From positions 62,001 through 126,000 of the forward strand of contig NZ_PVTH01000010.1 of NCBI RefSeq assembly GCF_003002875.1: DNA of 64,000 nt. Direction: 5' to 3'. Positions 1 to 64,000 of the stretch are shown here, piece after piece. Under the pieces are notes generated by a model. That model saw nothing but the letters and a program-made list of their open reading frames with translations, did not search any database and was not told the origin of the DNA. The stretch comes from Arcticibacter pallidicorallinus. GTDB taxonomy: Bacteria > Bacteroidota > Bacteroidia > Sphingobacteriales > Sphingobacteriaceae. The number at the start of each line of letters is the position of its first letter. Positions within the stretch are counted from its first letter, which is position 1. Position numbers and translations under genes: made by a program.

Positions 1-543
1 ATGGTATACCTGATTATGGTGGCCTTGTATGACAACTATATTTACCCATTTGTGGTAATGTTCTCTATTCCGTTGTCGATTATCGGCGCATTACTAGCAT
101 TGGCTTTAACCAACAACTCGCTAAGTATATTCACCATTCTGGGATTGATCATGCTGATCGGTTTGGTGGCAAAAAATGCGATTATCCTGGTTGACTTTAC
201 GAACCAGCAGAAGGCGGAAGGTAAGTCTACGCGTGAATCGCTGATCATGGCTAACCACGCCCGTTTAAGGCCTATCCTGATGACCACAATTGCGATGGTT
301 ATTGGGATGCTTCCGATTGCTATTGCATCGGGTGCGGGTGCTGAGTGGAAAAATGGTCTGGCATGGGTAATTATCGGTGGTCTGATTAGCTCACTATTCC
401 TTACACTGGTGATTGTACCGGTGATTTATGAGGCATTTGATAATATCATGCATCGTTGGGGTTGGGATAAAAAGGGAGATGACATCGATGCGATGATGAC
501 AGAACCTGAAAAAGAAGAAAAGGAACTGGAAGTAGTTCACTAG
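1..543 (+). CDS. RND efflux transporter, inner-membrane subunit (C-terminal part)
   Basis: This is the last 180 residues of an AcrB/MexB-type resistance-nodulation-division pump; the reading frame enters from before the window, so the first ATG here is not the true start. RND pumps export drugs, solvents or metals across both membranes by proton antiport. The segment matches the final transmembrane helices: hydrophobic stretches near residues 14-36, 42-66, 91-110 and 119-141, with the family-typical GLVAKNAIILVDF and LRPILMTTIAM motifs between them. The tail after residue 150 is short, charged and cytoplasmic. A strong rho-independent terminator follows about 75 nt downstream, so this is the end of its operon. 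The subfamily (HAE1 drug pump rather than heavy-metal) is likely but not certain. Confidence 0.9.
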   Translation: MVYLIMVALYDNYIYPFVVMFSIPLSIIGALLALALTNNSLSIFTILGLIMLIGLVAKNAIILVDFTNQQKAEGKSTRESLIMANHARLRPILMTTIAMVIGMLPIAIASGAGAEWKNGLAWVIIGGLISSLFLTLVIVPVIYEAFDNIMHRWGWDKKGDDIDAMMTEPEKEEKELEVVH

Positions 544-618
544 CGTGCCTTAATTATACAGCATAATAATAGTTGTGACTGGTCTGGTGAGGTAAACAAA
601 TCAGCTCACTTAATACAC

Positions 619-662
619 AAAAAAGCTCAGATAGGATGTTGTTCCTTTTCTGAGCTTTTTTT
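619..662 (+). terminator. Rho-independent terminator after the RND pump gene
   Basis: A perfect 13-bp stem (AAAAAAGCTCAGA with TCTGAGCTTTTTT) encloses a 17-nt loop and runs into a T tract. The A run before the stem makes it potentially bidirectional. Confidence 0.9.
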
Positions 663-790
663 ATTTAATTTGGTACATAGGCAATGTACTTACAGAGCAG
701 GATAGTACGGGTTGCGTAACAATGCTAAAACTGTTAAGTTTAACTACCTTTTCAGAGCCTGAATGCTGATTAACGCCAACCAGTTATAAC

Positions 791-1378
791 ATGAGACAGT
801 ATATTAAATTCTCAGATTCCAATCTATTGGCTCTGCTGAAGCAGGGTGATATAGTTGCGTTCGAGGAATTATATGAAAGATACTGGTCTAAACTTTATTC
901 AGCGGGGTACAAACGTTTGGGAAACCGGGAAGCAGCGGAAGAGATCGTGCAGGATATATTTACTTCTTTGTGGATTAAACGCTCTTCTCTAGTGGTCAAT
1001 TCTTCATTTGAAAATTACCTTTATTCTTCTGTTAAATACATGGTTTTCGCGTCATTTCAGAAAGAAAGCAACAGGAAGACTTATGAAAACTACGTGGCCC
1101 ATGTTCATAAAGACATTGATAATTCGACAGTTGAGGCCATTGACTGGAATGAACTGACACGAAATGTGGGCACTGAAGTAGAAAAGCTTCCTGAAAAGTG
1201 CCGCAAAGTTTATGAGTTAAGCCGGAAGGAATTCCGCTCGAATAAAGAGATCGCTTTTTCCTTGGGTATCTCTGAAAAAACTGTAGAGAATCATCTCACA
1301 CGCGCTCTGCGTACTCTGCGCGTAAACCTAAAGCAGGTGGGGACTCTCCTGCTCAGCTCCCTTTTATCTTTTTTTTAA
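791..1378 (+). CDS. ECF-type RNA polymerase sigma-70 factor (FecI-like, Bacteroidota group)
   Basis: A 195-residue extracytoplasmic-function sigma factor that should direct RNA polymerase to a small regulon, here probably the adjacent susC-susD genes. Region 2 lies at about residues 20-85, with the DAEEIVQDIF-like helix seen as EAAEEIVQDIFTSLW. Region 4 lies at about 130-185, with LPEKCRKVYELS followed by a helix-turn-helix (NKEIAFSLGISEKTVENHL). This is the TIGR02985-type architecture common in Bacteroidota. The gene opens a sigma/anti-sigma/TonB-receptor/SusD block. By family analogy, substrate binding at the outer-membrane receptor would be relayed through its STN domain to FecR, which then frees this factor. 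The C-terminus is unusually hydrophobic (LLLSSLLSFF), which may be incidental. Confidence 0.93.
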   Translation: MRQYIKFSDSNLLALLKQGDIVAFEELYERYWSKLYSAGYKRLGNREAAEEIVQDIFTSLWIKRSSLVVNSSFENYLYSSVKYMVFASFQKESNRKTYENYVAHVHKDIDNSTVEAIDWNELTRNVGTEVEKLPEKCRKVYELSRKEFRSNKEIAFSLGISEKTVENHLTRALRTLRVNLKQVGTLLLSSLLSFF

Positions 1379-1455
1379 ATTTTTTAGGTTTCGATTGGGG
1401 GTAAAGGCTGGGTTAGCTCACTGTACTTATATACCAGTTATAACCTTAGAGCCTA

Positions 1456-2433
1456 ATGAATATTTCACCTGAGCTTATTAATAAGTATTTGAACCGCGAA
1501 TGCAGCCCTGAAGAGGAGCGACTTGTGCGGGACTGGTATGACTCTTTTGATAGCAAGGAAGAGCCGGCTGAATTGCTAAATAGCGATCAACGGGATTCTA
1601 TCCGGAAGCGGATACTTGAGAATGTACGGTCGGAAATCAGCAGGAACGAGGAGGGCGTGAAAGTGGGTGGTTCCAGCCGCCGTTTTTACTATGCCGTTGG
1701 ATTGGTTGCGGCTTCTTTGATTATCGCATTTTCTGCTGTTAACCAGATACTCTTAAAAGATTCGGCCGCTGAGACAATTGAAACCGTTGTTATTACTAAC
1801 AATACTCATATACTTAAGAACCATATTTTACCTGACGGCAGTAGCCTCTGGCTTGAGCCGGAGACAACTATACGGTATACTCTTCCATTTGTTAACAAAT
1901 ACAGGAAAGTATCGATGAAGGGAGAGACTTTTTTTGATATTAAGCGGGATACCCTCCACCCGTTCATCATCCACACGGAACAATTCGACACACGTGTTCT
2001 CGGTACCAGTTTCAGTATCCGCGCAAACGGGAAAGATCCGTCAAGACTATCTGTGGTATCAGGAAAAGTGTTTGTGTATGCTCCATCACCAAGGAAGAGT
2101 CAGACTGAAGGGTTGTATGTATTGCCAAAGCAGAAAGTTATTTATAAAGAAAACAAGAAGCAGTTAGAGAAAAGCAACGGCACCGAAGCTGCACTCCGGA
2201 TCTGGGATCGCAAATCGTTCGTATTTAACAATGCACCGGTGAGTGAAGTGCTGGACGTATTGCGAACCAACTTCGACGTGAAAGTCACAATAGACAATTC
2301 GTTGGTAAACGACTTAACATTAAACGCTGATTTTACCGGACTTAACCTACCTGTTATACTGGAGTTGATGAACAAATCTTTGAATATAAACCTTGGATTC
2401 GAAGATGAGACGATCATTCTCAGTGAAGAATAG
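1456..2433 (+). CDS. FecR family anti-sigma factor
   Basis: A 325-residue inner-membrane anti-sigma factor. The N-terminal cytoplasmic part (about residues 1-75, with a short ISPELINKYLNRECSPEEE-type helix pair) would hold the sigma factor encoded 77 nt upstream. One transmembrane helix sits at about 77-100. The periplasmic FecR domain covers about 115-215, and the DUF4974-type C-terminal domain about 248-322 (FVFNNAPVSEVLDVLRTNF). This architecture is standard for FecR proteins that sense a TonB-dependent receptor, and the receptor encoded downstream does carry the STN domain needed to contact it. No truncation is visible. Confidence 0.93.
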   Translation: MNISPELINKYLNRECSPEEERLVRDWYDSFDSKEEPAELLNSDQRDSIRKRILENVRSEISRNEEGVKVGGSSRRFYYAVGLVAASLIIAFSAVNQILLKDSAAETIETVVITNNTHILKNHILPDGSSLWLEPETTIRYTLPFVNKYRKVSMKGETFFDIKRDTLHPFIIHTEQFDTRVLGTSFSIRANGKDPSRLSVVSGKVFVYAPSPRKSQTEGLYVLPKQKVIYKENKKQLEKSNGTEAALRIWDRKSFVFNNAPVSEVLDVLRTNFDVKVTIDNSLVNDLTLNADFTGLNLPVILELMNKSLNINLGFEDETIILSEE

Positions 2434-2498
2434 TCATCTATTAATTATAAACCTATTGTATATGATCTAAAAACTCAACCAAACTAACCAGTAAAAAA

Positions 2499-2528
2499 GG
2501 CTAAGAAGTGTGTGGGCACTTCTTAGCC
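2499..2528. promoter_or_regulatory. Strong hairpin in the fecR-susC spacer
   Basis: GGCTAAGAAGTG and CACTTCTTAGCC form a perfect 12-bp stem around a 6-nt loop. On the plus strand an A run precedes the stem and no T run follows, so it is not a usual terminator for fecR. On the minus strand it reads as a stem followed by T6 and could stop antisense transcription. On the sense strand it could instead be an mRNA 3'-end stabiliser or part of the susC leader. Confidence 0.6.
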
Positions 2529-2612
2529 CAAAACCAATCATGAAAACATGTGCACGTGTAGTGCATAGGGTTTTTATTGTCTCATTTATAGCTAAATAAA
2601 ACAATTAAAAGT

Positions 2613-5600
2613 ATGAATTTTTATTTACACCCTTCCAAAGACTTTTGGTACATTATGAAGATTACACTAAGTCAGTTGATGGCGTTAATGATCTTTTGCT
2701 GCGTTACTTACGCGGCTCCTGGCAAAGCTCAGGGGGTATTGAACAACCCGGTGAAGATCCACTACACATCTGCAAAATTGAAAAAGGTTCTATCAGGGAT
2801 TGAAAAGTCAGCCGGTGTTAAGTTCGTTTATAGCGAGAACATTATTGATGCGAGCCAGGAGGTTTCCTATTCTGCTGATTCTGAGATGCTATCGGAGGTT
2901 TTGGCTGATCTCTTTCAGAACAGAGGTATCGCTTATGAGGTAGTCAACGATCAGATCGTTCTGAATAAGGCTGCGGATAAGTTGACCGCTGGAGTTGTTG
3001 AGCTTTCTTCAACGGGCCTGAGAAGCACAGCAGCTGCTGACATCACCTTAACGGGGAAAGTCACTGACGATAAAGGAGAGTTGCTTCCCGGCGTCAGTAT
3101 CAAAATCAAAGGAACAAATATTGGAGTAGCAACGAGTGTAAACGGCTCTTATTCTTTAAGAGTTCCGACTGCGAACGTTAATGGAACGCTGGTAGTGTCT
3201 TATATGGGTTTTACGACCAGGGAGGTGCCGATTAATGGCCAGACAAGAATTGACATCGTATTGAGCGAAGATGTAAAAGCGCTTGATGAAGTGGTTGTAG
3301 TTGGCTACAACATCGTGAAAAAGTCTGACGTTACAGGTGCAGTTGTGAGTGTAGGAGCTGAAGAAATTCGGTCAAGGCCTGTGCAGAATGCGCTGCAGGC
3401 AATGCAGGGCAAGGCTGCGGGGGTAGATATTACGTCTAATGAGAGACCTGGTGAGATGGGAAGAGTACTGATTAGAGGTGCCCGTTCCCTAACCGCAACG
3501 AATGACCCACTATACGTAGTTGATGGAATTCCTTTGGCTGCCGGAGGTATCGAAGCCATCAACCCCAATGATATAGAAGCGATCGACATCCTAAAAGACG
3601 CTTCAGCAACGGCAATCTACGGATCAAGAGGTGCTAACGGTGTAGTATTAGTAACAACAAAAAAAGGTAAATCGGGAAGTCTTTCCCTTAACTATGTAGG
3701 CACTTCAACAATTGAAAAGATGTACGACCGCACAGTGATGATGAACTCAGCGGAGTATATTGACTTCAGACGGGACGCTTACCGTCGCTTGCCTGCGTCT
3801 AACACGAATAAATACCCTGAAGTAGCAACAGAAGCAGCAGATCGCCGAATTTTCGGAGGGGATGAATATGCATTGAACAACGTGCTCAAGGGATGGCAAA
3901 ACGGCACATGGGATGGTAGTCTTGTGCCAACTACTGACTGGACCGGCCAAATGCTTAATACGGGTCTGACAGTAGACCAAACACTTAGTGCCAGTGGAGG
4001 TACTGAAACTTTGAAAGGTTACGGTTCTTTTGGCTATTTGTCTCAGGAAGGCACCCAACTAGGACAAGATTTTGAGCGCTTCAGCGGCAAGTTCAGTGCT
4101 GAAGTGAAACCTACAAGTTGGTTTACATTCGGCGGCAATCTGACGGCTACTTACGGAATTCAGAATTACGGATTTGCGACGTCAAACGTAACCGGTCCCG
4201 GAAATCTCTACTTTGCAGCCCAGGGAATGCTACCATATACCGTACCCTTCGATGATAACGGCAACAGAATCAACCTTCCCGGCGGAGATATCAACATTCT
4301 GAACCCGGTTGGTGAAGATGTTTTCAACGTGAATGAGCGTAAGACATTACGTACCCTTGGAAGCCTTTTTGCTGAGGTTGACCTTTTTAAGGGCTTAAAA
4401 TATCGCGCTAACTTTGGTCCGGACTTCTACAACTGGAAAAATGGCCGATGGATGGATGAAAATTCCATCAACAGAGGCGGCGGCGAACCAGGTTCTTCCA
4501 ACTTTGCGCGTTTGGATCAAACGTCCAGACTTGCGTGGACAATGGATAACCTCCTTTACTACAATAAGTCCATCGCCAAGCATAATTTCGGTGTGACCTT
4601 ATTACAAAGTGCTACATCATACAGAGAAGAAACATCGACCATGACTGCTACTGATCTTCCATGGAACTCGCAGAAGTGGCATCAGCTGAACTCCGTTAGT
4701 GAGCTAGATGACTTTGGGAGCGGATTGACCGAAAGAACTTTATCGTCTTACATGGCTCGTGTAAATTACGATTTTAGTAGCCGCTACTTGTTGACGGCTT
4801 CAGCTCGCTGGGATGGAGCTTCACAGCTTGCCGACGGTCACAAATGGGACTTCTTCCCCTCAGCCGCCCTTGCCTGGAGGATGGATCAGGAAGATTTCCT
4901 GAAGAATACACGTTGGATAAATATGCTGAAGTTGCGCGTTGGGGTAGGTAGTACCGGTAATTCGGCCGTTCGCGAATATTCAACCAGAGGTGCCGTTGAA
5001 ACCTTATATTATACATGGGGTCCAGTGGTACAACCAGGATATGTTTCTTCCGATGCATCACTGGCAAATCCTATCTTGATGCCCAACCAGGATCTGGGCT
5101 GGGAACATACCACGCAATGGAACCTTGGAGCTGACTTTGACTTCTTCAATGGGCGAGTAAGTGGTGCGGTCGACATCTATACTTCCAGAACTACTGATTT
5201 GTTAATGGAAATGATTATACCGGGTATCACCGGATACACCAAATCCTTAGTCAACATAGGTGTATCTGCTAACCGGGGGGTCGACGTTTCATTAAACACC
5301 GTTAACATCAAAAAGCGTGACTTCACCTGGACATCGAACCTAAACTTCTCGGCTAACCGCGATAGAATTGTTGAGTTAGCTAATGGCAAGGTAGATGATA
5401 TTGGTAACGGTTGGTTCATCGGAAATCGTCTGACGACCTATTATGACTATGAAAAACTGGGCATATGGCAGGACACCGAGGCCGACAGAGCTGAAATTGC
5501 CAAGTTTCAGGCAAATGGAAACCTTTTCGTTCCAGGGGACATCAAAGTTGCAGACCTGAATGGCGATTATAAAATTAATGCAAACGACGACCGTAAGATC

Positions 5601-6059
5601 GTTGGAGGAGCAAATCCTGACTGGACTGCGGGTCTAACGAATACCTTCAATTACAAGAATTGGGATCTCTCTATCTTTATGTATTCAAGATGGAACTTCA
5701 CAATCAGAACCGGACAAGAGTCTCTACAGGGACGATTTGCCCAGAGAAAAGTTGATTACTGGACTCCAAGCAATCCAACAAATGAATATCCGGCTCCAAA
5801 CTATAACAGCGCTGCCGGGGATCCATACAGAAGTTCCATGAACTACCAGGATGCGTCATTTATCAAAATAAGGAATATCTCTTTAGGATATAACCTGCCT
5901 GAAGCATGGAACAAGAAACTTCGCTTGTCGAACGTAAAGCTATACGCTCAGGCTTTGAACCCTGGCTTGATATATTCGAAAATCGACTGGATCGATCCGG
6001 ATTTAGGTGGTTCAACTTTCAACAGAGGATTTGTATTTGGATTGAATGTTGGATTCTAG
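2613..6059 (+). CDS. SusC/RagA-family TonB-dependent outer-membrane receptor with STN domain
   Basis: A 1148-residue outer-membrane transporter that imports an oligosaccharide or other large nutrient using TonB energy. The order is: signal peptide (about 15-40); STN (secretin/TonB short N-terminus) domain at about 55-110, which contacts FecR in signal-transducing receptors; a carboxypeptidase-regulatory-like beta sandwich (about 147-222); the plug (about 235-345), with the SusC-typical EVVVVGY, GKAAGVDI, RVLIRG and PLYVVDGIPL motifs; then a beta barrel to the end. The ATG at 2613 gives a long N-region before the hydrophobic core; the in-frame ATG at 2655 would give a classical signal peptide and is an equally good start. 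susD follows after 24 nt. The substrate cannot be read from the sequence. Confidence 0.95.
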   Translation: MNFYLHPSKDFWYIMKITLSQLMALMIFCCVTYAAPGKAQGVLNNPVKIHYTSAKLKKVLSGIEKSAGVKFVYSENIIDASQEVSYSADSEMLSEVLADLFQNRGIAYEVVNDQIVLNKAADKLTAGVVELSSTGLRSTAAADITLTGKVTDDKGELLPGVSIKIKGTNIGVATSVNGSYSLRVPTANVNGTLVVSYMGFTTREVPINGQTRIDIVLSEDVKALDEVVVVGYNIVKKSDVTGAVVSVGAEEIRSRPVQNALQAMQGKAAGVDITSNERPGEMGRVLIRGARSLTATNDPLYVVDGIPLAAGGIEAINPNDIEAIDILKDASATAIYGSRGANGVVLVTTKKGKSGSLSLNYVGTSTIEKMYDRTVMMNSAEYIDFRRDAYRRLPASNTNKYPEVATEAADRRIFGGDEYALNNVLKGWQNGTWDGSLVPTTDWTGQMLNTGLTVDQTLSASGGTETLKGYGSFGYLSQEGTQLGQDFERFSGKFSAEVKPTSWFTFGGNLTATYGIQNYGFATSNVTGPGNLYFAAQGMLPYTVPFDDNGNRINLPGGDINILNPVGEDVFNVNERKTLRTLGSLFAEVDLFKGLKYRANFGPDFYNWKNGRWMDENSINRGGGEPGSSNFARLDQTSRLAWTMDNLLYYNKSIAKHNFGVTLLQSATSYREETSTMTATDLPWNSQKWHQLNSVSELDDFGSGLTERTLSSYMARVNYDFSSRYLLTASARWDGASQLADGHKWDFFPSAALAWRMDQEDFLKNTRWINMLKLRVGVGSTGNSAVREYSTRGAVETLYYTWGPVVQPGYVSSDASLANPILMPNQDLGWEHTTQWNLGADFDFFNGRVSGAVDIYTSRTTDLLMEMIIPGITGYTKSLVNIGVSANRGVDVSLNTVNIKKRDFTWTSNLNFSANRDRIVELANGKVDDIGNGWFIGNRLTTYYDYEKLGIWQDTEADRAEIAKFQANGNLFVPGDIKVADLNGDYKINANDDRKIVGGANPDWTAGLTNTFNYKNWDLSIFMYSRWNFTIRTGQESLQGRFAQRKVDYWTPSNPTNEYPAPNYNSAAGDPYRSSMNYQDASFIKIRNISLGYNLPEAWNKKLRLSNVKLYAQALNPGLIYSKIDWIDPDLGGSTFNRGFVFGLNVGF

Positions 6060-6083
6060 GTGGTAATTTTTAAAGGATAAATC

Positions 6084-8057
6084 ATGAATAAGATATCAAA
6101 AGTAATATATAGTATAGTATTGGTAGCAGGATGTTTGGTACTGCCCAGTTCCTGCAAAAAAGATTTCCTGAAAGAGGAACTTATTACATCCAGGAATACA
6201 GGCGATTTTGAAACACAGGATGGATTGGATGGACTTGTGATTGGGATGTATCAGGGCTTGAAGTTCCACTTTAATTATGAGTGGGCTTATACAACGACGA
6301 ACTATGGAGCAGATGAGTTTGCCGTCGGCGGAGACAGAGGCATGCAGATGTGGAACTCTTACGATGCCAACTTAAATTCGTTGACGGCGCATGTGACCGA
6401 CGTATGGAATAACATGTACGGCAATATCAATTCTGCCAACATCGTGATTCAAAATGTTCCTAAGTTTTATAGCGATAATGCAGATAAGAATACTCGTCTT
6501 GGTGAGGGGCACTTTATGCGGGCATTTGATTACTTCAAGCTAGTGAAGCAATACGGAGGCGTTCCATTAAAGCTCATTCCATCTACGACCGTAGAGTTTG
6601 AATTTCAAAGAAATACGGCACAGGAAGTGTATGAACAAATCATCAGCGACTTTACCGCCGCCTATGAACTTCTTCCCACCGCACCTGCTCAAACAGGAAG
6701 AATCACCAAGTGGGCTGCAGCTCACTTCCTCGCTAAGGCCTATCTTTTCAGAGCAAGTGAACTGTATAGTGAGTGGAATGGCGCAACAAAACAGAGCGAT
6801 CTGGAAAATGCAGTTAAATACGCAGACCTCGTAATCAACAGTGGTCAACACACTTTGGCTAACAACTTCCGTGAGATTTGGGAATATACCAAGCCTGACG
6901 GGCCCAATGAAACGTTGAAGGAAATTATTTTGGCTGCACAGTTCTCTGAAAATACAGCCACACAAGGCAGGTACGGCAACCAGGTTCATTTATATTATCC
7001 ATCGGTGTACCAGAACCTGGCGGGTATGCAACGCGACATCCCTGGTGACCGGGAATTTCAGCGTTTACGCTCTACAGACTACGCACTCGATGTGTTTGAT
7101 CGGGTCAACGATTCAAGGTTCTGGAAAAGCTTCAAGACGAGATATCTGAGCAACAGACCTGCCGCAGCTCCTAAGTGGGAGAAAGCCTATGCTCCTACTC
7201 CTGCGTTGGAAAACCAACCGAAATTTGCCGGTGGCGAGGAATCTATCCTGTATATTGTCAATGACGCCGGCGACGCCCGCTACACCGCGGAAAGTATCAA
7301 GTTCAGGGCCCCACATATGTTCGTGAGATACTTTGCAGGTCAGCCCGAGAATATGTTAGGCGGACATGGCAACTATGACCCGAGCCGCTTTGTTGCTCTT
7401 TCCAAGTTCATGGATGGATCAAGAATAAACGTAGCTTCACAGTTTGGCATGAGAGACGGCATACTTGCACGTCTGGCAGAAACCTATCTCATCGCAGCAG
7501 AAGCTTACGGTCGTCTCGGTCAATATGCACAAGCGTTGACATACATCAATAAGGTTCGCGACCGTGCAGCCTATAAAGAAGGCGAAGACCGTGCAAGTTA
7601 TGCAGATGGTGGAGTTGCATATAAGAACAATACTGCCGCCAACACTGCGCAATTTGTTTCGTATTCAGATAAGAACACCTATTACGAATCAAACAATATT
7701 CCTGTTAGTACGGCAGCAACGCTCTCAAATATGCACATCAACAGTGTGGACGAAATTTTTAATAAAAATAATGAGTTCTATACTAAAGTCGGGGCAACAT
7801 CGAATGAACAGAAGTTTATCAACTTTCTGTTGAATGAGCGTTCAAGAGAGCTAATTGGAGAATTAATGCGATGGGAAGATCTCGCCAGAACCAAAACGCT
7901 TGTCGCTCGTGCTACAGCGTTCAATGAGGAAGCAAAACCCGATCCAAATAAGCACTACTATCGTCCGATACCGCAAAACTTCCTGGACGCTATAAGGAAG
8001 GACGGAAAACCTTTAACTGCGGCTGAAAAGCAGGCAATGCAGAATCCTGGCTGGTAA
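6084..8057 (+). CDS. RagB/SusD family nutrient-binding outer-membrane lipoprotein
   Basis: A 657-residue surface lipoprotein that partners with the SusC-type receptor encoded just upstream, forming the lid of the transporter and binding the glycan. The N-terminus has a signal peptide ending in a lipobox (LPSSC, with the Cys at about residue 24). The SusD-like N-terminal region (about 60-260) carries the alpha-helical TPR-type part, including the EGHFMRAFDYFKLVKQYGGVPL signature. The C-terminal SusD domain (about 330-657) contains the NERSRELIGELMRWEDLART signature. It is slightly longer than many family members (500-600 residues) but otherwise ordinary. A terminator follows within 50 nt. Confidence 0.95.
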   Translation: MNKISKVIYSIVLVAGCLVLPSSCKKDFLKEELITSRNTGDFETQDGLDGLVIGMYQGLKFHFNYEWAYTTTNYGADEFAVGGDRGMQMWNSYDANLNSLTAHVTDVWNNMYGNINSANIVIQNVPKFYSDNADKNTRLGEGHFMRAFDYFKLVKQYGGVPLKLIPSTTVEFEFQRNTAQEVYEQIISDFTAAYELLPTAPAQTGRITKWAAAHFLAKAYLFRASELYSEWNGATKQSDLENAVKYADLVINSGQHTLANNFREIWEYTKPDGPNETLKEIILAAQFSENTATQGRYGNQVHLYYPSVYQNLAGMQRDIPGDREFQRLRSTDYALDVFDRVNDSRFWKSFKTRYLSNRPAAAPKWEKAYAPTPALENQPKFAGGEESILYIVNDAGDARYTAESIKFRAPHMFVRYFAGQPENMLGGHGNYDPSRFVALSKFMDGSRINVASQFGMRDGILARLAETYLIAAEAYGRLGQYAQALTYINKVRDRAAYKEGEDRASYADGGVAYKNNTAANTAQFVSYSDKNTYYESNNIPVSTAATLSNMHINSVDEIFNKNNEFYTKVGATSNEQKFINFLLNERSRELIGELMRWEDLARTKTLVARATAFNEEAKPDPNKHYYRPIPQNFLDAIRKDGKPLTAAEKQAMQNPGW

Positions 8058-8081
8058 TCATTACTGACATCATTCGTCCTG

Positions 8082-8110
8082 AAGGCTGCCCGAAATTGGG
8101 CAGCCTTTTT
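8082..8110 (+). terminator. Rho-independent terminator after susD-like gene
   Basis: AAGGCTGCCC and GGGCAGCCTT form a 10-bp GC-rich stem around a 6-nt loop, followed by a T run. Confidence 0.92.
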
Positions 8111-8225
8111 CATTGAGTTCCGGGGCGCTCCTGAGAAAAAGTGATTTATTCAAGTCCAAATCACTAAGTTCATACGAATATGGACCTTAAAGTAATTGTA
8201 TTATATTTAAGCTACAGTTTTCTAT

Positions 8226-8966
8226 ATGATTAAGAAATCAACATTATTGATAGCCGTGCTCCTGACGATTTCCACATCGTATTCTTCTTTTGCACCTAAG
8301 CAGGGTGTCAAGAAAAATGCTCGTGTTCTTGTCTTCTATAAAACCGCCGGGTTTTATCATACATCCATACCTGCCGGAATTCGTGCACTGCAAACGCTGT
8401 GTCTGAATAATAATTTGGAGGTAGATACGACTGCGAACTCCGGGATATTTACATCGGCTGACTTAAAGAAATATGATGCAGTGATCTTCCTGAATACAAC
8501 GGGCGACATTTTGAATAATGCAGAACAGCGAGAATTTGAGAATTACATCCGATCGGGAAAAGGCTTCGTTGGCGTTCATTCTGCAACTGACACCGAATCC
8601 TCCTGGCCCTGGTATAATAAACTGGTAGGTGCCTATTTCGCTGATCACCCTGAAATACAACCGGCTACTATACACGTTACAAAGGAAAGTCATCCATCAA
8701 CGAACTTTCTACCGAATGTGTGGCAACGAAGAGATGAATGGTACAACTTCAAAGATATTTATGAAGGAATAAACGTGCTGGCTGAACTTGATGAAACAAG
8801 CTATACGGGAGGTAAAAACGGGAAGAACCATCCAATTGCCTGGTATCATAATTTTGATGGGGGGAGGTCATTCTACACTGCAGGAGGACATACAGACGAG
8901 AGCTATTCTGAACCACTTTTCCTGAGACACATACTTGGAGGAATCAAATACGCCATAGGACAGTAA
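8226..8966 (+). CDS. Secreted ThuA-like domain protein
   Basis: A 246-residue protein with an N-terminal signal peptide (hydrophobic about residues 5-22) followed by a single ThuA-like, class-I glutamine-amidotransferase-like fold. Diagnostic stretches are VLVFYKTAGFYHTSIPAGI near residue 34, YDAVIFLNTTGDILN near 88, GKGFVGVHSATDTE near 111 and a C-terminal HILGGIKYAIG. The family (PF06283, trehalose utilisation) is common in Bacteroidota glycan loci and is linked to sugar or polyol catabolism, but its exact biochemistry is poorly known. It has its own spacer of about 170 nt and a terminator on each side, so it is probably a separate transcription unit from susCD. Confidence 0.88.
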   Translation: MIKKSTLLIAVLLTISTSYSSFAPKQGVKKNARVLVFYKTAGFYHTSIPAGIRALQTLCLNNNLEVDTTANSGIFTSADLKKYDAVIFLNTTGDILNNAEQREFENYIRSGKGFVGVHSATDTESSWPWYNKLVGAYFADHPEIQPATIHVTKESHPSTNFLPNVWQRRDEWYNFKDIYEGINVLAELDETSYTGGKNGKNHPIAWYHNFDGGRSFYTAGGHTDESYSEPLFLRHILGGIKYAIGQ

Positions 8967-8970
8967 ACAA

Positions 8971-8999
8971 AAAAGGCTATCCCGTAATGTGATAGCCTT
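8971..8999. terminator. Shared terminator between thuA-like gene and lpdA
   Basis: AAGGCTATC and GATAGCCTT form a 9-bp stem in the 63-nt gap between convergent genes. The run of six T lies on the minus strand, so it is a good terminator for lpdA and only a weak one for the plus-strand gene. Confidence 0.8.
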
Positions 9000-9029
9000 A
9001 TGATATAACGCAATACCTAAGCGGATCGC

Positions 9030-10433
9030 TTAAATATGTATAGCTCTATTTTCGGTTGCAGCAAGAGCTGCTTCTTTGAAAGCTTCTGTATAAGTTGGAT
9101 GAGCATGGCTGATCCTACCAATATCTTCTGCCGATGCTCTAAATTCCATGGCAACAACGGCTTCTGCGATCATATCAGCAGCCCGGGGACCGATGATATG
9201 AACTCCAAGAATCTCATCAGTAGTTGAGTCCGCAAGAACCTTTACTAACCCGTCGGTATCCATACTTGCACGCGCGCGGCCGCTAGCTTTAAATGGAAAC
9301 GATCCCACTTTGAATTTTGAGCCTTTTTGCTTTAATTCTGCTTCTGTTGCCCCTACACTCGCCACTTCAGGCCATGTGTATACAACGCCAGGAATTAAGT
9401 TATAATTGATATGAGGCTTTTGTCCGGCAATCGTTTCAGCAACGAAAACCCCTTCTTCCTCCGCCTTATGAGCAAGCATTGCGCCTTTAACAACATCACC
9501 GATCGCGTAGATCCCTTTTACAGAGGTTTCCAGGTGCTCGTTTACTGAGATTTTCTTTCCCCGGTCTTCAACCTGAAGGCCTATCTTCTCAAGGCCCAGA
9601 CCTTCTGTGTAAGCTGTTCTACCTACAGCTACGATACAGTAGTCGCCCTCAAGACTGATAGTTTCCCCTTTCGGACTTTCTGCCGTAACTGTGACCTTTT
9701 CACCTTCGACCGTTGCACCCGTAACCTTGTGACTCAGCAAGAACTCAAAACCGATTTTCTTGAGGGATTTTTGAAGCTCTTTGCCCATAGTACTGTCCAT
9801 CGTCGCAATAATGGAGTCAAGGAACTCCACGACAGTTACCTTAGCACCCAGCCGCGCATAAACAGAGCCGAGCTCCAAGCCAATCACTCCCCCGCCAATA
9901 ACGATAAGATGTTTAGGAATTTCTGTTAGATTTAAGGCTTCTGTAGAGGTAATAATTCTCTTTTTATCGATAGGAAGGAAAGGAAGTGCTGTCGGCTTCG
10001 ATCCGGTTGCAATGATTACATTTTTTGAAGTAATCGTCTCCGCCGAACCATCGTTCTTTTTAACAACAATAGTGTTTTTATCCTGAAAAGATCCAACACC
10101 GATATGGGACGTAATCTTATTTTTCTTTAATAAATAGGTGATACCTGAGGTATTTTCCTGGACAACCTGGTTCTTTCTGGCAATCATCTGGTTAAGATCC
10201 ACTTGAAGATCTTTCAGATTTATGCCATGCGTTTGGAAGGTATGAGCAGCATTATAAAAATGTTCGGACGAATCGAGTAGTGCTTTTGAAGGAATACAAC
10301 CCACATTAAGGCATGTACCACCAAAGGTTTCGTATTTTTCAATGATAGCGGTCTTGAGTCCTAGCTGGGCGCAACGAATAGCGGCTACATATCCGCCAGG
10401 GCCGCTACCTATCACTGTAACATCGTATTGCAT
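9030..10433 (-). CDS. lpdA: Dihydrolipoyl dehydrogenase (E3)
   Basis: A 467-residue flavoprotein that reoxidises dihydrolipoamide on the E2 subunits of 2-keto-acid dehydrogenases and the glycine cleavage system, passing electrons to NAD+. The N-terminal FAD fold starts VIGSGPGGYVAAI. The redox disulfide is in GGTCLNVGCIPSK (Cys41 and Cys46). The NAD site is GGGVIGLELGSVYARLGAKV near residue 175, and the C-terminal dimerisation domain ends with the catalytic HAHPTYTEAFKEA near 443. Length and motifs are standard. It lies about 1.6 kb downstream of sucB on the same strand but has its own terminator and a candidate promoter, so it is likely transcribed independently to serve several complexes. 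Confidence 0.97.
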   Translation of the reverse strand: MQYDVTVIGSGPGGYVAAIRCAQLGLKTAIIEKYETFGGTCLNVGCIPSKALLDSSEHFYNAAHTFQTHGINLKDLQVDLNQMIARKNQVVQENTSGITYLLKKNKITSHIGVGSFQDKNTIVVKKNDGSAETITSKNVIIATGSKPTALPFLPIDKKRIITSTEALNLTEIPKHLIVIGGGVIGLELGSVYARLGAKVTVVEFLDSIIATMDSTMGKELQKSLKKIGFEFLLSHKVTGATVEGEKVTVTAESPKGETISLEGDYCIVAVGRTAYTEGLGLEKIGLQVEDRGKKISVNEHLETSVKGIYAIGDVVKGAMLAHKAEEEGVFVAETIAGQKPHINYNLIPGVVYTWPEVASVGATEAELKQKGSKFKVGSFPFKASGRARASMDTDGLVKVLADSTTDEILGVHIIGPRAADMIAEAVVAMEFRASAEDIGRISHAHPTYTEAFKEAALAATENRAIHI

Positions 10434-10451
10434 AGTTGAGTTTGTTTACTA

Positions 10452-10459
10452 CAAAGTTA
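10452..10459 (-). promoter_or_regulatory. Candidate lpdA promoter, -7 element
   Basis: On the minus strand TAACTTTG fits the Bacteroidota TAnnTTTG -7 consensus and lies 19 nt upstream of the lpdA ATG. No TTTG occurs at the ideal 19-nt spacing upstream, so support rests on the -7 box alone. Confidence 0.45.
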
Positions 10460-10483
10460 AGGTTCCTGTGATGAAATTACGCA

Positions 10484-11644
10484 TCAAATGAGGGGATGTC
10501 TTTTAAATTCTGCCTCCCTGTCGAACAAATAGCGATACGTGTGGTGTGTTTTATAAATCTTCGCGCCTATTTGCTCCGCAATGTGCATCATGCGGGGGTT
10601 AAAATCGCCGATCCAGTTCATCTGAACTTCCTCGTATGCCCGGCTCTTCAATAGCGCGTTTGATGCGGACACGATCATTGCCACTTCAACTCCTTTTTTC
10701 TGATGTTGGGGAATTACGCCAAAAACCAATCCGTACATTGTCTTGCATTTGCCGGTCAGCTTATTATACAGCAGACGAAGTTTAACCGGTAGGGTAAGTT
10801 TCCCGTTTGCGTATTTAACGAACAGTTGGTTTAATTCGGGAATACTGAGAAAGAAGCCTATCGGCTGACCTTTATGATAAGCAAACCATGCAATATCCTC
10901 ATCAATTACTGGCTTCATCGACCGGATTGTCTTGTCAGCCTCCTCCTTTGTCATCTCTCCAATGCCTTCGTGATTGACCCATGCAGTGTTATAGACTGTC
11001 CGAAAGTCCTCAATAAAATCATCGAGTCGGGAAATATTTACAGTCCTGAACTCATAGTCGGGGTTTTTAAAGATTCGGTCTGCTACGGCATAATATACCT
11101 TATTAAGCTTTTCCATTACGTTACGGAGGTACGTATGCTGCTTGAAAAATACCTTAAACCCATAATCTTCGAAGAAAGACTGATAAACAGGCGAGTTATA
11201 ATTACAGCAGTACGACGGAGGATGAAAACCGTCTACCAGAAGCCCCCACCATCTCTCTCTGCTTCCCAAGTTCACAGGACCATCCATTGCCTGCATATTT
11301 TTTGCCTTCAGCCAGTTGCGTGCAGCATCAAAAAGTGTAAATGCCGCCTCGCGGTTGTTTATACATTCGAAAAAACCCACATTTCCGGTAGGTTGATCGA
11401 ATGTATAAGCAGTGTAACGATTAATAAATGCCGCTATACGCCCTATCGTTTGTCCCTTAGAATCACGGAGGATCCATCTTATGCAGTTTTCCGCCTCGTA
11501 GAACTTGTTTGTCTCGTTATGAAAGACAGACTCGACATCGTTGTCCAGCGGACGGATATAATTGGGGTCATTTTTATATATATACAAGGGAAATTGTAAA
11601 AACTCTTTGACATGAGCAGGATCTTTTACTACTACTAACTCCAT
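10484..11644 (-). CDS. Conserved GNAT-fold-like protein of unknown function
   Basis: A 386-residue cytoplasmic protein with no signal peptide or membrane segment. It resembles a conserved Bacteroidota family in which an N-terminal region (FLQFPLYIYKNDPNYIRPL) precedes an acetyltransferase-like half. The C-terminal part around residues 310-350 has a GNAT-type acyl-CoA-binding stretch (GVIPQHQKKGVEVAMIVSA), followed by a typical beta-strand/helix pair ending in AEQIGAKIYKT. Some homologues carry database labels that are probably wrong, so I assign only the fold. It sits alone between lpdA and the sucAB terminator; its stop is about 50 nt from the lpdA start, so some read-through into lpdA is possible. 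The substrate is unknown. Confidence 0.7.
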   Translation of the reverse strand: MELVVVKDPAHVKEFLQFPLYIYKNDPNYIRPLDNDVESVFHNETNKFYEAENCIRWILRDSKGQTIGRIAAFINRYTAYTFDQPTGNVGFFECINNREAAFTLFDAARNWLKAKNMQAMDGPVNLGSRERWWGLLVDGFHPPSYCCNYNSPVYQSFFEDYGFKVFFKQHTYLRNVMEKLNKVYYAVADRIFKNPDYEFRTVNISRLDDFIEDFRTVYNTAWVNHEGIGEMTKEEADKTIRSMKPVIDEDIAWFAYHKGQPIGFFLSIPELNQLFVKYANGKLTLPVKLRLLYNKLTGKCKTMYGLVFGVIPQHQKKGVEVAMIVSASNALLKSRAYEEVQMNWIGDFNPRMMHIAEQIGAKIYKTHHTYRYLFDREAEFKRHPLI

Positions 11645-11797
11645 TCAGAAAAGGATCTTAAAATTCACAAAATAAAACCATCACACTGTTGAAAATAACT
11701 TAAAATATCTGATATCTACAGAATTTCTTTATTCCGGTGTAACTTATATTTCGTAACTTTCGTCTAAATATAGCTACACACTTATTTATTTCCACCA

Positions 11798-11833
11798 AGT
11801 TCCGGGCGGTGCGGCCCGGAGCTTTCTTTTTTC
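11798..11833 (+). terminator. Orphan plus-strand rho-independent terminator
   Basis: AGTTCCGGGC and GCCCGGAGCT pair over 10 bp (one G-U) around a 6-nt loop and are followed by TTCTTTTTTC. Both flanking genes lie on the minus strand, so this hairpin would end an unannotated plus-strand transcript. A TAACTTTCG motif at 11753-11761 resembles a -7 box and would give an RNA of roughly 65 nt. Confidence 0.6.
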
Positions 11834-11976
11834 AAAAAATTCAGGCATTAGCAGATACTGTCACCCCTGATACAAGCTGCCAAAATTTCGATACAGGTCA
11901 CTACAGTATCAGAGATGGCGAGGACACTCCCCTTTAAACAAATGCTATATCACAAAGATAATTTTCTTCATTAACG

Positions 11977-12015
11977 AAAAAGAGACTGAATCGTTTAGAA
12001 ACAGCCTCCTTTTTA
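11977..12015 (-). terminator. Terminator of the sucA-sucB operon
   Basis: Read on the minus strand, AAAAAGGAGGCTG pairs with CAGTCTCTTTTT with a single bulged G and one G-U pair, and ends in a T run. It begins 15 nt after the sucB stop codon. Confidence 0.8.
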
Positions 12016-12029
12016 TTCTTGATTTCTCG

Positions 12030-13577
12030 TTAAACGCCTAATAGAAGTCTAGCGGGATCTTCCAGTAATTGTTTTACTCTTACGAGGAAGCTCACCGATT
12101 CCCTGCCATCAATAATACGATGATCATAAGACAAGGCGATATACATCATTGGCCTTATAACAACCTGACCTTTTATAGCTACCGGTCTTTCGACTATGTT
12201 GTGCATTCCCAGAATGGCAGATTGAGGAGCGTTGATAATCGGGGTAGACATCATGGACCCGAAAACACCTCCGTTAGTGATCGTAAACGTACCACCTGTC
12301 ATTTCCTCGATCGTAAGTTTATTCTCGCGTGCTTTCAATGCTAAGCCCAACACGGCCTTTTCGATCTCAGCCAGGCTCATCGCATCCGCATTTCGTATAA
12401 CTGGAACAACCAGTCCTTTTGGTGCCGATACCGCGATTGACACATCTGCGAAATCGCTATAGACAATCTCTTCATTCTCGATTCTGGCATTCACCGCCGG
12501 AAACTCCTTAAGACCTTCGCATACTGCTTTAGTGAAGAAAGACATAAATCCAAGACCCACACCGTGTTTCTCTTTAAACTTGTCTTTGTACTGAGCCCTA
12601 AGGTCCATAATAGGCTTCATGTCGACCTCGTTAAACGTAGTCAACATAGCTGTTTCGCTCTTGACAGCGATCAATCGTTTGGCAATTGTTTTACGTAAGG
12701 AAGTCATCTTGACCCGACGCTCATTACGGGATCCCGATGCAACCGCAGCCGGAGATGTTGCAGCTTCACTTTTCTTAGCCGCAGGCTGAGGAGCCGGCTT
12801 CTGAGCGTTCAAAGCATCCTCCTTGGTGATGCGGCCAGCCACTCCTGATCCTTTCACAGAAGCCCCGTCAATGCCCTTCTCAGCAAGGATCTTACTCGCT
12901 GATGGCGATGGCGTCCCCGCCGCATATCCAGGCGACTTGTCAGCCGCAGCCTTTGTCTCGCCTGAGTTATCAGAAGCTGGTGCAGCTGGCTTAGAAGCCG
13001 CAGGCTTACCTCCACCGGCAGCGATCTTACAAACCGTATCGCCAATAGCCAGGGTAGCCCCCTCTTCTGCTATATGGCTTAAAACCCCTGCTGTTTCCGC
13101 AGTAAGTTCAAATGTAGCCTTATCAGACTCCAGCTCAGCGATCTGTTGGTCCATTTCAACGGATTCGCCGTTTGCAACGATCCATCTTGATAACGTAACC
13201 TCGGTGATTGACTCGCCAACGGGAGGAACCTTAATTTCAATTTCCTTCCCGGCTTGCGCTGGCTTTTCATCAGATTCTTCATTGTCAGCAGCGGCAGGCG
13301 CCTCTGCAGGTGCAACCTCTTCAGCTTTTGCTTCAGACGCAGCGCCTTCTTCGATGGAACATACAACAGCGCCAATTTCAAGAGTATCCCCTTCCGCAGC
13401 GATCACTTTCAGTGTTCCTGCGGCTGATGCCGTTAATTCAAAGGTTGCCTTATCAGATTCAAGTTCAGCGATAACTTCGTCCATTTCAACATAATCACCA
13501 TTATTCTTTTTCCATTGCGACAAGGTTACTTCTGAAATCGACTCTCCTACCGGCGGAACTTTGATATCTAAACTCAT
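12030..13577 (-). CDS. sucB: 2-oxoglutarate dehydrogenase E2, dihydrolipoyl succinyltransferase, two lipoyl domains
   Basis: A 515-residue core subunit of the 2-oxoglutarate dehydrogenase complex that transfers the succinyl group from lipoate to CoA. Two lipoyl domains occur in tandem (about 1-77 and 112-187), each with an identical [10 protein letters not shown] loop; the lipoylated lysines are Lys43 and Lys153. Ala/Pro/Glu-rich linkers follow each domain. The E3/E1-binding domain is at about 220-258 ([15 protein letters not shown]), and the catalytic domain at about 286-515 has the active-site HRIIDG (His486). E. coli SucB has one lipoyl domain; duplication is common in Bacteroidota. It lies 19 nt after sucA and is clearly co-transcribed. 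The linkers create a long open frame on the opposite strand that is not a gene. Confidence 0.97.
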
Positions 13578-13596
13578 AATTTTTATTTTTTTACTT

Positions 13597-16389
13597 CTAA
13601 TCTACATTTACCACTTTTTTAGTGGTTCTTATTACTGATTTCTTTACTTGTTTGCCGGCTGTATCCTCAAATGCTTTGCCTATGATGTAAAGCTGCTGAG
13701 AAACATGCTGCTTTGCATAGCCTGTAGCGGGGCTGCTGCTCTCCTTGCGGGAGATGACCTTCAAGTCGATATCAATATTTCTGAATTTGCGGCAAAGGAA
13801 AGGCCATGCACCCATGTTCTCAGGCTCTTCCTGTACCCAATAGTATTCGGCCGCTTTTGTGTATTTATTTTGAATAGCCTCAAGCTTCTTGATTGGTAGA
13901 GGATAAATCTGCTCCAGACGAACAATTGCCACATCCATACGCGAATCTGTCTTCTGCTTTTCAAGCAAGTCATAATAAATCTTACCAGTACAGAAAACGA
14001 CACGTTTTACGTCTTCAGCCTTAACTTTCGTATCATCAATAACCTCTTGAAACTGACCATCGGTAAAATCTTCTATAGACGATACACACAATGGGTTTCT
14101 CAATAAGCTCTTTGGAGTAAATACAACGAGAGGCTTGCGGAAGTCGCGTTTCAACTGCCGGCGCAACATGTGGAAGTAGTTGGCAGGGGTTGTACAATTT
14201 GCAACCTGAATGTTATATTCCGCACAAGATTCAAGAAAACGCTCCATTCTTGCTGATGAGTGCTCCGGCCCTTGTCCTTCATACCCATGAGGCAATAACA
14301 AAACAACGCCATTCGACCGTTGCCACTTCGTTTCTGCACTGACCAGATACTGATCGAGTATAATCTGAGCGCCATTAACAAAATCTCCGAACTGGGCTTC
14401 CCAAAGGACCAGAGCCTGCGGATTGGCCAGCGCGTATCCGTATTCGAAGCCTAAAACACCGTATTCAGATAAGTGAGAGTTGTATATATCAAACTTTACA
14501 GGTTTGTCGCCATTCTTGATCTGCAACAGAGGAACAAATTCTTCTTCCGAATCTTCTACTTTAACCACAGCATGACGATGAGAAAAAGTTCCCCGCTCCA
14601 CATCCTGACCACTAAGACGAACCCGGGAGCCCTCGCTTAGCAACGTTCCATAGGCAAGCAATTCGCCCATAGCCCAGTCAAGTGAATTATTCTTCACCAT
14701 CTTTCTCCTTTCCTCAAAAAGCTTCTCAATCTTACGGAAAATCTTTTTGTCGGTTGGAAGAGTAGTGATGGTTTCGGCGATTGAGAGCAATTGTTCTCTG
14801 GAGACGGCAGTATCCGCAGACACTTCGAAATCTTCAGGATTAGAAGATCTTAAGCCTGACCATGAACCTGAATACATTGGGTTAGGTTCATAAACATTGC
14901 TCTGTTTCGACTCATTCAAACGCTCCTGCAAGAGGTTACGGAAATCTTTTTCCATTTCCTTCGCCAGATTGGCATCAACCGTACCACTTTCCATGAGTTT
15001 CTTGTTATAGATCTCTCTTGGATTAGGGTGCTTCTCGATAGCCTTATAAAGAAGTGGCTGAGTGAATTTTGGCTCATCCGACTCGTTGTGACCGTATCTA
15101 CGATAGCACAGAATGTCGATGAACACATCATTCTTATATTTCTGGCGGTATTCCACCGCAATATTGATTGCATAGATCAGCGCCTCGACATCGTCTCCAT
15201 TGACATGAAATACAGGGGAAAGCGTCAGCTTAGCGATATCGGTACAATAGGTCGAAGAGCGGGCATCCTTAAAGTTAGTGGTAAAACCAACCTGATTATT
15301 AATAACCAGGTGAATGGTTCCGCCGGTTTTGTAACCATCAAGCTTAGCCATCTGAAGAACTTCATATACGATACCCTGACCAGCAATTGAGGCATCCCCA
15401 TGAATCAGTATAGGAGCCAGTTTCGTATTATCTCCGGCATATTTAAAATCTATCTTGGAACGACTGATTCCCTCAACAATGGGATCAACAGTTTCCAAAT
15501 GCGAAGGATTCGGACACAAGCTAAGATGAACCTTTCTCCCCGACTTAGTTTCCACATCAGTAGAGAAGCCCAGGTGATATTTTACATCCCCACCGTATGA
15601 CTTCGTTTCATCATATCCCTTACCTTCAAACTCAGCAAAGATATCCTTGTAAGTCTTGTTCATGATATTAGCGAGAACGTTAAGACGGCCACGGTGTGCC
15701 ATTCCCAAAACAAACTCCTCGATACCAAGATCAGCACCCCGCTCAATAACATAATCCAAAGCAGGAATAAGACTTTCCGCCCCTTCCAGAGAGAAACGCT
15801 TCTGCCCTAAAAACTTCGTTCCAAGGAAATTCTCAAATACAACTGCCTCGTTAAGCTTTTTAAGAATCCTCTTTTTTGTATCCAGAGGAAGGTTCGGGGT
15901 ATTACGCTCCGATTCCATTCTTTTCTTAAACCAGGCCACCTTTTCCGGGTTCCGGATATAAACAAACTCGGCACCGATAGACTGGCAATACGTTTGTTCA
16001 AGCAAGGCATGTATATCCCGAAGTTTTGCGGGACCAAGCCCTACCTCAACACCTGCATTGAAAACGGTATCCAGATCACCTTCGCTTAAACCAAAGGTTT
16101 CAAGTTCTTTTCCAGGAAAATATTTCCTACGCTCACGTACCGGATTGGTATTCGTAAACAAGTGCCCTCTCTGTCTGTAACCGTAGATCATGTTCATTAC
16201 ATTGATCTCCTTCAACAGATTTTGAGGTGTTTCAGAGGCACTAACAGGCTCCGACTCTCTTCCAAAATCGAAACCTTCAAAAAATTTCTGCCAGCCAAAA
16301 TCTACAGATTCTGGATCTTCCTTATATGACTGGTACAGAGAATCTATATAAGATGCGTGTGCATTACTTAGGTATGACAGATTGTCCAT
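13597..16389 (-). CDS. sucA: 2-oxoglutarate dehydrogenase E1 component
   Basis: The thiamine-diphosphate-dependent subunit that decarboxylates 2-oxoglutarate and reductively succinylates the lipoyl group of SucB in the TCA cycle. The protein is about 930 residues, normal for the family. Visible motifs are an N-terminal E2-docking segment ([20 protein letters not shown]), [14 protein letters not shown] near residue 230, [14 protein letters not shown] near 335, NNQVGFTTN near 370, the ThDP-binding VNGDDVEA near 395 and the C-terminal transketolase-like [19 protein letters not shown] near 700. I chose the ATG at 16389; a TTG three codons upstream (16398) also fits the frame. A possible -7 box TATTTTTG lies at 16413-16420 on the minus strand. 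It heads the sucAB operon. Confidence 0.97.
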
Positions 16390-16486
16390 GAATATCAAAT
16401 CTTAAGATAGGTCAAAAATAAAAGTTTAACCTTATATATGAGAAAGTATTTACTCCTAATATTGTTTTTTAACATTATTAAAGACG

Positions 16487-17719
16487 TCATCCCGCTTCCA
16501 GGATCTCTAATCTACGTTTAATCTGCGGATCATGCATAATATCGTCAAAATTTTGATCTGCTCGCTTCCCGAAGGAAAAAATCCCCTGCGCCATTGCCCG
16601 CCGACCCCATGCTAAAGCAGGAGCAAAGCCGATAGCCTTTTCCTCAAAATAGGCGTATTCTACGGGCCATTTCAACTTCATCTTATTCATCATGCAGGAA
16701 GAAAGGAACAGTTCGCAGCGATCATTTACATGCCCGGTTTCATTTAGCTCCCTGATGCAAACGTCTACCAGAAGCTCCCCAGTGTTTCCTTCTCTCCATT
16801 TATTGAAGCGGCTTCGTTCGGCTGACGTCAGTTTAATCTCATCATTTAGCAAGGGCGAACCGTGCTTTTTTAGCATAAACCGGTTATAATCTCTCCAAAG
16901 CAACTCAGTGACAATTCGTACAGCCAGGTTAGACCTGACAGAAAGCTTGTCTTTGACCGTCCAGTAAACCATCCTTGGTGACAAACAGCCCAGCGACAAC
17001 CAGGGACTGAGAATAGGATCTGGAGCCGGCTCTTTCGACGTCTCAGAAAGAATCAGTTGCATCAGGGCTTTTACACCTTCCCTTTCACCTCCAACAAGGC
17101 CAGTTTCTTCAACCGTCCCGCTCCGTTGGACACCAAGCTCTTCATGAACAGGCAGCGTTCCCCAATCGACATCATGAGGTACTTCCAGTTTCTCAGGAGC
17201 TTTGAAAGGATATCTAACGATACTTTCACGATCAATTTTTCTTTTGAAAGCTACGAACGTATTGGGAATATTTTTGATCGGGAAAGGAAGATCTTCCTTA
17301 TGAAACAAGGTATGACCAATGAAGTGCTTCAAGTTGATTTTATCCTTCCACAGCATGGTTTCCACCATTCCCGATATAGAAGTCTCCTCTTCGGCGACCT
17401 CACGATGGTGATAAACTTCTGAAACCTTGTATCTCCGACAGAGGGCAGGCAACACATCCTCAGGCTTGCCCATCTGTATCAGCAGATCGCCCCCCAGGCG
17501 CTGTAAATCACTCTTAAGGGCGGCAATGCTCTGAAGCAAAAATTGCGTCCTTAAATAGCCGCTCTTTTGAGTTTCGTAACTGGTTTTTCCGAAATATCTA
17601 GGATCAAAACAATAAACTGGAAGCACATTTTCGCTTTTGGCTATTGCTTTTATAAGCATTTCGTTATCGTGAATTCTCAGATCATTTCGAAACCAAATTA
17701 ATATGGTTTTTCCGCTCAT
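16487..17719 (-). CDS. Divergent photolyase/cryptochrome family protein with altered flavin site
   Basis: A protein of about 410 residues with the photolyase fold: an N-terminal alpha/beta domain (TILIWFRNDLRIHDNEML at the start) and a C-terminal helical FAD domain (about 200-410) with LLWRDYNRFML. The C-terminal half departs from the family. The photolyase HNR/DWR/NGGWQW series is represented here by VNDRCELFL, LKWPVEYAYF and LAWGRRAMA, so the Asn next to flavin N5 and a redox-chain Trp appear replaced. It could be a cryptochrome-like sensor or a repair enzyme with changed chemistry. The ATG at 17719 places the start just before the first beta strand; an ATG at 17770 would add 17 residues. 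A canonical photolyase is encoded 2 kb away. Confidence 0.8.
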   Translation of the reverse strand: MSGKTILIWFRNDLRIHDNEMLIKAIAKSENVLPVYCFDPRYFGKTSYETQKSGYLRTQFLLQSIAALKSDLQRLGGDLLIQMGKPEDVLPALCRRYKVSEVYHHREVAEEETSISGMVETMLWKDKINLKHFIGHTLFHKEDLPFPIKNIPNTFVAFKRKIDRESIVRYPFKAPEKLEVPHDVDWGTLPVHEELGVQRSGTVEETGLVGGEREGVKALMQLILSETSKEPAPDPILSPWLSLGCLSPRMVYWTVKDKLSVRSNLAVRIVTELLWRDYNRFMLKKHGSPLLNDEIKLTSAERSRFNKWREGNTGELLVDVCIRELNETGHVNDRCELFLSSCMMNKMKLKWPVEYAYFEEKAIGFAPALAWGRRAMAQGIFSFGKRADQNFDDIMHDPQIKRRLEILEAG

Positions 17720-17974
17720 AACCGTATCAAATGACATAGCATGCAATTTACTTAAAAAATCGCCGCTCATTTAAGAGCCATCTTTTTCTCTCAGGATCTT
17801 TACACCAATTTAACAAAATAAAGAGAATCAAGCACCTAGCTCAAATACTTTCTAAGGATGGAGTGCGAAAACAGAAAACAGATTAGCGATTATTTCGGGA
17901 ACTGTAGATCGAAAGAAATAGGAAAGCCTTCTTTTTTTTAATTATTTAAGCTAAATTTAGGTAAAAGCCAAATT

Positions 17975-18403
17975 ATGAAAGCAGTAAATGACATTCTCAA
18001 ACAAAAATCGTCCCATGTTTTTTCGGTTAACTCGACCATTTCAGTCTTCGATGCGCTGATGGAGATGATGGAGAAAAACATCAGCGCCCTGCTTGTTGTG
18101 GATGACGGAAAGCTAACAGGTATCTTCACCGAGCGTGATTACGCCCGCAAAATTGCTCTTAAGGGACTCTCATCCAGACAAACAACAATAGCTGATGTGA
18201 TGACGAAAGATCCTTTAACAATCAAACTAAATGATGATCTGGACTACTGCATGAACCTGATGACAGACAAGCACATCCGGCACCTTCCGGTTATTGAAGA
18301 CGAAAAGGTTGTTGGGATGATCTCTATAGGGGATTTGGTAAAGGCTATAATCGAATCTCAGAAAGACACGATCAAGCAATTGGAAGGCTATATTAACAGC
18401 TAG
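17975..18403 (+). CDS. CBS-domain pair protein
   Basis: A 142-residue protein made of two CBS domains (about 8-62 and 73-132), a stand-alone Bateman module that usually binds adenosine nucleotides and reports energy state or regulates a partner. Typical CBS features are ALLVVDDGKLTGIFTERDYARKI and HLPVIEDEKVVGMISIGDLVKAI. No effector domain is attached, so its partner is unknown. It is convergent with the ferredoxin-like gene; the two stop codons are 3 nt apart and share a perfect palindrome. Related stand-alone CBS proteins are widespread in Bacteroidota. Confidence 0.93.
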   Translation: MKAVNDILKQKSSHVFSVNSTISVFDALMEMMEKNISALLVVDDGKLTGIFTERDYARKIALKGLSSRQTTIADVMTKDPLTIKLNDDLDYCMNLMTDKHIRHLPVIEDEKVVGMISIGDLVKAIIESQKDTIKQLEGYINS

Positions 18404-18423
18404 CACTTAAGACTTAAGTGCTT
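18403..18423. terminator. Palindrome spanning the convergent stop codons
   Basis: GCACTTAAG and CTTAAGTGC face each other across one central base and cover the ends of both convergent genes; a short T run follows on the plus strand. It could be a compact bidirectional terminator, or only mirrored codons at the two gene ends. Confidence 0.4.
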
Positions 18424-18739
18424 TCAGCTTATCATAGTCCATAACAAGCCTGCTCACGACGCGGTCGTTTTCCAGATGCTCAGTTACGATCTCTTCAACG
18501 TCATCCAGCTGCACATGGGCGTAAAACACCCCTTCGGGGTAAACAACCAGCGCTGGTCCCATCTCGCATGCTTCCAAACAGCCAGTCCGCTGAGCACGTA
18601 TTTCTACCTGAAGTCCCCTGTCTTTGATTAGCTTCTTAAAAGCAGCAACCAAAGCAAGCCCATGCAGCTCGCCACAACATACGCGCGAACCTTCAGGCCG
18701 TTGATTTGTGCAGATAAAAACGTGTTTTGAATACAGCAT
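18407..18739 (-). CDS. Thioredoxin-like [2Fe-2S] ferredoxin
   Basis: A 110-residue protein of the thioredoxin-like [2Fe-2S] ferredoxin family (COG3411 type, related to NuoE and Azotobacter FeSII). The cluster-binding cysteines are visible: HVFICTNQRP (Cys10), SRVCCGE (Cys21/22), GCLEACEMGP (Cys54 and Cys58). The C-terminal VYPEGVFYAHVQLDDVEEIVTEHL completes the fold. It would carry single electrons in the cytoplasm, but its partners are unknown. It is transcribed divergently from the TIGR01777 epimerase gene across a 37-nt gap. Confidence 0.9.
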   Translation of the reverse strand: MLYSKHVFICTNQRPEGSRVCCGELHGLALVAAFKKLIKDRGLQVEIRAQRTGCLEACEMGPALVVYPEGVFYAHVQLDDVEEIVTEHLENDRVVSRLVMDYDKLKALKS

Positions 18740-18776
18740 AAAAACAAATGTACAATTCTTAAGTTAAGATTTTACT

Positions 18777-19688
18777 ATGTCTTTAACAGTTCTTATCACA
18801 GGTGCAAACGGACTAATAGGAGTTCCTCTTACCAAATTTCTTGTCTCGAAAGGCTATGTAGTTCGCACACTGAGCCGCAACCCTACCAATAAAAATGCTG
18901 CTGTTAAGGAGTTTGGCTGGGACATTGAAAATGGCAGCATCGACGAACGCTCTGTGGAAGGCGTGGATGCTATCATACATCTTGCCGGTGAAAATATCGG
19001 AGCGAAACCCTGGACCAATAAACGCAAACAAACAATCATCTCCAGTCGCACGAAGTCGCTTGAGCTGCTTGCCAGGGCGATAAGTACCGCTAAAAACGCA
19101 AGAGTCAAAACGTTTATATCCGCATCCGCTGTAGGCTACTATGGCGACCGTGAAGATGAAATTCTCACCGAGCAAAGTCACCCGGGAAAAGGCTTTCTGG
19201 CTGAAACCTGCGTACAATGGGAGCACTCTGCAGATTTGCTTGCAGCCTCAGGCCTCAGAGTCGTTAAATTACGTACCGGAGTAGTTCTTGCCAAAGAAGG
19301 TGGCGCACTGCCCAAGATCGCCTTCCCTATCAAATTAGGATTTGGAGCGGTCCTCGGTTCAGGCAAACAGTGGATGCCATGGGTGCATATACACGATGCC
19401 GTTCATGCCTATGCTCATGCATTGACTAACGAAGAAATGCAAGGCGTCTATAACTTGAGCAGTCCTCATCCCGTAACAAATAAGACCTTCACGGAAACTT
19501 TGGCGGCAATTCACAGAAAAAAAATCTGGCTTCCACATATTCCCGAACTAGCACTACGAATTGCTTTAGGTGAGATGAAAGCGATAGTGCTTAGCAGTAA
19601 TCGTACTGATTCAAGCGAACTTCAAGCAAGCGGATTCGAATTCAAATTCCATTTCCTTCCCGAAGCATTACATGATCTTTATGGATAA
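18777..19688 (+). CDS. TIGR01777-family NAD-dependent epimerase-like protein (SDR39U1/YfcH group)
   Basis: A 303-residue atypical short-chain dehydrogenase. The N-terminal Rossmann motif is VLITGANGLIGVPL; the catalytic region has SASAVGYYGDRED near residue 116. The C-terminal DUF1731 part contains the family-typical PFPI-like segment (IAFPIKLGFGAVLGSGKQWMPWVHIHD) and a final AIVLSSNRTDSSELQASGFEFKF-like stretch (AIVLSSN then LQASGFEF). The biochemical substrate of this family is not established. Its stop codon overlaps the start of phrB by 8-17 nt, so the two are translationally coupled, and a link to photoprotection or redox stress is plausible. Confidence 0.92.
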   Translation: MSLTVLITGANGLIGVPLTKFLVSKGYVVRTLSRNPTNKNAAVKEFGWDIENGSIDERSVEGVDAIIHLAGENIGAKPWTNKRKQTIISSRTKSLELLARAISTAKNARVKTFISASAVGYYGDREDEILTEQSHPGKGFLAETCVQWEHSADLLAASGLRVVKLRTGVVLAKEGGALPKIAFPIKLGFGAVLGSGKQWMPWVHIHDAVHAYAHALTNEEMQGVYNLSSPHPVTNKTFTETLAAIHRKKIWLPHIPELALRIALGEMKAIVLSSNRTDSSELQASGFEFKFHFLPEALHDLYG

Positions 19689-20997
19689 ACAAGTCGTTAA
19701 TGTATTTTGGTTCAGAAGAGACCTGAGGATAGACGATAACACTGCTCTTTCAAAGGCCCTGCAATCGGGCCTTCCTGTACTTCCTGTCTTCATCTTCGAT
19801 CCGCTGATTCTCGATAAGCTTGAAGATCGCGAAGATGCAAGGGTAAGCTTTATCTATAAATCATTGCAAGCCATAAACCAGCAGCTTAACAAACTAGGCT
19901 CGTCCCTCCTTGTACTACATCAGAAGCCTTTGGAAGCCTGGCAGCATCTCTCGAATATCTACCACATAGACACTGTGTTTACAAATTCTGACTATGAGCC
20001 CTATGCCAGATCAAGAGATGAAGCAGTAGCTAAGCTGCTAAAAAGTCGGTCAGTTAACTTTTCTGAATATAAAGACCATGTAATATTTGAGAAAGACGAA
20101 ATCTTAAAGAGCACCCGGGAGCCTTATACCGTCTTCACGCCCTACAAGAATAAATGGCTGGAAAAGTTTTTAGCAGACGAGTACTCTCTTAAAAGCTCGA
20201 CATCTGCAGCAGAGCGGCGGAACTTCTTTAAGTGCCGTTATCCCCTTCCCGATCTCGAGACGTTCGGGTTCAAGCCAAGTTCGCTCCAGATACCCGTCAT
20301 CAAGTATGAAAACATAAACAAGACCTACGCCGAAACCCGCGATATTCCTTCCATCGAAGGTACCGCCAGAACAAGCGTCCACCTTCGCTTCGGAACCATC
20401 AGCATAAGAGAAGTAGCCTCCCATGCACTTCAGAACAACGCTCATACATGGTTAAGCGAACTTATTTGGCGTGACTTTTACTTTATGATCATCTGGCACT
20501 TCCCAGAAACGGTAGATCATGCCTTTAAAAGAGCGTACGACAACATCCGATGGAGAAATGACGAACAGGAGTTTAAAGCATGGTGCGCTGGTAAGACGGG
20601 GTATCCTATCATTGATGCCGGAATGCGGCAACTGAACACTACCGGATGGATGCATAACCGCGTCAGGATGGTAACCGCCAGTTTCCTTTGCAAGCATCTT
20701 CTGATCGACTGGAGATGGGGAGAAGCCTACTTCGCAAAAAAGCTGCTCGATTACGACCTTGCAAGTAACGTTGGTGGATGGCAATGGGCAGCAGGAAGTG
20801 GCAACGATGCTGCTCCTTACTTTCGCATCTTTAACCCCGAGCTACAGATGAAGAAATTCGACCCGCAGCTTCGGTATGTGCGGCAATGGGTAAAGGAATA
20901 CGATGATGCCTTCGCCTATCCGCAACCTATAGTAGACCATAAGGAGGCAAGGGCACGGGTCCTCACAGAATACAAAAGAGCACTCGCAGAACCCTGA
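19681..20997 (+). CDS. phrB: Deoxyribodipyrimidine photolyase (CPD class I)
   Basis: A 438-residue blue-light DNA repair enzyme that splits cyclobutane pyrimidine dimers. The antenna-binding alpha/beta domain starts VFWFRRDLRIDDN; the FAD/DNA-binding helical domain has ELIWRDFYFMIIWHFPE, GMRQLNTTGWMHNRVRM, LLIDWRWGEAYF, NVGGWQWAAGSGNDAAPY and FRIFNPELQ. All residues that line flavin and dimer in E. coli PhrB appear intact, unlike the paralogue at 16487. I take the ATG at 19681; another ATG three codons upstream (19672) is also possible. It overlaps the epimerase gene and closes that two-gene unit. Confidence 0.95.
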   Translation: MDKQVVNVFWFRRDLRIDDNTALSKALQSGLPVLPVFIFDPLILDKLEDREDARVSFIYKSLQAINQQLNKLGSSLLVLHQKPLEAWQHLSNIYHIDTVFTNSDYEPYARSRDEAVAKLLKSRSVNFSEYKDHVIFEKDEILKSTREPYTVFTPYKNKWLEKFLADEYSLKSSTSAAERRNFFKCRYPLPDLETFGFKPSSLQIPVIKYENINKTYAETRDIPSIEGTARTSVHLRFGTISIREVASHALQNNAHTWLSELIWRDFYFMIIWHFPETVDHAFKRAYDNIRWRNDEQEFKAWCAGKTGYPIIDAGMRQLNTTGWMHNRVRMVTASFLCKHLLIDWRWGEAYFAKKLLDYDLASNVGGWQWAAGSGNDAAPYFRIFNPELQMKKFDPQLRYVRQWVKEYDDAFAYPQPIVDHKEARARVLTEYKRALAEP

Positions 20998-21081
20998 TTC
21001 ACAAAAGATGATTTTCATCAATTTTAAAACAACAAGCCAGTAGTGCTTGATACTTGGAACCATAATAATTATTTTAGACGA

Positions 21082-21984
21082 ATGAAACCCACATTACTTA
21101 TACTAGCCGCTGGCATGGCCAGCCGCTACGGAAGCATGAAACAAGTTGATGGATTCGGACCCAATAACGAAACTATTATTGATTATTCCATCTACGATGC
21201 TGTTCGTGCTGGATTCGGTAAAGTATGTTTTATCATCCGCGAAGAGTTTTTAGAAAGCTTCAAGGGTATCTTTGAGCCAAAATTAAAAGGTGTTGTAGAA
21301 ACTGACTATATCTTCCAGACTTTTGACCTCACTAAATACGGTATCGACAAGCAAATTGAGAGACAAAAACCATGGGGTACAGGTCATGCAGTGCTTGAGG
21401 CCGCAGGTAAAGTTAACGAGCCTTTTTGTGTGATTAACGCAGATGACTTCTACGGTTACGACGCTTTCAAGAAAATGGCAGACTTCCTTACAAACGAAGT
21501 AAGCGACGAGAAGTATTCACTTATCGGTTATGAGGTAGACAAAACACTCTCCGAGCACGGAGCCGTGTCAAGAGGTATTTGCCTCGTTAACAGCGAAGGC
21601 AACCTTCAAGAGATAAACGAGAGAACAAAAGTATACGCTAAAGACGGCGTCATCGTTTTTGAAGACGAAAGCGGAAAGACTACTCCACTACACGATGATG
21701 CCAGGGCTTCCATGAACTTCTGGGGATTCACTCCTGCGGTATTTGAGCAGACCAAACCATTGTTTAAGGCGTTTGTCGAAGAAAATGAGAGCAACCCGAA
21801 AGCAGAATTTTTCATTCCTTTAATGGCTGAAGCACTCACTAAAAGTGGTACTGCCGTATTCAAGGTTATCCCTACTTCTTCCAAATGGTTCGGTGTAACT
21901 TACAAAGAAGACAAGCCTATCGTACAGGAAAGTCTTTCTAAGCTGGTAGAAGATGGAACTTATCCGTCTAAGCTGTGGAAATAA
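21082..21984 (+). CDS. Sugar-phosphate nucleotidyltransferase family protein
   Basis: A 300-residue GT-A-fold nucleotidyltransferase related to glucose-1-phosphate thymidylyl/uridylyl-transferases. The N-terminal nucleotide-binding loop is LILAAGMASRYGSMKQ; PWGTGHAVLEA (near residue 103) and VINADDFYG (near 122, metal-binding Asp) follow. It should activate a sugar 1-phosphate with an NTP, but sugar and base cannot be told from sequence alone. The start at 21082 (ATG) places the loop at the N-terminus; a GTG at 21043 would add an implausible leader. It is a single-gene unit with a strong terminator 30 nt downstream. Confidence 0.88.
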   Translation: MKPTLLILAAGMASRYGSMKQVDGFGPNNETIIDYSIYDAVRAGFGKVCFIIREEFLESFKGIFEPKLKGVVETDYIFQTFDLTKYGIDKQIERQKPWGTGHAVLEAAGKVNEPFCVINADDFYGYDAFKKMADFLTNEVSDEKYSLIGYEVDKTLSEHGAVSRGICLVNSEGNLQEINERTKVYAKDGVIVFEDESGKTTPLHDDARASMNFWGFTPAVFEQTKPLFKAFVEENESNPKAEFFIPLMAEALTKSGTAVFKVIPTSSKWFGVTYKEDKPIVQESLSKLVEDGTYPSKLWK

Positions 21985-22013
21985 TACAATCCACTATATC
22001 AATCGTATATCGC

Positions 22014-22049
22014 AAACAGGCTGCTTCCTTAACCGGAGCAGCCTGTTTT
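22014..22049 (+). terminator. Terminator after the nucleotidyltransferase gene
   Basis: AAACAGGCTGCT pairs with AGCAGCCTGTTT around a 12-nt loop and is followed by further T residues. Confidence 0.92.
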
Positions 22050-22096
22050 GCTTAAAGACTATCTATTACCCGTTCCTTGCCACTAGGGTTTAAATA

Positions 22097-22134
22097 CAAA
22101 AAAGCCGATCCGAAATAAATCCGACCGGCTTTTG
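22097..22134 (-). terminator. Terminator at the end of the ribosomal protein cluster
   Basis: On the minus strand AAAAGCCGGTC pairs with GATCGGCTTTT (one G-U) and runs into T6. It lies 30 nt after the rplQ stop codon. Confidence 0.88.
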
Positions 22135-22163
22135 CTAGAGAGAAACAATAAGTTCCCTGTTTT

Positions 22164-22691
22164 TTATTTCGCAGGCTCTTCAGCTGAATCCGCTGCTGGA
22201 GCTTCTGCTTCCGGAGCTTCTTCAGTCGCTACCGCTGTTTCAGCAGCAGGTTCTGCTTTCTTAGCTTTAGAAGAACCACGTCTACGAGTAGACTTCTTCT
22301 CAGCTGCAGCAGGAGCTTCAGATTTGTATGTTTCGTTGTAATCTACCAACTCGATCAAAGCCATCTCAGCGTTATCACCCAGACGATTTTGCAACTTGAT
22401 GATACGAGTATAACCACCTGGACGGTTTGCAACCTTAGCTGCAACATCACGGAAAAGCTCAGTAACCACTTCTTTATTCTGAAGGTAGCTAAATACTGTT
22501 CTACGAGAGTGAGTAGTATCGTTTTTAGATTTTGTAATTAACGGCTCAACGTATGTACGCAAAGCTTTAGCTTTAGCCAAAGTAGTAACAATACGCTTGT
22601 GCTCGATAAGCGAAGAAGCCATGTTAGACATCATCGCTTTACGATGACTGTTAGTACGGCCTAAGTGATTGATTTTTTTTCCGTGTCTCAT
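22164..22691 (-). CDS. rplQ: 50S ribosomal protein L17 with acidic C-terminal extension
   Basis: A 175-residue L17, a large-subunit protein near the exit tunnel. The conserved core occupies about residues 1-125, starting [20 protein letters not shown] and containing [20 protein letters not shown]. Bacterial L17 is usually 115-130 residues. Here a basic patch ([16 protein letters not shown]) is followed by about 35 residues made almost only of Ala, Glu, Pro and Thr. Such tails are frequent in Bacteroidota L17 and are probably disordered. It is the last gene of the cluster and is followed by a terminator. Confidence 0.97.
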
Positions 22692-22706
22692 TGTTTGTTA
22701 AATTTC

Positions 22707-22748
22707 CGTGCTTATACCGTTCCTGTTACAGGAGGAATTATAAGCACG
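22707..22748 (-). promoter_or_regulatory. Hairpin in the rpoA-rplQ gap
   Basis: CGTGCTTATA and TATAAGCACG form a perfect 10-bp stem, with a second small CCTGT/ACAGG hairpin inside the loop. No T run follows, so it is not a terminator. It may be a processing or stabilising element. Confidence 0.55.
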
Positions 22749-22775
22749 TCGCTTATGTATATAATAAAGAGAAGA

Positions 22776-23768
22776 TTACTCTTCGTCTAGTTTGTATTTG
22801 GATAGGTTCATACCAAAAGAAAGACCTTTTGATTTTACCAGATCCTGAATCTCCGTTAGTGACTTCTTACCAAAGTTTCTGAACTTCAGCATATCTGCCA
22901 CGTCATAAGATACAAGGTCAGCTAGTGTACGAATATCAGCTGCTTTAAGGCAGTTTAACGCACGAACTGAAAGATCAAGATCAACTAATTCAGTCTTAAG
23001 GATCTTGCGCATATGAAGAATTTCCTCATCTACTTCCTTAGTTTCCTCTTTAGCCTGAGCCTCTAACATGATATTCTCGTCAGAGAACAACAAGAAGTGG
23101 TGAATAAGAATCTTAGCAGCTTCTTTAAGGGCATCCTCAGGATGAACTGAACCATCGGTTGTGATATCAAGAACTAACTTCTCATAATCCGTTTTCTGCT
23201 CAACCCGGTAGTTCTCGATAGTATATTTAACATTCTTAATCGGAGTGTAAATAGAATCGATAGCGATAACACCAACATTGGCATCCGGATTCTTGTTCTC
23301 TTCAGCAGCAACGTAACCGCGACCTTTGTTAACTGTAAGCTCTACTTCAAGAGTTACAGACGATTCCATATTACATAATACAAGTTCAGGATTTAAAACA
23401 GTAAAATTAGTAGAGAACCTGGTAATATCACCTGCTTTAAACTGCTCCTGACCATTAATGATTACGTAGATCTTCTCGTTATCACCGGCATCACCTGTTT
23501 TCTGGAAACGCACCTGCTTTAAGTTCAGGATGATCTCAGTAACATCTTCTACAACACCTTTGATAGTTGAAAACTCATGAGAAACACCTGAAACACGTAC
23601 AGACGTAATTGCATATCCCTCTAGAGAAGACAATAGAATACGACGTAAAGCATTACCGATGGTAACACCGAAACCCGGCTCTAACGGACGAAATTCAAAC
23701 GTACCGTCGAAATCCGTAGATTTCTGCATGATAACTTTATCTGGTTTCTGGAATGCTAAAATTGCCAT
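22776..23768 (-). CDS. rpoA: DNA-directed RNA polymerase alpha subunit
   Basis: A 330-residue alpha subunit that nucleates RNA polymerase assembly. The N-terminal assembly domain (about 1-235) shows [20 protein letters not shown] and [12 protein letters not shown]. The C-terminal domain (about 258-325) shows the helix-hairpin-helix DNA-contacting region [18 protein letters not shown] and [13 protein letters not shown]. Length is standard. Hairpins mark the gaps on both sides, toward rpsD (70 nt) and rplQ (84 nt). Confidence 0.98.
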
Positions 23769-23804
23769 TTATATTCAGTTAAATGTTTTGAACTGTATGT
23801 ATAA

Positions 23805-23831
23805 AGCAGTCCCGATATAATCAGGACTGCT
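23805..23831 (-). promoter_or_regulatory. Hairpin in the rpsD-rpoA gap
   Basis: AGCAGTCC and GGACTGCT form a perfect 8-bp stem with an 11-nt AT-rich loop, directly after the rpsD stop. On the minus strand only TTTATA follows, so termination would be partial at best. Confidence 0.55.
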
Positions 23832-23838
23832 GTAATTA

Positions 23839-24447
23839 TTACTTAGAGTATAACTCGACGATCAGGTTTTCCTTGATGTTCTCAGGAATCTCATCGCGAT
23901 TTGGGTAGTTTAGGAACTTTCCAGTGAAAGAATTTGCATCCCAATCTAACCAAGGATATCTATTTAGCTTACGTCCGGCAACAGAATTTGTAACTGCTTC
24001 TAGAGACTGTGAACGCTCACGAACAGCAACAACATCACCAGCACGCAGCGAGTATGAAGGGATATTAACCACTTCACCGTTTACAGTGATATGCTTGTGA
24101 CCTACCAACTGACGTGCAGCTGAACGTGTAGGAGCGATACCTAAACGGTAAACTGTATTATCTAAACGGGCTTCAAGCAATTTTAACAGTAACTCACCTG
24201 TAATTCCTTCTCTGGCAGACGCCTTGTGGAACAGGTTCTCGAACTGACGCTCTAATACTCCGTATGTATATTTTACTTTTTGTTTTTCCATCAGCTGGAC
24301 AGCGTACTCAGACTGCTTTCCACGACGCTTTGAAGCACCGTGCATTCCAGGAGGATAATTTTTTCTTTCTAATGCTTTGTCAGGACCGAAGATCGGCTCT
24401 CTGAACCTACGTGCAATTTTGGATTTTGGACCAGTATATCTTGCCAT
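23839..24447 (-). CDS. rpsD: 30S ribosomal protein S4
   Basis: A 202-residue primary 16S rRNA-binding protein of the small subunit. It starts [20 protein letters not shown] and has an S4 RNA-binding domain at about 92-155 ([37 protein letters not shown]). No N-terminal zinc-cysteine cluster is present, so it is the C-minus form. In E. coli S4 represses the alpha operon by binding its mRNA; whether that holds here is not visible. Confidence 0.98.
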
Positions 24448-24510
24448 TTTGTTCTGTTTAAAGTATCATGCGACCTGTAGCCGCAGAATCTTATCTTTAA
24501 AATCGATTAA

Positions 24511-24900
24511 TTAAACTCTTCTTCTCTTTGGAGGACGACATCCGTTGTGAGGAAGAGGAGTGATATCTCTAATTGTAGTCACTTCAATACCTGTGTTCTG
24601 AAGCGTACGGATAGCCGACTCACGACCAGATCCAGGACCTTTTACAAATACTTCTACTTTACGCAGACCTAAATCAAAAGCCACTTTACCACAATCAGCA
24701 GCAGCTTGACCTGCAGCGTACGGAGTGTTCTTCTTAGAACCTTTGAAACCCATCTTACCAGCTGATGACCATGATATAGCCTGACCTTGTAAGTTAGTTA
24801 AGGTAATGATGATGTTATTGAAAGTAGCGTTGATGTGTGCCTCACCTATTGGTTCGATTACAACAAGACGCTTCTTGGTTACTTTTTTATTCTTAGCCAT
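24511..24900 (-). CDS. rpsK: 30S ribosomal protein S11
   Basis: A 129-residue platform protein of the small subunit contacting the Shine-Dalgarno-helix region. Conserved parts are [34 protein letters not shown] and [20 protein letters not shown], ending in the basic [11 protein letters not shown] tail. It follows rpsM by 8 nt; a 63-nt spacer separates it from rpsD. Confidence 0.98.
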
Positions 24901-24908
24901 TATTGGTA

Positions 24909-25286
24909 TTATTTAGTAGCCTTTTTCTTGTTAGCAACTGTTTTACGTTTTCCTTTACGGGTACGAGTATTGTTCTTGGTTCTTTGTCCACGAACAGGAA
25001 GTCCCTTACGGTGACGCAAGCCTCTGTAACATCCGATATCCATTAAACGTTTGATGTTTAACTGAACCTCAGAACGTAAAGCTCCTTCAACCTTAACCTC
25101 GTCGTTGATGATCGTACGGATCGCTGTTAATTGCTCATCGGTCCATTCTTCAACCTTTACATCACGGCTAATACCAGCCTGGTCTAAAATGCTCTGCGCA
25201 GTAGACCTTCCGATACCGAAAATGTAAGTAAGTCCGATTTCTCCTCTTTTGTTTCTTGGTAAATCAATACCTGCTATTCTTGCCAT
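24909..25286 (-). CDS. rpsM: 30S ribosomal protein S13
   Basis: A 125-residue small-subunit head protein contacting the 50S subunit and P-site tRNA. It starts [19 protein letters not shown], has the helix-two-turn-helix [14 protein letters not shown] and the signature [20 protein letters not shown], and ends in a Lys/Arg-rich tail. It lies 22 nt after rpmJ. Confidence 0.98.
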
Positions 25287-25308
25287 AGTTCTTTGTCAAC
25301 AAATTATT

Positions 25309-25425
25309 TTATCCCTGGCGTTGTTTATACTTAGGGTTTTTCTTGTTAATTACATAAAGTTTTCCCTTACGGCGAATTATTTTGCAGTCCGCACTGCGCT
25401 TCTTTATGGATGCTCTAACTTTCAT
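25309..25425 (-). CDS. rpmJ: 50S ribosomal protein L36 (zinc-free form)
   Basis: A 38-residue protein found by translating the minus strand between infA and rpsM. It starts [20 protein letters not shown] and ends [11 protein letters not shown], which matches L36. Classical L36 binds zinc with three Cys and one His; here only Cys14 remains, so this is a C-minus form that should not need zinc. The start is 1 nt after the infA stop, consistent with the universal infA-rpmJ order. Confidence 0.95.
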
Positions 25426-25426
25426 C

Positions 25427-25645
25427 TTATTTATATCTGTAAGTAATTCTACCCTTTGACAAATCATATGGAGACATCTCGAGCTTTACCTTATCACCAG
25501 GCAAAATCTTGATATAGTGCATCCGCATTTTTCCTGAAATATGGGCAATGATCTCATGACCATTTTCCAATTCCACACGAAACATTGCGTTCGACAATGC
25601 TTCCTTTATGATCCCGTCTTGTTCAATAGAGGCCTGTTTAGCCAT
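25427..25645 (-). CDS. infA: Translation initiation factor IF-1
   Basis: A 72-residue S1/OB-fold protein that binds the ribosomal A site during initiation. It begins [20 protein letters not shown] and contains the conserved [20 protein letters not shown] and [11 protein letters not shown]. It is preceded by a 98-nt spacer with a candidate internal promoter. Confidence 0.98.
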
Positions 25646-25688
25646 ATTTTATTGATTTCTATTTAATTAACTCCAAACATTTGGGGTT

Positions 25689-25697
25689 GCAAAATTA
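25689..25697 (-). promoter_or_regulatory. Candidate internal promoter before infA
   Basis: TAATTTTGC on the minus strand matches the TAnnTTTGC -7 box, about 45 nt upstream of the infA ATG and within the 98-nt map-infA gap. No TTTG lies at 19-nt spacing. It would let infA-rpmJ-rpsM-rpsK-rpsD-rpoA-rplQ be transcribed separately from the upstream genes. Confidence 0.45.
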
Positions 25698-25743
25698 AAT
25701 AAAATATTTAGTTTATTGTAGTTATTATACTAATTTTTATATA

Positions 25744-26523
25744 CTAACTTCTTAAAACCTCATCAACATAGTCAAATGTCGATAAAATATCCGCTTTTCC
25801 TTTGCGTATCGCCACTGTATGCTCGAAATGAGCAGACGGTTTGCTATCAACTGTACTTACAGTCCACCCATCTTTCCAAAACTTGACGCCAGCCTTTCCA
25901 AGGTTAATCATCGGCTCAATAGCGATAACCATTCCCTCTTCCAGCTTCATGCCTGTTCCCCGCTTGCCGTAGTTCGGTACTTCTGGCTTCTCATGAAGTT
26001 TGAAACCAACACCATGACCAACAAGTTCTTTCACCACGCCATATCCATGCTTCTCGGTATACTCTTGAACAGCATAACCGATATCACCGATCCTCGAACC
26101 GACAACCGCCTTTTCTATACCCCGGTATAATGATTCTCTCGTCACGTCTAACAGCTGGCGAACCAATGGGTCGATTTCTCCAACAGCAAACGTAAAAGCA
26201 GAGTCTCCAACAAAGTTGTTCAACACAACTCCGCAATCGATAGAAATGATATCACCTTCTTTTAGTTCATCATCTCCCGGAAAACCATGCACTACCCTTT
26301 CGTTAGTCGAAATACAAAGAGAATATGGAAATCCGTTGTAGTTAAGAAAAGCAGGAACGCCTTTGTGATCTCTGATGAATGCTTCAGCTACCCGATCCAG
26401 CTCTATAGTTTTAACGCCCGGCTTAACCAGGCGTCCAACTTCGGCGAGAGTTTTTGATACGAGGAGCGCGCTCTCTCGTATCAATTCAATCTCTTCGTCC
26501 GTTTTAAATTTTACTTTAGACAT
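25744..26523 (-). CDS. map: Methionine aminopeptidase, type I
   Basis: A 259-residue dinuclear metallopeptidase that removes the initiator methionine from nascent proteins. The metal ligands are visible in ISIDCGVVLNNFVGDSAFTF (two Asp), GHGVGFKLHEKP (His), AIEPMINLG (Glu) and HFEHTVAI (Glu). It lies 9 nt after secY and shares its operon, a usual arrangement in Bacteroidota. Confidence 0.97.
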   Translation of the reverse strand: MSKVKFKTDEEIELIRESALLVSKTLAEVGRLVKPGVKTIELDRVAEAFIRDHKGVPAFLNYNGFPYSLCISTNERVVHGFPGDDELKEGDIISIDCGVVLNNFVGDSAFTFAVGEIDPLVRQLLDVTRESLYRGIEKAVVGSRIGDIGYAVQEYTEKHGYGVVKELVGHGVGFKLHEKPEVPNYGKRGTGMKLEEGMVIAIEPMINLGKAGVKFWKDGWTVSTVDSKPSAHFEHTVAIRKGKADILSTFDYVDEVLRS

Positions 26524-26532
26524 TAGTTCTGA

Positions 26533-27873
26533 TTAAATCACAGACCCTGAGGCGCCGGTGTCGGCAGCTACTGGTGTGCGACCTTTCAATCTGCCTGTCT
26601 TCATCAGTCCATCGTAATGACGCATCAGGAGATGACTCTCAATCTGCTGTAATGTATCCAAAACAACACCCACAAGAATAAGCAGTGATGTACCGCCATA
26701 GAAATGGGCAAAGTTACTGTTTACACCAAGTACGATCGCGATAGAAGGAAGTATAGCGATAAATGCAAGGAATATGGAACCCGGTAGCGTGATCTTGGAG
26801 ATCACCGAATCGATGTAGTTTCCTGTAGCAATACCCGGCTTAATACCCGGAATAAAACCGCCATTCTTTTTCATATCGTCAGACATCTGAACAGGGTTAA
26901 CTGTAATGGCTGTATAGAAGAACGTAAATGCTATGATCAGCAATGCGAAAGTCAGATTGTAGGCAACCGAAGTATAGTTGCTCAACGAAGCCAGTACCGG
27001 ACCTTGCGCCGCAGGGAAGAATTGCCCTAAGGTAGTCGGGATAAACATCAGTGCCTGAGCAAAGATGATCGGCATAACTCCGGCAGCATTAACCTTTAAA
27101 GGAATATACTGACGAACACCGCCGTACTGCTTGTTACCAACGATTTTCTTCGCATACTGAACCGGAATCCGCCGGACACCCTGGACGACCAGGATAGTAA
27201 ATACCACAACAAAGAATAATGCTGCAATCTCTACAATGAAAGGAATGATCCCTCCAAGTCCATTAATCCTTGAGTCGAACTCAGTAATAAATGCCCCCGG
27301 TAACTGCGCGATTATACCAATCATGATAATTAACGAGATACCGTTACCAATACCCTTATCCGTGATTTTCTCACCTAACCACATGACGAATAACGTACCG
27401 GCAGTCAGGATAACCATGGAGGATATGGTGAACAAAGGCTCCGCCAGTAATCTGGCATCAGGAGTAATTTGCGTACGTACATACCCAATCGCCTGCAATA
27501 ACGTAATCGCTACTGTCAGATAACGGGTAAGCTGAGTAAGTTTCTTCCTGCCACTGTCCCCTTCCTTTTGCATCTTCTGAAAGTATGGTACAGCAATACC
27601 TAAAAGCTGCACAACAATCGACGCAGATATGTAAGGCATAACACCAAGGGCAAATATTGATGCTCTGGCAAATGAACCTCCGGCAAACATATTTAAAAGC
27701 CCAAGGATACCTTCCCTGGCTTGTTGATTATCCAATGCTGTAGCGCTAACGCCCGGAAGCACAATAAATGATCCTACACGGTAAATTAAAAGAAATAAGA
27801 GTGTGTTTAAAATACGCACTCTTAAGTCTTCAATTTTCCAGATATTGGAAAGGGTAGTGAATAACTTCTTCAT
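26533..27873 (-). CDS. secY: Preprotein translocase subunit SecY
   Basis: A 446-residue channel-forming subunit of the Sec translocon in the inner membrane, with ten hydrophobic helices. Signatures include FLLIYRVGSFIVLPGV at the first helix, NMFAGGSFARASIFALGVMPYISASI (plug and helix 2 region), EKITDKGIGNGISLIIMIGI and the cytoplasmic loop VQGVRRIPVQYAK. It follows rplO by 7 nt. Confidence 0.98.
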   Translation of the reverse strand: MKKLFTTLSNIWKIEDLRVRILNTLLFLLIYRVGSFIVLPGVSATALDNQQAREGILGLLNMFAGGSFARASIFALGVMPYISASIVVQLLGIAVPYFQKMQKEGDSGRKKLTQLTRYLTVAITLLQAIGYVRTQITPDARLLAEPLFTISSMVILTAGTLFVMWLGEKITDKGIGNGISLIIMIGIIAQLPGAFITEFDSRINGLGGIIPFIVEIAALFFVVVFTILVVQGVRRIPVQYAKKIVGNKQYGGVRQYIPLKVNAAGVMPIIFAQALMFIPTTLGQFFPAAQGPVLASLSNYTSVAYNLTFALLIIAFTFFYTAITVNPVQMSDDMKKNGGFIPGIKPGIATGNYIDSVISKITLPGSIFLAFIAILPSIAIVLGVNSNFAHFYGGTSLLILVGVVLDTLQQIESHLLMRHYDGLMKTGRLKGRTPVAADTGASGSVI

Positions 27874-27880
27874 TAATTAA

Positions 27881-28327
27881 TTATAATTTAACAATTGCAC
27901 CACCAGCTGCTTCGATTGCTTTCTGAGCCGTAGCTGTAAAAGCATGAGCAGTAATATCCAGTTTCGCCTTTAGCTCACCTCTTCCAAGGATCTTCACAAG
28001 GTCATTTTTAGAAACCAGTCCGTGCTCCTTCAATGCAGCGAAGTCGATAGCTGTTAAGCTGAACTTCTCAGCAAGACTCTGAAGAACATCCAGGTTGATA
28101 CCTACGTATTCTACGCGGTTGATGTTTTTGAAACCAACCTTAGGTATACGGCGCTGCAAAGGCATCTGACCACCTTCGAAACCTACCTTAGATGAATATC
28201 CTGAACGAGATCCCGCACCTTTATGACCGCGGGTGGAAGTTCCACCACGACCAGAACCCGTACCACGTCCTATTCGTTTTTTATTTTTAGTTGAACCTTC
28301 TGCAGGTTTTAAATTACTTAAGTTCAT
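27881..28327 (-). CDS. rplO: 50S ribosomal protein L15
   Basis: A 148-residue large-subunit protein with the Gly/Arg-rich N-terminal extension (GRGTGSGRGGTSTRGHKG) that threads into 23S rRNA, and the C-terminal L18e/L15 domain (KLDITAHAFTATAQKAIEAA). Gene order rpmD-rplO-secY is universal. Confidence 0.98.
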   Translation of the reverse strand: MNLSNLKPAEGSTKNKKRIGRGTGSGRGGTSTRGHKGAGSRSGYSSKVGFEGGQMPLQRRIPKVGFKNINRVEYVGINLDVLQSLAEKFSLTAIDFAALKEHGLVSKNDLVKILGRGELKAKLDITAHAFTATAQKAIEAAGGAIVKL

Positions 28328-28329
28328 GA

Positions 28330-28509
28330 TTAAATACTTTCTACTGCTACTAGATGATTAACTTTCCTTACCATCCCGATAATAGACGGGGTAGCTTCCA
28401 CTTCTACAGCTTGGTTAATTTTTTTCAAACCTAGAGCCTGCATTGTTCTCTTCTGGCGCTCGCTTCTGTCGATAACGCTTTTAATCTGAGTGATCTTGAT
28501 CTTCGCCAT
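28330..28509 (-). CDS. rpmD: 50S ribosomal protein L30
   Basis: A 59-residue small large-subunit protein, starting MAKIKITQIKSVIDRSERQK and ending GMVRKVNHLVAVESI. The ATG at 28509 gives the standard length; a longer frame using a GTG at 28548 would run into rpsE and is not supported. Confidence 0.96.
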   Translation of the reverse strand: MAKIKITQIKSVIDRSERQKRTMQALGLKKINQAVEVEATPSIIGMVRKVNHLVAVESI

Positions 28510-28513
28510 GTTC

Positions 28514-29032
28514 TTATCCGTTAAAAACTTTATTAAGATCCACACCACGTTGCTGAGCTACAGTATAAGCATCTCTCATTTGAGATAAAGCAGATACAGT
28601 TGCCTTAACCACGTTATGCGGGTTAGATGATCCTCTTGATTTCGCTAATACGTTATGCACACCAGCACTTTCCAGAACCGCACGCATCGCACCACCAGCA
28701 ATAACACCGGTACCGTTAGCAGCTGGCTTGATCAATACAAAACCACCTGAAAATTTACCATATTGCTCATGAGGAACTGTTCCATTGATAATTGGAACCT
28801 TCACCAAATTTTTCTTCGCATCGTCAATACCTTTAGCGATCGCCTCAGTTACTTCCTTTGCTTTTCCTAAACCATATCCTACTACACCATTCTCGTCACC
28901 TACAACAACGATGGCTGAGAAACTGAAAGTACGACCACCTTTAGTAACCTTAGCAACACGCTGGATGCTTACTAAACGATCTTTAAGTTCAATTTCGCTT
29001 GATTTAACTCTCTTTATATTGATTGTTGACAT
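28514..29032 (-). CDS. rpsE: 30S ribosomal protein S5
   Basis: A 172-residue small-subunit protein involved in decoding fidelity and mRNA unwinding. The double-stranded-RNA-binding-like N-terminal domain shows [20 protein letters not shown]; the C-terminal domain shows [19 protein letters not shown] and [18 protein letters not shown]. It is followed by rpmD after 4 nt. Confidence 0.98.
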
Positions 29033-29043
29033 TTATTCTCAGA

Positions 29044-29397
29044 TTAAAAGTTTAACCCAGCTTCACGTGCACCTTCTGCAAGAGACTTTACACGACCGTG
29101 GTATAAATAACCATTTCTATCAAATACTACCAGGCTAATACCAGCAGCGATAGCTTTTTCTGCTACAAGCTTTCCAACAGCCTTAGACTGCTCAATTTTG
29201 TTTCCATCTGCAGAAAAATCCTTTGATAAAGATGATGCTGAAACTAGAGTTTTTCCTGTAGTATCATCAATAACCTGAGCATAAATGCCCTTATTACTTC
29301 TGTATACAGACAAACGAGGACGATCAGTAGAACCAGACAGTCTCTTTCTTATACCTTTTTTTATACGCTCTCTGCGAGATAATTTAATTCCTGACAT
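29044..29397 (-). CDS. rplR: 50S ribosomal protein L18
   Basis: A 117-residue 5S rRNA-binding protein. It begins with the basic [18 protein letters not shown] and contains [20 protein letters not shown] and [20 protein letters not shown]. It sits between rplF and rpsE with gaps of 5 and 11 nt. Confidence 0.98.
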
Positions 29398-29402
29398 GAT
29401 TA

Positions 29403-29960
29403 CTATTTTTTAGCTGCTGATTTACCTGCTTTTCTTCTCAATACTTCACCTACGAACTTAATACCTTTTCCTTTGTATGGCTCAGGAGTACGTAATGAAC
29501 GAATCTTTGCAGCAACTTGTCCTAACAACTGTTTGTCTACGCTTTCTAAAATGATAGTTGGGTTCTTACCTTTATCAGCAGTAGTCGCTACTGTGATTTC
29601 CTTAGGCAACTCAAACACATAGTGGTGAGAGAAACCTAATACAAGGTCTAATGTATTACCAGTGTTTGTAGCACGGTAACCAACACCAACTAACTCCTGC
29701 TGAATTTTGTAACCTTCAGTCACACCTATAACCATGTTGTTTATAAGTGAGCGGTATAATCCGTGAAGTGCTTTGTGGCGCTTCTGCTCTGTAGGGCGTT
29801 CAACAGTTAAAATTCCGTTATCCTGAGAAACGGTGATATCACCGTCTAATCTTTGTGTTAATTCTCCTTTAGGGCCTTTTACTGTCACTACATTCTCTGC
29901 AGAAACCGAGATAGTAACACCTGAAGGGATTGTTATCGGGGCTTTTCCTATTCTTGACAT
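29403..29960 (-). CDS. rplF: 50S ribosomal protein L6
   Basis: A 185-residue large-subunit protein near the GTPase centre, made of two related domains. It starts [19 protein letters not shown]; the C-terminal half carries the L6 signature [20 protein letters not shown]. Length is standard. Confidence 0.98.
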
Positions 29961-29976
29961 CGTTTAATCCTTTTGA

Positions 29977-30375
29977 TTAATGAACGTAACATAATACTTC
30001 ACCACCGATGTTAAGGTTGCGGGCCTCCTTGTCAGTCATCACTCCCTTAGAAGTTGAAACAACTGCAATTCCCAAACCATTTAATACACGTGGCATGCTG
30101 TCTACACCTGAATATTTTCTCAAACCAGGCTTACTCACACGTGTTAGAGTGCGAATAGCAGGAACTTTAGTTACGGGATGGTACTTCAAAGCGATTTTGA
30201 TAACGCCTTGTACGGTATTGTCCTCGAACTTGTAGTTCGCGATGTAACCTTTATCAAAAAGAACTTTAGTTATTTCCTTTTTAAGGTTTGATGCAGGAAT
30301 TTCCACAACCCGGTGGTTGGCCTTAATGGCATTCCTTACTCTTGTAAGATAATCTGCTATTGGATCTGTATTCAT
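29977..30375 (-). CDS. rpsH: 30S ribosomal protein S8
   Basis: A 132-residue 16S rRNA-binding protein, starting MNTDPIADYLTRVRNAIKA and ending with the signature GIAVVSTSKGVMTDKEARN. In E. coli S8 represses the spc operon by binding near rplE; here the 98-nt gap before rpsH contains a hairpin, but no S8-site similarity could be established by eye. Confidence 0.98.
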   Translation of the reverse strand: MNTDPIADYLTRVRNAIKANHRVVEIPASNLKKEITKVLFDKGYIANYKFEDNTVQGVIKIALKYHPVTKVPAIRTLTRVSKPGLRKYSGVDSMPRVLNGLGIAVVSTSKGVMTDKEARNLNIGGEVLCYVH

Positions 30376-30446
30376 TACTTGTTTGTTATGATAGTGGTTT
30401 CCATTGTTTATATGCGGACCTGCTATCGGTTAAATTTTATATGGAG

Positions 30447-30467
30447 GTTGGGAGCCATGCTCCCAAC
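30447..30467 (-). promoter_or_regulatory. Compact hairpin in the rpsN-rpsH gap
   Basis: GTTGGGAGC and GCTCCCAAC form a perfect 9-bp GC-rich stem with a 3-nt loop, just after the rpsN stop. No T run follows on the minus strand. It is a likely mRNA processing or stability element. Confidence 0.55.
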
Positions 30468-30473
30468 TTTATA

Positions 30474-30743
30474 TTACCAGCTTGCCTTCTTTACTCCGGG
30501 GATCTTTCCAGCTAAAGCCATTTCACGGAATGTAACACGTGAAATACCAAACTGTCTCATGTATCCACGAGGACGGCCAGTCAGTTTACAACGGTTGTGT
30601 AAACGCACAGGCGAAGAGTTTTTAGGTAGCTTATCTAAAGCAACTAAATCTCCTTCTGCTTTCAAAGCAGCTCTTTTGTCAGCATACTTGGCAACCAACT
30701 TTGCACGTTTAACTTCACGTGCTTTTATACCTTCTTTAGCCAT
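30474..30743 (-). CDS. rpsN: 30S ribosomal protein S14 (zinc-free form)
   Basis: An 89-residue small-subunit head protein of the long, C-minus type: it lacks the four zinc-binding cysteines and has [20 protein letters not shown] with [18 protein letters not shown] at the end. It overlaps the rplE stop by 8 nt. Confidence 0.98.
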
Positions 30744-31305
30744 TATTTACTGGTGATTGATTTTTGAACGGTAAACCGAATTGTTTTAATAACTCTAACG
30801 CCTCAACATCATTTTTTGCGGAAGTTACAAAAGTAATATCCATACCCATAATCTTATTGATTTTATCAATGTTAATCTCTGGGAAAATGATCTGCTCAGT
30901 AACACCTAAAGTATAGTTACCATGCCCGTCGAAACCTTTATCGTTGATACCTTTGAAATCACGGATACGAGGTAAAGCAACAGCGATCAATCTGTCTAGA
31001 AACTCATACATCTGGTTATCACGTAAAGTTACACGAACACCAACCGGCATTCCCTTACGCAATTTGAAGTTAGAGATATCTTTCTTTGATTTAGCTGCTA
31101 CAGCCTGCTGACCGGTAATGGTAGTAAGCTCTGCAATAGCGTTATCAATTAGCTTCTTGTCAGTAGTTGCAGCACCAACACCCTGGTTGATTGCAATCTT
31201 CTGAAGCTTAGGAACCTGCATCACAGTCTTGTACTGAAATTTCTCTTTCAGTGCTGTGCGGATTTCCTCCTTATATTTGGATTTTAATCTTGGTACGTAA
31301 CTCAT
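30736..31305 (-). CDS. rplE: 50S ribosomal protein L5
   Basis: A 189-residue 5S rRNA-binding protein that contacts the P-site tRNA. It has [34 protein letters not shown] and [20 protein letters not shown]. It overlaps rplX by 4 nt and rpsN by 8 nt, indicating tight translational coupling. Confidence 0.98.
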
Positions 31306-31646
31306 TGCTTAACTTCCTCCCCTGATTTTTTAGCGATTCTAACAAATTTTCCTTCTGCGTTCTTTTGTTTTCCAACGCGGGTCGGTTTGCCAGTTTTAGC
31401 GTCCACTAACATCACGTTTGAAACATGCAGAGCGGCCTCTTTCTTAATAATGCCACCGTTAGGGTTAGCAGCATTTGGTTTTGTATGACGTGATACCATG
31501 TTCGCGCCTTCTACAACAACTCTGTTAGCTTTTAATAAAACCTCAACGATTTTACCTTGCTTACCCTTTGAGTCGCCTGCTATTACCTGTACTAAATCTC
31601 CTTTACGGATCTTAAGCTTAGGCAAGATGTTCTTTTTCTTTTCCAT
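31302..31646 (-). CDS. rplX: 50S ribosomal protein L24
   Basis: A 114-residue assembly-initiator protein with an N-terminal KOW motif ([19 protein letters not shown]) and [20 protein letters not shown]. It starts 1 nt after rplN ends. Confidence 0.98.
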
Positions 31647-31647
31647 G

Positions 31648-32016
31648 TTACAATACCTCCGGTGCTAATGATACGATTTTCATGAATTGCTTCTCACGCA
31701 GCTCTCTCGCAACCGGACCAAAGATACGGGTACCTCTCGGCTCGTCCTGATTATTTAATAAAACTGCTGCGTTATCGTCGAAACGGATATATGAGCCATC
31801 TTTGCGTCTCACTTCTTTCTTCGTTCTAACAACAACTGCTTTAGTAACAGTTCCTTTTTTAACGTTTCCAGAAGGAATAGCACTTTTTACGGTAACAACA
31901 ATTTTGTCACCAAGAGAAGCATACCGTTTAGCGGTACCTCCCAGAACACGGATAACTAAAACTTCTTTAGCTCCGCTATTGTCTGCGACATTTAGTCTTG
32001 ATTCCTGTTGTACCAT
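31648..32016 (-). CDS. rplN: 50S ribosomal protein L14
   Basis: A 122-residue beta-barrel protein at the subunit interface, starting [19 protein letters not shown] and carrying [20 protein letters not shown] and the final [15 protein letters not shown]. It overlaps the rpsQ stop by 1 nt. Confidence 0.98.
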
Positions 32017-32270
32017 TACTTAGCTCTTTCTAAAATTTCAACTAATCTCCAGTTCTTAGTTTTACTCAGAGGACGAGTCTCCATAATCAACACAGTATCT
32101 CCGATACCACAAGTGTTGCTTTCGTCGTGAGCCATAAATTTGGTAGTCTTGTGAACAAACTTACCGTAGATAGGATGCTTTACTTTCCTTTCTACAGCAA
32201 CAACGATAGATTTATCCATCTTGTTGCTCACTACCAACCCTGTACGGGTCTTTCTTAATTTTCTTTCCAT
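32016..32270 (-). CDS. rpsQ: 30S ribosomal protein S17
   Basis: An 84-residue OB-fold protein that binds 16S rRNA. Signatures are [39 protein letters not shown] and [20 protein letters not shown]. It follows rpmC by 13 nt. Confidence 0.98.
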
Positions 32271-32283
32271 TTCGACTCTAAAA

Positions 32284-32511
32284 TTATTCAGTTTCAGAAG
32301 CGGACTCTTTCTCAGCAGCAGCAGCCGCTTTACGTTTAGTCAATTCTGTGTTCAAACGTGCGATCTCTTTTCTCACCTTGCTTATACGAGATGGATTCTC
32401 TATGGCAGAAACTGTATGCGCAAATTTTAATTTAGTAAGATTGCTTTTCTCCTCGCCAATGCGGGAAACAATCTCTTCAGTTGATAGCTCTAATATTTCT
32501 GAGGTTTTCAT
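32284..32511 (-). CDS. rpmC: 50S ribosomal protein L29 with Ala/Glu tail
   Basis: A 75-residue two-helix protein near the exit tunnel, which helps to dock SRP and trigger factor. The core is [20 protein letters not shown] to about residue 61; a short [15 protein letters not shown] tail extends it beyond the usual 60-65 residues. It is separated from rplP by an 87-nt gap almost filled by a hairpin. Confidence 0.97.
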
Positions 32512-32525
32512 CTTTTCTTTTTCTT

Positions 32526-32595
32526 AGTTGTTGGTTGTAAGTTGTTTAGTGATCGTTATAAAGCAATACAACAAAACAACTCACAACCTACGACT
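32526..32595 (-). promoter_or_regulatory. Long hairpin repeat in the rplP-rpmC gap
   Basis: Arms at 32530-32547 and 32574-32591 (built on GTTGGTTGT-AGTTGTTT and its complement) pair over 18 positions with 2 mismatches around a 26-nt loop, and weaker pairing extends outward. The arms are GT/AC-rich and internally repetitive, like REP-type intergenic repeats of Bacteroidota. No T run follows toward rpmC. Confidence 0.6.
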
Positions 32596-32598
32596 TTT

Positions 32599-33021
32599 TT
32601 ATGCTTCTACGTAATCTCTACGTACTACAAATCTTGTTTGTACCGGTAACTTTTGAGCGGCTAAACGTAGTGCTTCTTTGGCAATTTCCAAAGGTACGCC
32701 TTCTGCTTCAAAAAGCATTCTTCCCGGGCGAACAACTGCAACCCAGTATTCTGGAGCTCCCTTACCTTTACCCATACGTACTTCCGCAGGCTTCTTGGTA
32801 ACAGGCTTATCAGGAAATATACGAATCCACACCTGGCCTTCACGTTTCATGAAACGTGTAACCGCAATACGTGCAGCTTCAATCTGACGGCTGGTGATCC
32901 ATGCCGGTTCCAGCGATTTAATTCCGAAAGATCCGAATGAAAGCTCTGCTCCGCGAGAAGCTAAACCTTTCATCTTACCTTTTTGCATCTTTCTGAACTT
33001 CGTTCTTTTTGGCTGTAACAT
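32599..33021 (-). CDS. rplP: 50S ribosomal protein L16
   Basis: A 140-residue protein near the A site and peptidyl-transferase centre. It has [39 protein letters not shown] and [20 protein letters not shown], all family signatures. It follows rpsC after 40 nt. Confidence 0.98.
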
Positions 33022-33061
33022 CTTTTTCTGTATTTATATCTTTACGATGTCTGAACTTCAA

Positions 33062-33985
33062 TTATTTCTTTGCGCGAAATCCTGCACCACCCGCACCGCG
33101 GTTAGCACCTGGACCTCCAGGACGGTTGCCTCCCTGACCTCCGGGACGGCTCTGGCCTCCAGCGTTTCCACCACGGTTGTTTCCACCACCACGATTTCCA
33201 CCTCTGTTGTCTCCAGCTCCACCACGTCTGTCGTTAGCACCACGTCTGTCGTTTCCGCCTCTTCTATCTCCTCTTTCGCCAGCACCATATGAAGAATTAC
33301 CTTCTCCGCCTCTGCCTCTTACACCAGTTGTTTGACCGATGTTAGGAGAAAGATCACGCTTTCCGTAAACTTCACCTTTACAGATCCAAACTTTAACACC
33401 AATCTTACCATAAGTAGTAAGAGCTTCTGCTAAAGCATAGTCAATGTCAGCACGAAATGTGTGCAAAGGAATTCTACCGTCTTTGTATTGCTCGGTACGT
33501 GCCATTTCAGCACCACCTAGACGACCTGAACACATAATCTTGATACCTTCAGCTCCTATACGCATTGTTGATGCAATAGATGTTTTCATCGCACGACGGA
33601 ATGAAATACGAGCCTCAAGTTGTTTTGCGATACCTTCAGCAACTAATTGTGCGTCAAGCTCAGGGCGTTTGATTTCGAAAATGTTGATCTGAACTTCCTT
33701 TTTAGTCAGTTTCTTCAACTCTTCCTTGATCTTATCAACCTCTTGTCCACCTTTACCGATAACGATACCTGGGCGGGCAGTGTGTACAGTGACAGTGATA
33801 CGCTTTAATGTACGCTCGATAACCAATTTGGCAACGCCTCCTTTAGCTATACGTACAGAAAGGTATTTTCTGATCTTTTCGTCTTCAACTAGTTTCTCAG
33901 AATAGTTGTTGCCACCGAACCAATTAGAATCCCAACCTTTGATGATTCCTAATCTGTTACCTATTGGATGTGCTTTTTGTCCCAT
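33062..33985 (-). CDS. rpsC: 30S ribosomal protein S3 with long Arg/Gly/Asn-rich C-terminal tail
   Basis: A 307-residue S3, which lines the mRNA entry tunnel and has helicase activity with S4 and S5. The usual core (about 1-218) has [20 protein letters not shown], the type-2 KH domain with [17 protein letters not shown], and the C-terminal [20 protein letters not shown] and [20 protein letters not shown]. From residue 219 an 89-residue low-complexity tail follows, rich in RGG, DRRGG, NRGG and PGG units. Ordinary S3 is 210-250 residues long. The tail resembles RGG-type RNA-binding regions and should be disordered at the mRNA entry side. Because it is basic and Gly-rich, the opposite strand has long spurious open frames. 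Confidence 0.97.
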
Positions 33986-33991
33986 TTCTGA

Positions 33992-34354
33992 TTAATTAGT
34001 TTGTGATTCAAGATTCTTGCTGTCCACTACTAGAGTAACGTGGTTTGAACGCTTACGAATTCTATGTCCACGACCCTGAGGAGCAGGTCTAAGTCTTTTC
34101 AACTGGCGACCTCCGTCAACAGTAATTGTTTTCACAAACAATTCACTCTCTTCCGGGCGCTGACCCTCGTTCTTCGCTTCCCAATTCTTGATAGCCGACA
34201 ATAAAAGTTTCTCAACTCTCTGTGCAGCTTCCTTGTTGGTATATTTTAATATATATAGTGCCTTTTCAACACGCTCACCACGGATAAGGTCAACAACCAA
34301 TCTCATCTTACGAGGCGAGGTAGGGCAATCATTTAATTTTGCTACTGCTTCCAT
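33992..34354 (-). CDS. rplV: 50S ribosomal protein L22
   Basis: A 120-residue protein whose beta-hairpin lines the nascent-peptide tunnel. It shows [20 protein letters not shown] and the signature [20 protein letters not shown]. It sits between rpsS (3-nt gap) and rpsC (6-nt gap). Confidence 0.98.
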
Positions 34355-34357
34355 TGC

Positions 34358-34624
34358 TTATTTTTTCTTTTCAGCGTGACCTCTAAATGTTCTGGTTGGA
34401 GCAAATTCTCCCAACTTGTGACCAACCATGTTTTCAGTTACATACACCGGAATAAACTTGTTTCCGTTGTGAACTGCGAATGTATGCCCTACGAAATCCG
34501 GAGAAATCATTGACCGGCGTGACCAGGTTTTGATAACCGTTTTCTTGCTTGTCTCGTTCATAGAAAGCACTTTGCTCTCTAAATTATGATCGATATAAGG
34601 GCCTTTTTTAATTGAACGTGCCAT
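34358..34624 (-). CDS. rpsS: 30S ribosomal protein S19
   Basis: An 88-residue small-subunit head protein. It starts [20 protein letters not shown] and has [20 protein letters not shown] and [19 protein letters not shown]. Start and rplB stop overlap by 1 nt (TAATG). Confidence 0.98.
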
Positions 34625-35448
34625 TATTTCTTCCTCCCTTCAATGATGTAACGATTCGAACTCTTCTTCTTGTTTCTGGTCTTGTAGCCCTTAGCTAGCA
34701 TACCGGTTCTAGAGCGAGGATGACCTCCTGAAGATCTTCCTTCACCACCACCCATAGGGTGATCTACCGGGTTCATTGCTACACCTCGAACGCGTGGACG
34801 ACGTCCCAACCAGCGTGTTCTACCCGCTTTACCTAACACTTCGTTAGCGCGCTCAGCGTTAGAAACAGAACCGATTGTTGCCATACAAGATGACAGAATC
34901 ATACGAGTCTCACCTGAAGGTAATTTGATAATAGCATACTTTCCGTCACGCGCAGATAACTGTGCATAAGCACCAGCACTACGAGCGATTGTTGCTCCCT
35001 GACCTGGGTTAAGTTCAATGTTGTGAATAATTGAACCCAGAGGGATGTTTTGCAATGGTAATGTATTTCCAACCTCTGGAGCAGACGCTGCACCTGATAC
35101 TACAGTTTGTCCAACTGTTAAGCCTTCAGGAGCAATGATGTAACGCTTCTCTCCATCAGCATAGTGTAGCAAAGCTATACGCGCTGTACGGTTTGGATCG
35201 TACTCAATTGTGGCAACTTTTGCGGGGATGTCTTGTTTATCGCGTTTAAAATCAATCAATCGGTACGACTGTTTATGTCCCCCACCGAGATAACGCATAG
35301 TCATTTTACCGGTATTATTTCTACCACCTGACTTCTTGATCGAAACTACTAACGACTTTTCTGGAACGTTTGTAGTAACATCTGAATAATCGCCGCCAAC
35401 ACGGTGACGAGTTCCAGGGGTAACCGGTTTAAATCTTTTAACTGCCAT
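34624..35448 (-). CDS. rplB: 50S ribosomal protein L2
   Basis: A 274-residue protein essential for subunit association and peptidyl-transferase architecture. It shows [57 protein letters not shown] and [18 protein letters not shown], including the conserved functional His in the last. Length is standard. Confidence 0.98.
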
Positions 35449-35455
35449 GTTCTAA

Positions 35456-35746
35456 TTAAATATTGCTGTAAAAGTCAATAGTTTCACCATCTTTTAACGT
35501 TACGATCGCTTTCTTGTATTTCGGCGAGCGGCCTGATACGAATCCAGCTTTTGTGTAACGATTCTTCGCTTTACCATCTACCACCATGGTGTTTACAGCA
35601 CTGATGCTAACACCAAACATTTGCTCAATTGCAGTTTTGATCTGCAACTTGTTAGCTCTGTGGTCTACCTTGAATGCATATCTGTTTAGCTTCTCAGTTA
35701 ACGCAGCTGCTTTCTCGGTTAAAATAGGCTTCTTTAAAATTTCCAT
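35456..35746 (-). CDS. rplW: 50S ribosomal protein L23
   Basis: A 96-residue protein at the tunnel exit that docks trigger factor and SRP. It starts MEILKKPILTEKAAALTEKL and has IKTAIEQMFGVSISAVNTMV and KYKKAIVTLKDGETIDFY. It begins 1 nt after rplD ends. Confidence 0.98.
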   Translation of the reverse strand: MEILKKPILTEKAAALTEKLNRYAFKVDHRANKLQIKTAIEQMFGVSISAVNTMVVDGKAKNRYTKAGFVSGRSPKYKKAIVTLKDGETIDFYSNI

Positions 35747-35747
35747 A

Positions 35748-36377
35748 TTACTTGGCGAATGCCTCCTCCAATAATTTAACAGAACCTGTAGTCAGGATAA
35801 GCTTTCCTGCGTTCAACACATCATATGTGTTTAACTGATCTGCAGTGATCACTTTCGCTTTTTTCAAGTTTCTGCTTGATAAATACACATTGTTATTTGC
35901 TGCTGCTAAAACCAATAGGGTCTTCTCAGATGCAACATTCAGATCAGATACCAACTGAGCGTAATTCTTGGTTTTGATTGAATCAAAAGAAAAATCTTCA
36001 AGAACAACGATGCTGTTATCCTGTGCTTTGTATGATAAAGCTGACCTACGAGCTAGTTGCTTTAATTTTTTATTCAGCTTAAAGCTATAGTCACGTGGCT
36101 GAGGACCGAATACACGACCACCACCATTGAATAAAGGAGACTTGATGTTACCCGCACGAGCACCACCTGTACCTTTTTGCTTATATAACTTGCGGGTTGA
36201 ACCAGCAATTTCGTTACGCTGCTTTGATTTATGCGTTCCCTGACGCTGATTAGCAAGATATTGCTTCACGTCAAGATAAATCGCGTGATCATTTGGCTCT
36301 ACACCAAAAATCGCTTCAGGAAGTTGCACCTTGGCACCTGTTTCTTTACCTGAGATATTTACTACGTTAACTTCCAT
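35748..36377 (-). CDS. rplD: 50S ribosomal protein L4
   Basis: A 209-residue large-subunit protein with a tunnel-lining loop ([40 protein letters not shown]). In E. coli L4 represses the S10 operon by binding its leader. The ATG at 36377 lies 1 nt after the rplC stop; a TTG four codons upstream is less likely. Confidence 0.98.
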
Positions 36378-36378
36378 C

Positions 36379-36996
36379 TTATTTATCAACGATTACGTAA
36401 GAACCTTTAGCTCCCGGAATTGAACCGCTAACTACTAATAAATTTTGCTCAGCGTATACTTTCAAAACCTGAAGATTCTGAACTTTTACACGTGAACCAC
36501 CTGTACGACCCGCCATACGCATACCTTTAAATACACGAGAAGGCCATGAAGAAGCACCTAATGAACCCGGAGCTCTAAGTCTGTTATGCTGACCGTGAGT
36601 CTGCATACCAACACCACTAAAGCCGTGTCTTTTAACAACACCCTGGAAACCTTTACCTTTTGATGTACCAACTACATCAACGAAGTCGCCTTCAGCAAAA
36701 ATCTCCACAGTAACTGTGTCGCCTAAACTTTTCTCATCTTCAAACGTCTTAAACTCCACAAGCTTCCGCTTTGGAGTAGTGTTTGCTTTCGAAAAATGGC
36801 CTTTCAGCTGCTGAGTAGTGTTTTTTTCCTTCTTCTCATCGTAAGCCAATTGAACAGCCTCATAGCCGTCAACTTCTTCGGTACGAAGTTGCGTAACAAC
36901 GCAAGGGCCAGCCTCAATCACCGTGCATGGAATGTTCCTTCCATCGGCATCGAAAATGCTGGTCATTCCTACTTTTTTTCCAATAATACCTGACAT
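36379..36996 (-). CDS. rplC: 50S ribosomal protein L3
   Basis: A 205-residue protein starting [20 protein letters not shown], with the signature [20 protein letters not shown] and [20 protein letters not shown]. It is the first gene of the cluster in this window: rpsJ (S10), which normally precedes it, is not present within the roughly 480 nt upstream, and a strong promoter sits there instead. Confidence 0.98.
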
Positions 36997-37023
36997 TTCT
37001 TTTTAATTCGTTTTTGTGCCCAT

Positions 37024-37041
37024 CGAAGCAGTAGGGCTTCG
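37024..37041 (-). promoter_or_regulatory. Leader hairpin of the rplC operon
   Basis: CGAAGC and GCTTCG form a perfect 6-bp stem with a 6-nt loop inside the predicted 5' leader, 27 nt upstream of the rplC ATG. It could be part of an autoregulatory leader like the L4-binding leader of the E. coli S10 operon, but no similarity to that leader is claimed. Confidence 0.4.
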
Positions 37042-37072
37042 CTCAAGGCAAGTAAATCCCTCGAAAGGGAGG

Positions 37073-37104
37073 GCAAAGATAGGAATGTTTAATTAATTAT
37101 CAAA
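37073..37104 (-). promoter_or_regulatory. Promoter of the ribosomal protein cluster
   Basis: On the minus strand TTTG (37101-37104) is followed after exactly 19 nt by TATCTTTGC (37073-37081). This is an exact fit to the Bacteroidota housekeeping promoter (TTTG-N19-TAnnTTTG). The start site should be near 37066, leaving a leader of about 70 nt before rplC. Confidence 0.85.
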
Positions 37105-37447
37105 GACTTAGGAATTTATTTTTCGAGATATTTGCCTAGATATGAGGGACTCCCGCTCTCCAATGTCGAATTCTGGCCAATTCCGCGTATTTCACCGTAC
37201 ATCCCCATCTCGAAGCTCCTAGCAATCAACCATTTCAGGGCTTAAAAAATTTGCCTGTCAGGGCTATGATAAGACGTCAAAACAATCCTGTTTCCGACAC
37301 CCTGATGAGCATCCTTATCCAGGCGCGGACAACCGTCTTTCAAAACGGCCTCCACCAGGCCGCGCGGCGAGCTCCTAAACTGCAGAATCCCTTATCTGTT
37401 TTGAGCCGAATTTGAACCTTAATTTGCGTCTTCCAGACTTAAAATAA

Positions 37448-37455
37448 TATATTTG
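37448..37455 (+). promoter_or_regulatory. Candidate purN promoter, -7 element
   Basis: TATATTTG fits TAnnTTTG; a TTTG lies 21 nt upstream, slightly wider than the ideal 19. The box lies 19 nt before the chosen purN ATG, and it argues against the in-frame TTG start at 37453. Confidence 0.5.
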
Positions 37456-37473
37456 GACTTACCCCATCGAAAT

Positions 37474-38061
37474 ATGTCACTTAAAAAGAGGATTGCCGTT
37501 TTTGCTTCAGGGTCCGGCTCCAACGCACAAAAGATAATGGAACACTTCAACAAACACGCAGATGCGGAAGTAGCCATCGTTTTATGTAACAACCCAAATG
37601 CATACGTGATCCAAAGAGCCGACAATTTCGAGATACCCTCTCATATTTTCGACAAGATTGACTTCTATCAGACGGACAATATCGTAAAACTGCTCAAGTC
37701 TATGGAAATAGACCTGATCGTTTTGGCCGGCTTCCTCTGGCTCATCCCCGAAAACCTGCTAAAGGCTTTCCCGAATCAGATCATCAATATCCACCCTGCC
37801 CTGCTTCCTAAATATGGCGGCAAAGGCATGTACGGCGATCGCGTACATCAATCGGTGTTAAATAACAAGGAAACCGAATCGGGCATTACTATCCACTTCG
37901 TCAATGAAAACTTCGACGAAGGCGAGATTATCCACCAGTCGAAATACAGGATAGATAAGGACGACGACATCGAAATGATCAAATTCAAAGGCCAGCAACT
38001 GGAACACCTGCACTACCCCAAGGTTGTTGAAAGCCTGCTGAAGAAAATGAAATCACTATAA
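37474..38061 (+). CDS. purN: Phosphoribosylglycinamide formyltransferase
   Basis: A 195-residue enzyme that transfers a formyl group from 10-formyl-THF to GAR in the third step of purine synthesis. It starts MSLKKRIAVFASGSGSNAQK (phosphate-binding loop) and has INIHPALLPKYGGKGMYGDR with the catalytic Asn-His-(Asp) set, and ESGITIHFVNENFDEGEII. I chose the ATG at 37474 because the family starts just before the first beta strand. purH lies 513 nt downstream on the same strand, but the intervening gap makes co-transcription doubtful. Confidence 0.95.
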   Translation: MSLKKRIAVFASGSGSNAQKIMEHFNKHADAEVAIVLCNNPNAYVIQRADNFEIPSHIFDKIDFYQTDNIVKLLKSMEIDLIVLAGFLWLIPENLLKAFPNQIINIHPALLPKYGGKGMYGDRVHQSVLNNKETESGITIHFVNENFDEGEIIHQSKYRIDKDDDIEMIKFKGQQLEHLHYPKVVESLLKKMKSL

Positions 38062-38243
38062 GCAGCCGCGTTCAAGCAATCAAGGCCCGCAACTGAACAA
38101 GCAAAAGATCAGGGGCCTGGTGTGCCGTTTAATATCACTCTCTCCTGCTCCTTCAATAATAAGGTGTACCCTGTTCTTAATAGTATCACGTTCCGGGTAA
38201 GATCTTACGACCGGACATACGCCTCTCATCAGCCTGAGGAAAG

Positions 38244-38383
38244 GCTGTGGCCAGCTGCTGGGTGCAGCCATATCTCTGCCACGTTGCGGCCACGTTGATG
38301 CCACGTTTTACCGGAAAAAGGTGGCATCACTGTGGCCGCAACGTGGCATCACCGTGGCGTCACCCACCAGCAGGCCTTAGCCA
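38244..38383. repeat. Long imperfect palindrome, REP- or MITE-like
   Basis: The inner arms (38279-38305 and 38322-38348) are 27 bp each and pair with only 2 mismatches around a 16-nt loop that is itself partly palindromic. Outer arms (38244-38262 and 38368-38383) pair through GGCT, GGC and CTGCTGG blocks. The arms contain internal repeats: GCCACGTT three times on the left, GTGGCATCAC twice on the right. The segment is visibly more GC-rich than its surroundings. Confidence 0.7.
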
Positions 38384-38547
38384 AACCATAACCAAACCTT
38401 TAGAAGACGCAGAGCCAATTAACAGTATGTCATCAGCTGACCAGGGGCGATCGTGTTTTATCATGAGCCCTCATCGGATCTCCGTATAAAAACATATTTC
38501 CTCGTTTTTTCCGCAAAATGGAATGTGATTTTACCCTGCAAAAATCC

Positions 38548-38556
38548 TATCTTTGC
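38548..38556 (+). promoter_or_regulatory. purH promoter, -7 element
   Basis: TATCTTTGC is a perfect TAnnTTTGC box 18 nt upstream of the purH ATG. A clear TTTG at 19-nt spacing is lacking. Confidence 0.6.
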
Positions 38557-38574
38557 CCCTTAATTTTTCAATAA

Positions 38575-40101
38575 ATGAACCATCCTGTTAAAATAAAAAA
38601 CGCTTTAATATCAGTATATTACAAAGACGGCCTTGAACCTCTGATCAGACAGCTTCACTCATTAGGTGTAACATTTTATTCAACAGGAGGAACAGAGAGC
38701 TTTATCAGGGATCTCGGTTTCGATGTGGTTCGTGTAGAAGATCTGACCGGCTACCCGTCTATTTTAGGAGGCCGCGTTAAAACCCTGCATCCGAAAGTCT
38801 TCGGTGGTATACTATCAAGAAGAAATCTGGAAGAAGATAAAGCGCAGGCAGCGCAGTATGAAATTCCGGAGATCGACCTGGTAATCGTAGACCTTTATCC
38901 TTTCGAGGAAACGGTTAAAGCCGGACTTGGTGAAGACGAGATCATCGAGAAGATCGACATCGGCGGTATCTCCCTGATCCGCGCCGCAGCAAAGAACTTT
39001 AACGACGTAGTGATTCTGTCATCGAAAAACGACTACGCTGAGTTATATAATTTATTAGAGGAAAATCAGGGTATGACTTCTCTGACACACCGCAAGGCCT
39101 TTGCCAAGAAAGCATTCAACACTTCCTCTCACTACGACACCGCTATCTTCAACTATTTCAACCAGGAAGATCCGCTTCCGGTATTTAAGGTTAGTGAACA
39201 GAAGTCGGCGGTACTTCGCTACGGAGAGAACCCTCATCAGAAAGGATACTTCTATGGCGATCTGGATGCCATGTTCACTAAGCTGAATGGAAAAGAACTT
39301 TCTTATAATAACCTGGTTGACGTGGATGCAGCTGTTGCTTTGATCGACGAATTTACTGAACCCACCTTTGCGATATTAAAACACACTAACGCTTGTGGAG
39401 TTGCATCCAAAGAAAACCTACTCGATGCATGGAAAGTTGCCCTTGCCTGCGATCCTGTTTCTGCCTTTGGCGGAGTGATCATTTGTAATGGCGAGGTAGA
39501 TGGCGAAACGGCCAGCGAAATCAGCAAGCTTTTCTTTGAAGTGCTTATCGCTCCTGCTTTCAGTGAGAAGGCGATCGAAATTCTAGCGGAAAAGAAAAAC
39601 AGAATTTTGCTTCAACGTAAAGAAACTACATTGCCCGCGAGGTTGTTCAAGACTTTATTGAACGGTGTTATTGAGCAGGATAAGGATGCCACTATCGAAG
39701 GTCCGGAGTTAATGACCCCGGTAACGGAGTTGAAGCCTACAGAAGAGCAGCTGAAGGATCTTCATTTTGCGAATAAACTGGTTAAACATACGAAGTCTAA
39801 TACGATTGTTATCGCTAAAGACGGACAGCTCCTGGCAAGTGGCGTCGGACAAACCTCGAGGGTTGACGCACTGGTACAAGCGCTGGAAAAGGCAAAGACT
39901 TTCGGATTTGATGTAAAGGGTGCTGTGATGACATCAGATGCGTTTTTCCCTTTCCCTGACTGTGTGGAAATCGCTGCTGATGCGGGTATCAAAGCGATTC
40001 TTCAACCAGGCGGTTCAATTAAAGATAAACTTTCCGTGGATATGGCAAATAGCAAAGGAGTAGCGATGGTAACTACCGGCGTTCGGCATTTCAAACATTA
40101 A
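38575..40101 (+). CDS. purH: Bifunctional AICAR formyltransferase / IMP cyclohydrolase
   Basis: A 508-residue bifunctional enzyme for the last two steps of IMP synthesis. The N-terminal MGS-like cyclohydrolase domain (about 1-190) has ALISVYYKDGLEPLIRQL and FYSTGGTESFIRDLG, then GGRVKTLHPKVFGGIL. The transformylase domain (about 200-508) has RYGENPHQKGYFY, the catalytic AILKHTNACGVASKEN and CDPVSAFGGVI, ending SKGVAMVTTGVRHFKH. Length is normal. Confidence 0.98.
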   Translation: MNHPVKIKNALISVYYKDGLEPLIRQLHSLGVTFYSTGGTESFIRDLGFDVVRVEDLTGYPSILGGRVKTLHPKVFGGILSRRNLEEDKAQAAQYEIPEIDLVIVDLYPFEETVKAGLGEDEIIEKIDIGGISLIRAAAKNFNDVVILSSKNDYAELYNLLEENQGMTSLTHRKAFAKKAFNTSSHYDTAIFNYFNQEDPLPVFKVSEQKSAVLRYGENPHQKGYFYGDLDAMFTKLNGKELSYNNLVDVDAAVALIDEFTEPTFAILKHTNACGVASKENLLDAWKVALACDPVSAFGGVIICNGEVDGETASEISKLFFEVLIAPAFSEKAIEILAEKKNRILLQRKETTLPARLFKTLLNGVIEQDKDATIEGPELMTPVTELKPTEEQLKDLHFANKLVKHTKSNTIVIAKDGQLLASGVGQTSRVDALVQALEKAKTFGFDVKGAVMTSDAFFPFPDCVEIAADAGIKAILQPGGSIKDKLSVDMANSKGVAMVTTGVRHFKH

Positions 40102-40121
40102 TCAAGTACTGAACATTTTAC

Positions 40122-40130
40122 TACATTTGC
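40122..40130 (+). promoter_or_regulatory. mreB operon promoter, -7 element
   Basis: TACATTTGC matches TAnnTTTGC, 18 nt upstream of the mreB ATG, inside the 47-nt gap after purH. No good TTTG lies at the expected spacing. Confidence 0.6.
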
Positions 40131-40148
40131 ATAATTTAACAATTTAAA

Positions 40149-41180
40149 ATGTCCTTAATGGGTTTATTTAATTGGTTTACACAAGAAATAGCAATTGATC
40201 TGGGTACTGCAAATACCCTCATTATACATAATGATAAAGTTGTCGTCGATGAGCCTTCTATAGTTGCCTTCGACCGCACAACAAACAAAATTATCGCCAT
40301 CGGCAGACAAGCTATGCAGATGGAGGGTAAAACCCACGATAATATCCGCACGGTACGCCCCCTAAAAGATGGTGTTATAGCCGATTTCAACGCTGCTGAA
40401 CATATGATCAGAGGAATGATCAAAATGATCAACAATGGTCGGGGATGGTTCTTTCCGTCTCTCCGGATGGTTATCTGTATTCCTTCGGGCATTACAGAAG
40501 TAGAGAAGAGAGCGGTGCGCGACTCTGCAGAAATTGCAGGTGCTAAAGAAGTGTATCTAATTCATGAGCCGATGGCGGCCGCGGTGGGTATCGGTATTGA
40601 TGTAGAGGAACCAATGGGTAACATGATTATCGATATCGGTGGTGGTACTACCGAAATTGCTGTTATTGCCTTGTCGGGAATTGTTTGCGATCAGTCAATC
40701 CGCGTTGCGGGAGATAACTTCGATAGCGACATTGTACAATACATCCGTCGTCAGCACAACATCATGATCGGTGACCGTACTGCAGAGAAGATCAAGATCG
40801 AGGTGGGAGCTGCCTTACCTGAGCTGTCTGAGCCACCTGCTGACTTTGCGGTGCAGGGAAGAGATCTGATGACCGGGGTTCCGAAGCAGATTACGGTATC
40901 TTATACTGAAATCGCTCATTGCCTTGACAAGTCGATATCGAAAATAGAAGAAGCTATCCTGAAGGCTCTGGAGATTACACCTCCCGAGCTGTCTGCAGAT
41001 ATTTACCAGACCGGAATATATCTGACCGGCGGAGGTGCACTGCTGAGAGGACTGGACAAGCGCGTAGCGGCAAAAACAAAACTACCGGTACACGTAGCAG
41101 AAGATCCGTTAAGGGCGGTTGTACGCGGTACAGGTATCGCTTTAAAAAATATCGGCGGTTACAAATTCTTAATGCAATAA
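40149..41180 (+). CDS. mreB: Rod shape-determining actin homologue MreB
   Basis: A 343-residue bacterial actin that forms membrane-bound filaments guiding lateral wall synthesis. Nucleotide-binding motifs are IAIDLGTANTLI near residue 14, IDIGGGTTEIAVIALSG near 161 and LTGGGALLRGLD near 292. The N-terminal MGLFNWFTQE could be an amphipathic membrane anchor; an in-frame ATG at codon 4 is an alternative start. It opens the mreB-mreC-mreD-mrdA-rodA operon. Confidence 0.98.
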   Translation: MSLMGLFNWFTQEIAIDLGTANTLIIHNDKVVVDEPSIVAFDRTTNKIIAIGRQAMQMEGKTHDNIRTVRPLKDGVIADFNAAEHMIRGMIKMINNGRGWFFPSLRMVICIPSGITEVEKRAVRDSAEIAGAKEVYLIHEPMAAAVGIGIDVEEPMGNMIIDIGGGTTEIAVIALSGIVCDQSIRVAGDNFDSDIVQYIRRQHNIMIGDRTAEKIKIEVGAALPELSEPPADFAVQGRDLMTGVPKQITVSYTEIAHCLDKSISKIEEAILKALEITPPELSADIYQTGIYLTGGGALLRGLDKRVAAKTKLPVHVAEDPLRAVVRGTGIALKNIGGYKFLMQ

Positions 41181-41188
41181 CATATATA

Positions 41189-41245
41189 TGCCAGCCTGCC
41201 GACAGGCGTCGCATTTGCGGCACTTATCCGCAGGCCGGCATTTGC
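41189..41245. repeat. Palindromic repeat between mreB and mreC
   Basis: TGCCAGCCTGC (41189-41199) and GCAGGCCGGCA (41230-41240) pair with one mismatch. GCATTTGC occurs in the loop (41211-41218) and again at the right edge (41238-41245), and CCTGCCGACAGG forms an inner palindrome. It is GC-rich in an AT-rich 89-nt spacer, as REP-like intergenic elements are. Confidence 0.55.
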
Positions 41246-41269
41246 TTAATATATAACATCTACTAGTCT

Positions 41270-42109
41270 ATGCGTAATCTCTGGATTTTCATCAGTAAGT
41301 ATAACGCATTTTTCTTTTTCATTGTCTGTTTCATTATTTCCATCGCCTTAGTCGTTAGAAACAACTCCTACCAGCGATCAGGCGTATTCAACTCGGCCAA
41401 TCACTTTATAGGCGAAACATACTCCCGCATCAATAAGGCTCAACGCTACCTACGCCTGGCAGAAGTGAACGATAGCCTGGCAAAGGAGAATGCACTTCTC
41501 AGACAGGAACTTAAGATGTCATTCTTTGACGATAGCGTTGCCGAGCAGACGATAAAAGACACTGTTTCCAGGCAGCAATACACCTATATAGTAGCCAGGG
41601 TTGTCAATAACTCCATACACCTTAAGAATAATTATATAACCATCAACCGTGGAAAACGGCACGGTATTCAAAACGGCATGGGGGTTATAGGTCCATCAGG
41701 GGTTGTGGGGATTGTTAAAGACGTTTCTGAAGACTACGCTACCATTTATTCGCTATTACACGGCGACACCAAAATCAGTGCGAGCATCACCGAAAGTCAG
41801 GCTTTCGGATCATTGGTATGGGGTGAAGAGAATACGAATCCGCGACTGGCGGTTTTGCAGGACATTCCGAACCATATCGCCATTAAGACAGGGCAGCATG
41901 TGGTAACATCGGGTTACTCGACTTTATTTCCTGCGGGACTGCCTGTTGGACGAATCCTTCGTACCAGAGAAAGAGGTGGAGAAAGCTTCCCTGAGATTGA
42001 AGTTCGCCTTGAAACGGATTTCGCTACGCTGCAATATGTCTATGTCATCAAAAACCTTTTCGGTCCGGAAAAGGAAAATTTAGAAAAGCTGAGTAAAAAA
42101 GATGGGTAG
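41270..42109 (+). CDS. mreC: Rod shape-determining protein MreC
   Basis: A 279-residue inner-membrane protein with a large periplasmic part that links MreB to PBP2. It has one N-terminal transmembrane helix (about 12-30), a coiled coil (about 58-80, NDSLAKENALLRQEL) and the beta-domain core with NNYITINRGKRHGIQNGMGV and SGYSTLFPAGLPVGRI. It overlaps mreD by 8 nt. Confidence 0.95.
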   Translation: MRNLWIFISKYNAFFFFIVCFIISIALVVRNNSYQRSGVFNSANHFIGETYSRINKAQRYLRLAEVNDSLAKENALLRQELKMSFFDDSVAEQTIKDTVSRQQYTYIVARVVNNSIHLKNNYITINRGKRHGIQNGMGVIGPSGVVGIVKDVSEDYATIYSLLHGDTKISASITESQAFGSLVWGEENTNPRLAVLQDIPNHIAIKTGQHVVTSGYSTLFPAGLPVGRILRTRERGGESFPEIEVRLETDFATLQYVYVIKNLFGPEKENLEKLSKKDG

Positions 42110-42617
42110 AACGATTATCACAAATATCATCCGGTTTGCTGCACTGATCTTCATTCAGACATTTCTGCTGAAGAATATGGGATTTTACAATTTGTCAATT
42201 CCCTTTCCGTATATCCTGTTTATCATGCTGCTGCCATTTGAGACACCTAACTGGCTGCTCTTTTTGTTGGCGATACTTACGGGGCTCACTGTTGACTCGT
42301 TTTATGATACGGTAGGTGTTAATGCCGCGGCATGTTCGATGCTTGCTCTGGTACGGGTGATATTCATTAACGTAACTGTAGAACGCCAGGGGTTTGAGAA
42401 CGAGCCTGAACCCCGGCTGGGCATAATGGGATTTCGGTGGTTCTTTATTTATACCGTGGTTTTGACTCTATTTCATCACCTTACGTTAATCCTATTGGAG
42501 TCGTTTGGATTTTTTGATATTAAATATGTACTAATCCGCTTTCTTTTCAGTTCTCTCTTTACTATATTTTTAATAATTATCTCAGAGTTTATATTCTTCC
42601 GTAAGAAAGAGCGTTAA
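42102..42617 (+). CDS. mreD: Rod shape-determining protein MreD
   Basis: A 171-residue multispanning inner-membrane protein of the elongasome. About five hydrophobic helices are visible (near 7-22, 33-48, 52-66, 72-94, 108-132 and 143-165, some merged). Sequence conservation in MreD is low; the assignment rests on topology and on its place between mreC (8-nt overlap) and mrdA (1-nt overlap). Confidence 0.9.
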   Translation: MGRTIITNIIRFAALIFIQTFLLKNMGFYNLSIPFPYILFIMLLPFETPNWLLFLLAILTGLTVDSFYDTVGVNAAACSMLALVRVIFINVTVERQGFENEPEPRLGIMGFRWFFIYTVVLTLFHHLTLILLESFGFFDIKYVLIRFLFSSLFTIFLIIISEFIFFRKKER

Positions 42618-44551
42618 TGAACAGTTTATTTCAGCGTAAATATGTCGTCCAGGGAATTTTTATTGTAATAGCACTTATTTTGCTGTCTCGCCTGTTCTAT
42701 ATTCAGGTAATCGACAAGAGTTATTTCCTGTCGGCCAACAATAATGTCATCCGTAAGGTAACGATATACCCCGCCAGAGGCGTTATCTATGATCGAAAAG
42801 GCAGAATCCTGGTACAAAACGAACCAGTCTATGATCTGATGGTCGTTCCAAGGGAAGTAAAACCGTTCGACACACTTGAATTCATTAAGCTCATTAATCT
42901 AGATAAAAAAGGTTTTTACCAGCGTTTCAATAAGGCGCGCAGCTATTCTCCGTACCGGGCATCCGTGTTTGAGAAACAACTGTCAGCTCATACCTTTGCA
43001 TCCTTTCAGGAAAAGCTTACCAAATTTCCGGGCTTCTATGTACAGAAAAGATCCGTCAGACGGTATCCGGATACTATCGCTTCTCAGTTCTTCGGCTACA
43101 TCAACGAAGTGGTCGAGTCTGACATTAAACGTTCGGGAGGCTACTACAAAGCGGGAGACTATATTGGCAGAACGGGTGTCGAAAAATCCTATGAGGAATT
43201 GCTCAGGGGACAAAGAGGCGTAGAAAATCAAATGGTTGATGCTTTTAACCGGCCTAAAGGACATTTTGCAGACGGGGCCTACGATACCTTAGCTGTCACA
43301 GGAAAAAAGCTGATCTCTTCACTGGACAGAGACCTTCAACGACTCGGCGAAAAGCTCATGCATAATAAGATAGGCAGTATTGTGGCTATTGAACCCTCGA
43401 CCGGAGAGATACTGGCATTTGTCAGCAGTCCCGGCTACGATCCGAATCTGATGGTTGGACGGGATAAGGGTAACAATTACATGAAGCTATTGAGAAACCC
43501 TCATAAACCGCTTTTCATCCGGCCCACGATGGCGGAGTATCCACCGGGTTCGATTTTTAAGGTTGTTAACGCCCTGGTTGCTCAGCAAATGGGAAAAATC
43601 AACGCAGAAACGCGCTTCTATTGTCCCGGAGCCTACTACTACGGCCGAAGAGGAAAGATGGGTTGTACACACATGCACGGCTCGACCAGCCTCATCGAGT
43701 CTATACAATACTCCTGTAATACGTACTACGGCTATATTTACAACCGCATGGTAGACCATTCGGGTATGCGATCTGTTAATGGTTACCGTAAGTGGCACGA
43801 CGCCGTTACCCGCTTCGGCATAGGTTCCAAGTTAGGTGTCGATCTGCCAAATGAACGTAAGGGAATACTCCCCACTGCTGAATTTTATACTAAGCACTTC
43901 AAGAGTGATAAGTGGACCTCAGGCTACAATATATCTCTTTCCATCGGGCAGGGCGAAATAGGGATGACGCCTCTTCAGATGGCAAATGTCGTCGCTACTG
44001 TCGCCAACAGAGGTTTCTATTATACACCCCACCTGATCAGAGGCATCGGAGAAGATCATGTGGTAAAACCTGAATACACCAAGAAAAACAGTGCTGGTGT
44101 AGACGCACGGTATTATGATCCGGTGATCGAAGGAATGAGCAGAGCTGTCAATGCGCCGGGCGGAACAGCCTACCCCATTGCGCAAGTTCCGGGCTTCGAA
44201 GCCTGTGGAAAGACGGGGACGGTGCAAAATCCGCATGGTGAGAACCACTCCGTTTTCTTTGCCTTTGCTCCGCGGAACAACCCTAAAATTGCGGTTGCCG
44301 TGATGGTTGAAAACGCCGGCTATGGCGCAACATGGTCAGCCCCGATTGCAAGTTTGATCATGGAGCAGTACCTCACCGATACCATCAAGCGGCCGAAATA
44401 CTATACCGAAAGGTTATATAACGCAAACCTGCTTCCCGGCGCAAAACCAAAACCGAGACCGGTGCAGCGACCAAAGGTTGACAGCCTGCCAAAAGTTGAG
44501 CTCAAACCAGTTGAACAAATTACTCCAACCTTAACGACAACAAATGATTAA
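42617..44551 (+). CDS. mrdA: Penicillin-binding protein 2, elongation-specific transpeptidase
   Basis: A 644-residue class B penicillin-binding protein that cross-links peptidoglycan in the side wall. After an N-terminal membrane anchor (about 10-30) and the PBP dimerisation/pedestal region (about 50-215), the transpeptidase domain has the active-site SxxK in PPGSIFKVV (Ser312, Lys315), SxN as YSCNTYYG near 372, and KTG in EACGKTGTVQNPHG near 535. The C-terminal 40 residues are Pro/Lys-rich. It overlaps mreD and rodA; with the SEDS glycosyltransferase RodA it forms the core synthase. Confidence 0.97.
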   Translation: MNSLFQRKYVVQGIFIVIALILLSRLFYIQVIDKSYFLSANNNVIRKVTIYPARGVIYDRKGRILVQNEPVYDLMVVPREVKPFDTLEFIKLINLDKKGFYQRFNKARSYSPYRASVFEKQLSAHTFASFQEKLTKFPGFYVQKRSVRRYPDTIASQFFGYINEVVESDIKRSGGYYKAGDYIGRTGVEKSYEELLRGQRGVENQMVDAFNRPKGHFADGAYDTLAVTGKKLISSLDRDLQRLGEKLMHNKIGSIVAIEPSTGEILAFVSSPGYDPNLMVGRDKGNNYMKLLRNPHKPLFIRPTMAEYPPGSIFKVVNALVAQQMGKINAETRFYCPGAYYYGRRGKMGCTHMHGSTSLIESIQYSCNTYYGYIYNRMVDHSGMRSVNGYRKWHDAVTRFGIGSKLGVDLPNERKGILPTAEFYTKHFKSDKWTSGYNISLSIGQGEIGMTPLQMANVVATVANRGFYYTPHLIRGIGEDHVVKPEYTKKNSAGVDARYYDPVIEGMSRAVNAPGGTAYPIAQVPGFEACGKTGTVQNPHGENHSVFFAFAPRNNPKIAVAVMVENAGYGATWSAPIASLIMEQYLTDTIKRPKYYTERLYNANLLPGAKPKPRPVQRPKVDSLPKVELKPVEQITPTLTTTND

Positions 44552-45803
44552 TCAACGCAGCCTGTTTTTCAACGTTGACTGGATCCTGATTCTGATCTAT
44601 CTGTGCCTTTGCGTTATTGGATGGTTCAATATTCATGCTGCCGTTTATGACCCGCTTTATCCGGGCATTATGGATATGAATACCAACTACGGCAAGCAGC
44701 TTATATTCATTATTTCTGCTGTTATCCTGGGTGCTATCATTTTGCTGCTCGACTCCAAATTCTTCAGCACTTTTTCGCCGGTATTTTATGGCATAACTCT
44801 ACTACTGCTCATCGCCGTACTGATTGTTGGCCGTAATGTTGGTGGAAATCAGGCATGGATACCTATAGGTAGCTTCAGGCTGCAGCCCTCGGAGTTTGCC
44901 AAGTTCTCAACCTGCTTGCTGCTGGCTCACTACATCAGCTCAACCAACCTGAAGATGCATGAGTTCAAGATGATCGGTACCTGTGTGCTCATCTTGCTGA
45001 TACCGACGAGTCTGATCATGCTGCAACCGGATACCGGTTCTGCGCTAACCTTTACAGCATTAATCTTTGCCCTTTACCGGGAAGGCCTCTCCGGCTATGT
45101 GCTGGTTATTGGCACTATCCTCATCGCGCTCTTTATACTTGCCCTTGTCATTAACAAATTTATACTGATAGGGATCATCATCTGCGTGACTATTCTGGTG
45201 GTGATGCTATCGAGAGAAAGCCGAAAGTACATTCAGCCTATCGCTGTTTCCGTAGTGGTATCTATCGCATTTATTTTCTGTGTGAACTTTGCCTATCAGA
45301 ATATCCTGCAAAGCCATCAGCGAAATAGAATTGATGTGATTTTAGGTAAACTGGACGATCCCCGCGGTCAGGGCTACAATTTGAACCAGTCTAAGATAGC
45401 GATCGGGTCTGGAGGCCTTTGGGGGAAAGGTTACCTGCAGGGGACTCAAACGAAATATGACTTTGTTCCTGAACAGAGCACCGACTTCATTTTCTGTACA
45501 GTGGGTGAAGAGTGGGGCTTCGCAGGCAGCCTTGTCGTCATCGCGTTGTATCTGACCATGCTTTTACGCATTGTCAACATTGCAGAAAGGCAACGGTCTT
45601 CCTTCTCGAGGATCTATGGCTATGGGGTGGCGTCGATCCTATTCTTCCACTTCTTTATCAATATAGGAATGACAATCGGTTTGGTTCCGGTCATTGGTAT
45701 CCCTCTGCCCTTCTTAAGCTATGGGGGCTCATCACTCTGGAGTTTCACCATCCTGCTTTTCATCCTGCTAAAGCTGGATTCAAACAGGATGGGAGTTATC
45801 TAG
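44544..45803 (+). CDS. rodA: Rod shape-determining SEDS glycosyltransferase RodA
   Basis: A 419-residue polytopic membrane protein (about ten helices) that polymerises lipid II for lateral wall growth. SEDS signatures are GSFRLQPSEFAKFSTCLLLA near residue 110, LQPDTGSALTFTALIF near 158, KYDFVPEQSTDFIFCTVGEE near 303 and IGIPLPFLSYGGSSLWSF near 388. The start overlaps the mrdA end by 8 nt. It is convergent with the next gene, with a single nucleotide between the two stops. Confidence 0.97.
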   Translation: MINQRSLFFNVDWILILIYLCLCVIGWFNIHAAVYDPLYPGIMDMNTNYGKQLIFIISAVILGAIILLLDSKFFSTFSPVFYGITLLLLIAVLIVGRNVGGNQAWIPIGSFRLQPSEFAKFSTCLLLAHYISSTNLKMHEFKMIGTCVLILLIPTSLIMLQPDTGSALTFTALIFALYREGLSGYVLVIGTILIALFILALVINKFILIGIIICVTILVVMLSRESRKYIQPIAVSVVVSIAFIFCVNFAYQNILQSHQRNRIDVILGKLDDPRGQGYNLNQSKIAIGSGGLWGKGYLQGTQTKYDFVPEQSTDFIFCTVGEEWGFAGSLVVIALYLTMLLRIVNIAERQRSSFSRIYGYGVASILFFHFFINIGMTIGLVPVIGIPLPFLSYGGSSLWSFTILLFILLKLDSNRMGVI

Positions 45804-45804
45804 A

Positions 45805-46719
45805 TCAGATCACGAACCTTCTGCGAAGAACTTCATAGAACTTATCCACGGTCGCTTGTTTGGCGGCCCAGTTGTTTTTGGCTGCATAATTAGACTTCAG
45901 GAAGTTGTCTGCCGAGTCGAAGGTATCGAAGCGATTCAGAATCTCCATGGCTTCGCTATATGCCAGACTGTAACCGTTGAATAGTTCCTTAATAAATAAA
46001 AGCTTGTCGTTTAAATTCACGCCTGATTTAAGATCAGTAATAGGCGGCTGCTTGTACTGGCCGGCCCCTGCGAGCTGCGCCTTTTGAGAGGAGATCATGT
46101 CATTAATGCTTTGCGCTCTGGGCTGCTGGTAGCTTACCGGAGGGGCGACAGCAGGTGGGACAGGTACGGATGGATAGGAGGGCTCGGGTGCAGAGACCTT
46201 CACCGGTTCGGGTGCGGGCTGCACTTCAGGAACTATCACCGGTTCGGGTACAGGAACATACAGAGGCTCTGGCTTGCTGGTTTGCACATCCGTCAGAAGT
46301 CCGGGTACCGGGCCCTGTGCCGAGGGTTTGCTCTCCTGTTGCCTATCATGTATTTGCGGCACTGATTTCAATTCTACGTTTTCAACCACAGGCTGTTCCT
46401 CTTCCTTAGCTTTGTTTACAGTCGTATTCAGCAAAGTGCCCAGGGAAATCTCATTCGTAGCTTTATCATTAGAAGGTAGCTCCAGATAATCCGTATTCTC
46501 GTTAGGTTTTTCAGATTCAGCTGCTTCTGCAGATCGCTTCTTTGCATTGAGTTTCTTAAGTACTCTCAGGTTTTCGGCCAGGAAGTCGGCATTAGCAGAA
46601 AGAAGCTCAAGTTCCAGGTCATTCAGGTCCTGCGGATTTTCTTCGATATACTGGTATTGTTCAGTCAGCTCTGATAAGATATTACCTGCTTTTTTAAAAA
46701 TCTCTGCTTTATTGATCAT
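45805..46719 (-). CDS. Conserved hypothetical protein with Pro/Val/Glu-rich middle
   Basis: A 304-residue protein that I do not recognise as a named family. Three parts are visible: an N-terminal helical segment (about 1-65, acidic, leucine-rich, possibly coiled coil), a long disordered linker (about 66-205) with PEPV/PVPEP-type repeats, and a conserved-looking C-terminal helical domain (about 206-304) with [39 protein letters not shown] and a basic end. There is no signal peptide or membrane helix. It has a -7-like TAAATTTG at 46730-46737 and is convergent with rodA. The layout suggests a cytoplasmic adaptor with two contact ends; that is inference. Confidence 0.75.
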
Positions 46720-46729
46720 GGCTAATAGA

Positions 46730-46737
46730 CAAATTTA
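46730..46737 (-). promoter_or_regulatory. Candidate promoter of the Pro-rich hypothetical gene, -7 element
   Basis: TAAATTTG on the minus strand matches TAnnTTTG only 11 nt before the ATG, implying a very short leader. No TTTG lies at 19-nt spacing. Confidence 0.4.
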
Positions 46738-46812
46738 GATAATGTTTTGTTGGTAACTAGGTTCTCAAAAGTACCATTAAATTCTGATATTAGCCGCTCT
46801 CAAAAAAGGGAT

Positions 46813-47388
46813 ATGTTGTTTAGTGAGTTCCATTTCCGGTCTAAAAACGAGCGTAATGGCAGTATAGAGGTAATCTGCGGCTCCATGTTCTCCGGTAAGA
46901 CCGAGGAACTTATCCGTCGTTTGAGACGGGCAAAAATAGCCAAACTGAACATCGAAATCTTTAAACCTGCAACAGACGTTCGGTACCACGAAACGCAGGT
47001 TGTCTCACATGACTCCAGCTCTATCGCCTCTACCCCGGTTGAACATTCATCGGCCATTCTCCTTTATGGTTCCAATACCGATGTTGTTGGGATAGACGAA
47101 GCGCAGTTTTTTGATGAGGGACTTACAGACGTCTGCATAGCTCTGGCCAACCGTGGCATACGCGTCATCATCGCCGGACTGGATATGGATTTTCAGGGCG
47201 AACCGTTTGGCCCCATGCCTTCTCTGATGGCCGTTGCAGAAGACGTCACCAAGGTTCACGCGATATGTGCGCAATGTGGCGCCCCCGCCTCTTACTCCTA
47301 CCGTACCGCGACCAATGGCGATACTTTTTTCCTGGGAGAGAAGGAAAGTTACGAACCTCGATGCAGAGCTTGTTTCAATACAAAATAG
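46813..47388 (+). CDS. tdk: Thymidine kinase, type II
   Basis: A 191-residue salvage enzyme that phosphorylates thymidine with ATP. The P-loop is [17 protein letters not shown], the DEAQ box [14 protein letters not shown], and the lasso/zinc domain has [13 protein letters not shown] plus EPRCRACF, giving four zinc cysteines. I use the ATG at 46813; a TTG at 46747 would add 22 residues not expected in the family. Its stop abuts the stop of the convergent subtilase gene with no gap. Confidence 0.96.
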
Positions 47389-50163
47389 TTATTTGACCAC
47401 GCTAATTTTATGGGTGTAACTTTTGCCGTTAAACGTCAGCTGAAGTACATACATTCCCGCGTTCAAAGAGGCAACGTTAAAGTACAGCGTATGGCTCCCT
47501 TTAAAATAAGCTTGATTCTGCAGCAGGCTTTCTACCTTCTGGCCCATCATATTAAAAAGCGAAAGGCTTATATAGACGTCGTCGGGGAGATTCACCACCA
47601 CCGCCATATTGCTGTTATTTCTTGAGGTTATCGGATTAGGATATGTCGAGAGGGTTTCGGTTGTTTCTTTGTCGTCGTTTATTATGTTATAATCCGACTG
47701 AACATTTAAAGAAGAACGTCGCAACTCCTCCAGGCTGCCGGCTCCTATATATGCGAACGCCACTTTCACGGAGCCGTTAGAAGGGATGGTATAGGGCCCG
47801 TATCCGGAAACAAAGGAAACATCATAACCTGAGCCTGGAGAACCGATTCCCGGGGACTGTACCCCGGACGATAACGTTTGAAACTTTTCCGCCGTAGTAA
47901 AATTATCGTCCGCGAGTATACCGCTGGTGAGGGATAGCGGATAATACTGTTGCTGTGCGGAACTACTCAATAACTTTACACCCGCGAAAGGAGCATCCGT
48001 TGTATTGGATGATACATAGGCAAGTTTGCCGGCCCCGTCATAAGCGGTATAGTTGGAGCTTCCACCGTCGATGTCCCAATCAGTAAACATCCCAATATAG
48101 GTTCCGGCGATATTTTGCGTACTCCTGTTGATGACTTCGTATTCCGCGATGATATAATTGTCTTTGCCTGGATCCTTACTGGCCGTAACGGTATGCTTTA
48201 CGTCTACCAAAGCTCCTTCCGGCTGAGCACTATCATCAAATCTTGCCTCGGCAACGATTTGATCTTCCTGGGATGTCCCGGCAATAGAAGTGCGCTTGAT
48301 GAAATGCGCATCGGCATCACCCGCAGTGCTGCGCGCATTATTGGAAACCAAACGGGCGGAGTAACCAATCATGAGTGAAGATTCGTAGAGCATCTGCTTT
48401 CCTTTGTAACTGAATCCCAATCCGTTGTTCTGGCCCTTTGAGGCGTATCCGATCTTTCCTACACTCGTGACAGTAGTCTGCAGGTCGTCGGTAATGATAT
48501 TCAGATAATCCCGCGCTACCATGAGCGTAAAGGCTTCGTAATCCTGATACTGTCCGTTGTTAGCCCTGAAACCGACGATAAACTCTACGGGCATATTATC
48601 GGGGGCGCCCGCCGCCACTGTAAATTTGAATGCACCGATTCCGGTCTGGTCTTCCATGGTGCCGATATCACCCGCCTGGTGTCTGTCTGCCTTGATTTGT
48701 ATGTAGGGGTTCTCCGTGCGTAACGTCACTTCGATACCATCAGCAGGCATCAGGTAATTACGGATATCAATATGCATTTCTATTTCAGCGCCCGCACGGA
48801 ATGTTCCACTGCCCGGATCATCGAAGCGGATAGCCGTAGTACGTAGTGCCGGCGCTGTCTGCGTGAGTGCACGAAAGATATTGAGTCTCCCCTTCCCCAG
48901 CTTGCCGGCGTAGGATGGGTTGAGATTGTCGATATTATCGGCGGTAACGCGCAGCAGTTCTCCTACCTGCGCCATGGACAGGTCGGGGTAGTAGGATTTG
49001 AGCAGTGCGGCGGCACTGGACACGATGGGTGCAGCCATTGAGGTACCGGATTTCACGCCATAGCTGCTGTTATACGTCGTACTGAAAATGGAACTACCCG
49101 GCGCACTGATGGAGACGTAGCCACCAAAGTTGGAAGTGCCGGCCCGGGTATCGTTGTCCAAAATATTTGCTACTGCCAGTACGCCCTTGTATCCGGCAGG
49201 ATAGTCCGGAACATCATTACCCTGGTTTCCGGCTGCAGCAATCACGAGGCAGTCTTTGCTTATGGCGTAATTGATCACATCCTCGCCGAAAAGGCTGCGT
49301 GCACTTGTTCCCCAGGAACAGTTAATAATTTTCGCTCCCTGATCCACGGCGTAGCGGATCCCTTCATATCCATTGTATATATCTTCCGGGGAGTCATCTG
49401 CTGCTACCTTTACAATAAGTAAGGGTGCAGACCCGGCAATACTGGAGATCCCTTTTCCATTACCCGTCAGGGCTGAGGCCAGGCCACTTACGTGCACGCC
49501 ATGATCGTTGGCCGCCGATTTCACGTTCGGATCATCATCCTCTGTGATATTTCCTGCAGAGGCACCAATCAGGTCCTTGCCCCGTGGGATGATATTTCCC
49601 ATCAGATCTTCATGATCAAGATCAGAGCCTGAGTCGACTATGCCAATGAGTACACCGGATGCATTGCGGATGAGATCCCAGGCCCGGGGCGCTCCGACCT
49701 GTGTGAGGTAACTTTGTCTGGGAGTATAATAGGGGTCGTTGGGGATCAACCGGGTGTGGTGGATGTAGGCAGGTTCAGCATATTCAACGTCCTTCATCGA
49801 GCGAAGCTCGCGCAAAACGCTGCCGATGTCGGCTGGGCCAGTGTATTTGAGTTCATAAATGCGGTCGAGGCCGATTTTGCTTGTATTTGCGGGACGGCTG
49901 ATCCCCGAACGCAGCGCGGCCTGCGGAAACTTGGAAACGAGGCTCTGTACTCTAGCGACTTTTAATGTCGGTTGTGGTCTCAATGCACGGGTCTTGGTAA
50001 CCGTGGCAGAAGACTCTTTAAATTTTACAATTACTGTATTTGGCAAATAGTCGGCCCTGTCGGCCGCATCTCCGGCAGATGCAGGATCTCCGTAATAGTT
50101 GGTCTGGGAATATAATGCGTGGTGGAAGCCAAGGAATACGATTAGAAGTATAAGTCTATTCAT
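47389..50163 (-). CDS. Secreted S8 subtilisin-family serine protease with T9SS sorting tail
   Basis: A 924-residue extracellular protease. The order is: signal peptide (about 1-19); an inhibitor-like propeptide (about 35-135); the S8 catalytic domain (about 165-430) with Asp177 in GIVDSGSDLDHEDL, His221 in DHGVHVSGLASA and Ser375 in SGTSMAAPIVSSAAAL; beta-sandwich repeats (about 440-830); and a C-terminal type-A T9SS sorting domain (about 845-924) with the LSTYPNPI start and a final Lys-rich strand. It should cross the outer membrane through the type IX system and be anchored or released at the surface. The catalytic triad is complete. Confidence 0.95.
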   Translation of the reverse strand: MNRLILLIVFLGFHHALYSQTNYYGDPASAGDAADRADYLPNTVIVKFKESSATVTKTRALRPQPTLKVARVQSLVSKFPQAALRSGISRPANTSKIGLDRIYELKYTGPADIGSVLRELRSMKDVEYAEPAYIHHTRLIPNDPYYTPRQSYLTQVGAPRAWDLIRNASGVLIGIVDSGSDLDHEDLMGNIIPRGKDLIGASAGNITEDDDPNVKSAANDHGVHVSGLASALTGNGKGISSIAGSAPLLIVKVAADDSPEDIYNGYEGIRYAVDQGAKIINCSWGTSARSLFGEDVINYAISKDCLVIAAAGNQGNDVPDYPAGYKGVLAVANILDNDTRAGTSNFGGYVSISAPGSSIFSTTYNSSYGVKSGTSMAAPIVSSAAALLKSYYPDLSMAQVGELLRVTADNIDNLNPSYAGKLGKGRLNIFRALTQTAPALRTTAIRFDDPGSGTFRAGAEIEMHIDIRNYLMPADGIEVTLRTENPYIQIKADRHQAGDIGTMEDQTGIGAFKFTVAAGAPDNMPVEFIVGFRANNGQYQDYEAFTLMVARDYLNIITDDLQTTVTSVGKIGYASKGQNNGLGFSYKGKQMLYESSLMIGYSARLVSNNARSTAGDADAHFIKRTSIAGTSQEDQIVAEARFDDSAQPEGALVDVKHTVTASKDPGKDNYIIAEYEVINRSTQNIAGTYIGMFTDWDIDGGSSNYTAYDGAGKLAYVSSNTTDAPFAGVKLLSSSAQQQYYPLSLTSGILADDNFTTAEKFQTLSSGVQSPGIGSPGSGYDVSFVSGYGPYTIPSNGSVKVAFAYIGAGSLEELRRSSLNVQSDYNIINDDKETTETLSTYPNPITSRNNSNMAVVVNLPDDVYISLSLFNMMGQKVESLLQNQAYFKGSHTLYFNVASLNAGMYVLQLTFNGKSYTHKISVVK

Positions 50164-50249
50164 CCAGTCAAAATGATAGACGAATATAGCAGACTTCGTA
50201 TGTAAAATAGCAGCTGCTAAAAAAGATTCAGCCCCTGATAAGTCGCACC

Positions 50250-51659
50250 CTATTTGAGCGTATCCAGCACCCTGAACATTTTTTGCCGGATAGCAGACGC
50301 ACCTCCGTTATAATTATTGGTAATAAATGAGAAAACAAGCGGCGTGCCGTCGGAGCTTTTCTGATATCCGGTATAGCCAAGAACACGGCGGATACTGCCA
50401 CTCTTCATCTTCATATTATTATATAACGGAAGACTTTCGTAAAATTGGGGAAACCATGCTTCGGATCTGGCGGAATGGAGGATCTTAGCCATGGCGAGGG
50501 TGGTAACCCTGTTTTCGGGCGATAATCCACTCCCGTCGAGGATGGAAATAGCGTTCTTATCAATGCCGAGCTTTTTATCCCAGTAACTGGCCAGGGTCTT
50601 CGTGGCATCGTCGAAGGAGCCGGTGTTTCCATCCACAATGGAGGCAGACCTCAGCAGATTCTCGGTATACAGGTTAAGACTCTTCTGGTTGAGCCAGTAT
50701 ACAATCCTGGAAATATCCGGCGACTGGTAACGGTCAATAATGGTTGCTGCTGCCTTTACAGGCATTTGATCCAGCCCCATTTTCCGGGCAGTTGTGGCTG
50801 TTCCTGAAATGGCGATTCCTGCTTTGCTAAACTGGCTACGGAGCTCCTGAGCAAGAAACAGAGCCGGGTCAGGCATAGAAATTTTTATCTCTTTTTTGAG
50901 ATCAATCCCGTAGCTGCCACGCAGATAAATGATATCGCCGAAAGGTGCAGAGTAAGCATATACCTTGTCTCCACTTCCAGGACTACCGGTAATTACTTCA
51001 TTGACAATACGAACGCCCGACACCTGAGGGTCTGTGCTTCTTAATGAAGTGAGCATACCGCTCCTGCTTCCCGGAGTAAAATTAACGCCTATCTCATTTT
51101 CCCGCCACGTCATGGCTGTTGAACCTGCCCCATAGTAATTACCTATATCACCCCATATCCACCCATCGGGTAAAGTCTGGGTCCCAAACAACAGGTCGTC
51201 CGCAATTATATTTCCTTCTATTTTATTGATGCCTGCCTTTTTAGCCGCTTCCAGCCAGCGGGCGAGTAAGGCTGTTGATTTGGTTTCATTGTAGCGATCG
51301 CTGCCCAGAGAAGGATCACCACTTCCTTTAATGATCAGATCGCCTTTTAGTACTCCTCCCGTGAGCGTACCGCTATATCTCAATGAGGTCTCCCATTTAT
51401 ATCCCGGCTTCAGCAAGCTGTAAGCTGTAATGCTGGTGATTGTTTTCAGTGTGGAGGCGGGAGCCAGTCCCGTTGACCCGTTCTTTGAAAAAATCACATC
51501 TCCCGTTTCGGCATGGAGAACAGTAAGTGAGCTTAAACCGTACTGCAGCTGACTGTCTCTCTCAAAAAGGAGGTAAGCATCGGAAATTTTTTCTTCCAGT
51601 GTCTGGCCGACGATAATTTGTGATACAAGCAACAGTAGAGGCAGAAAGAATGACTTCAT
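50250..51659 (-). CDS. dacB: D-alanyl-D-alanine carboxypeptidase/endopeptidase (PBP4 family, S13)
   Basis: A 469-residue periplasmic penicillin-binding protein that trims or cleaves peptidoglycan cross-links. It has a signal peptide (about 1-18), SxxK in APASTLKTITS (Ser69, Lys72), a long S13-type insertion (about 95-290) with GDLIIKGSGDPSLGSDRY, the SLN-containing NQKSLNLYTENLLR near 341, and the KSG form of the third motif in MKMKSGSIRRVLGYTG near 426. Length and layout match DacB. It lies downstream of asd on the same strand, beyond a terminator. Confidence 0.95.
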   Translation of the reverse strand: MKSFFLPLLLLVSQIIVGQTLEEKISDAYLLFERDSQLQYGLSSLTVLHAETGDVIFSKNGSTGLAPASTLKTITSITAYSLLKPGYKWETSLRYSGTLTGGVLKGDLIIKGSGDPSLGSDRYNETKSTALLARWLEAAKKAGINKIEGNIIADDLLFGTQTLPDGWIWGDIGNYYGAGSTAMTWRENEIGVNFTPGSRSGMLTSLRSTDPQVSGVRIVNEVITGSPGSGDKVYAYSAPFGDIIYLRGSYGIDLKKEIKISMPDPALFLAQELRSQFSKAGIAISGTATTARKMGLDQMPVKAAATIIDRYQSPDISRIVYWLNQKSLNLYTENLLRSASIVDGNTGSFDDATKTLASYWDKKLGIDKNAISILDGSGLSPENRVTTLAMAKILHSARSEAWFPQFYESLPLYNNMKMKSGSIRRVLGYTGYQKSSDGTPLVFSFITNNYNGGASAIRQKMFRVLDTLK

Positions 51660-51710
51660 GGGCTAATAGGAAAAAGATTCAAAACTCGTTAACTCAGATA
51701 TAAAGCACAC

Positions 51711-51745
51711 AAAAAAGGCGATGTTTTTATATACACCGCCTTTTG
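51711..51745 (-). terminator. Terminator of the asd gene
   Basis: On the minus strand AAAAGGCGGTGT pairs with ACATCGCCTTTT over 12 bp (one G-U), followed by a T run. It lies 17 nt after the asd stop. Confidence 0.9.
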
Positions 51746-51761
51746 TTAAAGTGTTTTTAAA

Positions 51762-52757
51762 TTATGCCGGAAGCAGTCCGTTCTTCAACATGTACTCTGC
51801 AATCTGAACCGCATTGGTAGCAGCGCCTTTACGAAGGTTGTCTGCAACTACCCATAAGTTCAGGGCCTTATCTTGCGACTCATCCCTGCGGATACGACCT
51901 ACAAGGACCTCATCTTTCTCGTGTGCGTCTTTTGGCATCGGATAAACCAGGTTAGCAGGATCATCCACTACAAGAACACCCTCTTGCTGTGCAAGCAGGG
52001 AACGAACTTCGGCCAGGTCAAAATCATTCTCAAACTCCAGGTTGATAGACTCTGAGTGTCCGCCCATTACCGGGATACGCACAGTTGTAGCGGTAACACG
52101 GATAGAATCGTCGCCCATGATTTTCTTGGTTTCGAGGATCATTTTCATTTCTTCCTTGGTATAACCGTTATCCTGAAAAACATCTATCTGTGGAATAACG
52201 TTTAGATCAATTGGGTACGGATAAGCCATTGGCCCTTCTATTCCCTGTCTTTCATTCATTAACTGCTCTACAGCTTTAACTCCTGTACCGGTTACTGATT
52301 GATATGTTGATACAACAACTCTCTTTATTTTATATTTCTCGTGCAGTGGTTTTAATACAACCACCATTTGAATGGTAGAACAATTTGGGTTGGCAATTAT
52401 TTTGTCTTCCGGGGTAAGCGTATCAGCGTTTACTTCAGGAACTACCAATTTTTTAGTAGGATCCATGCGCCAAGCAGACGAATTGTCAATAACAACGATA
52501 CCAGCTTCCGCAAAGCGGGGAGCCTGTTCCTGCGAAGTACTTCCACCTGCAGAGAAAAGAGCTACGTCAGGTTTCATTGCAATTGCTTCATCCACTGTTA
52601 CCACCTTATACTTCTTACCCTTGAATTCAAGTTCCTTACCAGCACTTTTCGCCGAAGCAACGGGAATTAATTCGGTAACCGGGAAATTGCGCTCTGCTAA
52701 AACTTTTAACATCACCGATCCTACAAGACCAGTAGCGCCTACAACTGCAACTTTCAT
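51762..52757 (-). CDS. asd: Aspartate-semialdehyde dehydrogenase
   Basis: A 331-residue NADP-dependent enzyme that reduces aspartyl phosphate to the semialdehyde, the branch point to lysine, diaminopimelate, methionine and threonine. The N-terminal nucleotide fold is VAVVGATGLVGSVML, the active-site Cys126 lies in ANPNCSTIQMV, and the catalytic His lies in RIPVMGGHSESINLEF near residue 244. Length is standard. It is divergent from the lamin-tail gene across 47 nt. Confidence 0.97.
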   Translation of the reverse strand: MKVAVVGATGLVGSVMLKVLAERNFPVTELIPVASAKSAGKELEFKGKKYKVVTVDEAIAMKPDVALFSAGGSTSQEQAPRFAEAGIVVIDNSSAWRMDPTKKLVVPEVNADTLTPEDKIIANPNCSTIQMVVVLKPLHEKYKIKRVVVSTYQSVTGTGVKAVEQLMNERQGIEGPMAYPYPIDLNVIPQIDVFQDNGYTKEEMKMILETKKIMGDDSIRVTATTVRIPVMGGHSESINLEFENDFDLAEVRSLLAQQEGVLVVDDPANLVYPMPKDAHEKDEVLVGRIRRDESQDKALNLWVVADNLRKGAATNAVQIAEYMLKNGLLPA

Positions 52758-52804
52758 CTTTTTTTGGTATAAATATTTGTTACATAATTACTAATCCGGC
52801 AAAT

Positions 52805-54382
52805 ATGAAAAAATGTTTACTGCTTTTCACTTTTTTTTACTGGAATTTTGCTATAGCTCAGTTAAAGGAGTCATTTAATGACGGGAACTTTACAAGTTCG
52901 CCGGTTTGGGCCGGTGATGTGACAGCATTTAAAGTGAACTCAAGTGGTAAGTTACAGACTGTCAAGAACGATTCTGCTTCGGCGAAGTATTTGTCGACGA
53001 GCCTGAGCCTTCCGGCGGCATGCAGTTGGGAGTTCAGCGTAGAATTGGGCTTCTCTCCTACATCTTCAAATTATGTACGCGTCTACCTGGCGGCAGAAAA
53101 GGCTGATTTGAGCGGCTCATTAAACGGCTATTTCGTAGAAATTGGGGAGAACGGATCGAAAGATTCTTATGACCTTTACAGGCAATCCGGGAGAAACGTA
53201 CAGTTGCTGATCAACGGCATTGACGGGAGGGCCTCCGCTTCAACCCTGAGTACCCGTATCCTGGTAAACCGCGCGGAAGACGGCTCCTGGCAGCTGTACA
53301 GCAAGAACAGATCTGAATCTGCCTTTACATTGGAGGGGAAAGCAGATATACCGCCGGAGGCATCATCTGCTTCCTGGTTCGGGTTTCAATGTGTCTTTAC
53401 CAAATCGTATTCGGCACAGTTCTATTTTGATGATATTGAGATCGGGGCGGTGAAGAATCCGGAGATAAGACCTGACCCGGGAATCCCGGCCGACAGCAGC
53501 TCCACACCTGGTCCCGGAGGCAGCCCGGCATACTCGGCGATCGGCAAGGAAGAGATCATCATCAATGAAGTGTTGTTTAATCCGCGGGGGGATGGTGCTG
53601 ATTTTGTGGAAATATACAACCGTTCAGACAAGGTATTCAATCTGAAGCACCTATCGGTTGCGACGATGAAAAAAGACTCCGTAACCTCGGCAAAGCCCAT
53701 TACTAAAAGTGATATCCTCCTATACCCGGCAAGTTATATGGCCTTGAGTGTTGATATAGGCAATATTGAAAGCGAGTATGATGCGCCTGATAGAAATGCG
53801 CTTTTGCAGGTACAGGCACTCCCCGCTTTCAGCAATGACAAGGGGATTGTGCTGCTGGTGTCTGACAGCACCTTGATTGATCGCCTGGACTACTCGGAAG
53901 ACATGCACTCGCCCCTCATCAGGGATCCGGATGGCGTGTCTCTCGAACGTTCCGGATTTGAAAGAGGCACTAATGAGCCGGGAAACTTCTGCTCTGCAGC
54001 CGGGGCGGTGGGATACGCTACTCCGGGATATCGCAATTCGCAATTCCGGGACACGGTGACCGCGGATGAGCCTGTAAGTCTGGCTTCAAAGACTTTTTCG
54101 CCTGATAACGATGGCTTTGAAGATCAACTGATTATTCATTATTCTAACAGCGAACCGGGACTGCTGGCTAACGTATCTGCATATAACGGCAGCGGAGTCT
54201 TGGTCAGGAACATCTGCAGAAATACCACACTTAGCACGGAAGGGGATATTTTCTGGGATGGAACGGATGAGAACGGCAAAGTGGCACCGGTTGGAGTTTA
54301 TATTATATTTCTGGAACTGACGGATTTGAGCGGAAAGACCCGGCGATATAAAAAAGCCTGCGTACTGGCATCCAGATTTTGA
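52805..54382 (+). CDS. Secreted lamin-tail-domain protein with FlgD/CHU_C-like C-terminus
   Basis: A 525-residue exported protein. It has a signal peptide (about 1-18), a jelly-roll-like N-terminal domain (about 22-215, FNDGNFTSSPVWAGD), a Pro/Gly/Ser linker (about 220-245), a lamin-tail domain (about 248-400) with IIINEVLFNPRGDGADFVEI, and a C-terminal Ig-like domain (about 425-525) with SPDNDGFEDQLIIHY and WDGTDENGKVAPVGVYIIF. The last resembles FlgD or CHU_C type modules seen in type IX secretion substrates. The function is unknown; surface adhesion or a matrix role is plausible. It is a single gene, divergent from asd. Confidence 0.85.
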   Translation: MKKCLLLFTFFYWNFAIAQLKESFNDGNFTSSPVWAGDVTAFKVNSSGKLQTVKNDSASAKYLSTSLSLPAACSWEFSVELGFSPTSSNYVRVYLAAEKADLSGSLNGYFVEIGENGSKDSYDLYRQSGRNVQLLINGIDGRASASTLSTRILVNRAEDGSWQLYSKNRSESAFTLEGKADIPPEASSASWFGFQCVFTKSYSAQFYFDDIEIGAVKNPEIRPDPGIPADSSSTPGPGGSPAYSAIGKEEIIINEVLFNPRGDGADFVEIYNRSDKVFNLKHLSVATMKKDSVTSAKPITKSDILLYPASYMALSVDIGNIESEYDAPDRNALLQVQALPAFSNDKGIVLLVSDSTLIDRLDYSEDMHSPLIRDPDGVSLERSGFERGTNEPGNFCSAAGAVGYATPGYRNSQFRDTVTADEPVSLASKTFSPDNDGFEDQLIIHYSNSEPGLLANVSAYNGSGVLVRNICRNTTLSTEGDIFWDGTDENGKVAPVGVYIIFLELTDLSGKTRRYKKACVLASRF

Positions 54383-54443
54383 TTTTTAGACTTATATCTG
54401 AGTATAATGGTCGCCAGCGTAAGGTCTTTTCTGTCATATTTTG

Positions 54444-54451
54444 TAAGTTTG
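54444..54451 (+). promoter_or_regulatory. Candidate promoter of the yebC-like operon, -7 element
   Basis: TAAGTTTG fits TAnnTTTG, 59 nt before the ATG at 54511. A nearer TAACTTTA (54497-54504) is a one-mismatch alternative. Confidence 0.35.
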
Positions 54452-54510
54452 GACTTCGTTTTCTTAGACTGGAGAACCTTTAAAATACTATAAAATAACT
54501 TTACTTATAA

Positions 54511-55236
54511 ATGGGAAGAGCATTCGAGTTCCGTAAAGAAAGAAAATTTAAACGCTGGGCCAAGATGGCGGTTCAGTTTACCCGCTTGGGTAAGGAAATT
54601 GTAATGGCTGTAAAAGCAGGCGGTCCGCTTATCGAGACGAACTCGCGACTGCGTACAGCTGTGCAAAATGCGAAGGCCGTAAATATGCCTAAGGACAGGA
54701 TCGAAGCGGCGATAAAGAGAGCGTCAAGCAAGGACGAAAGCAACTACGAAGAGATCGTTTATGAAGGATACGCGCCTCATGGAGTAGCTATACTCGTTGA
54801 AACAGCGACGGATAATACAAACCGCACGGTAGCGAACGTCCGCAGTTATTTCAATAAAACCAACGGAACATTAGGCAAAACAGGATCTCTGGATTTTATC
54901 TTCAATAGAAAGTCTGTATTTAAGTTTGACCCTGCAGACCGTGATCTGGAGGAGCTTGAGTTCGAGCTGATTGATGCGGGACTTGAAGATCTGTTTGTGG
55001 AAGCAGATGAAGAAGGAAACGACATCGCGGTACTTCATACTGCCTTTGAAGACTTTGGAAAGATGCAACGTGCACTCGAGGAGCAAGGCATCGAAGTGAA
55101 GAGTGCGAAACTGGAGCGGGTTGCACTATCTTTCTCTGAGGTTACGGAAGAACAGGCAGCTGACGTAATGAAGCTGATTGACAAGCTCGAAGACGACGAT
55201 GATGTCCAGGCTGTTTATCATAACATGGCTGAGTAA
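54511..55236 (+). CDS. YebC/PmpR/TACO1-family protein
   Basis: A 241-residue protein of a family described both as DNA-binding transcriptional regulators (PmpR) and as translation factors that relieve ribosome stalling at proline-rich stretches (TACO1, YebC). It starts MGRAFEFRKERKFKRWAKMA and shows GGPLIETNSRLRTAVQNAKA, NMPKDRIEAAIKRASSKDE, EGYAPHGVAILVETATDNTN and a C-terminal DDDDVQAVYHNM. All three family domains are present. It is followed after 15 nt by a Pro-rich repeat protein, a neighbour worth noting given the translation-factor role. Confidence 0.95.
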   Translation: MGRAFEFRKERKFKRWAKMAVQFTRLGKEIVMAVKAGGPLIETNSRLRTAVQNAKAVNMPKDRIEAAIKRASSKDESNYEEIVYEGYAPHGVAILVETATDNTNRTVANVRSYFNKTNGTLGKTGSLDFIFNRKSVFKFDPADRDLEELEFELIDAGLEDLFVEADEEGNDIAVLHTAFEDFGKMQRALEEQGIEVKSAKLERVALSFSEVTEEQAADVMKLIDKLEDDDDVQAVYHNMAE

Positions 55237-55251
55237 TTAAAAAAGAACGAA

Positions 55252-56622
55252 ATGACTTTTGAAGAATTTTTCAATAAAAAGAGAATTGACCTGGGACTGC
55301 TCAAAGGTGCAAACCCTGCGCTTTATTCTGAATTCAAAAGTCATTTCGAAACCATGGGAGAAAAGAGCTTCGACCACACTAAAAAATTCTGGTTTAATAA
55401 GCTGAGGCATCTGTATCATTTGGCAGAACCAGTAAAAAAGGCTACCACACAGCCGGAGACGCAAATCGCATCACAGGCAGAACCGCTAAGCTCTCCTACT
55501 ATCGAGCAGAATGTTCCGGCTATTCAAGCTGAGACGGGCCAGGAAGTGAAAGCGCCTGCTTCGCCCAAGCCGGGATTCCGACCGAGAAGCATCCCAGCTC
55601 CAGCTGTACAAAAAACAGAGCAACCTGCTGATACAAAAGACGATGCTGCTTCTGATAAGCCAGCCGCTCCGGTTAGCAAACCGGGGTTCAAGCCGCGGAA
55701 TGTGAAGCCTGTATCGGGAGATTTATCAGAAGACTCACAGAAAACGGCCAGCCGGCCAGGCCAGGATATCCCGTCCGGTGCCTCGCAGGGTAATGCCGCA
55801 AATACACCCCGCCCTGCTTACAAACCACGCTTCAACGCTGGAAAGATCGCGGAAAAAACCGGAGATGCCGAAGAGAATGAGAAAGAGGCTATTGCAGGAA
55901 CGACATCCCCGGCACAGACGACAGTCTCAAGTAAGGCTTCCGCATCAGCGGCAGAACAACCCAAGCCTGCCTATAAGCCCCGGTTTAATGTGAAAAACAT
56001 TCCTGCTAAGGAGAATGCAGCGGGGGACAAGGATCCAGGTACGGAAGGTACTAAAGACAGAACATCTGCAGCAACTTCGCCCGTAGAGCATGCTGTTTCG
56101 GAGAGCTCCTCTCCGGCTGATAACGTAGCTAAAACAAGTGATGGAGCACCTGCTGCTGCTATTGATTCTGCCGTTGATCCTGTTGCAAAGCCGGTCTATA
56201 AGCCCCGCTTCAACCTTAAGACTACTATCAAAACGGAGGCTGAAGAAAAAGAAGGCAACTCTGTTGTAAAAGACCCTTCAACCGGAACGGCAGAACCTGA
56301 AGAACACACATTAGCTGCCGTTCAACCAACCACTGAAGAGGCCGGATCTCAATCAACACAGCAATTGCCGGAACAAAGGTCTGGTGCGACTGAAGAAGTA
56401 AAAGTTGCTGCACCGAAACCCGCTTATAAGCCGCGCTTCAACGCAAAGACTATTACACTGAAGGCAGATGATGAAGCAGGAGCTTCGCCATCTGAACAAC
56501 CTGCGGCCCCTGTTGACTTGTCGGAGAAAAGCCAGGAGTCAGCAGCCGAAGCTTCGGAACAACCCACCAAGCCTGCTTACAAGCCCAGGTTCAATATAAA
56601 AAACATCAAACCTAAGGAATAG
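55252..56622 (+). CDS. Disordered protein with seven KPxYKPRFN repeats, unknown function
   Basis: A 456-residue protein that I cannot place in a named family. The first 57 residues look folded and helical (MTFEEFFNKKRIDLGLLKGA onward, rich in aromatics). The rest is Ala/Glu/Pro/Ser/Thr-rich and probably disordered, with seven copies of a basic motif: KPGFRPRSI (about 106), KPGFKPRNV (about 143), RPAYKPRFNAGKI (about 187), KPAYKPRFNVKNI (about 238), KPVYKPRFNLKTT (about 313), KPAYKPRFNAKTI (about 389) and KPAYKPRFNIKNI (about 439). Spacers are 28-65 residues and acidic. The last copy ends the protein. There is no signal peptide or membrane helix. It lies 15 nt after a YebC-like gene and should be co-transcribed. 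Confidence 0.8.
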   Translation: MTFEEFFNKKRIDLGLLKGANPALYSEFKSHFETMGEKSFDHTKKFWFNKLRHLYHLAEPVKKATTQPETQIASQAEPLSSPTIEQNVPAIQAETGQEVKAPASPKPGFRPRSIPAPAVQKTEQPADTKDDAASDKPAAPVSKPGFKPRNVKPVSGDLSEDSQKTASRPGQDIPSGASQGNAANTPRPAYKPRFNAGKIAEKTGDAEENEKEAIAGTTSPAQTTVSSKASASAAEQPKPAYKPRFNVKNIPAKENAAGDKDPGTEGTKDRTSAATSPVEHAVSESSSPADNVAKTSDGAPAAAIDSAVDPVAKPVYKPRFNLKTTIKTEAEEKEGNSVVKDPSTGTAEPEEHTLAAVQPTTEEAGSQSTQQLPEQRSGATEEVKVAAPKPAYKPRFNAKTITLKADDEAGASPSEQPAAPVDLSEKSQESAAEASEQPTKPAYKPRFNIKNIKPKE

Positions 56623-56624
56623 CT

Positions 56625-57428
56625 TTATTCTGATTTTTCCATTGGAGTAATGCGCTTCTTTGAAAATAGCCAGGACATGAGATCCGGCTCTGCAAAGGCT
56701 GGATCCCAACTGTTGTGGTTAGCTTCAGGATAGAGACTAAACTTCAGGTCTGCATTTCTCTTTCGCAGTTTCCTGACAATATCTTCTGAAAACTCAGGCG
56801 CGACAATATCATCTTTCCCACCGTGAAAAATCCAGAGAGAAACATCATCATACTTCTTGACGTTGGAAGGATCATCCCCACCGCATATAGCAAAGGCAGC
56901 GGCAAATACACCTTGCTTACGACGAAGGAGCTCGAAAGTGCCCATGCCTCCCATTGACAAACCTCCAGCATATATCTGCGAAGAATCTACAAACGGCTTT
57001 TCCAGTATTCTATCCACCAGTCCCAGTAGCATCCGCATAGCCTTGGTAGGTTTACCTTTCTTTCTGAAAGAAAAATGCCGTTTGCCTGCTGTATCTGTGC
57101 TGATCTTAACATTAGACCAATAGCTGTCTGCGGGACATTGAGGGGCTATCACAATGCAAGGATACGTGGTTCTGAACTCCGGCTTCAAAAAAAGACTACC
57201 CCCATTTCTTAGTTGATCTTCATTATTGCTGCCGCTCTCTCCTCTCCCATGTAGAAAGAAGATTACCGGATACTTCTTCGAACTATTGAAGCTCTCAGGG
57301 AACAGTATCCGGTAAGGCAATGTATCGCCTTCGGTAATGAATACCGTGCGCTCATAGCGACTGAAGTCCTGAGCCCGAAGATATGTAGCGCTCAGGCAGA
57401 GCATTAAAATTAGCAGACTTAGTCTCAT
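56625..57428 (-). CDS. Secreted alpha/beta hydrolase (PHB-depolymerase/esterase-like)
   Basis: A secreted hydrolase of about 267 residues. From the ATG at 57428 it begins with a clean signal peptide (MRLSLLILMLCLSATYLRA). The hydrolase core has an oxyanion-region FFLHGRGESGSNN, the nucleophile elbow GGLSMGGMGTFELL (GxSxG), an acid in IFHGGKDDIVAP and His in PEANHNSWDPAF, giving a full triad. Relatives act as feruloyl or acetyl esterases or peptidases on polymers. A longer start at 57473 overlaps the bglX stop (ATGA) and may also be used. It is the last gene of the glycan operon, where it could remove ester substituents. Confidence 0.85.
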   Translation of the reverse strand: MRLSLLILMLCLSATYLRAQDFSRYERTVFITEGDTLPYRILFPESFNSSKKYPVIFFLHGRGESGSNNEDQLRNGGSLFLKPEFRTTYPCIVIAPQCPADSYWSNVKISTDTAGKRHFSFRKKGKPTKAMRMLLGLVDRILEKPFVDSSQIYAGGLSMGGMGTFELLRRKQGVFAAAFAICGGDDPSNVKKYDDVSLWIFHGGKDDIVAPEFSEDIVRKLRKRNADLKFSLYPEANHNSWDPAFAEPDLMSWLFSKKRITPMEKSE

Positions 57429-57469
57429 ACATTGTCGATTTACAGGGTATCCGGTAGCAGGTAGCTTAG

Positions 57470-59752
57470 TCACTGAAGCTTAAAGTTTACCTCTTTTGCA
57501 TCCCGGCTGTTTGTACCGATAAATAACTTGAAATCTCCTGGTTCCGCAGCAAATTTTAGCTCAGAGTTGTAAAACTTAAGCATTTCTTCGTCTATCAGGA
57601 AGGTCACTTCCCTGGACTCCCCGGGCTTTAAGGAGACTTTCTGGAAACCCTTGAGTTCTTTTACCGGACGGGTGATACTACCGACCATATCCCGGATATA
57701 AAGCTGTACGACCTCCTTTCCTTCCAGGGATCCGCTGTTGGTAAGAGAGACACTTGCCGTTATAGACTTGCCTGACCTGAGCAGACTGTCGCTCAACCGG
57801 ATATTTCCGTAAGAGAACTGTGTATAGCTCAGACCATATCCGAATGGGTACAAAGGGTCATTCGATACATCCAGATAATTGGAACGGAACTTTTGAAACC
57901 ATTTGCCGTCTTCCAAAGGTCTGCCGGTGTTTTTATGGTTATAAAAGATTGGAACCTGTCCGACATTTTGCGGGAAAGTCATCGTAAGCTTTCCCGAAGG
58001 ATTCACAGCGCCGAAGAGAACGTCAGCTATTGCATCTCCCGCCTCTGAGCCTCCAAACCAGACGTTCAAAATCGCGGGTACGTTTTCTGATTCCCATTGA
58101 AGAGCTAAGGGCCTTCCGGTGAACAAGATAAGAACAACCGGTTTGCCCGTTTTTAACAGTTCAGCAAGAAGATCTTTTTGAACCTGCGGAATACCAATAT
58201 CGGTGCGGCTGGAGCTTTCCCCACTCATTTCGGCAGACTCTCCTAAAGCGGCGACGATCACGTCTGCCTGCCCGGCTATTTGCAGGGCCTCATTTCGGAT
58301 CACTTCAGCACTCCGGCTGTCTCTACGCAAAGTCTTGCCGAACATGGTAGCGCGTTCTTCGAGAATACTGTCCTCAGTGAGATTTGAGCCCTTAGCATAG
58401 AGGATGCGGCTTTGCTTGCCTACGCTCGCCTTCAGGCCGTTTAATACGGAGACGGATTTACTGAAGTCAGCAGCTACACTCCAGGTTCCTGTCATATTCT
58501 CAGTTGCATCGGCAAGAGGTCCTATAAGCGCAATTGTTCCGGTCTTTTTCAGCGGTAGCGTATTGCGTTCATTCTTCATCAGGACAAAACTCTGAGCAGC
58601 AGTAGATCTGGCTTCCTTTCTAAATGCAGGGGTGTAAATCTCCTTCTTGCTTCTTTTTATATCACAATAGCGATAGGGGTCAGTGAAGAGGCCGAGCTTA
58701 TACTTCGCTTCAAGCACTCGTCTGCAAGCCATATCGATTTCTTGCTGGCTCACCTTACCTTCATCTAGAGATTGTTTAAGCGTGGTCAGAAAACCTTCGC
58801 CTACCATATCCATATCGACACCGGCTTTAAGAGCCAGTGCCGAAACTGCCCGTAGATCGCCTAAGCCATGATCAACCATTTCATTGATGGCGGTATAATC
58901 GGTGACGACCATGCCATTAAATCCCCATTGATTTCGAAGAACTTCTGTCATCAGCCATTTATTGGCACTGGCCGGGATACCGTCCACTTCGTTAAATGAA
59001 GTCATCACTGTACCTACGCCTGCCTCAATAGATGCCTGATACGGAAGAAAGAATTCGTTATACATCCTCACCCGGCTCATATCGGTCGTATTATAATCGC
59101 GGCCGGCCTCAGCTGCTCCATACAGAGCGAAATGTTTCACACAAGCGATGATAGTATTGTTCTTTGAAAGGTCATCACCCTGGTAACCCTTAATCATGGC
59201 TTTGGCTATTTCTGCACCGAGGTAAGGGTCTTCGCCCGATCCTTCCGAAACCCGTCCCCATCGTGCGTCTCTTGAAATGTCGACCATAGGTGAGAAAGTC
59301 CAGTTAATACCATCTGCGCTTGCCTCAATCGCCGCGATTCTGGCGCTGCGCTCAATCAGTGGCATATCCCAGCTGCAGGATAGTCCGAGCGGAATAGGAA
59401 ACACCGTCTGATATCCATGGATTACGTCCATTCCAAATATCAGCGGAATCTTCAACCGGCTCTTCTCTACAGCTATTTTCTGAACATCCCTGATTTTGGC
59501 GACTGTCTTGATATTAAACAATCCCCCGACCTTACCCTCTGCTATCTTACCTGCAATATCAGAGCTGGAAGCCTGTCCGGTCGTAATATCTCCCGCGCCG
59601 GGCAGGTTCAGCTGACCGAGTTTCTCTTCGACGGTCATCTGTTGCATCAGCCTGTTAATAAACTGATCCATCTTTGTGTCGCGTGTTGTCTGTGCCATCC
59701 CGGCTGAGAGAGATAGCATTAAGATTGTTAGTAACGTTCTGTAAACCTTCAT
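57470..59752 (-). CDS. bglX: Beta-glucosidase, glycoside hydrolase family 3
   Basis: A 760-residue periplasmic exo-glycosidase that releases glucose from beta-linked oligosaccharides. It has a signal peptide (about 1-20), a TIM-barrel domain (about 28-370) with KIPLIFGMDVIHGYQTVFPI and the nucleophile Asp285 in FNGMVVTDYTAINEM, an alpha/beta sandwich (about 385-620), and a C-terminal fibronectin-III-like domain (about 655-755). Length is that of BglX. It sits 28 nt after a GH43-like gene and before an esterase. In Bacteroidota, related GH3 enzymes act on sophorose beside GH144 glucanases. Confidence 0.95.
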   Translation of the reverse strand: MKVYRTLLTILMLSLSAGMAQTTRDTKMDQFINRLMQQMTVEEKLGQLNLPGAGDITTGQASSSDIAGKIAEGKVGGLFNIKTVAKIRDVQKIAVEKSRLKIPLIFGMDVIHGYQTVFPIPLGLSCSWDMPLIERSARIAAIEASADGINWTFSPMVDISRDARWGRVSEGSGEDPYLGAEIAKAMIKGYQGDDLSKNNTIIACVKHFALYGAAEAGRDYNTTDMSRVRMYNEFFLPYQASIEAGVGTVMTSFNEVDGIPASANKWLMTEVLRNQWGFNGMVVTDYTAINEMVDHGLGDLRAVSALALKAGVDMDMVGEGFLTTLKQSLDEGKVSQQEIDMACRRVLEAKYKLGLFTDPYRYCDIKRSKKEIYTPAFRKEARSTAAQSFVLMKNERNTLPLKKTGTIALIGPLADATENMTGTWSVAADFSKSVSVLNGLKASVGKQSRILYAKGSNLTEDSILEERATMFGKTLRRDSRSAEVIRNEALQIAGQADVIVAALGESAEMSGESSSRTDIGIPQVQKDLLAELLKTGKPVVLILFTGRPLALQWESENVPAILNVWFGGSEAGDAIADVLFGAVNPSGKLTMTFPQNVGQVPIFYNHKNTGRPLEDGKWFQKFRSNYLDVSNDPLYPFGYGLSYTQFSYGNIRLSDSLLRSGKSITASVSLTNSGSLEGKEVVQLYIRDMVGSITRPVKELKGFQKVSLKPGESREVTFLIDEEMLKFYNSELKFAAEPGDFKLFIGTNSRDAKEVNFKLQ

Positions 59753-59780
59753 AATTGACTAATTAAGCTTGTACCTGATG

Positions 59781-61529
59781 TTATTTTACTTCCACAGCGG
59801 GCGTCCGTTTTGATATACCATTCTCGCTGAATGCTTCAATACTGAAATAATAGGTTTGATCAACACCGAGACTCTTCAAGTGTAATGAGTCATCGTTGTA
59901 GACCATCCACGAGTTATATAATTTATCCGGTGCTATTCCCCAGAGGACGTTATGCCCCTGTACATTCTTCTCTTTCTTCCATGAAATTAAGGCATCCCGT
60001 CTATCGGGCAGACGCTTCACGTTGAATGACTTCACTGCGCCGGGAGCCTTTCCCTGCCCTGATCCAAAGACCCTCAATCCGGATATAGCCAGATTAGGGG
60101 TGGGTACATGGATGTTCTTGTATCGAATGTAGCGAACTGTTTTAGCCTGCCCTAACTCAACGTAGTCATTAGGCACGTCTTTTAAGCTATTGGATCTATC
60201 GACCAGAGTGCTCCAGCGTTTTCCATTTGTTGACCCCTCGATTACGTACCGGTGGTAAAGACCTGAAACACGACCGTAGAGATCAGACTTAAAATCGTGG
60301 TAGTTTAACTGGATAGCATGGACAGCAGAGGGCTTCTGCAGATCAATTTCCAGCCATTGCGTCGAGTCGTTCTTCGCTGCTACCCAGAAAGTTTTGATAC
60401 TCTCATCTGTAATATTCTCTGGGGAATAGCCTTCAAATGTGGAGGATGCTTTAACCGGCTTATCGAACGACAACAACATCCATCCTCTAAAAGCACCTTT
60501 TTTACCGGCCACCGAAGGAGCGTAGTGTGGATAATCGCCAAAGCTTGTATTGGAATACATCAGACCATCCTTATCAAAGAACGCCGGAAACATACATAGT
60601 CGTCGCTCCCAATTGACATTAACAGATAATGCCATGGAGGCAAAATGCCAGTAGGTATTGTCGGGACCAAAAACAGTGCTTCCATGACCCGCACCATTAG
60701 CAAATCCCCCGGGTTTATAGAAAACCGGATTGTTGGGCGCATACTCGTAAGGACCCAGCGGGGAATCACTGGTATATACCCCATCTCCATACACATTAAA
60801 CTCCGTCCCCGGTGCCGCATACTGCATGTAGTACTTGTTATTATGCTTCGTTAGCCATGCCCCTTCCATATAGCCTTTCAGTACCGTATCCGAATGATTC
60901 TCTCCGAAGCGTTCCCAACCGTGTTTATCTCCATCCAGCTTAAAAAGCTCGACTATCTTCTCGTCCGCCTGAAAGCGGTTGGTTCGGTCCAGTTTACGCC
61001 CTCTCAGAGGATATGTATTAGAAGAACCCCAGAACATATACGCCTGACCATCATCATCGATAAATAAATCAGGATCCTGCAGATCATTAAGAATGTTCGG
61101 TACGGCTTTCCAGTCCCCCCTTTTCGGGTTATCCGTATACAGAATACTCATCGAGCCTGAAGGATCTCCGGCTACGTATAAAACCGAGTCTTTATAGTTG
61201 TGGGCTGCCGGAGCATTCGATCCCTGGAAGTACCACTTCTCCGGGGCGATGAACGTCCAGCTGGCGAGGTCTGTAGAATGCCAGTAGCCCATGGAGCGGG
61301 TTACAAACATATAGTACTCCCCTCTGAACTTGACGACAGCGGGGTCGGCACCTGACCGGTAAGAAAGGTTACGGCTGGCATCATAGACCATGTAAGTGTA
61401 GTCAATATTCAGGGGATTGCAATAGGTGCTCGTCTGTGTGTGCTGCGCCCTAAGCGCTGGAATAGAGCAGAAAAGAAGCGCATAGAAAAGCAAAAAATAG
61501 CCCCTGTATATTTTGATTCTTTCGATCAT
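59781..61529 (-). CDS. Secreted GH43-family glycoside hydrolase with discoidin (F5/8C) domain
   Basis: A 582-residue exported enzyme. It has a signal peptide (about 10-28), a five-bladed GH43-like propeller (about 35-345), a discoidin/CBM32-like domain (about 355-495, IDLQKPSAVHAIQLNYHDF) and a short Fn3-like end (about 500-580). The three GH43 acidic residues are visible: the base in RSGADPAVVKF, the modulator in DLQDPDLFIDDDGQAY and the acid in KGYMEGAWLTKHN. GH43 enzymes usually cut arabinan, xylan or galactan; the exact substrate is not readable. It follows a GH144-type gene after 2 nt. Confidence 0.9.
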   Translation of the reverse strand: MIERIKIYRGYFLLFYALLFCSIPALRAQHTQTSTYCNPLNIDYTYMVYDASRNLSYRSGADPAVVKFRGEYYMFVTRSMGYWHSTDLASWTFIAPEKWYFQGSNAPAAHNYKDSVLYVAGDPSGSMSILYTDNPKRGDWKAVPNILNDLQDPDLFIDDDGQAYMFWGSSNTYPLRGRKLDRTNRFQADEKIVELFKLDGDKHGWERFGENHSDTVLKGYMEGAWLTKHNNKYYMQYAAPGTEFNVYGDGVYTSDSPLGPYEYAPNNPVFYKPGGFANGAGHGSTVFGPDNTYWHFASMALSVNVNWERRLCMFPAFFDKDGLMYSNTSFGDYPHYAPSVAGKKGAFRGWMLLSFDKPVKASSTFEGYSPENITDESIKTFWVAAKNDSTQWLEIDLQKPSAVHAIQLNYHDFKSDLYGRVSGLYHRYVIEGSTNGKRWSTLVDRSNSLKDVPNDYVELGQAKTVRYIRYKNIHVPTPNLAISGLRVFGSGQGKAPGAVKSFNVKRLPDRRDALISWKKEKNVQGHNVLWGIAPDKLYNSWMVYNDDSLHLKSLGVDQTYYFSIEAFSENGISKRTPAVEVK

Positions 61530-61531
61530 AT

Positions 61532-62893
61532 TTAACGTTTTAAATGCGGACTTTCAAAGCCCAGCTTGTTCAAACCATTTTGTACATCCACATTTTTCAT
61601 GAACAATTTCCAGAGTAAGCCCGACCTCCCGTTTTCAATCATCACCACCTGCGGACCCTGGTCTATTGCCAGATATCTTTGAGGGTACCAATGTTCCGTC
61701 TCACTGAATGCATCGTAAAATCCATACTTCCCCCATACCTTATCTTCGAGGTCCTCATAGAGGTACCGAATCACCTGCACGGAATATTCAGGGGTATACG
61801 GATAGGATGATATCGCTGCTGTAGGTGATATCACCCCCAGATCTTCGCCAGGTTTGTGACCTGCATAGCCGTTAACAGAATAGCTCGCGGTAAGTCCCCA
61901 GGACTTTTCTCCGTAGCCCTTATAACCCTTCGGATTCTGTATAGCATAAGCCCGATGAATCAGCGTATGGTTCTTATTTAGCGCCCAATAATCCGCATAC
62001 TTGTCCTTCAAGCCTGTCGGGTCTAAACCCAGATAAGAGTAATGAGCCCAGAAAAGCGGACCAACACTACCGGGTGAACCATTGTGTGACAGTATGGTCT
62101 TATAACCGAATTGTTCAGCATCGGTCTTTATCGCACCATTCCGGGCCCAGCCTTCGTGATAAACATCAGCGGGAACACCATGCGTAGGCGAAGCAGCTGC
62201 CAGCAGATACATCATCAGACATTCGTCATAGCCGCGAACCGCAAAGTTCATTTCCCAACCGAACTGCGGACTCCAATGCCAGTAGAGCACATTTTCGCCA
62301 TTCTTCCGATACCAGCTCCAGTCGATGCTTTTCCATAGGCTATCCGCCCGATTTGCAAGTCCTTGTTCCTCCTCGTTCCCGTTACGGAAATACTCACTTA
62401 CACAAATCAGGCCCTGGGCCATAAAAGCAGTCTCCACTAAGTCGCCGCCATTGTCTTTCTTACTAAAGGGCTTCACCTTGCCCGTCTTCCCCTCAAACCA
62501 GTGCGGCCAGGCACCATGGAACCGATCTGCTTTACCAAGAAAGTCTACCACAAGCGAAAGGCGCTCAACAGCTTCCTCTCTGCTGATAAACTTCCGTTCG
62601 ACACCCACCAGGATGGCCATCACTCCAAAACCACTACCTCCAATCGTTACCACATCCTGATCATTCTGAGGGTATTCGCCATCGATATGGATCCGCTCCC
62701 TCGCCATTCCCGAATTGGGTTCAGCCCCCTCCCAGAAATAGTCGAACGTTCTTTTCTGAACGAGGGTTAACAAGGAATCATCGGTAAGTGAATCGGTTCC
62801 TGAAGACGCTGTCGCGGAGTTAGTCTTTTTACTCCCTCCACAAGCAGACATCAGGAGTATAAGAACCAGGTATAGAATCTGTAAACTCTTCAT
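61532..62893 (-). CDS. Glucoamylase-family lipoprotein (PF10091; GH144-like, putative endo-beta-1,2-glucanase)
   Basis: A 453-residue lipoprotein: signal peptide ending MSAC (Cys about 18), then an (alpha/alpha)6-barrel of the PF10091 family. Family stretches are YFWEGAEPNSGMARER, IGGSGFGVMAILVGVERKF, PHWFEGKTGKVKPFSKKDNG, LYWHWSPQFGWEMN, GYDECLMMYLLAAASPTHG and IDQGPQVVMIENGRSGLLW. Characterised relatives of this family (GH144) are endo-beta-1,2-glucanases; others are untested. It is a tandem paralogue of the gene just upstream (10-nt gap). Together with GH3 it would cut beta-glucan to sophorose-like oligomers and glucose. Confidence 0.85.
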   Translation of the reverse strand: MKSLQILYLVLILLMSACGGSKKTNSATASSGTDSLTDDSLLTLVQKRTFDYFWEGAEPNSGMARERIHIDGEYPQNDQDVVTIGGSGFGVMAILVGVERKFISREEAVERLSLVVDFLGKADRFHGAWPHWFEGKTGKVKPFSKKDNGGDLVETAFMAQGLICVSEYFRNGNEEEQGLANRADSLWKSIDWSWYRKNGENVLYWHWSPQFGWEMNFAVRGYDECLMMYLLAAASPTHGVPADVYHEGWARNGAIKTDAEQFGYKTILSHNGSPGSVGPLFWAHYSYLGLDPTGLKDKYADYWALNKNHTLIHRAYAIQNPKGYKGYGEKSWGLTASYSVNGYAGHKPGEDLGVISPTAAISSYPYTPEYSVQVIRYLYEDLEDKVWGKYGFYDAFSETEHWYPQRYLAIDQGPQVVMIENGRSGLLWKLFMKNVDVQNGLNKLGFESPHLKR

Positions 62894-62903
62894 TTTCCTA
62901 TTG

Positions 62904-64000
62904 TTAAATATGAGGACTACTAAAACCCAGGTCTTTAAGACCTTTTTTCACTTCCGGACAACTCATAAACAAGTCCCACAGAAGACCGCTTCTGTGATTT
63001 TCTATCATCACGATAATAGGACCCTGATCAATAGCCAGAAACGAATTGGCAAACCAGGGTTCATAAAGGGAAAATGCATCAATAAAACCGTACTCTTTCC
63101 ACAGCCTGTCTCCTAGCTTGTAATAAAAAAACTTCAACGCTCTCATAGATTCCTCGGGAGTATAGGGGAAGGACGATAGGGCCGCCGTTGGCGATACTAC
63201 GCCATTATCATTTCTCGGGTCATGAGCCAGGTAGCCGTTAATATCGTCACTAGCCGTTAGTCCCCAGCACTCTTCACTGTAACCGAAGAACTTTTTAGGA
63301 TTGGCTACCGAGTATCGGTAGTTGATCATCGTATGCGCTTTATTCTGCACTCCATAATCAGCATAAGCATCTTTCAGGCCATTTGGGTTCAGGCCCAGAA
63401 AAGAATAGTGAGAGAAGAACAGCGGACCACCATTTTCAGGCCCCAGCGGCAGTACGACATCATAATACCTATTGCCATTTACCATCTGGCCATTATTGGC
63501 CCAGCCCTTATCATAAACTGATTTGGGAATAGCATGATTCGGCGAAGAAGCCGCCAGTACATAAGTAATCAGCGCTTCATTCCATCCACGGATAGGCAGG
63601 TTAATGTCCCAGTTGTATTGAGGGCTCCAATGCCAGTACAGAACATCTTGGTTACCGCGCCTGAACCAATCCCACTCCACATCATTCCACAAGATATTGA
63701 TATCATTGCGAAGTGTCGACTCGGCCGCACCTCCCCCGTCGAAGAACTGCCGGGCGGTTAAAAGCCCCTGGAAGAGCAGTGAGGTTTCAACAAGGTCGGC
63801 CCCATTGTCTTTGGCACTGAAGGGTTGCACCGCGCCTGTACTGCCGTTCATCCAGTGCGGAAACGCGCCATGAAAACGCTGCGCTTTATTCTTGAGAAAG
63901 TCGACGATACGCTGCATGCGGGTCAGTGCCTCCTGGCGGCTGATGAAATTACGATGAACACCCACCACTATCGACATAATGCCGAAACCCGAACCTCCGG
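62904..64000 (-). CDS. Second glucoamylase-family (PF10091, GH144-like) protein, cut by window end
   Basis: The last 364 or so residues of a paralogue of the preceding gene; the frame runs through the end of the window in the GGSGFGIMSIVVGVHRNF segment, so the internal ATG at 63977 is not the start. It shares KAQRFHGAFPHWMNGSTGAV, QPFSAKDNGADLVETSLLF, LYWHWSPQYNWDIN, WNEALITYVLAASSPNHA and IDQGPIIVMIENHRSGLLW with its neighbour. The pair suggests duplication followed by specialisation within one glycan-utilisation operon. Confidence 0.88.
   Translation of the reverse strand, partial: GGSGFGIMSIVVGVHRNFISRQEALTRMQRIVDFLKNKAQRFHGAFPHWMNGSTGAVQPFSAKDNGADLVETSLLFQGLLTARQFFDGGGAAESTLRNDINILWNDVEWDWFRRGNQDVLYWHWSPQYNWDINLPIRGWNEALITYVLAASSPNHAIPKSVYDKGWANNGQMVNGNRYYDVVLPLGPENGGPLFFSHYSFLGLNPNGLKDAYADYGVQNKAHTMINYRYSVANPKKFFGYSEECWGLTASDDINGYLAHDPRNDNGVVSPTAALSSFPYTPEESMRALKFFYYKLGDRLWKEYGFIDAFSLYEPWFANSFLAIDQGPIIVMIENHRSGLLWDLFMSCPEVKKGLKDLGFSSPHI

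Follow-up and report, generated by a model that had tools for sequence, protein, structure and literature searches.

Scaffolds with tandem linear motifs are well described in eukaryotes and less often in bacteria. In passages of PMC10484944, CsoS2 of the alpha-carboxysomes appears as a disordered protein whose repeated short linear motifs dock multivalently and vary in number between species, and a separate part of it binds another partner. A second point of comparison is provided by the proline-rich antimicrobial peptides (PrAMPs, e.g. Onc112 and ARV-1502), which in part of PMC8950706 are free peptides acting on the exit tunnel or DnaK; there the PrAMP D3KPRPYLPRP12 has a YLPRP core, and one analogue carries KKPRPYKPRP. 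The YebC/TACO1 family (passages of PMC12234827) is related to the present locus in another way, as the neighbouring gene within the Sphingobacteriaceae.

The protein described here is encoded by a single open frame in the stretch of 64,000 nucleotides that was analysed (the window; Table 1). Like CsoS2 it has repeated short linear motifs, varying in number, in a chain predicted to be disordered, and docking is proposed for them here; the motif itself differs, being [IV]TG in CsoS2 (passages of PMC10484944) and KPx[YF]KPRF in the family of the window protein. The basic, Pro-kinked core resembles the Y[LSIK]PR of the PrAMPs as given in part of PMC8950706, but it lies inside a long protein whereas the PrAMPs are free peptides, it is followed by F and not P, and its aromatic is replaceable in relatives. 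Membership of the PrAMPs was rejected, the window protein having 456 residues and the core YKPRF as against a short free peptide of the YLPRP type. Comparison of a 23-residue stretch with PDB sequences (chains of at least 20 residues) gave no match. No paper on KPRFN, FKPRFK, YKPRFN or GFKPRF was found in the open-licence library searched, where searches on disorder in Sphingobacteriaceae and on YebC in Bacteroidetes returned no title on this protein.

Table 1. Positions in the window of the gene, its elements and its upstream neighbour
Feature	Position (nt)	Strand	Basis
YebC/TACO1-family gene, upstream neighbour	54511..55236	+	PF01709, PRK12378.1
456-aa protein, helical N-terminal domain and disordered motif array (predicted)	55252..56622	+	Single open frame; homologues found
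N-terminal domain (aa 1-60), five predicted helices	55252..55431	+	AlphaFold2, alignment
Second conserved tail element ETQIASQAEPLSSPTIEQ (aa 69-86)	55456..55509	+	Regex among 99 family proteins
Motif copy 1, KPGFRPRSI (aa 106-114)	55567..55593	+	Regex, copy comparison
Motif copy 2, KPGFKPRNV (aa 143-151)	55678..55704	+	Regex, copy comparison
Third conserved element ASRPGQDIPSG (aa 166-176)	55747..55779	+	Core regex among 99 family proteins
Motif copy 3, RPAYKPRFN (aa 187-195)	55810..55836	+	Regex, copy comparison
Motif copy 4, KPAYKPRFN (aa 238-246)	55963..55989	+	Regex, copy comparison
Motif copy 5, KPVYKPRFN (aa 313-321)	56188..56214	+	Regex, copy comparison
Motif copy 6, KPAYKPRFN (aa 389-397)	56416..56442	+	Regex, copy comparison
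Motif copy 7, KPAYKPRFN (aa 440-448), 8 residues before the C-terminus	56569..56595	+	Regex, copy comparison

The head domain and its forms across families

The open frame begins 15 nt past the stop codon of the YebC/TACO1-family gene, the distance given in the first-pass annotation, whose description of the product (a small folded N-terminus, then a disordered chain with seven motifs) is borne out by AlphaFold2 and by a regex count. The N-terminal head, modelled as residues 1-60, is predicted to fold into five helices (pLDDT 86.7, pTM 0.65). After about residue 61 secondary structure is absent from the model and block-mean pLDDT falls at about 35-52, so that the motifs are, by this prediction, embedded in a disordered chain, as had been supposed. 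In an alignment of 22 divergent head sequences I12, F46, N49 and R52 are invariant, and K10 and K45 are nearly so.

Pfam contains models of CsoS2. The whole window protein matches no Pfam family at E values up to 1, and membership of the CsoS2 family was rejected on this ground. Pfam, NCBIfam and PHROGs gave no convincing match for the window protein or selected relatives; SWIRM (E 0.04), DUF7026 (E 0.0053), lipoyltrans (E 0.022) and phrog_20337 (E 0.035) were put down to chance, all such weak matches lying under the curated cut-offs where these exist. A sequence search of solved PDB chains, ribosomal ones included, found nothing below E 0.6. With the predicted structure of the head, neither Foldseek against the PDB nor a search of a viral structure library returned anything at E≤0.001, and the best VIA-align Z score among the 4 chains compared was 2.4. 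The lack of a fold match does not show that the fold is new. New, as judged from sequence comparison, is a head domain that several families of the class possess and that lacks a convincing match in Pfam, NCBIfam, PHROG or PDB.

The gene was found in 29 of 60 relatives by a single-sequence search. Of the class, 395 genomes were searched with a head profile (A1), which matched 36 of them, and another (A3, one row of which contains a typing slip) matched 12 of 395 genomes of a phylum sample. Within the order 183 of 300 genomes match, from 15 of 17 genera, and each matching genome listed in the class and order searches has one domain match. Since those 183 genomes carry a domain that is nameless in the libraries searched, finding the partner of the head would annotate many genomes. 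The family of the window (f1) is taken to be Sphingobacteriaceae, to which Arcticibacter and Mucilaginibacter belong; two other families, f2 and f15, have matches in 8 of 13 and 26 of 60 genomes, respectively.

In f1 the number of motif copies ranges from 0 to 9 (counted by one regex), the variants ranging from KPAYKPRFN to KPxGFKPRFKAG. In two small genomes the protein consists of the head only, with 57-59 residues (L027 and L029), and genus g5 has a single terminal copy of the YKPLF type (L020 and L023). Repeat-less homologues, which the first-pass annotation had named as a sign against its reading, do therefore exist; they also fit growth of the array from a C-terminal copy. Most of the f15 members seen are about 79-107 residues long with a basic, Pro-rich C-terminus, and in most cases M, I, L or V stands in place of the motif aromatic. 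The peptide Φ[KR]P[KR] is present in 13 of 15 f15 tails, these 15 being drawn from the 26 matches (on average 1.45 proteins after shuffling); its fuller form, [KR]PxΦ[KR]P[KR], is found in 7 of the 15 (on average 0.05 after shuffling). Φ[KR]P[KR] occurs mostly as one or two adjacent copies near the C-terminus, and in the 12 short-tailed proteins among the 13 it lies 5-18 residues from the end. In the loci read the f15 tail is otherwise short, but in one member (L240, genome G1065) a KPxMKPK-type motif has been expanded separately into an array. In the f2 proteins the arrays that follow this head repeat a different unit of basic residues, Pro and hydrophobic residues, and the Φ[KR]P[KR] core shows no enrichment over shuffled sequences (2 of 4 proteins against a mean of 1.47). 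We infer from these sequences an ancestral C-terminal peptide that was multiplied separately into arrays, the tie of f2 to this peptide being one of style. The head is seen tailless, followed by a terminal motif or, in three groups, followed by an array, so that the growth of arrays out of one peptide can be traced.

In Arcticibacter svalbardensis (L061:4001-4807, the same locus as L011) the array runs out into an unrelated reading frame, and another stretch with motifs lies in a separate open frame downstream; this is likely to be a frame break in a draft genome.

The motif array and probable selection on its copies

The tail of the window protein contains [KR]Px[YF][KR]PR seven times, five of the copies having the form [KR]P[AV]YKPRFN and copies 1 and 2 being weaker. 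The last copy had been thought to form the C-terminus; it lies near the end but stops short of it. When the tail was shuffled 20,000 times, 3 shuffles contained one motif and none contained more. All 12 tail aromatics lie inside motifs. The motifs carry 21 K/R and no D/E and the spacers 55 D/E and 30 K/R; the net charge of the tail is -3. Family tails (95 proteins) are likewise near neutral overall, with basic motifs set among acidic spacers (median -2, range -13 to 8). A histone-H1-like basic tail was considered and rejected, as these tails are not strongly net-positive.

Across 99 non-redundant family proteins the motifs are spaced by a minimum of 30 and a median of 45 residues, and in the 95 with a motif the last copy lies a median of 12 residues from the C-terminus. 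The residue before the motif aromatic is G or A in 95 percent, and that after the motif F is in most cases K, N or R. Beyond the repeated motif the near relatives have further tail elements in common. The ETQIASQAEPLSSPTIEQ element is found by one regex in 13 of the 99 proteins, and 52 of them have an AEQT-type stretch that may be related to it; the [SA]RPG[QKT] core of the SRPGQ-type stretch is found in 9.

The pattern Px[YF]KPRF[NK], which misses T and V variants, was searched for in the DNA of 41 genomes. All 19 matches lie within this gene, 18 in sense and one antisense, including all 5 in the genome of the window; the pattern read backwards gave 5 matches as a control. By this pattern the motif is therefore not seen in another gene.

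The copies were compared with one another at the codon level. Pairwise comparison gives pS 0.90 and pN 0.08 for the five best window copies, and pS 0.96 and pN 0.22 for all seven. Over 1007 within-gene copy pairs from 94 genes the motif has pN 0.108 and pS 0.828, while the spacer, taken as the ten codons upstream of the motif, has pN 0.550 and pS 0.681; the contrast in pN is partly built in, because the regex fixes 4 of the 7 counted positions. With the same partial circularity, the motif is more conserved than the adjacent spacer in 94 of 94 family genes, the opposite of the erosion at spacer rate that had been named as a refuting sign. The synonymous divergence of the copies is not built in by the regex, and with codons near saturation and the peptide kept, the copies in the window gene are not recent duplicates. 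A less circular measure than motif pN is the position of the tail aromatics in the 99 proteins, 856 of 962 of which sit in motif windows. We read the motif array as being under selection, and conserved motifs between diverging spacers support the earlier proposal of a multivalent short linear motif. Near-identical, recent repeat units are visible in places (e.g. L211 and L039).

A possible docking scaffold and its alternatives

The best explanation, to which about an even chance is given, is that the protein is a multivalent docking scaffold made up of a head and an array of partner-docking motifs, and that it is cytosolic by sequence (no signal peptide is seen by eye). The head would anchor to one site, perhaps via the invariant polar residues N49 and R52 with K10 and K45, and the basic/aromatic, Pro-kinked motifs would all fit one groove on a second, shared partner, whose docking surface would probably be acidic-hydrophobic. 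AlphaFold2 docks no motif confidently. The string of motifs would give avidity or allow several partner copies to be held by a single molecule; the partner may be a groove on a protein, rRNA or a chaperone. The starting point may have been an ancestral protein with such a peptide at its C-terminus, multiplied into a string in the Sphingobacteriaceae. Against this reading, the gene is undetected in whole lineages and the copies vary from 0 to 9 between relatives, so that having several motif sites is not essential to the family. The motif is short enough for a pull-down with a synthetic peptide, for example KPAYKPRFNVKNI.

A long shot would be a head attached to the translation or chaperone machinery and a PrAMP-like C-terminal peptide that acts as an endogenous ribosome or DnaK ligand, multiplied in the Sphingobacteriaceae into a many-armed tether. 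The likeness to the PrAMP core may be taken as a lead, against which counts the replacement of most aromatics in f15.

A possible but doubtful alternative is association with RNA or the ribosome, with both the head and the C-terminal basic motif as binding sites for rRNA or the ribosome and a higher affinity through the array. The short members would then resemble small ribosome-associated proteins with a basic tail, and the size and C-terminus of most f15 proteins, the invariant N and R and the near-invariant K of the head are consistent with this. Genes related to translation also adjoin it at some loci (yebC within f1, an obgE-cluster gene within f2, tsf at L157), and Y[LSIK]PR-like peptides are ribosome ligands in part of PMC8950706. 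However, the f1 tail is near neutral overall, the neighbours vary from family to family, f15 mostly replaces the aromatic, and no solved chain, ribosomal ones included, is significantly similar in sequence.

The confinement of most aromatics to spread-out motifs, up to 9 of them by regex, in a polyampholyte tail would suit a condensate scaffold of stickers and spacers in which the R/Y/F motifs stick to one another and there is no specific partner. This is rather unlikely, as residues beside the regex core are also restricted, beyond what stickers need, and some members have one terminal motif only. Passive drift, in which the head and C-terminal motif alone matter and the internal copies are by-products of slippage, would account for the freely varying copy number and the recent repeat units; that old internal copies with saturated synonymous sites still keep the motif makes it quite unlikely.

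Gene neighbourhoods and the YebC question

The first-pass annotation suggested a functional pairing with YebC. The yebC gene lies directly upstream in 23 of 29 f1 loci and in 76 of 80 named loci, the latter being the best 80 of 242 relatives and hence leaning to close ones. The gap between the two genes ranges from -4 nt (lowest value in 21 loci measured) up to 541 nt, with small overlaps in three loci. Of the same 80 loci, 67 have a dehydrogenase-like gene and 59 an asd-like gene, counts which are limited by contig ends. The linkage thus holds within f1, but the asd-like and dehydrogenase-like genes are conserved there as well, and in other families no yebC was found within 1.5 kb (sets of 21 and 14 loci, f2 and f15 included). 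Each gene also occurs without the other nearby. In 6 of the 29 fetched f1 loci the gene is present without yebC (one, L027, starts near a contig end), and ten f1 genomes keep yebC (76-87% identical) with no copy of this gene detected. When the DNA flanking yebC was scanned with the profile at 15 loci, no head domain turned up; the window locus served as positive control. In four of the ten genomes (L181, L182, L185 and L187) yebC is followed, as compared by eye, by the hydrolase/glycosidase type of gene that also stands after the window gene.

The pairing had been argued from translation of proline-rich stretches. The window protein has no PP dipeptide, which makes the polyproline-stalling argument weak; PP occurs in 84 and PPP in 12 of 99 family proteins. 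A single-chain fold of a YebC-protein fusion, from an alignment with rows that read through the natural gap between yebC and the gene, gave no confident docking, a weak result. That the protein is a dedicated YebC partner, or a YebC substrate, in the translation of proline-rich sequences is therefore very improbable in spite of the adjoining genes, given the wider conserved block, the separate occurrence of either gene, the lack of PP and the fusion model. YebC was rejected as the leading partner idea, since the linkage does not exceed shared local gene order; this arrangement of genes has most likely been inherited, and the YebC/TACO1-family neighbour is probably not a dedicated partner.

In g14, a large genus of f1 (G018, G207, G355, G376, G413 and others), nearly all listed genomes have no match to the head; yebC is kept in all five genomes tested, and one genome (G806) has a borderline head match (E 5.1e-4).

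The neighbours in other families (obgE, an M16-like peptidase gene, an M50-like gene by eye, a pair of kbl and dehydrogenase-like genes, and tsf) recur too little to name a pathway. An obgE-cluster gene is present in 3 of 4 f2 loci (one scanned). At L151, L153 and L154 the f2 head gene lies between the obgE-cluster gene and a gene for an M16-like peptidase, unlike the arrangement in f1. At L157 tsf adjoins the head gene. In loci of f27 and f15 without yebC within 1.5 kb (L161 and L165), a similar dehydrogenase-like gene flanks the head gene. At L165:4941-7435 the head gene lies between a dehydrogenase/epimerase-like gene and that for glycine C-acetyltransferase (kbl), and at L161 the dehydrogenase/epimerase-like and kbl genes cluster nearby in the same way.
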